The translations under genes were made by a program, and so were the position numbers. Positions 1 to 64,000 of a stretch of 64,000 bases of DNA are shown one piece after another (positions within the stretch are counted from its first letter, which is position 1; the number at the start of each line of letters is the position of its first letter). This stretch comes from Owenia fusiformis. Taxonomy: Eukaryota; Annelida; Polychaeta; Sabellida; Oweniidae. Where the stretch lies: contig CAIIXF020000007.1 of assembly GCA_903813345.2 (NCBI GenBank), positions 39,573,671 to 39,637,670 on the forward strand, in the 5' to 3' direction. Below the pieces are notes generated by a model. The model saw only the letters and a list, made by a program, of their open reading frames with translations, was not told where the DNA came from and searched no databases.

Positions 1-38
1 ACTAGTCAAATTTAAAGACAACTTTGAGAGATATACCC

Positions 39-232
39 CAGACCCGTAGCCAGGATTTGCCAATGGGGGGGGTTCATTTTTTGATAGATTCCACGGGGGG
101 GTCACTTGTGACAATTTTGGTCCAAAAATGGCCAAAATCACTTAAAAATGCTCAGAAAACTGCAAAATTTTGAGAAAAGTTTTGTCCAGGGGGGTCGCCC
201 GAACCCATCGAACCCCCCTCGCTACGGGCCTG
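39..232 (+). mobile_element. MITE, CAGGCCCGTAGCC family
   Basis: Imperfect terminal inverted repeats (CAGACCCGTAGCC and GCTACGGGCCTG), G-rich left end, about 194 bp. Same family as 20123-20323. Confidence 0.75.
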
Positions 233-1240
233 TGCCCCAGGGAAAAATAAGTTTTACGCGTTCACCTAAAGAACGTGTAGCTTAACCTCTCTATTGTTTT
301 ATTACAGGTGGCGGCGATCGTGACAATTTCGAAGACAAAAAGCTCTATATTAGCAATATTGAAATAGATTTATTATTTTTGCATGTTACATAATATAAGC
401 TTATATATAGTTACAGTTTATAGCATGCTCTTTTTATTAATTTTGATATAAAAATGTTGCACTGCTGCCGCTGCAGATGTTTATTTCTTATGATTATTTA
501 GCAAATATTTCACTCTATTGTGGTGAATACCTGTACATCTTTCAAAAGTGATACTACATGTACTAGTATTCCACGAATCCCCCCCTGGCAAATCCTGGCT
601 AAGGGCCTGAGATAAATAAAATAAACGAAATATTTGTTTTATTATATAACTGTCCAGCTTACATTCTCAATAATACTAAATATATTAAATTATGATATAA
701 ATGAATGTTAGTGATGGAACTGAATGGGGGGGGGGGGGTGAGATTCAGGCCCATAGTCAGTTTTTCTACATTTTGAGCAGTGAACACGTGCTTTTGGGCT
801 ATTGCTCAAGTCATATAGTAAAATATAAGACTTCTAAACTAGTAGTTATACCCTTAAAATAAGGTGGTTATTGTGGCTGTCTTGTTCTGCTTTTAGGGAT
901 TGCTTCACATGATGGATTTGATACATACACTTGTATTATAATCGGAAACAAACGTTTTATATTTGGCAAAACAATAAGTATAATTAAAATAACAAACAAA
1001 AGATTATTCATTAATCCATCAATTTCCCTGTTCAGCGGATGTTTGGCTACTTTAATTATGAGAAAGTCTAAAGATCACCCAGGACTCTGATTACAGCAGA
1101 AGTCGTCTAGGACTCTGATTATAGAAAATATCGTCTCAGCCTTTGATTACAGAGATTGTCTAGGTTTTCACCTTCAGACCCACCTGGTTGATTGGGTGTA
1201 TTATGAGCTTTCGAGAAATCAATGACAATATTTGCCCTTT
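233..1240. other. No gene seen
   Basis: AT-rich sequence with a 13-base G run near 727 and one MITE fragment. No exon with splice signals and recognisable product. Confidence 0.6.
579..609 (-). mobile_element. Fragment of the CAGGCCCGTAGCC MITE
   Basis: GGCAAATCCTGGCTAAGGGC with a preceding C-run is the inverse of the family's left end; the rest is missing. Confidence 0.5.
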
Positions 1241-1402
1241 CAGGCCCGTAGCCATTTTCCAGTGATAGGGGCAGGGGGTCCACATTAAACAACATTGGTC
1301 ATCACTTAAGTTAAAAGAGCTCAGAATCATGAAAAACTGCACGATTTTAAATAAACTTTGGAGAAAGGCGATGATTGAACCCCCTCCCCCTTTAAATGCA
1401 AT
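1241..1402 (+). mobile_element. Truncated CAGGCCCGTAGCC MITE
   Basis: It starts with a perfect CAGGCCCGTAGCC and follows the family body through GAAAAACTGCACGATTTT, but no right terminal repeat is present. Confidence 0.6.
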
Positions 1403-2564
1403 GGAGGTCAATTGCAATTATATTCGAGGGTTGCCATTTGAATGAAAGAAAAGCATAAATTAAATATTAAAACTTCCCACACTTTCACGTCTTTGCCTCT
1501 CTATGTTTTAATTTTTATTTTCTAATCCTTCCGGAAAAAAACTAAATATATAAGGATATGTGACTTGATATCCCCAAAGGTCTCAAAAGTTTATAATTAT
1601 TTTTGAAAAACCTCTCCCATAGAAAGAATACCGGAGGGGGTGGAAATGGCTTCGAAACCCTAAAAATTAATGTTACCAGAGACTTCAAAGCCCTTCAAAG
1701 TACACGCACGTTTGCGTATATGGATTGAATACTTCACGTGGTAAAAGTTCTAAACTAACTATCAAAAAACAACAACATGCAATTCTATTGGCGATCCTGC
1801 CAGGCACACACGCACTCTTCGGGAGCGTTACCATTTCTACACTTAAATCAATTATCAGCAAACTTTATTAAATTAAAATCAATTATAGGCTATATGGAAT
1901 TCCTTGTAGGCTAGTCCTAACTTTGTTAAAAATTATCATAAATAAAACACCGAGATAAAACCAAAAGTCGCTTTGAAAAGTATATCAAAATGAAAAATGG
2001 ATGGATTAATAAATATTTCAAACATATAAAATAACAATTAACATAACTGGAAAAAATAGTCATGCCTTATAATCAGCCATCTCAATGCAGATAATATATG
2101 AAAATCCGTCTAATCAAGTAACAATAACAAAAACAATTAACAGATTCGTGCCAATTAATTAATTATCGGACTATGGATTTTTCATAGTTTATGCTTGCTT
2201 CAAGCAACTGCATACCCCTCTCTCGTCAGTAAACATAGGTCGGAAGAAATCATCATGAGATTTTGACATTGTACTTGAGGCAATTTTCATGAACTATAAA
2301 ATGAAGACCGCCGTAATTAATTGTTGAACACTCATTTAACCTGCGATATATTGCCTGTGTTGTAACCAATTTCAATGGGAACCCGTAAAACAGAAAACAA
2401 ATATATTATACAATATATTAAGAACGGAATGATAAAGTATGAAAATTCCCCTCATTCGTTGGATGCACTTTCCGTGCTGATTTTATTTGCCAGTCACATA
2501 AAGCTCAGGACGCATGGACTCTGTCAGATTTCCCAGATTTCCCCTGTCATTCTTATTTCCAGTA
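1403..2564. other. No gene seen
   Basis: AT-rich sequence without recognisable coding or repeat structure. Confidence 0.6.
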
Positions 2565-2786
2565 TCGGGAGATTTAACCAGTAAAATGTTCCGATCGTCA
2601 CAACATCCGATGGACCGAGAGGTTTCACAGGTTTATACATGCAGCACTTATTATTGGAAGGATATATGGAATGTACATGCATACTGTGCTGAATATACAT
2701 GTACAGTATGCATGTATGAATCCGTGAAATCTCTCGGTGTATCGAATGTTGCGACGATCGGAACATTCACTGGTTTAATCTCCCGA
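2565..2786. mobile_element. 222-bp near-perfect hairpin element
   Basis: Two arms of about 63 bp, starting TCGGGAGATT and containing ATGTTCCGATCGTC, pair with few mismatches. The centre is itself palindromic (CATGCATACTGT / ACAGTATGCATG). Foldback MITE with no coding content. Confidence 0.7.
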
Positions 2787-4999
2787 CACCATTGTGTGAT
2801 CCACAGCAAGTTTTATCCTTTGGAATACCAAAGGGTTAGATAAAGTGAGACTCCGATAGATCTGAATGTCCCGACACGGGAATCAGAATGACAGAACAAA
2901 TATAATTTTGAATACCATGGCCAGAGACTAAATCTATGAATGGGAGGTAGGGAATCGCACAATTCTTTAATTCCAATGCTGCCCTTGTGTTTTATCAACG
3001 TTATACAATGAACGATGCAAACAAAACAGATCGTACAGTCGTAATGAAACTTATTCTAATTCTAATTCCTACATGAAATCTCACCACCAAAGACTGGTGA
3101 CATTTGAAAGACTTTATCCAAATCGTGTAATTCAAAAAAAACAAATCAAATCAAAATTAAAACATGCAAACATGTATATCTGCTTATGGAGGAATATCCG
3201 AGAAAATGTACATGTGTGACGCTGGTTTTCAGTCCCGGGTTTTCAGTCCTACATCGCCGCTTAATACCTGAAAAGCAACTAACTTATCTGCTTATTATAA
3301 GCATGGACCTATATTATAAGTTATCAAATAATTTAACAATGAAACAGAAACACAATGCATGCCAAACATTTATCTATATTATATTTTGTATTTTGCACTT
3401 GTATCGAGCAGCTGTGTAGGCAAGATTCACAAACTATATCTCCATGGGTTATAACTTGAAGAACGCCACTGACGGGTCTGTGCCCTTTAGGATGGGCCGT
3501 ATTGTTCTTGTTGGTATCTTACCCACGGGAACCTACAAAACAGAAAATATTTAATTACATTGTGAAGAGGAAGTCCTGTCTATATAAAACTCCCTAGAAT
3601 AAGATACAAGCAGTATAAACATCCATATTTGCAAAAATTTACGATAAACCACTGTCAGTTAGTAGTTGTAGTATCATATGCGTATAGCTTTTCGAAAAGT
3701 TGATAAAACGCAAAATATGATTGGAATATTTGCTGAAGTCTGGGATCGATGACCTGATAGAAATTGAGGGAAAGCGTTGAATCATAATAATTGAATGTTA
3801 GAGCAAAACAATAATAATTGCAATTTATGTTTATCATTACAATTATTCCCTGAAATCAAGAATAAAATGTTACTTTCTTTAGATACATGTATCTGTCGCA
3901 TTTGCTTAACCTGAAAGGCTAGTTCCGGGGGATAGTTTAGTCAAATTGACGAATTTCTAAAATGACAAATCATCATACTGCGAGTATCTTTTGATTCTTT
4001 TCCACAGAGGTACGCTGATATCCGATCTAATATCGTACTTCAATATTTTTGTTTTTACGAAATGGAAATAAGATCTTTTATGTAAACATCCGCATTTCAA
4101 ATTAATTTTGATATATCCTCAGATTATCATAGAATAATTCTGTGAATCCCAAGCACAACCCATTACAATTAAATGGTCTATCAGTCAATCTGTATTACAA
4201 CAAATGAATAACAATCCTGAAAATATTTCAAATATATTTGTCTTTGAATGTCGGAATAAAAATCATCGACGGTCCAACTTCAACGTACAATCTACGTGTG
4301 CGTACAGACATGATGACAGACTTATCATTTGTCCTCATTGTGATTTGCCCGTCTGAAAGATTATTTTATAAATTATGGTACAGAATGCTCTATAAAAGGA
4401 TTTCTACATTTTTAAAACGGCAATAATAGTTATTATTGAAAAAAAACTAGTTCTAAGTATACTTATTTATTGAATTGTTTCAAGAATATAACTTAATAGT
4501 GGACACAAGTTTTACCCGCTCAAAACATAATCTAACTCTCAAGAAATATTATTATGAGTTTATCGATGTTTTCTTGGATCCTCCGATGTACAGGTAAGTT
4601 GCACAATGCATTGATGTACACTGTACGCCGACAGAAATGCCGTCCCGATGACTTAGCCGATCGGCAGAACAATACCGATGGCGATGCCTATCGGAGTGTT
4701 TCCAAAAAAGAAAACACCGTGGATTATATACAATTTGAATTCAGTTACATGTTCTTGGTGTGTATTATGGATTTTTCAACTGATAAACTTACTACCAATT
4801 TATTCATTTAAAGTATCGAGCATAATTAGTGAGCCAATGATTAATTACGACCGCATACAGTATAATGGATATAAAAACGCCCAGTTCAATTACAATCTAA
4901 ACAAACTTGCTTTCATTTCGTGCTCACTGTGAATTCTACCGCTAAGCATATGTACAGTGCATACATGTATAAATTACAATCTGATAACTACATCGGTCG
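2787..4999. other. No gene supported
   Basis: Short open frames only. A 40-nt stretch at 4554-4593 (MSLSMFSWILRCT then ACAG|GTAAGT) has first-exon form and phase 1, but nothing links it to a gene. Confidence 0.5.
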
Positions 5000-5171
5000 T
5001 ATAGCGCATGCTAAGCGCTAGCTAAGCAGTAGAATCGCTGTCGCTGTGAGCACGAAGAGCGCTCGGCGTACAGACGAAGAGCGGGCGTGCAGCGGTCGCG
5101 ATGCACGCGTAGAGCAGCCGGCATCTCGACGGCATGGCATGGTGTGAGCTTTGAAAATACTTGTACTGTAG
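5000..5171. other. GC-rich block
   Basis: A sharply GC-rich stretch with many CpGs in an AT-rich region, with repeated GAAGAGCG motifs. Function not evident; it could be a repeat fragment or a CpG-rich promoter relic. Confidence 0.4.
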
Positions 5172-5230
5172 CGGCCCCCTCCCCTTGGCCAACAATTCTT
5201 TCAAGATCATGCAGTTTTTCACCATCTCGT
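5172..5230 (-). mobile_element. Internal fragment of the CAGGCCCGTAGCC MITE
   Basis: CTTTCAAGATCATGCAGTTT and TTCACCAT are the inverse of the body of the 20123 copy. No ends are present. Confidence 0.5.
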
Positions 5231-5363
5231 ACATGTATTGACATGTCAGAGCAAAATAAATAAAACTGTAATCCCCAAGTATTTAATTTCTATGACATGA
5301 GTTTTGTTTACTGATAACTAATCCGTTTGTTATGAATTAAAGGATTAATATTTACAGCCAATA

Positions 5364-6073
5364 GTTCAATTTGGCGCATTAGTACATCAATTTGGCGCAT
5401 TATTTATGATGTTCAAAATACATCATTATATTGAAAGATTAAACTTGGCTCATGAGTTTGTTTCAATTTGGGACATAGTATGTTATATGCTCTAAGTTCG
5501 TCAGTATATTAAAAAGTTCAATTCGGCGTATTATCATAGTTCAATTTGACGCGTTATTCATGATGTTCAAAGTACATCCTTACATTGAAAGGTTAAACTT
5601 GGCTCATGAGTATGTTTCAATGGGACATAGTATGTGATATGCTCCAAGTTCATCAGTATATTAAAAAGTTCAATTTGGCGCATTATCATAGTTCAATTTG
5701 GCGCGTTATTTATAATGTTCAAAGTACATCCTTACATTGAAAGGTTAAACTTGGCTCATGAGTATGTTTCAATGGGACATAGTATGTGATGTGCTCCAAG
5801 TTCATCAGTATAATAAAAAGTTCAATTTGGCGCATTATCATAGTTCAATTTGGCGCATTATTTATGATGTTCAAAGTACATCCTTACATTGAAAGGTTAA
5901 ACTTTGCTTATGAGCATGGTTCAATTTGGGACATAGTATGTGATGTGCTGTAAGTTCATCAGTATATTAAAAAGTTCAATTTGGCGCATTATCATAGTTC
6001 AATTTTGCGCGTTATTTATGATGTTCAAAGTACATCCTTACATTGAAAGGTTAAACTTGGCTCATGCACATGA
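5364..6073 (+). repeat. 153-bp satellite, left block (about 5 units)
   Basis: Tandem units of 152-154 bp each contain two CAATTTGGCGC motifs, a TTATGATGTTCAAAGTACAT stretch and TTGGCTCATGAGTATG. The block is interrupted by the foldback element. Confidence 0.9.
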
Positions 6074-9000
6074 GTTAGGTAGTGAGGTAGCACCGAAAAA
6101 TGTACCCGCTTCTGAACAAATTTAAATTACTTGTTTCTTATGTATTTTTATGTGATACTTCAGAAATTTTTTGTCTGATGCGCCATATCCGGGGCGAAAG
6201 TTGTCAAAATTGGGTTTTTGACCCTAAAAAGGAAAATTACAGGGGGTACATTAACATCATTGAATAATTCATTCAGTTAGTCTTCAATCATCATAATGAT
6301 TTTATTGAGAGTTGATGAGATCATTTTAAGGTAGTATGCAAACTTTCAATGGTCTGTTACTTGTGGTTGCCATGGAAACCACAATTTTTGCTGAGAAAAT
6401 CCTTAACTTTGGTAAAACCTGTACCTGTACATAATATAGAATGTGGATTATTTTTCAAATCAACAGATATCAGAACATTTTAGCACTCTAAGAATCACCA
6501 GGGCTGTCCAAACATTTGTTTAAAGAGAAAGAATATTGCAATTTATATGACTGGTAAGTGTCAAAGACCATACAATTACATAAGTGGTCAAAAGTGGGCG
6601 TCGCCCTCATAATAGTAGTTGATTGCCATTCTCTATAAATACAGAGTTTTACTTGACTTTTGAGACACATTTATATTGAATTTCTTTGGTTATACTAAAT
6701 ATCAAGCATTTTTACATCTAAGTGTTATAGTTATTGCATGGGGATACAGGGGGAGGGGGGAGGGGGGAGGGGGGGGTAGTAACAGAATTTGGAGGGGGCA
6801 GAGCTTATCGGCCTTAAGTGTAAATCTCATCTACATGGTTCTAGATTTCATAGGGTACAGCTTCTGGGTCTTATTATATTCATTTCAATATATAAGATAT
6901 AAGAATTTACATGGTTGATAAGTGTCAAAGACCATAGAATTACACATGTGATCAAAAGTGGGCGTCGCCCTAATCATAGTATATGGTTCATTCTCTATAA
7001 ATACAGAGTTTAACTTGACTTTTGAAGTACATTTACTTAAAAACATCTTTGATTTATACTTAATGTCAAGCATTTCTGGTAAGTTATATATGTACATCTA
7101 ATTGTAATAGTTATTGTCTGGGGGTGGAGGAGGGGGGGGGGGAGAGTAACAGAATTGGAAATGGGCAGAGCTAATAAGCCTTAAATGTAAATCTCATTTA
7201 TTTAGTTCTGGATTTCAAGGGGTGCATCTTCTGGGTCTTCTTCACATTCATCTCAATATATAGGATATTCCAATTTACATGATTGGTAAGTGTCAAAGAC
7301 CATACAATTACATAAGTGATCAAAAGTGGGTGTTGCTCTAACAATAGTAGATAATTCATTCTCTATGAATATGGAGTTTAACTTGACTTTAAGATTTATT
7401 TTTTAAATTAAAACCTCTTTCATTACTGTATAACACAATGTATTCGCGTGCATGATGAATTTGCGTAAATTCGCGAGGGTATGTATTCGCAAATTCATCG
7501 TGTAGCGAAATAAATATGTAGGCTACTAAGCCATAAAATGAAAATTGTTAAATGTGATGGCATACATTTAGTATTGTAATAGTTATTCCCTGTGGGGGGG
7601 GGGGGGCAAGGGGGTAGTAGCAGAAATGGGAGGGGGCAGAGCCAATGGCCAGTCAGTCTTAAGTATTAATATCACAGTCTGATCATTTTCATTCACCTCC
7701 CGATGTTAATATACTAACAATATCATGTGGGAGAATATACCACTACACTTGCAGATTTGAGAGTCATTCAGTTGAGTGTATCTTTATGGCGCTCCACCTT
7801 TGCCTTTTAAAAAGGTGCTATTGCTATTGCCCCTTCTGCATGGTACTTCATCTGTGAATGTGTGAAGTGCTAGGAAGGCTGCATATATGTCAGGGTCTAT
7901 ATTGGAGGAAATACCACTGACATCAGTCTTCATTTGTTTCCAACTCAAATATCCAGCAGCACGCTTTGCTGTATTTGCTTTTTGTTTTCATCATCATACA
8001 AGAACTAATTCCAATCTTTAGGGACTCATGTTTTTCTACCTAAAATAGGGCAAGGTGTCCCTCCCCTCTTTCAGGTTCCTTTATAGAATTTTTGATGTAA
8101 TTATCACATACAAAAACTAATCAATCTGCAATTGTAGAATCTTGAAACAGTCTCTGCCACATCCAGAAACAAAACTACCTTTCAAGTTGAATTATGGTTT
8201 GGGATAGTTGGGGTTTGTTTTCCTTATAACTTGTATACATTTAGAGGTTTTCTTTTTCTTGCTGGATTCTATTACAAATTTTGGTCCTTTCCCTTTGGCA
8301 CTTGTGGGTACATGTTCATGCGTAGGAATGCGTTTCTCTGTTCTTGCAAGAAGTCCAGTCAGTGTTCCTAGAGAGCCCAAGGCACAGGGCTCAATAGGAA
8401 CTGCAGGAGACATTCTAGGCTAATTTTATGTTCTTAAGCAAGATCAAAGCTGTTCAAAGATGTTTCATTCAGAATGTATTTGTATAAGCTTGTTCTGAGT
8501 ACTTTTTTACTGTCACTGTCACTGTTGCTGCTGTAGTTTGCTGCTATAGTTTTCAATTTCATATGTTTTATTAGATCATGAAATCTTTTTTTCAACTAAT
8601 CTCAGATGGTATCTCTTCATGCAATTTCCCCTTTTGACTAAAATTAGATGAGATCTGCAGCGACATCATTTGGCACAGATTTTCCTTATGATACACCGTA
8701 GAGATGACCTTCATCCTCAATGGTAAATGGATCAAGGAAGTCTTTGATTGCGGTTTTTGTCATCTTTATGTCTTTTTCTATACTTGCTATTTGTGCCTTT
8801 CCAAGGTCATTATGGGTGTCACGCTCATCTCATCTCTAGATAATAGATTTTTGTAACCATCTCATCCATATAAATTACTTATTGTCTGTATGGCCCATAT
8901 TGCAAATCCTCGTAGTGAACCACCAGATGGACCTGAATGGAAACTAAATGACTCCATATCTTACCAGTGGGTATTGACTGATATTCTCATACAAGAGATT

Positions 9001-10534
9001 GGTGATATAGCAACACCAGGAGATGAATCAGAAAACTCCAGAAGATGTACCCTATGAAATCCAGAATCAAAAAGATGAGATTTATACTTAAGGCAGATTA
9101 GATCTACACATTCTAATTCTGTTACTACTCACCCCTGCCTAAATGTAAAAACTATAATACTTACACAGATGTATTTACCAGAAATGCTTGACATAAATTA
9201 TAATAACAGCAGTTCAGTATAACTATGAATGTATCTCAAAAGTCAAGTTCAATTTTGAATTTATACAAAGAACCAATCATCTACTATTGTTAGGGTGACA
9301 CTCCTTTTGATCATTTATAAATATGTAATTGTATGGTGTTTGACAAATCCTGTAAATTGTAATATCCCATATATTGAGATGAATATGAAGAAGACCCAGA
9401 CGATGTGCCCCATGAAATCCAGAACTATGCAGATGAGATTTATACTTAAGGCTGATTACCTCTGCCTCCTCCCTATTCTGTTACTACTCTCCCCCATCCT
9501 CCCCCAGGCAAGAACTATTACAATTAGATGTGCATTACTAACCAGAAATGCTTGAAATTAAGTATAATCAAAGAAGTTGTAATGTAAATGTATCTCAAAA
9601 GTCAACTTAGACTCTGTATTTATAGAGAATTAATCTATGATAAGGGCGACGCCCACTTTTGATCACTTGAGTAATTCTATGGTCTTTATACTTACCAATC
9701 ATGCAGAATTATAATATCCTATATGAATGTGAAGAAGACCCAGAAGATGTACCCCATGAAATCCAGAACTATGTAGATGAGATTTATACTTAAGGGTGAT
9801 TAGCTTTGCCCTCTTCCAATTCTGTTACCCCCCCCCCCCCCCCATCTACCCCCTCCCCAATGCAATAAGTATAACACTTACATGTACATTATTTACCAAA
9901 AATGCTTCATATTTAGTATAACCAAAGAACATCATTATAAATGTATCTCAAAAGTCAAGTAAAACTCTGTATTTTTAGAGAATGGCAATCATCTAGTATG
10001 ATAAGGGCGACGCCCACTTTTGATCACTTATGTAATTGTATGGTCTTTGACACTCCCCAGTTATGTTAATTGCAATATCCTTTATATTTAAATAAATGTT
10101 TGAACTGCCCTGGTAATTTTGAAAATGCTAAAATGTTCTGATATCTGTTGATTTGAAAAATAATCCACATTCTATATTATGTACAGGTACAGGTTTTACC
10201 AAAATTAAGGATTTTCTCAGCAAAAATTGTGGTTTCCATGGCAAACATGAGTGACAGACCATTGAAAGTTTGCATACTACCTTAAAATGATCTCATCAAC
10301 TCTCGATAAAATTATTATGATGATTGAAGACCAACTGAATGAATTATTCAATGATGATAATGTAACCCCTGTAATTTTCCTTTTTAGGGTCAAAAACCAA
10401 ATTTTGACAACTTTCGCCCCGGATACGGCGCATCAGACAAAAAATTTCTGAAGTATCACATAAAAATACATAAGAAACAAGTAATTTCAATTTGTTCAGA
10501 AGCGGGTACATTTTTCGGTGCTACCTCACTAACT
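6074..10534. mobile_element. 4.46-kb foldback (FB/TU-like) element inserted in a satellite
   Basis: The two ends are near-identical inverted copies: outer arms about 6074-6500 and 10110-10534, beginning TAGTGAGGTAGCACCGAAAA. Inside each arm is a tandem run of about 368-bp subrepeats (left starts near 6545, 6914 and 7282, with a partial copy near 7560). Right-hand copies between about 9020 and 10060 are in inverse orientation. Each subrepeat has a G-run of 9-13. The middle (about 7780-8900) is single copy. Terminal arms built from tandem repeats are the hallmark of Drosophila FB and sea-urchin TU elements. The same 153-bp satellite continues on both sides, so the element inserted into the array. 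Confidence 0.8.
7784..8860 (-). pseudogene. Decayed ORF in the centre of the foldback element
   Basis: Coding-like pieces on the minus strand are interrupted by stops. They include KMTKTAIKDFLDPF followed by YGVS-stop-GKSVPNDVAADLI; KKRFHDLIKHMKLKT; an open piece ending near 8192 (PTSAKGKGPKFVIES); and LSWKQMKTDVSGISSN running to a stop at 7784-7786. The DPF...SGKSVPNDVAADL pattern recalls ORFs of unknown function carried by invertebrate transposable elements. That resemblance is from memory. No transposase catalytic motif was seen. Confidence 0.4.
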
Positions 10535-12335
10535 AAGTATATTTCAATTTGGGACATAGTATGTGATGTGCTGTAAGTTCATCAGTATATTAAAAAGTTC
10601 AATTTGGCGCATTATCATAGTTCAATTTTGCGCGTTATTTATGATGTTCAAAGTACATCCTTACATTGAAAGGTTAAACTTGGCTCATGAGTATGTTTCA
10701 ATGGGACATAGTATGTGATGTGCTCCAAGTTCATCAGTATATTAAAAAGTTCAATTTGGCGCATTATCATAGTTCAATTTGGCGCGTTATTTATGATGTT
10801 CAAAGTACATCCTTACATTGAAAGGTTAAACTTGGCTCATGAGTATGTTTCAATTTGGGACATAGTATGTGATGTGCTATAAGTTCATCAGTATATTAAA
10901 AAGTTCAATTTGGCGCATTAGTATAGTTCAATTTGGTGCATTATTTATGATGTTCAAAGTACATCCTTACAATGAAAGGTTAAACTTGGCTCATGAGTAT
11001 GTTTCAATTTGGGATATAGTATGTGATGTGATTCAAGTACATCAGTATATTAAAAAGTTCAATTTGGCGCATTAGTATCGTTCAATTTGGCGCATTATTT
11101 ATGATGTTCAAAGTACATCCTTACATTGAAAGGTTAAACTTGGCTCATGAGTATGTTTCAATTTGGGACATAGTATGTGATGTGCTCAAACTTCATCAAT
11201 ATATTAAAAAGCTCAATTTGGCGCATTAGTGTAGTTCAATTTGGCGCATTATTTATGATGTTCAAAGTAAATCCTTACATTGAAAGGTTGAACTTGGCTC
11301 ATGCGAGTATGTTTCAATTTTTGACATAGTATGTGATGTGCTCAAACTTCATCAATATATAAAAAAGCTCAATTTGGCGCATTACGGTAGTTCAATTTTG
11401 CGCATTATTTATGATGTTCAAAGTACATCCTTACATTGAAAGGTTAAACTTGGCTCATGAGTATGTTTCAATTTGGGACATAGTATGTGATGTGCTCAAA
11501 CTTCATCAATATATTAAAAAGCTCAATTTGGCGCATTAGTGTAGTTCAATTTGGCGCATTATTTATGATGTTCAAAGTAAATCCTTACATTGAAAGGTTG
11601 AACTTGGCTCATGCGAGTATGTTTCAATTTTTGACATAGTATGTGATGTGCTCAAACTTCATCAATATATAAAAAAGCTCAATTTGGCGCATTACGGTAG
11701 TTCAATTTTGCGCATTATTTATGATGTTCAAAGTAAATCCTTACATTGAAAGGTTGAACTTGGCTCATGAGAGTATGTTTCAATTTTTGACATAGTATGT
11801 GATGTGCTCAAACTTCATCAATATATTAAAAAGCTCAATTTGGCGCATTAGTGTAGTTCAATTTGCCGCATTATTTATGATGTTCAAAGTACATCTTTAC
11901 ATTGAAAGGTTAAACTTGGCTCATGAGTATGGTTCAATTTGGGACATAGTATGTGATGTGCTCAAACTTCATCAATATATTAAAAAGCTTAATTTAGCGC
12001 ATTAGTGTAGTTCAATTTTGCGCATTATTTATGATGTTCAAAGTAAATCCTTACATTGAAAGGTTGAACTTGGCTCATGAGAGTATGTTTCAATTTTGGA
12101 CATAGTATGTGATGTGCTCCAAGTACATCAGTATTTTAAAAAGTTCAATTTGGCGCGTTAGTATTCATCAATTTGGCACGTTTTTTATGATGTTCAAAGT
12201 TCATCCTTACATTGAACGGTTAAACTTGGCTCATGAGTATGTTTCAATTTGGGACTTAGTATGTGATGTGCTCTCAGTTCAATAGTATATTAAAACGTTC
12301 AATTTGGCGTGTTAGCATAGTTCAATTTCGGGCAT
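10535..12335 (+). repeat. 153-bp satellite, right block (about 12 units)
   Basis: It is the continuation of the left block. From about 11150 to 11780 a two-unit block (about 309 bp) is duplicated, marked by paired variants such as AAGTAAATCC and CATGCGAGTATG, so a dimeric higher-order repeat is forming. Confidence 0.9.
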
Positions 12336-12480
12336 TAAGAACATCATAAATAACGCACCAAATTATACTATACTAATGCGCCGAACTGAACCTTTTAATA
12401 TACTGATGAACCTACAGCACATCACATACTATATCTCAAATTGAAACATACTCATGAGCCAAGTTTAACCTTTTTAACCA
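12336..12480 (-). repeat. Inverted terminal unit of the 153-bp satellite
   Basis: The last unit lies in the opposite orientation (AACATCATAAATAACGC through ACATACTCATGAGCCAAG), making a palindromic array end. Confidence 0.8.
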
Positions 12481-12503
12481 TTTTATTCATGAAATAGGCT
12501 AGG

Positions 12504-12921
12504 TGCGAGTAGAAATGATCTTGATTTACGTCATTAAATATTCAAAATTCAGTCAAAGTGATGTCATATTTGAAATCTACATGTAAAAATACATCTAAAA
12601 ACATGGTTTCGAAAATTGTTTATCAACTTTGGAAATTTAATCTTTTTTAAAAATGTGACTTCTAGTTCGGGTTGATTCCCCATAGACCCCATATTACAAA
12701 ATTGCAAAAAGTGAAATATCTTTTCTTGTATTGGACATATAACATTTTCCTTTACTGGACATACTTAAATTTGCATAACTATTCGATACACAAGGGCTAT
12801 ATGAAAATTGAACCATTAAAACAGATGTAATTTAAGTTAAAGGGAACTTTCTACTATACCCGCCATGCTATCTGACCCGAGCGAGCCACCTGGTGGTGAA
12901 ACTGGTAACTACCTACTCGCA
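12504..12921 (+). mobile_element. 420-bp interspersed element, copy 1
   Basis: Ends TGCGAGTAG / CTACTCGCA. A diverged full-length copy lies inverted at 40614-41034. No ORF. Confidence 0.65.
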
Positions 12922-14085
12922 TTTGCGTTATTGTAAAATATAATGTACTCTGTAATTACTGCATGCTATGTAATTGACAAATATATTGAAGTATATACAT
13001 ATTTTATACTTAAACTTTGTGTTTTGTTCTGTATCGTTTTGTGACACTTGTTGATAAGGTTGATCCATACTATTATATATGTTATAGATTGTACATGTAA
13101 CCTAATGATTTGCATACAAAAATAAGTTTTTGTTCAGCGCAATCCCTCATCCTTCATAATTTTTAATTCCGGGGATTTTATACCGATTGCTTATTGTATT
13201 TCATACATTTGAATATTGTTTTCTTTTTAAGATTTAAAAATGCATCATCATCATCAACTTCTGCCACATAATTATACAACAATTAATTTTCCTCCAGATG
13301 GCTTCTCTCTAAACCTTGGAACCTCCTCCCTTACTAGGGGTCTAATTTGTCATAGGAAAGTCAGGATTGTCTCAATTTAAAACTGACAAAGAACAAAGAT
13401 ATCACGATACGCTTAACCTCATTTTAATTTTATCTACACCGAAATTGCTGCTGATTTTTGGTAAGACTAAAAACAAACTTCAAATTAATATGCGCTTATT
13501 TTACTCAAAACGGAGAGTAAATCATTTACCGATTTATATTTGAAATATACCCAAATTTTTCATTCCACTTTTTGTATTGACTTACATTTTTAAAATTCAT
13601 TTAAAGTTCATTTAAAATCATACAGTTCAACATCCTAAAATTTTAAATGAGATCTCAGACATTAAGTTTGATTTAGCTTTCTTAAGTGAAATGCATGATT
13701 TTATTTGTTTACATTAGCGCTTAATTGAAAAATAAAATAGGATTAACTCCAAGCAAATTAAGGCACATCAAAGAATATATAGCCTCGCATATAAGAGGCG
13801 TATAGTTTGTTTTTGGATTACGTAATACATACTATACTCATCTTTTCTATGTACTTATATCCTACTATTCCTGGCTCTTAAGAATATTCGGAGAATAGTT
13901 CAAACGATATTTAGTATCGTAGAGAATATACAACCAATACTAAATGTTCCGCTTCTGAGGCAAGAATAGTTTGTTTCCCATACCGAATACAATATAGTGA
14001 GGACATACTGAACTATATTCACAAATAGTTTGCCACTTATACCCTACTATATTTGGCTTTTTGCACAGTGTTATGTGTGCCTTTA
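12922..14085. other. No gene seen
   Basis: AT-rich spacer between the satellite region and the first EGF exon. No EGF-type Cys pattern was found here. Confidence 0.6.
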
Positions 14086-14130
14086 CTTGGGGAGGTTTGG
14101 CCTCAAATGCAAATAGGTGTGTGACTGTGA
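14086..14130 (+). pseudogene. Partial duplicate of the adjacent EGF exon
   Basis: About 45 bases just upstream of the 14151 exon match its first 45 bases, through the GTGTGTGACTGTGA stretch. An in-frame stop (TAG) and loss of the second half show that it is not coding. It is a local duplication scar. Confidence 0.6.
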
Positions 14131-14150
14131 ATTTGTTCATTGTTTTTCAG

Positions 14151-34114
<19,964 letters not shown>

Positions 34115-34262
34115 CTTTGATTGGATAAGCTTTAAATAGAGCTGATATTACCAAAATAAGATGTTATGCAGTTGAAGCCTTAAAATAGACTTGATTACAA
34201 GAATAGCCAAAATAATACACATTCTTGTAACCAGGAATTAATTGAACAATTGGGAAATCCTC

Positions 34263-34564
34263 TTAACCTCTTGACTACCCAGAATGACGAGAAATTTCTC
34301 GTCACCTCAGATATGACCTCATAACCCAGAGGGACGAGAAAATCCGTCACAAAATTTTTTACAAAAATTGCTCTTATTTGAACAATTTTCATCCAATTTA
34401 CACAAAAATTGTTTTAAAACGTGTAGAAATGATCTCTGCCATCTAATTTTACTAAGTTGAGCATCTAAAGTTGTATAGGTATGTAGTAAATTGTCAAAAG
34501 GTGGCCAAAATGAAAAAAATCTCTGGTTTCAACCTATTTTAGAGACTGGGATTCAAGAGGTTAA
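34263..34564. mobile_element. TTAA-flanked MITE (piggyBac-like), long copy
   Basis: 302 bp with the same TTAACCTCTTGA / TCAAGAGGTTAA ends and an internal GACGAGAAATTTCTCGTC palindrome, just downstream of the EGF receptor stop. Confidence 0.65.
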
Positions 34565-36234
34565 TTTGAAACAAAAATTTTTGGAATGTGATCGCAATTT
34601 TAGTATTAACATGGAAAAAGCCATGAGACAAAATGAATGTTGCTGGAATAATAGAAGTACACTGTAAACCATGAGAAAACATTTTGTAACAATTGAATCA
34701 CTGATTTACCTAATACATTGTAAATTTTTAAAGAAAAAAAAACAATGGCTCATGATTTAATAATTTAATAGTGTTAGGTTGAAACAACTAGAAGGGAAAG
34801 AGAGAAGTTAAGTGTAAATTTTTGAAAAGATTTCACAATTTTACAATATACTCATATATTGCTTTAGTAACAAGAACAGAAAATATTCTGGATTATACAT
34901 TTATTTTCAACTTGTCTTTATCACTTTTTAGTTTTAAGTCACTTTAATATGAGGCTGAGCCTCTATATGATCATATAGAGTTATTGAGTGCCTCACATTA
35001 TTTTCCTCTTATTATTACTTTATTAGTGTCTGTACTTAACTACATGTACTGTCCCTGGTGATTTTTTTCACTGGCTTAATTGAATTAACATGTAGGTTTT
35101 TAATCTAAAATGTATTTAATATTTATATGTCTGTTATAATGCTCAGATTTGTACATGTATGTCATTAATTTATAAATACAGATTGACATATAGATATAGA
35201 ACTAGGAAATAATAAATCATAATGAATAAATTAATAACAAAATATTTGAAATATATATTTTGTGCAGTTTTGTGCTGTTGTTCCACACATGTTGTGCAGT
35301 TTTGTACTGTTTTGTAAAGTCACCTCTCAAAGTTGTTGCTAGATTTTAACTGAGTAATTGAATCACCAATCTGCACATTTCAAAAACACAAAAAACAGAA
35401 CTGACAAATCATTGATGAAAAGCAGTATATCCATACATTGTCCCATAGATATATATGGTAACCATGACGAGAACAAGAAGCATATTTTGCTTATATGTGA
35501 TATTCCTCATTTTAAATTTAGAGGAGATCATTGATTTAAAGATGAGAGAGCAAAGGTGAATATAACCACATGACATATTCTCCAAGAAAATTTCTAGAAC
35601 AGTGTTATTATTTTAGTACATACGAACTAAATAGAAAATTAAAAACATTAGAGTCGGTACAGAAATTTAGCCTATGCTCTATAAGTAGGTTTAAATAAGA
35701 ATCAATATTATTACTTGTCTTCTACTGTTGTCCTTTGTGTTACAATGTATGCAAAGTTAAGAACTTGATCTCAAATATAGATGTCTCATAGTTTTCACGG
35801 TGATTATCCAGGCCCCCATATATCGCGAGCAAGTTCGCTATGAAATAAAGTTGTACTGAGTTTCACTAAAGTTCCATAGAAACGTTTATATTTCAATTTT
35901 ATCATATCTCGAGGCCCCACTTCTAACATGAGCTCTGCGATGTCAGCGGGAGCTGGATAGTCACCGTGGTGACGATACGAAAACAGATTTTCCGATCACA
36001 CAAATTGAGAATGCGAGTTAAACTGTCCGCTGGTTTTGCAGTTTTCCAACAAAGATAATCTACATTAATATATTATATGTAGTAGTTTCAGAATGAAACA
36101 TTGGAAAATCAACATTTTAAGAATCAAATGAATTATACGTGTCTTGGCAAATTCAATGGTACTATTAAATAGATGGCGAGGGGGTATAGAGATATAGGGA
36201 CAGAGAAACCAAACGTTCAACTGACTCTAGTTAC
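34565..36234. other. Downstream of the EGF receptor, no gene seen
   Basis: May hold 3' UTR; AATAAA at about 35210 and 35225 are candidate poly(A) signals. Otherwise AT-rich and featureless. Confidence 0.5.
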
Positions 36235-36552
36235 TAAACTTGTATTCTCGAATGCAACAAACGCCTATCGGCTACCGGATTAACCTCCTATTTTATGACC
36301 GACTCATTTAGCCTCAATATGAATGGAATAATGACAGGTTCTATTTATAATTAAATGAGTTGCCCATAAAATAGGAGGTTAATCAGGAATGCAACTATCG
36401 CCTGTCGGCTACCGGATTAACCTCCTATTTTATGGGCAACTCATTTGAATATAAATAGAATAGTGGCGGGTACTATTCATATTTAAATGAGTTGGTCATA
36501 AAATAGTAAGTTAATCCGGTAGCCGTTAGTTGCATTCGCGAATACAAGTTTA
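36235..36552. mobile_element. Foldback MITE, TAAACTTGTATTC ends
   Basis: Ends TAAACTTGTATTC / GAATACAAGTTTA. The module CGGCTACCGGATTAACCTCC with TATTTTATG occurs twice direct and twice inverted inside, so the element folds in more than one way. Confidence 0.7.
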
Positions 36553-36874
36553 ATTTACTTCTATAAATTATTTTGAATAACTCATGTCAGTGCCAAAGCC
36601 CATCCCTCTTAAATTGGAGTTGATCCCTGCGGGCACGTGTGTGGAATTTGGTGACCCTAGTTAACAGGTTTATTATATAGATATAATATAGATGTGAAAC
36701 ATATTCAATATAATACAAAACCTCTAATAAACCTCTTTGTACTATATGTAACATGTAGTAAAATAGTTACATACAATATATCTAATTTAAGCTATTATGG
36801 ACGCATTTCATTACTAAGGATTAATGTTTTATTTTCAATACATGTAAAATAAACAACAATTTGGTTATCGTAGC

Positions 36875-37307
36875 AAGAAGCAAAAGCCTTTTCTGGGTCA
36901 CAGCGAATGGCGTGATTTCCTCGAGTCTCTTCAGTTGCAATGCAACCATACTGGGACCGAATCGTGTCGTTCCACTACTACCCTTGGTGGGGGTTCGCTA
37001 CCATACTGTATGACTCCCGAAGTCTACTAAAGCACGTCAGTGGAGGAACCAACCACAGTCTCACAATCTGTCTCCGGCAAGAGCGGCCGGGGAACCAACC
37101 CATGCCAAGGGCCGGTAAACGGTTGGACCTTCGGACCGGGTGTCCTGTAGTGCAATGATCAAAAACTCCGTACCTGGGGCTCGAACGCGGGACCTCCGTA
37201 TCCCACTACGTTCAACCCCAAAGTAGCCTCAGTCTACGCCACTAGGCTATTCTGTTTAGGTATCAGAACTGCTAAAAATAATGTAGTTGTTATAATATTT
37301 TGCTTGA
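36875..37307 (-). mobile_element. tRNA-derived SINE, single head
   Basis: Read on the minus strand, a tRNA-like head has an A-box-like AGCCTAGTGGCGTAG (near 37248) and a B box CGTTCGAGCCCC (near 37190), followed by a body ending in GAAAAGGCTTTTGCTTCTTG. Second copy at 52917. Confidence 0.7.
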
Positions 37308-37429
37308 ATGAACACGTACATGCATGCAATAGTCCTATTTTCTAACCTGCTTGTATTTTGTATTCAAATAACTAATTACATATTAAACAACGACGACAAA
37401 ACATGTAATTGGATTTCTCGAATGAAATA

Positions 37430-38422
37430 CAGGGTGACCGGAAAAAAAGGAGACCATTGAAATAGGCAATATCTCCTAAAATAGACTAGTGACATCAATG
37501 AAATTTTGCATACATCAGGACAGTTCTATGGAAATTTGTTCCTGAAAGTGTCAATACAAGCAGTCAACTGGTTCAGGAGCTATGATCATTTACATAACAT
37601 GCTCCAAATAGGCGCAATTGAGACCAACGCAGAGCTGGATACATTTGGCAAATACCCTTACATATTCCGACCTTGTTATGGCATTACATTTAGCATTTAT
37701 TGCCACCTTTAGGTCAGCAATTGTCTCAGGATTGTTTTGGTACACATTGTCTTTCAAATTGCCCCACAAAAAGAAATCAGGTGGATTCAAATTTGAGGTG
37801 TATGGAGACGAAGCTTATCTGACCTATGGCTTCTGACTCAGTGGTCCCACTCAGTTACAGTATCATCCTAAGGAGGTTTTGGGCAGCCCTTGGTTTTCAT
37901 ATGGGATTTAATTGTGCCATATAGTGGTTTTAGTAACATGGCACTATGCCCAATACCTAAAGTGACTCTTAAGATTTGGTAAATCAGCACTTTGGCAACA
38001 GGATGATGAACCACATGTCAGATAACCCTTCATTGCCATTACAGCCTAGACTTGAATCCTGCTGATTTCTTTTTGTATGGATATTTGAAAGACAATCTAT
38101 ACCAAAACAATCCTCAGACTATTGTTGACCTAAAGAAGGCAATCACTGCTATATGTAATGCCATAATAATGCCATAGAGGGCAGAACATGTAAGGGTAGT
38201 TTGCCATATGAATCCAACTCTGCGTTGGTCTCAATTTTGCCTATTTGGAGCATGTTATGTAAATGATCATAGCTCCTGAACCAGTTGAATGCTTGTATTG
38301 AAACCTTCAGTAACAAATTTCCATATAACTGTTCCAGTGTATGCAAAATTTCATTGATGGCACTTGTCTAGTTTAGGAGAAATTGATTACTTCAATGGTC
38401 TCCTTTTTTTCCGGTCACCCTG
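37430..38422. mobile_element. Head-to-head mariner-type remnant
   Basis: 993 bp, ends CAGGGTGACCGG / CCGGTCACCCTG with TA duplications. The arms are inverted for about 270 bp. Each arm encodes the C-terminal piece of a mariner/Tc1 transposase, pointing outward: minus strand 37590-37790 with PPDFFLWGNLKDNVYQNNPE, and plus strand near 38045-38160 with LDLNPADFFLYGYLKDNLYQ. The N-terminal and first two catalytic regions are absent. Confidence 0.75.
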
Positions 38423-38499
38423 TACGTCTTCGAAGAGATGCATACACGACAGAAGAATTATAGGATACCCTATGATTTTGAGGAATACCATTTTTATCT

Positions 38500-38566
38500 A
38501 CGAGGTGATATATCATATTGATATCTGCATGAGAGAGCAAAGCGAACGAGTGCAGATATCAATATC
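38500..38566. repeat. Small palindrome with GAGCAAAGCGAACGAG loop
   Basis: ATATTGATATCTGCA pairs with TGCAGATATCAATAT around a short loop. Confidence 0.7.
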
Positions 38567-39099
38567 ACCGAGTATATTAAAATGATATATGGTATATATC
38601 ATCACGATATCCTTCGGTTATTCATTTTACCAATAAATATCAAATTTATTTTTTAATGTTATACATTTAGTACACTAAGTGTAGGATAATAATGAGAGAT
38701 ACGTTTTGTCAGAGACGTGTTCAATGTTTTATATGTCTCTGGTTTCATGGCATGACTTTGATTGCGGCGATATGACGTTGTGGTATCATATAGTTCAGAA
38801 AATCTAAGTCTTTGCGACCGAATACACGATGGAATCATCAACGTAAATCCTAACTTTTGTTAAGTAAAAGGAATGGTTAAAATGCAGTGCACATGCTAAC
38901 CACTGTATTTCACGTTCCGTTTACGCGAGGAACGGATTCGTTTTGTAACCAATTTGAAGAGTTCCTCCACAGGGATCAAAATAATTCAAAATCAGTAATT
39001 AACACAGAAAATTAAACTATAATGAAAATCAAAATAAACAATGTTCACAACTAGCAGTACTTGAACTATAGCAACGATGTACCAACTTATGAAGGTAAC

Positions 39100-39178
39100 C
39101 GGACAACTCATCCCCTAGACAACTCATCCCTTGACAACTCATCCCCTAGACAATTCATCCCCTGGACAACTCATCCAT
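39100..39178 (+). repeat. 18-bp tandem repeat (GACAACTCATCCCCTA)
   Basis: About five imperfect units, 230 bp from the 3' end of the GPCR gene. Confidence 0.8.
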
Positions 39179-39410
39179 CGTTATAAAGGCCATGGTACAG
39201 TTATAACAATTGTTAATACGCAGACCACCCTCCAAAATAAAGCCCTACTTCTTTCAGATGGTAATAATACATATAGGCCATTTTGGAAATAAATCCAATA
39301 CAAATGTGACTTTTCAATACCACGCAGGCCAAGTTTTCAAAGCAAGGTCCTATTTTTAATACACGAGGCCCTTTTCCAAGGAACTACACCAAGATAAAGT
39401 CCAGATATAC

Positions 39411-40499
39411 TCATTGTTGTGGACCTACGCTAGATGAATGGTGTGCCTTGCACCTGCACAAGACAACACGCCTCATACCTTTATTCAGTTCTTTGATCCT
39501 AAAAGCATAAATCCATGGATTCATAGACCATAGGAGCAATCTAAAAAACATGTTCAGAAGTTCCCAAAATTCATTGTCGACACGAAAAATCCATATTACA
39601 AGTATAATGAACGTCCCAGGCAACCAGCATATTGTAAACAGTGCAACTACTATAGTCATAGTTTTCAGCAACTTAATTTCTTTCGCATATGCGACTGCAA
39701 GAGTGTTATGAACTACACTTAGTGCATGGATATGCTTGGAGCGTTGTTTGACTGCAACAGTTGCCACAACAATATGGGAAACCAGGATGATCAGAAAAAG
39801 AACAAAGATATGGGCATTCAAGAAAATCAAGTACTCACGCCTAAACACTTGTTTCCCACATTTTTCGCTAAATTCGTCAAAGGGGACAATCCGTTTGTAG
39901 AACATGAAAGACGAGACAACAACGGGATAAAGCCAACTAAGTGCAATAAACCACAATACACGAGAGCGTGTTACAATCTCTTTGTATCTTAAGGGCCTTG
40001 TTACCGCAATGTGGCGATCTAAAGCAATGCCACCCATGCTGAAAAGAGATGTACCTAATAAACATATATTTAAGAAATTCGTGACGATACAAATATATTC
40101 ATTTCGTATAACCCCAAATATGAGTGGGGTCATATATCGACCGATTGTGTAAAGTGGCAGAACCACCGCCCCGATACAAAGGTCAGACACCGCTAAACTC
40201 ATTAGCAACATGTTGTTCGCTGTACGGAGGGGTTTAAATGTAATGATACTTACTATTACCAGAACATTTCCCCCACATGTAAACAAAGATAGAAAAGAAC
40301 TGATTGTTATCATGACTATCACGAAAGACTCGAATGTTAGCGATTCATGATTCTGTGATGAATTCGAAACTTCAGTGAAATTTTTCACAGAAGCAATCGT
40401 TGCTGTTGATACATTATCACTTACACTTTCAAAGCGCATGTCTTTCATTTTGGGTTTGTAATAATGAGATGAACTGACGTACAGGTATAATCCAAGCAA
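39411..40499 (-). CDS. Class A (rhodopsin-like) G protein-coupled receptor, intronless
   Basis: One 362-residue open frame with seven hydrophobic helices. The landmarks are in order: GGNVLVI (TM1, N1.50), LAVSD (TM2, D2.50), Cys in YICIV (3.25) able to pair with Cys in SEKCGK (ECL2), DRH in place of DRY at the end of TM3, CWLP (TM6) and NPWIY (TM7). Position 3.32, counted from Cys3.25 and Arg3.50, is Asn, so the amine-binding Asp is absent. The N-terminus carries several N-x-S/T sites and no signal peptide. Translation may start at the first Met or at Met18 (MKDMRF, near 40448). The short tail has a Cys pair (CRCK) that could be palmitoylated. The ligand is unknown. The ALDRHIAVTRPLRY stretch recalls the adenosine/melatonin/amine branch. 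Confidence 0.92.
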   Translation of the reverse strand: MLGLYLYVSSSHYYKPKMKDMRFESVSDNVSTATIASVKNFTEVSNSSQNHESLTFESFVIVMITISSFLSLFTCGGNVLVIVSIITFKPLRTANNMLLMSLAVSDLCIGAVVLPLYTIGRYMTPLIFGVIRNEYICIVTNFLNICLLGTSLFSMGGIALDRHIAVTRPLRYKEIVTRSRVLWFIALSWLYPVVVSSFMFYKRIVPFDEFSEKCGKQVFRREYLIFLNAHIFVLFLIILVSHIVVATVAVKQRSKHIHALSVVHNTLAVAYAKEIKLLKTMTIVVALFTICWLPGTFIILVIWIFRVDNEFWELLNMFFRLLLWSMNPWIYAFRIKELNKGMRRVVLCRCKAHHSSSVGPQQ

Positions 40500-40613
40500 G
40501 ATGTTCTCGAGAAAGACATTTACAAAATTTTAAAAATAAGTCTTATACTCCCTGACGCACATGTGCTTGCTCATAATGAAATTTGAATATTTGTCCGTGT
40601 TCAATTACTCAGA

Positions 40614-41034
40614 TGCGAGAAGGTAGTTACCAGTTTCACCACCAGGTGGCTGATTCGGGGGAAATAACTTTGCAGGGTATTACAAAATTCCCTTAAACTT
40701 GAATATTCATCAGTTTTAGTGGTTCACTTTTCATATTACCCGTATGTATGTGATAGTTATACAAATTGAAATATGTCCAGTAAAAGAAAATATTATCTGC
40801 CCAACACAAGAAAAGATATTTCACTTTTTGTGGTTTTACAGCATGGGGTCTATGGGGAATCTCCCCGACCTAGAAGTCATATTTTCAGAGAAAATTAAAT
40901 TTACAAAGTTGATAAACTCTTTTCAAAACCACATTTCTAGATGTAATTTTACATGTAGATTCCAAATATGACATCACATTGACCACTGAATTGTGAATTT
41001 TTAATGACGTAAATCAAGATTATTTCTACTCGCA
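40614..41034 (-). mobile_element. 420-bp interspersed element, copy 2
   Basis: Inverse orientation relative to copy 1. It shares ends and internal landmarks such as ACCAGGTGGC and CCAGTAAA, and lies just upstream of the GPCR gene. Confidence 0.65.
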
Positions 41035-41059
41035 TCTAGGATATTTTCTGTTAATTTAT

Positions 41060-42120
41060 CATTGGCGATGTAATTGTCCGCATTCAGTTCTCTTACCATT
41101 CTGATACTCCTATCATATTTTTGTTTCACCTGAAACATGGTTTATCATGATGTATGTACACGTGTAACTCGAATATTGCAGATATTATTCGTATTGAATT
41201 TTGAACTTTAGCAATGACGATTAGATCATGGTTGCCCTCGTTCAGTTCTCGAACTTAATTTTGACATTGCAGATATAATTGTCCTAATTCAGTTCTCCAT
41301 CGAAACTTAAATATCGAGGGTTCGATTTAATCGGAAACTTAAATATCGAAGGTTCGATTTAATCGTCTACATTCAGCGCTCTAACGTAGTTTTAATACTG
41401 CAGGTATCATTACCCGCTTTCATTCTCTAACATCACTTTTTCAATAACGATTTGATTACGTGTATACTGTTCTCTAACCTAACTTTAACAGTTATTCTTT
41501 AATTTTTTAATTTGATTTTTCGCAGTTAGTTATAACATAATTTAAGCAATAAAGATTCAATTATTGTCCGCATTCACTTCTTTATCATCACTTTAACATT
41601 GACGATTTAATCCTTCAGATTCGATTCAATTGTCCGCATTCACTTCTTTATCATCACTTTAACATTGACGATTTAATCCTTCAGATTCGATTCTTCGATG
41701 TAATTTAACCAATAACGAATTAATTGTCCTCCATTCAATCACCGAATGTTACTTTAACGATGATGATTTAATTCGCATCAGTTCTCTATCGATATTTGCT
41801 TTAACTATGACGACTTAGTCCTAATAACCTCCAGAATTTAAACAACGACTATTAAATCATCTTCCGTGCACATAACTTAACGTGACAATAAAAATTTAAT
41901 AATTGTCCACGTTCAAATCTCTGACAGTCTCAAAACAATGACGATTCATTCGTCCGCTGATGCAGATCTTCAATTTTACTTAAACAATGACAGTTTAAAC
42001 GTCCACATTCAGATATCTAATGATGTCAAGCTGAGGAGAGAAGATGCAACAGTCCACATTCAATCTATACCAATATACTTAAAACGGCGGTTAATGTCCA
42101 CATTTCCTTAACGTTCGTCC
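41060..42120 (+). repeat. Old degenerate tandem repeat
   Basis: Recurring blocks of the type ATTGTCCGCATTCAGTTCTC plus ACTTTAACATTGACGATTTA. One 68-bp unit is duplicated almost perfectly near 41567-41700, the rest are diverged. Confidence 0.65.
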
Positions 42121-42613
42121 AATATCCGTAGAAACACCAATGAAACAACCGTCAATATTTACCGCAATATAACCAAGAGGTCCGTGGAAGGCATCTTTAT
42201 GTAACAATGATAATTATAATCGCCTTTATTATGATGTCGCATATCGAATAGCTTATTAATCAAGTTCAAATTTCCTCACTACCATTCAACATAACATTGC
42301 CCAAATACTGTTACAAATGATCTTGTTAACGTCAATTAGCACGGCTATGCAAACTACGTGTATAATCATCGTAAAATCATGAAGTTCGTATAAAGTATCT
42401 CCGAAGAAAGGATAACGAATTTTTAAGGAAAAGTCGCGGCTTCGATCCCCATAGGATGTATTGAAAGGACGCGGAATTGATATCCAATCACAAATACAAT
42501 AACCCTCATTTTCCGAGAGATGTCATCGTCATTTACCACATGAAACTAATTGCACACATGCAATTTTATATGATTCTCCCCTATGTCGATCGCAAATGCC
42601 ACCTTTTTATCAT

Positions 42614-42725
42614 GTCATCAATACACGTGGTGACGTATTGTTATGGTCTTCAACTTTTCGTTCGCCGGTTTGTGATTGGCGTTCAGCATCTGTAACAAAT
42701 GGCAGGTGTTGACATTTTACGTGTC
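42614..42725 (+). mobile_element. Short, diverged ATGTCACCACC-family element
   Basis: Shares GTGGTGACGTATTGTTATGG and CAGCATCTGTAACAAATGGC with the other copies. Confidence 0.55.
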
Positions 42726-43384
42726 GATGCCTTCGTCTTGTTTACTTTTGGTAGGATCGTGTTTTCTCTAGCTAGATTTGGACCCATCACTTCGTAAAGG
42801 GTGGAATGCGAACCAATAGGTGCCACTAATTATTGATGGGTTGTCATGTTCTAAACTCTATCAAAGCAACATAAGCTTATAACCATTCTCCTACCTGCTA
42901 GTTTGGTATAAAAACTGTTTATCATATAAAAAGTACACTGTTTTAACTGTTTCGTTTACCGTAACAATAAGTGACCCTTGCAAAAGGTTTCCTTGAAGCT
43001 ATATTCTTTTAGGTCATTTCATATCGTTTTTATAAGTGATATTGTATGAAATATTTTGCCATGTGTGCAAGCATCTTGTGCAAATTTTGAATAAAATAAG
43101 TTTTGAACTCTCATTTGAGGCTGCGTCATTATAATGTTTCCAAATGAAATCAGTTTTTGAAACCAGCTAGTCCACTTCATCCGCAGTGGAATAGACCGGA
43201 TACATCAAATGATGGAAAAAGAACACAAATAAAAACTTTATTTTTTAAACTATGTTTCTTAATACTGTATATTGTTATTCTAGTTTTTCTATCGCATGCG
43301 TACAAATAGTTACAATTACATATGGACGTTACTAGTCACAATGAAATTTGGATTTTTATATATAATTAGTAAACAAATGTTTAC

Positions 43385-44150
43385 CTATAGACTTCAATGG
43401 GCCTGCATTAACGCTTATGTTTCCCAGAGACATATCTCTGTGTTTACATTAATATAATTCTTTGAACTTGCATCGACATATAAAAAACAATGGATTTGCA
43501 ATAACGCTAATGTATCTAAGTTTATGTATATAAATCTATGGACTAACATCGATATATGGAAATCAATGTCTACGTATATAATTCTACGGACTTGCATCAA
43601 CATTCAGAAATCAATGGACCTGCACTAATGGACCTTCATCGGCACTAATGTTCAATTCAAATGGCCTGCATGCATTGAAAAAATGAATACACATAGAATT
43701 CAACAGATTTGTACAGACGCTAATGTTTAAATATATAGAAATCAATGGGCCTGCACTGACGCTAATGTTTAGATATAGAAATCAATGGGCTTGCACTGAC
43801 GCTAATGTTGAAATATAGAAATCAATAGGCCTGCACTGACGCTTATATTGAAATATAGAAATCAATGAGCCTGCACTGACGCCAATATTTAAATATAGAA
43901 ATCAATGAGCCTGCACTGACGCTAATGTTTAAATATAGAAATCAATGAGCCTGCACTGACGCCAATATTTAATTATAGAAATCAATGAGCCTGCACTGAC
44001 GCTAATGTTTAAATAAAGAAATCAATGAGCCTGCACTGACGCCAATATTTAAATATAGAAATCAATGAGCCTGCACTGACGCTAATGTTTTAAATATAGA
44101 AATCAATGAGCCTGCACTGACGCCAATGTTTAAACATAGAAATCAGGCTT
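43385..44150 (+). repeat. 40-bp tandem repeat, alternating in pairs
   Basis: Units carry ATCAATGAGCCTGCACTGAC followed alternately by GCCAATATTT and GCTAATGTTT, giving an 80-bp higher-order unit from about 43850. Units to the left are more diverged. It ends about 270 bp from the 3' end of the IgGFc mucin. Confidence 0.9.
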
Positions 44151-44416
44151 GCGTTTGACGCTAACGTTTTCATGAAGGACTCATTTGCAATTGGCAGTGG
44201 ATTGACAAAAATGTATACAATTAGATACAAGTGTGTAAACGTCAATGGGCTTGCAACGACACTTGAACGTATGTGTGTGCCAAAAATGGCATGTATAAAA
44301 TACTTCTTTGTCAGCTTCAATATCACGTGACAGGACACGTGCCTCCATCTATAGATCAACGTTTAATGTCCCCCGAGGTAACACATCATGGTTCAAATGA
44401 GCACGATTTTTGGCAA

Positions 44417-45232
44417 TCATAAATCAGTTGAGACAATAGGTAGGTCTTCACCTGGGATATCACCTCCTTTGCTACTGGTCGTATCAGTTAGGGAGTCTCC
44501 ACCATCAACCCCGCTATCATTCTCCCTAGCATCCATACTGTTCTCGTTGGCTTCGTTTTGCTTAACAGTGTTGCCGTTTGAGGAATCATTTTCGTTTTCC
44601 GTCCAAGCTTGTTGGGTGGGCCTATCAGGAGGAATAGGCGGTATGCTAGCAGGCGAGGGAGCTCTACTATCTGCGCCCTGAGTTGGGTTTGTAGCAGTTG
44701 TAGGCCTACTCGATGGCGTAGCAAGGGCTTCATTTTGGCCAGGGTCTGGTGTTGGGTTGTTTTTGGCAGATGGTGGTCTACTGGCACTTGCTGCCGAGGT
44801 GGGCCTGGTGGGAGGAGTAGGTGGTATGCTAGCAGATGATGGAGCCCTGCTTCCTGCGCTCTGAGTTAGGTTTGTTATCGATGGCAAAGCAGGGACTGGA
44901 TTATTGCCAGGGTCAGGCGCTGAGTTATTTTGGGCAGATGGAGGTCGTTCAGCGCTTGAAGGTCTACTGGTACTTTCACCTGCAGATGGGTCATTCTCCC
45001 CTGCAGACGGGCTACTTGCAGAAGCTGCAGCGGTTGCTCCTGCCACAGATCCAGCAGCTCCCGCTACAGCAGCGCCTACCTCAGGCTCAACTGTGCCCTG
45101 TTGCCTCTTTCGTCTTTTAAATAAGAACCACGCAGCAGCAGTGCAACCAGCGATGGACAGAATAATCACAGGGACAGTTACACCAACCGCTACCTTTACA
45201 TCATCTGGGAGGTCGTCGTTCGCATTTTGGAA
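44417..45232 (-). CDS. Exon 6 of IgGFc mucin (TM helix and cytoplasmic tail)
   Basis: After ATTTTCAG, phase 0, 271 codons run to TGA at 44417-44419. A helix (VAVGVTVPVIILSIAG and following) and basic stop-transfer KRRKRQQ precede a tail of Ser/Pro/Ala/Asn repeats such as SRAPSSASIPPTPPTRPTS. The end is acidic and has no obvious signalling motif. Confidence 0.85.
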   Translation of the reverse strand, partial: FQNANDDLPDDVKVAVGVTVPVIILSIAGCTAAAWFLFKRRKRQQGTVEPEVGAAVAGAAGSVAGATAAASASSPSAGENDPSAGESTSRPSSAERPPSAQNNSAPDPGNNPVPALPSITNLTQSAGSRAPSSASIPPTPPTRPTSAASASRPPSAKNNPTPDPGQNEALATPSSRPTTATNPTQGADSRAPSPASIPPIPPDRPTQQAWTENENDSSNGNTVKQNEANENSMDARENDSGVDGGDSLTDTTSSKGGDIPGEDLPIVSTDL

Positions 45233-48200
45233 CTGAAAATGAAATGATATTACGTACAGGTGTAGGTGAAACCAACAAGTTAAGCTACAGAATTTTACGT
45301 TTTACTTTAAAACGTATACGTATATGTGTAGAGCCCCTCCATTAGGTAATTCCTTTTTATTTCTAACTCATCGCAGTCATATTTTAACTATCTTAATAAA
45401 GGAAAACTTAAGATTCAAAGAATAGCAAGGTTTACCTCGTACACTGGAGAGGTTAAGCAAATACGGTTTTTCAAAACGTATACGTAAACGCAAAGTACAT
45501 TGAATCAACATAGGATTGTATCGCTTTAGTCTACTTCAGATACCCGTTCAACTTCAAAGTTGCGTGTTTAGAACGGGAGTTTTTAATTTTTCACGTTGCT
45601 ATCAACGGGAATCATTATACTCATGTCTGTTGAATACTATCCTTGCAATTTTGATTTCGATGCAGAGTATAATTCTTTCTGAAGAAGATGATGTATGTTA
45701 CGCATGATTTAACTCCAATAATCTTACGAAACGAGCTCGTTTAAAATATGTATTAGAAAACCAGCTATTAAACTTCATCAATGGGATACTATGTAATCAT
45801 TACAAGCTATGGTGTAGTCTAAACAAACACTAGTGCTGAACGGCTATTTATGTGTGAACTCTACATGTATTTGTATAGGGCCGATTGATACGTTTAAGTT
45901 GCGTTCTGGATTTTATACGGTAGCTTAACCTCTCCACTATCAACTTTTAAGGTTGCCAAACGTATTGAGGGGCATGAATATACGTTATAGTAAGCTATAC
46001 TATCGACCAGAACGCAGGGGCTCAGCGTTCAGCTAGGCCACAAGTTCCTTACTTGAAACCCTGCGTTAGGAGGATGAATTGCATCGTACTTACGTTAAAT
46101 CCATTCAACGATGAATTAGTTGTGGTTTGAGAGGATGTCGTACTTTTTGTCATTCCTCCTGGAAGCTCCGATCCTGTTGTAGCATTTATGTTGGCTATTG
46201 TTGTATTAACATTATTAGCAATAATCGTTCCTGTGGTTGAAGCACCAGCAATTGTAGGGCCCGTACCTGTCGGACCAGCATCTGTGGTGACTGTTGGACC
46301 CGCAGCTGTTGTCGTTGTAGGACCGGCACCTGTTTGACCCGCAGCTGTAGTCGTTGTAGGACTGGCACCTGTTGGACCCGCAGCTGTTGTCGTTGTAGGA
46401 CCAGCGCCTGTTGAACCCGCAGCTGTAGTCGTTGTAGGACTGGCACCTGTTGGACCCGCAGCTGTTGTCGTTGTAGGACCAGCGCCTGTTGAACCCGCAG
46501 CTGTAGTCGTTGTAGGACCAGCACCTGTTGGACCCGCAGCTGTAGTCGTTGTAGGACCGGTACCTGTTGGACCCGCAGCTGTTGTCGTTGTAGGACCGGC
46601 AGCTGTAGGACCCGGAGCTATAGTTGTTGTAGGACCAGCACCTGCAGGACCCGCAGCTGTAGTTGCTGTACTATCAGCAGTTGTAAGACCCGCAGCTATA
46701 GTTGTTGTAGGACCAGCAGCTGTAGAACCTGCTATAGTTGTTGTCACGGCTAAAGTTGTTGTATCAGCTGCAGTTGTTGTCATAGCAACAGTTGTTGCAT
46801 CAGCCTCAGTTGTTGTATCAGCGTCGGTTGTTGTATCAACTGCACTGGTTGTTGTAAACAAAGCGGTATCCACCAATTCACAGTCGGAGGCATTATAACA
46901 ATAATTTTGGGCCACATCCTCGTCAACCAAGCCGTCTCCGTCATCATCATACGGCGCCTAAAAAGTACAAGTTAAACACTCATCAGAGTGAGATTGCAGT
47001 ATGGGTCTGTATTTTGTAATCGTGTAACATCCAAAAGAGGTAGTCAACAACTACTTCAATGTGTTTTTATTTAGGGCCGGTGTTATAAAGCTGAAATGAG
47101 TTTTATATACTTTGATTTACTACAAATGGTGTTTGAGACCAAAGGAAAAATTAAACTTTGCAATAGTTTGACTTAACTTGTTAAAAATGAGCTTCGTCTT
47201 CAGTTTAGAACTCCAGTATGCTCTGCGCTCAGGGCAATGTTTGTTCGGTATACGTTTGGATACTTACATTAGGCGTGTAGAGTTCCTCATCTATTCGCCC
47301 ATCGCAGTCATTGTCGATTCCATCGCCAAGCACAGTAGGAGTTGGAGTACATGGTAGTGCAATTGGTGCTAACCTTTGGCCACCTTGAATTGGCAACAAT
47401 AAAGTCACGTTACATAGTGCATTTTAGATTTAAAATTGTGATGCATGCATATTATAATGTATTGTTATATAAAATAGTATTATATCATAACATATTATAT
47501 TGTATTATAATCTATAATATCACATTATATAATATTATATTATATTATTCTTCATGCAGTTAGTTGCATCATAGTAGTGTTTATGTGGTGATGGCATCTT
47601 GGTAATCAGGTAAAGCAAAAATTCGCTTTAGAGATTTGTATTTTCCTATAAAGGCCGATCCAGAAGTTCTGATAAAAAGTTAGGGCATTTTTATCAGGAC
47701 TTCTGGATCGGCCCTTGTATAATTTCGTTATGAGAAACGATGTTAATGGGCGTAGCCAAGCACGAGACAGACGTGACAAGTGCCTCGGAAAATAGTATTC
47801 TTCAACAAAAGAATGGAAACGAAGTCAAAAGGTAGTAATATGCCTCCTTTAGTCCTTTACCTCGCCCATTAATTTTGCTTTGCCTGAATTAAGATCCTGG
47901 CTACATCCCTGTTGTAAGTATACAAAGGAAAATGCAACACTACAAATAATGATTCATTTGGACAAACAATATATTATACCTGTGTATCCATATGACTCGT
48001 ACTTGACGACACCGTGTATCATAAAGGCAAACGAAACTGTTGGGTTTGTATGGTAAAGCGTATGTGTCCCGTCAACGACCTCATACTGCATAATCGAGTA
48101 TGACGTACCATCCGCGTCAAGCTCGTACCAGTCGACGCCAGAGAGAGTGTCGCCATCTAGGATCAATCCCGATATTGCGTCTGTGTTGATGATAACGTTG

Positions 48201-50462
48201 ATCATCTGTTGATATGGTGCTGCGATTAGAATTGCAGATTTGGCAGTGGCAAATGTATAAATACTGTCGTACTGTTCCACAGGTGGGATGATCGTCATAA
48301 AAGGATCCGAGTCTACACCATCTGCCGCGGCGCTCTTACTGAAAAGTACCACCAATGAGGGCTTGGTGCATACGATGTGGCAATACACGGGTGTTGAGTT
48401 GGTATCGATTTCTCGGACATCTCCCTTATTAAGTGTTACGGTATCAACGATGGTGGCGTTTCCTGAACAATTATACGTGATTGTATTAGCGTCAGCACCG
48501 GAGACTATCCTCAGAATATCACCCCCTGTTCTCTCCATTAACGGCGCCGTGATAAAAACCTTTCCCCATGTTTTAGCCGGTGGTATATGCTCCACTAGAT
48601 GGTCACTGCTTCCAGTAACCGCGTCTGTGACCGCAATGGACTGCCGTGTACTCCCCGAAAACAGAGCTACGGGGTTGTTCGACTCCAGCTCTAACCCAGT
48701 CAGATCCGTCGTTGCACTTACTTGGTACGTTTGGAAGCTTTCTAGCGTAAAAGATACCGTCTCGTTGGCTGTATCATTGAAGTATGACACGGTGGTATTG
48801 TCATATGCCGCAACAACACAAAACGCAAAGTCTCCCATCGTCGGTTCAGCGCCAACAACAATATTTTCCGTACCAAGGGCATCTATCGGGAGCACTAAAA
48901 ATCCATCAGCTGTTAAGAATTCTTTGTTCAGTGCGTAAACGACAATTTCAGCTGTAGAAGAGATGTAAACTCCCTTATCTGAAACGGTGGAATCCTCGGA
49001 CATCTCTAGGTCATGTGATATTGTCACATTGATGACAGAACCTGGAATCATTATACTTTTTATGACAATGTTATGAATTTCTCAATTTATTGAATTCGTT
49101 TGAAATACCGTGACATTGATGATACCAAAAACACTATTGATAGAGAGGTTAAGCAACATCATTTTATAGCGTGGACCGCAAACGTAAACCCATACGTTCT
49201 GTTTACGTTCTCTGAACAAAAGTGCTTTAAGCTGAGCACTTTATAAACCAAGGAAACATTAATTATAAAATGATTTTTACCTTTTTGCTGTGTTCATATT
49301 TCTACTTTAAAATAATAAAGATGAATGTGATGTTTCCCAGACTGACAATGTTTATAAGTTGATTAAGTAGCCGTTGGCCGACATGTGGTGATAATAGGTA
49401 AATTTGGTCTTCCTTGTAAAATTGTTATGAATGCTATTTAATTCACAAAATCCTACCTTTTGTTATTACCAGATTGCGTTCGTCAACAATTCCAGCTGAC
49501 TTTGGCGATGTTACATTTACGAAAACATCTTCATCGGACTGCGTTGTAATAAACAGAAGTTTATCCAAATTTGGGACGTAAGCAATTTGTTCTTGCAACA
49601 AAGGATTCTCCATGAAGACCAATGCGAACTCCGTTCCTGAATTATCCAGTGCTCCTACGAATAAAACAAATTAAATTGATTGTTTCTAATCCCAAAACAA
49701 GTTTGAAATAGATTAATTGATTGTTTGTTGCTTTGTTTGTTTGATTGGTGGATTGATCTTTAGATTTGTGATAATTTCTAAATGAGATGATATTAAAACC
49801 TACCATTTGTGCCACGCAGAAGAAAAACAAATGCCATCAAAATCAAATGCATTTTCTGATATATTTTCTCATTCATATTTTTTTTATTATCTAGTGTAAA
49901 ATATTTTTGTTTTAGAAAATATATGAAAAATACTGTGCTATCTAAACGTCATAATTATGGTCAAATTTCTTCCGTGGTCGAAATGCTTCGATTTAATTTG
50001 CTTCTGAGGAGGAAACCTCCGATCGCCGGATAACAAGGTTTGCATTTAAAGCTATTAAAGTTCACACCTCTGGATAGCAAATATACATTTTCAGTTTTGG
50101 GTTGTTTAAGGCTGAAATGAATTGTAGGCTTCACGATCATATTGTAGTTGTTTGACCATATGTAAATAAAACGAAAATAATTTACTCCAAAGTTACTATG
50201 GTTAAATATTAGTTTGTTGGTGACCATGACTAGAATCCGTTTCCAGAAAATAATGGAATGAAATTTATTCACTGAAGTTTATATTACGAAACGGAGGTTT
50301 AGACTAGTTGTCGGATCTTGACTTTAATAAAGTTTCGAGGTTATACCAACTTAAAATGATTAAATTGTGTGTAGATGTCAATCTATATAAAAATTAACAC
50401 CTACCCATTTCACTGGCCACCATTAAAAGCAGAAATAGACAACGCATCAGTTTAGTTGTCAT
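44417..50462 (-). CDS. IgGFc-binding-domain transmembrane mucin (complete gene span)
   Basis: Exons on the minus strand are 50405-50462 (signal peptide), 49457-49654, 47980-49041, 47268-47383, 46094-46957 and 44417-45232. Lengths sum to 3114 nt (1037 residues), and every junction phase agrees (1,1,1,0,0). In order the protein has: a signal peptide; an IgGFc-binding-protein N-terminal domain (family PF17517 by pattern: GTEFALVFMEN, LLFITT, HIPPAKTWGK, GGDILRIVSG); two Asp-rich loops (DGIDNDCDGRIDEE and DDDGDGLVDED); a Thr/Gly/Pro mucin stalk; one TM helix; and a Ser/Pro/Ala tail. Invertebrate IgGFc-domain proteins are often surface or mucus proteins. The ligand is unknown, and IgG binding itself is a vertebrate property that should not be assumed. 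Confidence 0.88.
45527..45690 (+). repeat. Interspersed repeat, copy 1
   Basis: AGTCTACTTCAGATAC through TTTGATTTCGATGCAGAGTA is shared with 61133-61252. It lies in the last intron of the IgGFc mucin. Confidence 0.6.
46094..46957 (-). CDS. Exon 5 of IgGFc mucin (second Asp loop and mucin stalk)
   Basis: An 864-nt phase 0 exon between CTTTTTAG and AAC|GTAAGT. It opens with APYDDDGDGLVDED, then a Thr/Ala/Asp stretch, then about eleven 13-residue repeats of the PTGAGPTTTTAAG type (39 bp each, roughly 46250-46640). These are a likely O-glycosylated stalk. Without splicing the frame would stop after FILLTQGFK near 46049. Confidence 0.85.
47268..47383 (-). CDS. Exon 4 of IgGFc mucin (DxDNDCDG loop)
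   Basis: A 116-nt exon, phase 1 in and phase 0 out (AAT|GTAAGT). It encodes a Pro/Thr linker and DGIDNDCDGRIDEE, a calcium-binding-type Asp loop common after IgGFc domains in invertebrate proteins. Confidence 0.8.
47446..47557. repeat. TA-rich low-complexity tract
   Basis: Runs of TATTATAT-type sequence in an intron of the IgGFc mucin. Confidence 0.7.
47651..47716. mobile_element. 66-bp near-perfect hairpin
   Basis: GGCCGATCCAGAAGTTCTGA and TCAGGACTTCTGGATCGGCC pair around a short loop. Confidence 0.65.
47980..49041 (-). CDS. Exon 3 of IgGFc mucin (main IgGFc-binding domain)
   Basis: A 1062-nt phase 1 exon between GATTCCAG and ACAG|GTATAA, coding 354 residues. Family-like motifs include DFAFCVVAAYDNTTV, NPVALFSGSTR, the HIPPAKTWGK block and the closing VKYESYGYTG. 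Several N-x-S/T sites are present. Confidence 0.9.
49457..49654 (-). CDS. Exon 2 of IgGFc mucin (start of IgGFc-binding domain)
   Basis: A 198-nt phase 1 exon between ATTCGTAG and AAAG|GTAGGA. It contains GTEFALVFMEN and KLLFITTQSDED, the opening strands of the domain. Confidence 0.85.
49804..49852 (-). CDS. First exon B: alternative signal peptide of the IgGFc mucin
   Basis: ATG at 49852 reads MHLILMAFVFLLRGTNG and ends in phase 1 at AATG|GTAGGT, 149 bp upstream of the next acceptor. It has the same phase and job as exon A but no internal acceptor, so it would be used from a second promoter rather than spliced after exon A. Confidence 0.6.
50405..50462 (-). CDS. First exon A: signal peptide of the IgGFc mucin
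   Basis: ATG at 50462 reads MTTKLMRCLFLLLMVAS, a basic n-region and Leu-rich core, and ends in phase 1 at ATGG|GTAGGT. It joins in frame to exon 49457-49654. Confidence 0.75.
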
Positions 50463-51390
50463 GTTCAAAATTTCCTTAATACTTATAATAAATAAATCCT
50501 TGAATATACGCTTGGTGTCTCTACTAGCGAATTTAGATTTCTTATTAATAAGTGAAATAGAGGACTAGGAATTTGATTTAAACCACATCAATATGGAATA
50601 TGCATTGCGTAACCATCACCATATAATTTACATTATTTGTAGGGAATATAATATAATTAATACAAATCTTTCACATGATAACAAAACAAATCTGCCGATG
50701 GCATTGTGCGCAATCCCGATTTCGATACTTTGCTCAAAGAGCGTGCAAACAGGTAAATAATCCCAAGCTCGATGCACTATGCGGTCGCGTAGCAGCCATG
50801 TTTGTTTGAAAGGCTGTGTTATTTTTAATTTTATTTCCGGAAACTATACGTATACAGTGAAAATACAGCAAACATGACCTCTGAATTACACGTTCCCAAC
50901 GCCTTTGATTGCTCGTAAATTCTATTATAAGAACACGATCGCGTTATTCAGGAAGGGGACGGAGTTTGAGTTTATGCAAGTGTAAGCACAACCAAAAATA
51001 ACTTGATATTTGAAATGAAATCGTAACTATTAGTAAAGTATCCATTTTCTCTACTGCCACGATTGCACTTTTTCCAACGTCAGACGTATCGCAAATAACA
51101 GCGCATGAGTATGACACGAGAAAATTGCACTTCCCAGGCACACACACACTGGTTTATTGTTAAAACAATTATTAAGGATGAAAAACGAAGTGTCCTAGAC
51201 ACATCTATTAATAAAATAAAGATCACTAGCAAAACCAAACTTTATCTGGAAATACGCATCTAAGGTTGTACTTCATTGACTATTGCGCAGTCATTTTGCG
51301 CATCCTAAATCCTATCCTCGTTTAAGCTCTCGATGGATGAGAATAGATATTGTACTTGAATCAGAAAATGAGCCTTCCATTCTTTGTTAT
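50463..51390. other. Upstream region of the IgGFc mucin, no gene seen
   Basis: Likely contains the promoter of first exon A. I see no confident TATA or initiator motif. Confidence 0.4.
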
Positions 51391-51565
51391 TCCGGTGTAA
51401 AAGGGTAAGTGGTCCTATCAAATTTTGGTCCTACTCTCTATTGATTTATATTGTGACCTAATCACAATTATTTTCCTTATTATTTATACACAGTCAGGGC
51501 CAGTAAGGGCCGTAAGGAAAGGGGAACATAATCCACAGGGGACCATACTTTCTTTTACACCGGTA
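51391..51565. mobile_element. CCGGTGTAAAAG MITE
   Basis: Ends CCGGTGTAAAAG / CTTTTACACCGG, about 175 bp. Confidence 0.65.
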
Positions 51566-51574
51566 TATTTGTAG

Positions 51575-51660
51575 TTCAGGGAAATAATTATCGGCTTGCA
51601 GGCTGCGGGTTCGTGTCCCGCCGTGGCGATTCTATTTTTATTTTTATTTTATTTTTGATT
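51575..51660 (+). mobile_element. tRNA-like fragment with T-rich tail (SINE relic)
   Basis: GCGGGTTCGTGTCCCGC forms a perfect T-arm (5-bp stem, 7-nt loop) and is followed by a TATTTTTATTTT tail. Acceptor and anticodon stems do not pair, so it is not a functional tRNA. Confidence 0.5.
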
Positions 51661-51777
51661 TTGATCCTTTTGGAACCACTAATATTGCTTTATTTTCTTC
51701 ATACTTTTTATATGACACAAATTTATATTTATTAAGTTTAGTTGTTCTTATTTTCACAAATGTTATTATACATAGGG

Positions 51778-51919
51778 GTTATGCACTGGGAGGTTTTGGA
51801 TACAGGAAATATCCCGAGGGATATACAATATATCTTCCCGAGGGACCGAAGGGACCGAGGGAAGATGTATTGTATATCCCAAGGGATATTCCATGTATCC
51901 AAACCGACCGTGCATAACT
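51778..51919. mobile_element. 142-bp palindrome around CCCGAGGGACCGAAGGGACC
   Basis: GGTTATGCAC...GGATACA pairs with TGTATCC...GTGCATAACT across about 60-bp arms, abutting the 51922 MITE. Confidence 0.7.
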
Positions 51920-51921
51920 GG

Positions 51922-52266
51922 TGTATCTCATACTTGAGTGGGTTTAGGGTAGATATAACCTTTTCCACCTTTTTCAAATGACAAGATATTTATATTTAAC
52001 ATTTTCGTAATATTCTTTTTGTTCAATACAATGAAATTGTAACATTTAAACTTAAAAAAATTAAATTTTAAAATCAAAAAATTAAAACTTTTGATATTTA
52101 AACTTTTTTAAACTTTTGAAAAATTCCCGGGAGCGGGATGGATATATTATATCTGCCCGCATTTGGCCTGGAGCGGGACATATACAATATATCCTGCCCG
52201 CTCCTCAGATACGATATATATTCCCGGGTGATATCTACCCCAAACCCACTCAAGTATGAGATACAT
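51922..52266. mobile_element. ATCTCATACTTGAGTGGG MITE, copy 2
   Basis: Inverse orientation of copy 1 with longer interior. Ends TGTATCTCATACTTGAGTGG and its inverse. Abuts a palindrome on its left. Confidence 0.7.
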
Positions 52267-52916
52267 CAGTATATCTTCTACCTAGAATTGTAGAAAACAA
52301 CTGATACACTGTGAAGTACTACCTTGATAGTCTAGGTTTTTGAAAAGCTACTCCGTATTGTGAGTTTTTTGTCGCTTGTAATTTGAATGTATTACAGGTT
52401 GTCTATAAAGTCTCCTTACAACTCCAATACAAAGTATGAGAAAGTGTAAAGGGACTTTATGGACACCGTGTAATATCATTATTGACATATATAAGTTTTG
52501 CACGGTGAACCAGATGTAACAAAAAATTATCTCTCAGAATAAAGAAAAATATAGATGTCTGGGCAAGAGCAATTATGTCTGTATTGAAAATGAGGAACAG
52601 TTGATCAAATATAGATGCCTCATTCATTCATTTGTCCAATAAAAAGCATAACCGTCTTCTGCAATATCGTCTGAATATATCATTCTGTGAATTTCCATCT
52701 TTGTAGTCTTCTTCAAGCGTTCGGTGTTTACTTTGACCGATGGGTGCTGGGTGAAAGAAGATGAAGAATTTGCAATTGGTAAATTGGTACATTATTCGGA
52801 CCAAGAATAAAAAAAGAGATCGGACATACAGTGCTTCCATCTTTCTTGTTTTAAACGAATTACACAATAAATAAGTGCCCAAATTTATTTTAGTTTTAAT
52901 AAAAATAAGTTAAATC

Positions 52917-53655
52917 AAGAAGCAAAAGTCTTTTCTGGGTCACCGTGAATGGCATGATTTCCTCGAGTCTCTTCAGTTGCAAGGCAACCATACTGGGACC
53001 GATTCGCGTCGTTCCACTACTGCCCTTGGTGGGGGCCCACTACCATACTGTATGACTCCCGGCGTCTACTATAGCCCATAAGTGGAGGAACCAACCACAG
53101 TCTCACAATCTGTCTCCGACAAGAGCAGTCAGAGAACCGACCCATGCCAAGGGCCGGTAAACGGTTGGACCTTCGGGCCGAGTGCCCTGTAGAACTATTA
53201 TCAAGAACGCCGTACCTGAGGCTCGAATGCGGGACCTTGTATCCCTCGGTACGCACGACCACAGTCTCTAACCACCCAGGCTACACTGCTCAGGTGCCAG
53301 CAATGCTCAAAAATGTTATAGTTATACCGGGTGTTCTGTAGTGCAATAATCAAAAATACTCCGTACCTGCGGCTCGAACTTGGGACCTCCGTATCCCACT
53401 TCGTTCGATTGCGATTAGTCTCTTCACTACGAGGCTACACTGCTCAGGTGCCAACATAGCTCAAAAATGTTATAGTTATACCGGGTGTTCTGTAGTGCAA
53501 TAATCAAAAATACTCCGTACCTGCGGCTCGAACGGGGGACCTCCGTATCCCACTTCGTTCGATTACGATTAGTCTCTAGTCTCTACGCCACTAGGCTACA
53601 TTGCTTGGATGTCAGTAGTGGTAAAAAATAATGTAGTTGTTATAATTATTTGCTT
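52917..53655 (-). mobile_element. tRNA-derived SINE with three tandem tRNA-like heads
   Basis: Same body and both same ends as the 36875 copy, but the promoter region is triplicated: B-box cores TTCGAGCC lie near 53223, 53373 and 53525, separated by a repeated GGGTGTTCTGTAGTGCAATA segment. Confidence 0.7.
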
Positions 53656-54460
53656 GAGTTAACATAATGTAAATGTATTGAAACTAATTAACTCCATTTA
53701 AAAGTTGGAGTCGAAGTTTAAATATTTGATCGAGGAAACGGAATGAACTCAAACAATGAGCTCTTGCAAGTGATAACACTAGTCACAAAGCAAGGCTGTA
53801 CAGAAAGTACATGTTTGGCATTATATTTCAGATCCATCGGGAAAGTAAAACATCGCAAGATATGGAGAAAAAACATTTTGAACGTTTATGCTAATATGAA
53901 ATTTCAATTGCGTCTCAAAGAAATGACAAGGGGCAAATGACTACTGTATAGTAAGCGTATATGAGTGAAAACAATTGCAACTAATATGTCCAGATCGGTC
54001 AATGTAATTGAAAGAGAAAATTAGCTATTTTCCTTATTTCGGCGCATTGGAATAATTAATCGGATTACATTCAGTACTAATAAGTAATACGCGTGGCACT
54101 GGCACAATCGTTGTGATTAATACAGCTCGAGAATGGCAAAAGGCCAAATCAACTTCATCTACCGAATCTGAATGAAACTGAACATTCAATCATGACATGA
54201 AATATCTAGTTAAGACTTAACTGCATAAAACATTTAATCGTTAACTTTGGCATAAACATCCAATTAAAGAATTTTTCGTCTGCAAAAATAAAATCATGCA
54301 CAGGCTCTCAAGAATCTCTCTATCATTTCATTGGTAACAGTGTCTGTATTCGGCCACACTCCTCTCTATAAGTTTGGCAACCAATCGTTTTTATTAAATA
54401 GAAAATCGAAGCCTGACAATGTTTGAATCACAATGTTGTGACCCCGGTTTTGACTTAATT

Positions 54461-54552
54461 AGCCTTGCCTCGGTGTATTTTTATCTTTGTTGATTTTGAT
54501 TTAATTTGATTTTTCAATATAAATAAACTATAACATCGACTTGGGCAAGGCT
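54461..54552. mobile_element. Short relative of the GCCTTGCC MITE
   Basis: 92 bp with ends AGCCTTGCC / GGCAAGGCT and TTA on both sides. Confidence 0.55.
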
Positions 54553-54599
54553 TACAATATATCGGATATTCATGTCTTTGAAGATTTTCTTTACATCGC

Positions 54600-54965
54600 C
54601 AAACATCAGCATGCTATTAAAACTTAACATTTACCCAAAATGCCCAAAACTAAAACTTAAAATTTTCCCAAAATGCCCAAAACTGAACCTTAACATTTAC
54701 CCAAAATGCCCAAAACTTAATCAGTTCTTAACATCCGTAGAAACATCCCTGAACATTTCAAATGAATCCCCCAAACGGTTTGGCTGGAAACCTGTAGACA
54801 AGCTTCATCAGAAAAGATTTTAGGATGGAAAATTCAAAATGGCTGCCTTAACATTTAACCAGAATGCCGAAAAACTAATCAGTTCAAAATTTTTATACGT
54901 AGAAACATCTCTAAAAATGTCATATGAATCTCTGAAATGGTTTGGCTGGAAGCTGGGGACAACAT
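54600..54965 (+). repeat. Short tandem repeat and decayed relatives
   Basis: Three units of about 39 bp (TTACCCAAAATGCCCAAAAC) at 54620-54720, then two related blocks sharing CGTAGAAACATC and GGTTTGGCTGGAA. Confidence 0.65.
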
Positions 54966-56260
54966 CGTACCTTTTTAGGTACGATAAAAATAGACCCCTG
55001 CTAACACCATCAATAACTTTCATATACTCAAACTGATTGACGCAGATAGTGTGTAATTCTGAGAAAGATAGACTCGAATATGTTTCACTCTGATCATCCT
55101 CCGATCACAGGGCTTCAAAATTCAGAATATCTTCTTTATTTTACCCCCTGTTATGACCAAGTTGGAAGCGCCCGATTAAACTGAATCACGTGATCTAATG
55201 ATGTGCCGATGACGTATACATGATTGCTGTCGCAGCGTTGCGACAGCGAATCAAATTGCGAGTTCTTAATCGGGGAAATGTTAACTGCTTATAGCAGGGG
55301 GAAGAAGGAGGTACGGATTCTGGACACCTGCTTAGGAGGATGCACTCGGATGAGATGGATTATTTCACTTACTCTCAAAAATTACCCTATCTAGTTACAA
55401 AAGATGGCACTTATCACGACTAGCTCTATTTTATTATAATCATGGTACGTTCTCACATGTCTACGTCGTAGTCAGGTTTAGGGTCTTTAACAGAAACAGC
55501 TCTTTTGCATTCTGTCCATTCAATAGGGAGGTTAAGATTAGCGTAAAAATATACGTGTACCTATCCCCATCCGTATGTTTGTTACGGATATGTTTCGGTA
55601 ATGCGTATTGCAAATGAGTTTTAAAAGGCTACGAAACCGTATGCTACATTTTATGATAACATTAATATCCTAATTATAGAATGAAAACCATGCGATGGCT
55701 TATATGGCATATACCAGAATGTCACCTCCAAGAACTGTTATATACTTCAGAGAGCTAGAGAGTGTGGTGTAGCATGACTGTTGTTGGGAGGGGGTGATGC
55801 TTGAGGGTCCGCTAATGGGGCAGTGACTTAAGCCGAAATGTTAAATTTCTAGCATGATCCAGCAATGAGAGTGACCAAATAGTAAAGTTAAACAATTAAA
55901 ACCACGAGAAAATGGCTGATTTCATACATTTACAATAAGCAAAACTGATGAAGAATGTGTAAATTAAACAATTTCATGCATCATCACATGGCATCGTCTA
56001 TCGCATCAATGAATGTGTTCGACCACTTAATATCTATGTAGATCGATGAGAAATGTTTGTTGTTACTATTCTGAAGTTTATTGGATGAAATTTGATCTAG
56101 AAATGACATAATTTGTTGGATAAAAACTTACGTTTTCGAATTACCTATCTGCGGCCATTTATAGGTAATTACGTATCGTAAACCCTGTAACTTAGGTAAA
56201 TACCGTTTAGTGTAATAACAAACTACGTATTATATAGGTACAGGTAAATGGGTTATTTAC
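54966..56260. other. No gene seen
   Basis: Contains a small inverted motif (GCTGTCGCAGCGTTGCGACAGC near 55230 as two half-sites) and otherwise unremarkable AT-rich sequence. Confidence 0.5.
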
Positions 56261-56635
56261 GTTAATCTTAAACTCCCTAATATTAGACTCCTTACGTCCA
56301 GACGCCCAATTCCTGAACGCCCGTCCAACGGGTATCAAAGACCCAGTCTCTTTCTCGGGACCAAATATACCAACTAGGAATGTTGCAAAAAATCCAAGTG
56401 AAAATATCATTGAAAATCCAATTGTACTAAACATGAATATTCCAAATTGTAGGAAAAAGTGGACCTGTCCACATAAACACCGCCGCACCTAATGTTGTGC
56501 ACGGCCCCAGAGTATTGAGATAGCGATGGACTCAATGGGATGCTTTTGTGTGGACAGATGGTATAATTCTGCTAAGTGCACTACATAGTCAACAGAAAGG
56601 CCAACTTCCAAAAATAGGTTCATTGATACAAGTAC
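56261..56635 (-). pseudogene. Dispatched/patched-like (RND) fragment with two frameshifts
   Basis: After TTTTCAG the minus strand encodes LFLEVGLSVDYVVHLAELYH, the GxSVDxVxH signature of the eighth/ninth TM region of Dispatched and patched-domain proteins. Further on, FGIFMFSTIGFSMIFSLGFF fits the last TM helices. Between them the frame must shift once near the C-run at 56505-56510 and again near the A-run at 56454-56458. A GTAAAT donor follows at 56260. Either the locus is decayed, or two homopolymer sequencing errors are present. Confidence 0.65.
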
Positions 56636-56690
56636 CTGAAAACAAAAACATAGTTTTGATACTAATAGCTCTGTCACTAGCTGACTCTTA

Positions 56691-57074
56691 TCATAAAATA
56701 TCTACAAAAACTAAAACTGCTTTATACAATTTAAACCTATCTTCATTAACATCCTTTAATTGATAAAAAGGGATTTTTAAGTTGGACCTTTTCATGCAAC
56801 TTACTATGCCAGAAATCTTTTCACAGGAAGGAAGGCTGCTTATATCAAAATCTTTATTGGTAATGGTTTTTCGGACAGAAAGTAATGATTTAGGCTCAAT
56901 GAATATACTGGACAAGACATAAATGTTCGGAAATTTTTTATTTCCATAATTTTTGAATCCGCGGATGAGTCCGGCATTTAAAGATCCGGTTTTTATTGAA
57001 TTATAGTACAATATCATATACAATTTTACAAGAAGTATGCTGCCAAGCGCCAATGGCATTACTATAGCTAGCAT
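56691..57074 (-). CDS. ORF upstream of the dispatched-like fragment, unassigned
   Basis: A 127-codon open frame with a hydrophobic start (MLAIVMPLALGSILLVKLYM) and a longer polar part containing KKFPNIYVLSS and a Cys pair (SCEKISGIVSC). It ends 14 bases from the next frame. It might be another exon or loop of the same RND-type gene, but I see no motif that proves it. Confidence 0.3.
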   Translation of the reverse strand: MLAIVMPLALGSILLVKLYMILYYNSIKTGSLNAGLIRGFKNYGNKKFPNIYVLSSIFIEPKSLLSVRKTITNKDFDISSLPSCEKISGIVSCMKRSNLKIPFYQLKDVNEDRFKLYKAVLVFVDIL

Positions 57075-57127
57075 TTAGGCCAACCAGGTGTCAAAAGGCC
57101 ATTTAGGCCAACCAGGTGTCAAAAGGC
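57072..57127 (+). repeat. Exact direct duplication of 28 bp
   Basis: CATTTAGGCCAACCAGGTGT plus TCAAAAGG occurs twice in a row. Confidence 0.9.
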
Positions 57128-57913
57128 CCCGATCCGAAGGATGTTCCTCATCATTAAAGGTAGTTCCGTATGTGCAGACATTCTAAATCCCCATAGATTA
57201 AACCAATTTCGATTTATGATAGTTAAGTTTCACGAAAAGAATGAGTAAATAAAAAGCAAAATAGGTCACGTACCTTTACCACGGTGACCAAGTGTTAACA
57301 GTGGAAATTGGCCCGGACGTGTTTTTTCAAACTCTACTTGCAACTGGTCATATTAATTGTGTATCATCATGGCGTGAATATTGATTAAAAATCCTATGGG
57401 AGTACTAAATAGTAAATACATGAATACGTTTAAGTGATTTGTTAATGTAACTTCCCGTTCTTACATGTTTATATAATGTCAAAGTATATTGGTTGAAACA
57501 ACGTGAATTCAAATTGACTTTTCGATCATAAATATTATTTAAAACATGATGTCAATACTGATTCAGTAATGAAATTAATGGTACAGACATATTTGTAGTT
57601 ACACACGTACATACAAGTACATACCCGGTGTCAATAAGTCTGCCAACGCATCAAATATCAGGCATGTTGTGAAACATGATTTTACTTTGTGAAGTTGAGC
57701 AACAGCTAAATTTAGACTGTTGACGTCCAATTATATCTTTTCTATATGTTAGATATAGCACTGTAAATATAATTTCAATAACTAATGGTATATTTCTGAT
57801 CATCTGATATTATTCTACACTTGTGAAGGTTGACATACTTTTTGACACCCTGTATGTTTAGAATTAGTATCATTTTAAATGTGCATGATACAGACATAAT
57901 GATACCAAACATC

Positions 57914-58196
57914 ATGGGAAAGACAACGGTTTTCAACTACATTGTCTTTATCATAATTTTAATCCTATGCTTCATACAAACTCTGAATTGCTCAAGGGGG
58001 TCGAGGGATTGCAAAAAGTGCAAAACAAAGCTTCGAGATGGTAGGCGTCAGACGAACTACACAACTAAGGTGACGTTTTCTGGAATTATCGATGCAAAAG
58101 GGGAACCATATGATATGTCACCAACGCAGGGGTTAGAGGACGCTTGGAAGATGATTGATCCCAATGTGACGTCTCGTTCTGACGTCATTAAAAAAG
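57914..58196 (+). CDS. Exon 1 of the secreted protein (signal peptide)
   Basis: Signal peptide, Cys/Lys-rich segment, then KVTFSGIIDAKGEPYDMSP. It ends at AAAG|GTAAGG in phase 1. Confidence 0.7.
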
Positions 58197-60150
58197 GTAA
58201 GGTAAAAATTGTATTTATGTGATTTTTACATACTTTACATCATTGTGTTTAACGTACTTTATTTCTAATTCAAACATACTTTACATGATTTAAAGGAGAA
58301 ACGTGACTGGAATTCATGAACATGAACTAAACTTAATTAGATGTTACTAAATACAAAACATTAAGAAATAAGACAAATTTCCTACTTTTTGGCGACATAG
58401 ATCTGACAAATGAAGTTTTGAATTTCATTAAATAATCGATAACAGTAATTCAAATTCAGGGCACCAACGGGGGTACAGACAGGTAGAAAAACAGATAGTA
58501 TCTAAATTACATATTTTTCTTACTCTAATAATGACTTTGACTAAATGTTATATTATATTGTAATTTAAATTCACTTAAAGCGGCAGTAGAAATGCCCTTT
58601 CAGGGCGATTACGCCGTGAATAACAATGAAAATTTATCTATGATTTTAAGAAATAAAGAGTATTTATTATAAAAAAAAACTGGAATTCATATTTTCAACG
58701 TAGTATACGGTATTATTTTAATCGTACTTTGCAGGATTGTTTTCACCGCACTCAACATTCTCCACACGATATATCTTACATATTAGCATAATTATAAATT
58801 ATAATTTTGAACATGTTTTCAATGATTCATATTATATATTAGCATGTTTATAAATTACCATTTTAACGTACTCTACGTCATTGTTTTCAAAGTTCTCTAT
58901 ATATTAAATATTAACATGGTCATAAATTATCATCTCAACGTACTCTACGTCATTGTTTTCAAAGTTCCCTATATAATAAATATTAACATGGTCATAAATT
59001 ATCATTTCAACGTACTCTACGTCATTGTTTTCAAAGTTCTCTTCATTCTAAACATGATATATATTAAATATTAACATGGTCATAAATTATCATTTCAACG
59101 TACTCCACGTCATTGTTTTCCACGTACTCTACATTTTTGTTTTCAACGTACTCTATATTATAGGAAGAGAATTTGTAGCATATGTTCAACAAAGGTTTAA
59201 CATCGATATAAGCAGATTGAGTGACACCGAATTATTGATGGGGTCTCCAGTAGAATTCGGAAATCTAACATTTGCGGGATATACTACAGAAGCTGACCTT
59301 AGGCTTGTTTCGAAAACAACTCCAACCCGACAAGTCAAGTACTACAGAAATACAAAATACAAAGGGGTTGGATACGCCCTTCTTGTAAATGCTGATGTCG
59401 ATCTAGACGGAGGTAGGCATTCTTGCCTCTATGAAATAGACTACTAATTGACATGGCAAATCGTGAAATGAAACCATCTAGTTTTAGAATAACCTTCTCA
59501 AGTATGATTGTTGTGTGTACATGTAGATAATGTTCAATGCGGGAAACATTTATGTTTTCAGTGAAGGCATGAAAACTGTCTTGTCAAAATTAATACTTCA
59601 CAAAATATAGTATTGATGTAATAAAGGTAGTTAGAGTGGAATATATTTTGATAACATCTATAAGTGATCAAGAAATGGTTCAAATAGGGAATCAGAGTAT
59701 TCACTTGTCAGCTTGAATATAAAGGTATAAGGAAAACATGTACAGTTGAAATCAGGGCCCTAATTTCAAGTGCCCCTAATCGATTGAGAGGGGGGGGGGC
59801 AGTAATCCACGGGGTTAATAATAAGTCAACATGTTACTTGACCTATTTGTTGCTTGACGTATTTATTGATAGGAGAATGGACTGGAATGATGCCAACACA
59901 TTCAACTATCTATACAGAAAACGCTATAATTGACAGCAATGAATGCGACTTCAAGGAGGAACCGCACATACTGATAACGCGCCCACTTGATATCCACCCG
60001 GCTAAGTATTATAACGGTGAATATGTTGGTGCCAATACTTGGGAGGCTGAAGTTTGGTCAAGTATATACGGCCATGGCGTGCAGTACTCTATCGATATGC
60101 ACGAAGTTTACGTTTATGCATTTGTTAACGTCTTTGGTGATGCATCATGA
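57914..60150 (+). CDS. Secreted protein of unknown family (three exons, span)
   Basis: Exons are 57914-58196, 59164-59412 and 59873-60150; both introns are phase 1 with GTAAGG/TATAG and GTAGGC/GATAG signals. The total is 269 residues. MGKTTVFNYIVFIIILILCF is a clear signal peptide; an upstream in-frame Met (57899) would add five residues. The mature part has a short Cys cluster (CSRGSRDCKKCK), a middle section with FAGYTTEADLRLV and VGYALLVNADVDLDGG, and a C-terminal part with ECDFKEEPHILITRPLD. There is no TM helix. I do not recognise the family. An AATAAA lies just after the stop (60153). Confidence 0.75.
58840..59160 (+). repeat. 72-bp tandem repeat in intron 1 of the secreted gene
   Basis: Four units with AACGTACTCTACGTCATTGT and AACATGGTCATAAATTATCA. 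It runs up to the acceptor at 59163, so the last unit supplies the intron end. Confidence 0.85.
59164..59412 (+). CDS. Exon 2 of the secreted protein
   Basis: 249 nt, phase 1 to phase 1, GREFVAYVQQRF to DVDLDGG, preceded directly by a 72-bp tandem repeat that fills the end of intron 1. Confidence 0.75.
59873..60150 (+). CDS. Exon 3 of the secreted protein
   Basis: 278 nt from TTGATAG to TGA, GEWTGMMPTHST to FVNVFGDAS. A tandem repeat begins within 40 bp of the stop. Confidence 0.75.
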
Positions 60151-60174
60151 TAATAAATTACAAAAAATGCAATA

Positions 60175-60858
60175 TACAAACCAAATTGCAGTACTTCTGT
60201 TTACATTCGAGACATTTATTTTGGTTTCATCATATCAAGTCTCTGATATTGAATCAGCTAAACTCGTATAAACTAAATTGCCGTGCTTCTGTTTACATTC
60301 GAGTCAGTTATTATGGTTTTATCACATCAAGCCTCTGATATTGAATCAGCTAAACTCGTATAATCTAAATTGCCGTCCTTCTGTTTACATTCGAATCAGT
60401 TATTTTGGTTTTATCATGCCAAGTCTCTGCTATTGAATATCTAAATTGCCGTGCTTCTGTTTACATTCGAGTCAGTTATTATGGTTTTATCACATCAAGC
60501 CTCTGATAATGAACCAGCTAAACTCGTATAATCTAAATTGCCGTGCTTCTGTTTACATTCGAATCAGTTATTTTGGTTTTATCATACCAAGTCTCTGCTA
60601 TTGAATATCTAAATTGCCGTGCTTCTGTTTACATTCGAATCAGTTATTTTGGTTTTATCATACCAAGTCTCTGCTATTGAATATCTAAATTGCCGTGCTT
60701 CTGTTTAGATTCGAATCAGTTATTTTGGTTTTATCATACCAAGTCTCTGGTATTGAATATCTAAATTGCCGTGCTTCTGTTTACATTCGAATCAGTTATT
60801 TTGGTTTTATCATACCAAGTCTCTGCTATTGAATCAGCTAAACTCGTATAAAATAAAT
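60175..60858 (+). repeat. 75/93-bp tandem repeat downstream of the secreted gene
   Basis: About eight units with GTGCTTCTGTTTACATTCGA and TATTTTGGTTTTATCATACC. Two length classes differ by presence of the CAGCTAAACTCGTATAA segment. Confidence 0.85.
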
Positions 60859-61926
60859 GCCCTCAGTTGTCAAAAAGGCATCATCTAATGCAATAAGCAG
60901 GGCAGTGACGTCTATATTCCATTATATTTGATGAACGATAGGCAATTTGATTTATTTAAATTAATTAATTAATTAAAAGAAGGAGACAGTAACAATTTGG
61001 CAAAAAGGCCACGTAACTGGTTACACTCATTGAGAACGTTAAACAAGCGATTTTTTTCACAATGTATCCGTGAACGAAAAGTCAATGAATCAATGCAGCA
61101 ATGTGTATAGCGCACATACAAAAAGCGCTACTTAGTCTACTTCAGATACGCGATCAGCTTCAGTTTCGATTCGTGTTTAGAACCAGAGATAATTTCATGT
61201 TGGTGAATTTTGATTTCGATGCACAGTATAATGCTTTCTGAAGAAAATGATTGTAAAAAATGTGTATCCGTTGTGAATAAGAAGCCTAAGCCAGGTTCTT
61301 AAGGAATTTGATTTTTTTAAATGAGTTATGTCTCATGAAAAGAGTGGAAAGGGAACAAACTGGCAAAAGGCCACGTAACTGGTCATTGACCTGTGCCAGG
61401 TTCTTAGGCAATTCGATTGATTTAAATTATTTATGTCTCATGAAAAAAAGTAGAAAGGAACAAACTGGAAAATACAACATACTGGTAAATGATCACACGC
61501 ATTGTGCATCAGACGTAAATAAGAAAACCACAAACGTTTCTAATTTGAAAAATCGCAAAGTTTTCCCCATAATAACACATTTGCAGCTTTTTGTACAATA
61601 TTGTTGTCTACTTTTCGAGAAAAAGATCAAAGATGCCTTAAGTGTTTATAGTTTTAGAAGGCAAAACAGTTGTGACATTGTAACAACATATCCTTGTCTC
61701 TTTTCATTTATCAAAATATGTTAAGAGTTGCGTCTTTGTGGGTTTTGCGTTGATGTTACTAGGCGAAAAATTGCTAATTTTGAATCGTTTTCAAGAATAT
61801 ATCAATAAATTGCATGCAAATGCGCAAATATGATCATTTGCAGGATCTCATTAAATAAACAAGATTTTGACAAAAACATGTCACACCTGGATCGATGCAT
61901 TTATGCAACAATTGTTACAGACTACC
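60859..61926. other. No gene supported
   Basis: Two related segments carry GGCCACGTAACTGG (61008 and 61370). A 138-codon open frame over part of it has no recognisable domain. Confidence 0.5.
61133..61252 (+). repeat. Interspersed repeat, copy 2
   Basis: Diverged copy of the 45527 repeat, same orientation. Confidence 0.6.
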
Positions 61927-62231
61927 AAGGAGGATTGGCTCCCAGAGTGCAACATCGACATTCTGTCCCATATATTGGCATGTCGTGATACCAAATTCGA
62001 ATTCAAACAGCCACCATTTTGTTCACTTCAACATTTGAATCGTGAATTTTGGTCTTATTTCCTAACGAAAAATTCCAAAACTCACAAAAAATGATCGAGA
62101 TGTTGGTTCGAATCTTTTGGACTGTTTATTTTGAATTTGTAGTCGGTTATAATTTCAGAAAATAACGACATTTCGACGTTTTCATTGTTGCGGAAAATAT
62201 CGAGCTTCGATCCTGGAAGCCAATCCTCCTT
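61927..62231. mobile_element. AAGGAGGATTGGCT MITE
   Basis: 305 bp, ends AAGGAGGATTGGCTCCCAG / CTGGAAGCCAATCCTCCTT. The open frame across it is incidental. Confidence 0.65.
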
Positions 62232-63072
62232 AAGATTACAAACGCCTGCTGTTTAGGATCAAATTCATTCGCTTATATTTTAATATTTTAATGGTTTATA
62301 CAGTTCAAGTGACCAGTCCACGAGATGTATATCACCGCTTCCAAAGTCTCGCGGTTATTAAGAGTCACGTGACATTTTGTCGAGATATCGTTCAAGGTAT
62401 CCTTTATGTTCGTTAACGTGTAAGCTGTATGCTGTGCTGGATTTTATCTTTCTCGAGAATGCAATAATTGTTCAGCACGCAATATTTCTGATTCGAACAT
62501 GACAGTATCCGCGCCTTCTATCAACTATGAACAAAGTCAATATTTCACCCGGGTTCTATTCGCGAACAATTCCCCTGGTAATACGAGTAATATGTGATGT
62601 CATAACGGCGGCTCGTAGTAGTGGCGGACCATAATGATTATTCGAAACATTTTGGTGCGTTTTCATGTTCGAATCGTAACATAGACCTCAGAGCAGGTGT
62701 AATATTGTTGAATACACCACTTAGGGCTAGGCACAAACGTTTTCTGTACCCCAAACGACCGAAGGAAAAGCTTTATAACCCTGCTCCTCGGTCTATATTT
62801 CTTAAATGGAAAGAATAATTAATGTGTTATTTTTTTCTAATTCGCTGTTAAAATATTTGAATGGCATAACATTACAAAGAAAATTGAATTGAGAACAAAC
62901 GTATGTTGTGCAATGATAGAGGACTTAATAACATTAAAGAAGTAACACGAAGCCATAGCACGGTCTTAAAGTAATAAAATTGGTTAAAAATAAAAAGCCT
63001 GGATATTTCCAAGGCTTAAGCTTGTTAATATTATGATTTATAACGATTCTAGAAGATTTAGCTGATCATGAC
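62232..63072. other. No gene supported
   Basis: A 65-codon frame at 62621-62818 begins with GTG, is Lys/Arg-rich at its end, and matches nothing I know. Confidence 0.5.
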
Positions 63073-63817
63073 GGAATGTTATAAAAACCCTTCGACCTTC
63101 GACCTGCACCTTCGACCTTCACCTTCGACTTACAGGGTGTCCAAAAAGAAAATATTATAGAATCTATTTTTGCCGATCTCAGACCACGCAAGAGTCACTT
63201 GATTTGTGGTTCACAGGTGAGATCGTTAAGATCTTAAATTGTAGCAACGTTTGCAGTACTCTAGGTATAGTTACAGGGGTGAAATAGCGTTTTCATGTTA
63301 TCAAATTAAGATTCTGTTGATGTTGATCGGGTAGTCAATCGGGTAGTTTAAATTGGGTTACTTCCTGGTTTTGATTCGATTGAATCGAAGTAAGATTAGA
63401 GTAAGTAGCGATCAATTACTGTTCTATTTATTGAGTTCCAATTATAGTCTTGTTGTGTGATCAATATTAAAACGGGATATGGCGTCAATAACTTGTTATT
63501 TAACTTTGAAATCTTGTCAGAAAAGTGATGACGTCACCGGGCCTATAAAGTATTTCGCCGATGTAAACTCAAGAGATGGCAGCTATAGCTGTTGACGAGG
63601 AGAGAGCTCCGTTCAATTTCATAATCTATGTGAAGTTGGACTTAGTCGTTTTTCAAAGAAATATTTTGGGACTTTGACAATTTTCATAAGAAAAGTCAAA
63701 GGTGCAGGTCGAAGGGTTTTTATAACTTTCTTTTTGGCCCGCTTTTTGGATACCCTGTAGGTCGAAGCTGAAGGTCGAAGGTGCAGGTCGAAGGTCGAAG
63801 GGTTTTTATAACATTCC
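63073..63817. mobile_element. Mutator-like foldback element with perfect 9-bp target duplication
   Basis: Ends GGAATGTTATAAAAACCC / GGGTTTTTATAACATTCC are flanked on both sides by GATCATGAC (63064-63072 and 63818-63826). The arms contain CTTCGACCTGCA tandem motifs. A second pair of ends (ACAGGGTGTCCAAAAAG / CTTTTTGGATACCCTGT) is nested inside. No transposase. Confidence 0.8.
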
Positions 63818-64000
63818 GATCATGACAGCCATTAGGTTCAAAAATCCGTTGATCACTATCTACTAAAATTCTCAGGTCCATATTTTGGACGGTTTCTGAA
63901 TAAGAAACACATAACATAGTTATAGATACTCTACCCTCTATCATATAAAGCTTTACAAATGACAGGGTTGGTTTATATTATTGTCGTTTTAAGTCATCAT

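What the first reader, a model, noticed from the sequence alone, without database searches (positions are those of the whole stretch)
6074..10534. FB/TU-type foldback transposon with tandem-repeat arms inside a satellite
The element has unique outer arms, about 368-bp subrepeats in opposite orientation on each side, G-runs in each subrepeat, and a single-copy core with a decayed ORF. It split a 153-bp satellite that resumes on the other side. Foldback elements this large are rarely described outside a few model animals.
Basis: partly seen in the sequence, partly recalled or inferred. Interest (0 to 1): 0.75.

Follow-up and report, generated by a model that had tools for sequence, protein, structure and literature searches.

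The report
Foldback-shaped Academ transposon family, recently amplified
This is a real, recently spread jumping-DNA element with long mirrored, internally repeated arms; it looks like the classic foldback elements of flies and sea urchins but most likely belongs to a different transposon lineage (Academ), so the shape seems to have evolved more than once.

Summary
The element is 6076-10535 (4460 bp), flanked by AGT on both sides, with 1.3-1.5-kb inverted arms: a unique outer part and three ~360-bp subrepeats per arm. Its exact ends occur 88 times in a 498-Mb animal genome, forming 39 facing pairs on the 12 largest contigs. Of these pairs, 38 have a perfect 3-bp target duplication and one a 4-bp one. 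Thirteen cores differ by 2.0% on average, so the burst was recent. An assembly inversion is excluded.

The label FB/TU is wrong: such foldbacks make 8-10-bp duplications. The core carries, on the minus strand, a decayed stretch of a transposase gene (profile match 2e-18). Intact relatives in the same genome end in TAGT and make 3-bp duplications (six loci); one protein was modelled and has an FEN1/XPG/XRN-type nuclease domain. These are marks of AcademX transposons. Best reading: a non-autonomous, foldback-shaped Academ family moved in trans. The flanking 'satellite' looks like the internal array of another dispersed repeat. New variant of a known kind; no paper in the library holds both 'Academ' and 'foldback'.

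The parts
6073..6075 (.). left target duplication AGT
6076..10535 (+). whole element, 4460 bp; ends 5'TAGGTAGTGAGG (left) and 5'TAGTTAGTGAGG (right, reverse complement)
6076..6511 (+). left arm, unique outer part (element 1-436)
   Evidence: 40 of 41 listed matches of the outer-arm query cover nearly all of it at 97-100% (itself included)
6512..6877 (+). left subrepeat L1 (limits approximate)
6878..7243 (+). left subrepeat L2 (limits approximate)
7244..7725 (+). left subrepeat L3, partial and decayed, interrupted by the 138-bp insert; inner limit approximate
7424..7561 (+). 138-bp dispersed repeat (MITE-like) nested in this copy; missing from the eight other copies aligned there
6590..6607 (+). 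most conserved block of the subrepeat (AAAAGTGGGCGTCGCCCT), candidate binding site; exact also at 6954-6971 and, inverted, at 10004-10021 and 9643-9660 (4 of 6 units); degenerate at 7322-7339
7726..9019 (.). core between the arms
7972..8832 (-). decayed transposase remnant; profile positions 753-1040 of 1363, with stops
9020..9384 (-). right subrepeat R3 (limits approximate)
9385..9724 (-). right subrepeat R2 (limits approximate)
9725..10097 (-). right subrepeat R1 (limits approximate)
10098..10535 (-). right arm, unique outer part
10536..10538 (.). right target duplication AGT

Best explanation
A non-autonomous cut-and-paste DNA transposon of the Academ superfamily (AcademX-like), with foldback architecture. 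Shown: a discrete element with fixed TAGG/TAGT ends and 3-bp (once 4-bp) target duplications, spread to 39 places with both ends exact, carrying a decayed stretch of an Academ-like transposase gene on its minus strand; coding relatives in the same genome with TAGT ends and 3-bp duplications, one with an XPG-type nuclease domain. Inferred: a related Academ transposase acts in trans, binds the outer ends and repeated sites in the ~360-bp subrepeats, excises the element and inserts it with a 3-nt stagger; the arms lengthen and shorten by unequal exchange or slippage between subrepeats. In the window it landed at AGT inside the tandem array of another dispersed repeat, and a small MITE-like element later landed in it.
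For: Ends and duplications: 88 exact ends, 0 control hits. Of 39 pairs with both ends exact, 38 have a 3-bp and 1 a 4-bp duplication; the same comparison slid 1-14 bases gave 0-3 of 30. Remnant: hmmsearch iE 2.1e-18 in the window; no hit at E<=1 among reversed copies of the ten sequences searched; tblastn E 1.4e-9, 8.9e-11 and 2.1e-11 for three relatives. Relatives: TAGT ends with duplications AAG, TAC, TCA, AAA, TTG and AAT (checked). Nuclease: model pTM 0.72; the 22 best PDB matches are all XRN/Rat1, flap endonuclease, T5 exonuclease or XPG entries. A passage of PMC10045372 says AcademX makes 3 or 4-bp duplications and ties the two Academ lineages to helicase and nuclease. 33 of 64 listed matches of a 47-aa remnant frame sit in a frame of the same 47 aa, which suggests that the copies spread already broken.
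Against: No Repbase Academ protein could be aligned here, so the superfamily name rests on duplication length, nuclease fold and recalled knowledge of Academ. Pfam gave no hit for six frames of a relative. Only 2 PDB matches of the nuclease model reach E 0.001, with TM-scores of 0.27-0.39 by query length among the 22. The transposase-domain model was poor and matched nothing, so no DDE/D core is shown. The remnant is weak in one sister copy, L032 (best iE 0.024). No coding copy with this family's own ends was seen; nine copies were read in full, the others only by ends or partial stretches, so the trans source is unidentified. The repeated GGGCGTCGCCC block is not in the coding relatives L037, L040, L111 or the C6 element.
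Confidence: 0.86

Rival explanations
1. FB/TU (Mutator-like) foldback element.
For: Same architecture: long inverted arms with tandem subrepeats around a middle domain.
Against: 3-bp duplications in 38 of 39 pairs; Tetris has 8-10 bp and Tm1 8-10 bp, most often 9 (passages). The coding remnant matches Academ-like proteins.
Confidence: 0.03
2. Another 3-bp-duplication superfamily (CACTA/EnSpm or PIF/Harbinger) whose copy captured a piece of an Academ gene.
For: 3-bp duplications also occur there (recalled); 9 of 29 duplications fit TWA.
Against: Ends are TAGG/TAGT, not CACTA; 13 different 3-mers among 29 duplications; the same TAGT ends and 3-bp duplications are on the coding Academ-like elements; the remnant is collinear over about 290 profile positions.
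Confidence: 0.07
3. Segmental duplication or assembly inversion rather than a transposon.
For: Large inverted repeats are a known place for assembly errors.
Against: 39 pairs of exact ends at separate places with 3-bp or 4-bp duplications; left and right arms differ at 12 diagnostic columns (chosen for at least 75% agreement) and no copy examined swaps arms.
Confidence: 0.01

Closest known systems
AcademX DNA transposons (Academ superfamily)
   Same: 3-4-bp target duplications; nuclease domain in a coding relative; TAGT ends shared with the coding relatives here.
   Different: This family has no intact coding copy seen here and has 1.3-1.5-kb internally repeated foldback arms; two coding families here have 0.5-0.7-kb arms, one element 5.0-kb arms. 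Arm lengths of published AcademX families were not looked up.
Galileo (P superfamily) of Drosophila
   Same: Foldback-like long arms with tandem repeats in a non-Mutator superfamily; repeat number differs between arms and copies; secondary transposase sites in the repeats (abstract of PMC3688188; passages of PMC3573991).
   Different: P-type THAP transposase; 7-bp flanking sequences in the passages of PMC3573991.
FB elements, Tetris, Tm1 (mostly Mutator superfamily)
   Same: Arms with unique ends and tandem subrepeats around a middle domain.
   Different: 8-10-bp duplications (Tetris, Tm1; 9 bp for FB itself is recalled) and different transposases.
TU elements of sea urchin
   Same: Large foldback shape (recalled).
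   Different: Duplication length recalled as 8 bp; not looked up.

Membership tests
FB/TU-type (Mutator-like) foldback | long inverted arms with tandem subrepeats | tested here: met
FB/TU-type (Mutator-like) foldback | 8-10-bp target duplication | tested here: not met
   3 bp in 38 and 4 bp in 1 of 39 pairs with exact ends
FB/TU-type (Mutator-like) foldback | Mutator-like transposase | tested here: inconclusive
   six remnant frames give no transposase family in Pfam at E up to 10 and the remnant matches Academ-like proteins; no Mutator protein was compared directly
AcademX | 3 or 4-bp target duplication | tested here: met
   rule from a passage of PMC10045372
AcademX | transposase with XPG-type nuclease domain (XPG type recalled) | tested here: met
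   met in one coding relative; in the window element only a decayed stretch remains, up to about the start of that domain
AcademX | DDE/D catalytic core | tested here: inconclusive
   model pLDDT 57, no PDB match at E<=0.001
AcademX | sequence relation to curated Academ proteins | not testable with these tools
   no Repbase copy; no Pfam match for six frames of a relative
CACTA/EnSpm | CACTA/CACTG termini (recalled) | tested here: not met
   ends TAGGTAGTGAGG / TAGTTAGTGAGG
PIF/Harbinger | fixed TWA target (recalled) | tested here: not met
   13 different duplications, e.g. CCA, CTC, GAT, TTT; 9 of 29 fit TWA

The most novel reading that the evidence does not exclude
Academ transposons repeatedly turn into foldbacks, including a possibly self-sufficient one: a 13.5-kb element on C6 (duplication AAT) whose 5.0-kb, 99.9% identical arms each carry the first part of the transposase gene, with the rest in the 3.5-kb middle. 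Multi-site, repeat-bearing arms would then be a general convergent solution for transposase specificity (Mutator, P and now Academ) rather than a quirk of Drosophila.
Probability: 0.35. Interest if true: 0.55.

Novelty: new variant of a known kind. Interest (0 to 1): 0.42.

Why it matters
Foldback structure is best known from Mutator-type elements and from Galileo (P superfamily). A recent, many-copy foldback family with Academ hallmarks would be an independent case, with coding relatives in the same genome to test the idea that repeated subterminal sites serve transposase binding. Such arms are also expected to promote hairpins and ectopic recombination, hence rearrangements, as Galileo does in Drosophila (titles and abstract starts in the listing).

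Tried and rejected
Pfam on six remnant frames gave three matches below their curated cut-offs, none a transposase, and on six frames of the relative L031 none at E<=0.1. Sequence search of solved structures with the C-terminal profile gave six matches at E 0.32-0.94, three of them Exonuclease 1; the fold comparison is stronger. The transposase-domain model was too poor to use. C6:35365930-35393985 looked like a 28-kb autonomous element, but the fetched ends are one ordinary copy with about 23.8 kb inserted at element position 3126-3128. Arm conversion was tested on the two copies with TAGT at both ends: the left arm of each keeps left-arm letters at the other 11 of 12 diagnostic columns, so a point change fits better. 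The copy at C5:474923 has an altered end and no 3-bp duplication. A weak form (4 mismatches) of the repeated block is in both arms of locus L110, but none in the six other loci of coding relatives searched (L031, L035, L036, L037, L040, L111); undecided. Literature: no paper in the library holds both 'Academ' and 'foldback' as whole words (the narrower one search also gave none); AcademX occurs in one paper; I saw no Academ in the titles or abstract starts of the 30 of 86 foldback papers listed. Kojima 2020 on AcademH is not held.

Full report
What is there. The finding describes a real object. The element runs from 6076 to 10535 (4460 bp) and is flanked by AGT on both sides. Its arms are inverted copies: 639 nt at 94% without gaps and about 1.3 kb at 85% with gaps. 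Each arm has a unique outer part of about 437 bp and then three subrepeats spaced 356-366 bp apart, the innermost being decayed. Across nine full copies, 3 to 5 subrepeat-like stretches per arm were detected; four-run G motifs occur in the right arm of 9 of 9 and the left arm of 8 of 9, against 0-0.005 per strand in composition shuffles.

It is a family. The outer-arm query has 41 listed matches, 40 over nearly its full length at 97-100% identity, itself included; only 40 of 295 candidates were scored. The core query has 47 listed matches; 33 align over at least 1.3 kb at 92-100%, itself included (40 of 1602 candidates scored). The exact ends occur 88 times, with none for the reversed control. 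By position these make 39 facing pairs and ten single ends. The pairs lie 3.8-6.4 kb apart except C6:38494077 (2.3 kb), C6:35365930 (28 kb) and C4:25128900 (38 kb). Of the 39 pairs, 38 have identical 3-bp flanks and one a 4-bp duplication, ACTA: 29 and 1 of 30, 8 of the 9 pairs, and TGA at C6. The ninth pair, C5:474923, has an altered end and no duplication and is not among the 39. Sliding the comparison by 1-14 bases gives 0-3 matches of 30. Thirteen cores differ by 2.0% on average, 1.0-2.7%. At 12 diagnostic columns, chosen for at least 75% agreement, left and right arms of nine full copies keep their own letter in all but seven of 216 cells; one exception is in the window's left arm. So copies spread as whole units.

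What it derives from. On the minus strand of the core, 8832-7972 matches profile positions 753-1040 of 1363 of a profile made from six intact proteins of the same genome (iE 2.1e-18), with stops; ten element sequences were searched and none of their reversed controls matched at E<=1. The best match is strong (iE 9e-14 to 5e-19) in six of the ten, weaker (7e-6 to 1e-8) in three, and only 0.024 in the sister copy L032. Direct protein searches agree (best E 1.4e-9, 8.9e-11 and 2.1e-11). A 47-aa frame of the remnant has 64 listed matches, 33 of them in a frame bounded to the same 47 aa. This suggests that the family spread already broken and was moved in trans.

Coding relatives. L037, L038 and L039 are 6.43-kb elements with about 520-bp arms, ends TAGTGGAATGGG and duplications AAG, TAC, TCA; L037 has a 1526-aa ORF. 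L111 is of the same kind, with AAA. L040 with L109 has 674-bp arms, ends TAGTGCAGTCAG, duplication TTG and a 1429-aa ORF. A 13.5-kb element on C6 (37684700-37698240) has 5.0-kb arms, ends TAGTATAGTAGG and duplication AAT; its arms carry the first part of the transposase gene, which is read there as several frames. A sister copy of the window family, L032, ends TAGTATGTGAGG with duplication TTT. So the elements of this group whose two ends were resolved here start TAG and make 3-bp duplications, apart from the altered copy and the 4-bp copy named above. L033, L034 and L110 did not have both ends resolved.

Nuclease domain. The C-terminal part of the L037 protein was modelled with moderate confidence (pLDDT 73.8, pTM 0.72). 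The first 22 PDB matches are all XRN/Rat1, flap endonuclease, T5 5' exonuclease or human XPG entries. Two reach E 0.001, and TM-scores are modest, 0.27-0.39 by query length and 0.17-0.50 by target length. A passage in PMC10045372 (passages only) says AcademX elements make 3 or 4-bp duplications, AcademH 9 or 10, and relates this to the helicase and nuclease they encode; that the AcademX nuclease is of XPG type is recalled. The 3-bp rule with one 4-bp case and the XPG-type domain fit AcademX. The catalytic DDE/D core could not be shown.

How it likely works. Shown: ends, duplications, spread, remnant, coding relatives. Inferred: a related Academ transposase binds the ends and cuts and pastes the element. 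The best conserved block of the subrepeat, TGATCAAAAGTGGGCGTCGCCCT, has its AAAAGTGGGCGTCGCCCT part exact in 4 of 6 units of the window element and recurs exactly in L032, L033 and L034. It is a candidate repeated binding site, by analogy with Galileo, whose tandem repeats contain THAP binding sites (abstract of PMC3688188). This block was not found, at up to 4 mismatches, in L037, L040, L111 or the C6 element, so the analogy is unproven.

Known or new. FB/TU membership fails on duplication length. Tetris and Tm1 have 8-10 bp (passages). Galileo already showed that foldback shape can arise in the P superfamily (passages), and the Tetris paper cites the view that it can arise from different lineages (passage). 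No paper in the library holds both 'Academ' and 'foldback'; the library lacks most subscription papers and Repbase reports, so this family may be listed in Repbase. The genome (498 Mb, twelve contigs of 32-62 Mb by the lengths) resembles Owenia fusiformis (505.8 Mb, 12 chromosome-scale scaffolds; passage of PMC9977687); this is a guess, not a test.

The surroundings. The 152-154-bp array that the element split is not a classical satellite: the listed part of 308 matches falls into short clusters at dozens of places on all twelve large contigs, and 3 of 4 other arrays fetched share the window's left flank 5169-5367. It is best seen as the internal array of another dispersed repeat. The array here ends at 12339-12473 with one inverted unit.

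Noticed in passing
5169-5367, 5363-6066, 10536-12337, 12339-12473: The '153-bp satellite' is a short array at dozens of dispersed loci; 3 of 4 other arrays fetched share the left flank, and here the array ends with one inverted unit. Probably the internal array of a separate mobile repeat.
   Followed up: partly
7424-7561: 138-bp dispersed repeat nested in this copy; 10 other places listed in the genome, 7 of them at 97-100% over nearly full length.
   Followed up: partly
L035+L031+L036 (C6:37684700-37698240): Academ-like element with 5.0-kb arms, 99.9% identical, carrying part of the transposase gene in each arm, duplication AAT; possible coding foldback or a recent inverted duplication.
   Followed up: partly
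L028:734-1359 (C7:25763533-25764158): 626-bp, nearly palindromic deletion derivative of the family (arms only), with duplication ACC.
   Followed up: partly
L026/L027 (C6:35365930-35393985): Copy of this family interrupted by about 23.8 kb at element position 3126-3128, with a possible 3-bp duplication; the inserted DNA was not read through.
   Followed up: partly
L030, first 700 bases: Inserted sequence inside the sister copy on C4 contains a stretch reading like a GIY-YIG (Penelope-type) endonuclease; recognised by eye only.
   Followed up: no
39414-40529 (-), 47957-49081 (-), 17623-18231 (+): Ordinary gene pieces: rhodopsin-type receptor, IgGFc-binding domain, laminin-type EGF, the last beside tandemly repeated exon-sized units.
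   Followed up: no
27701-29680: Tandem array of a 32-bp unit, about 61 copies.
   Followed up: no
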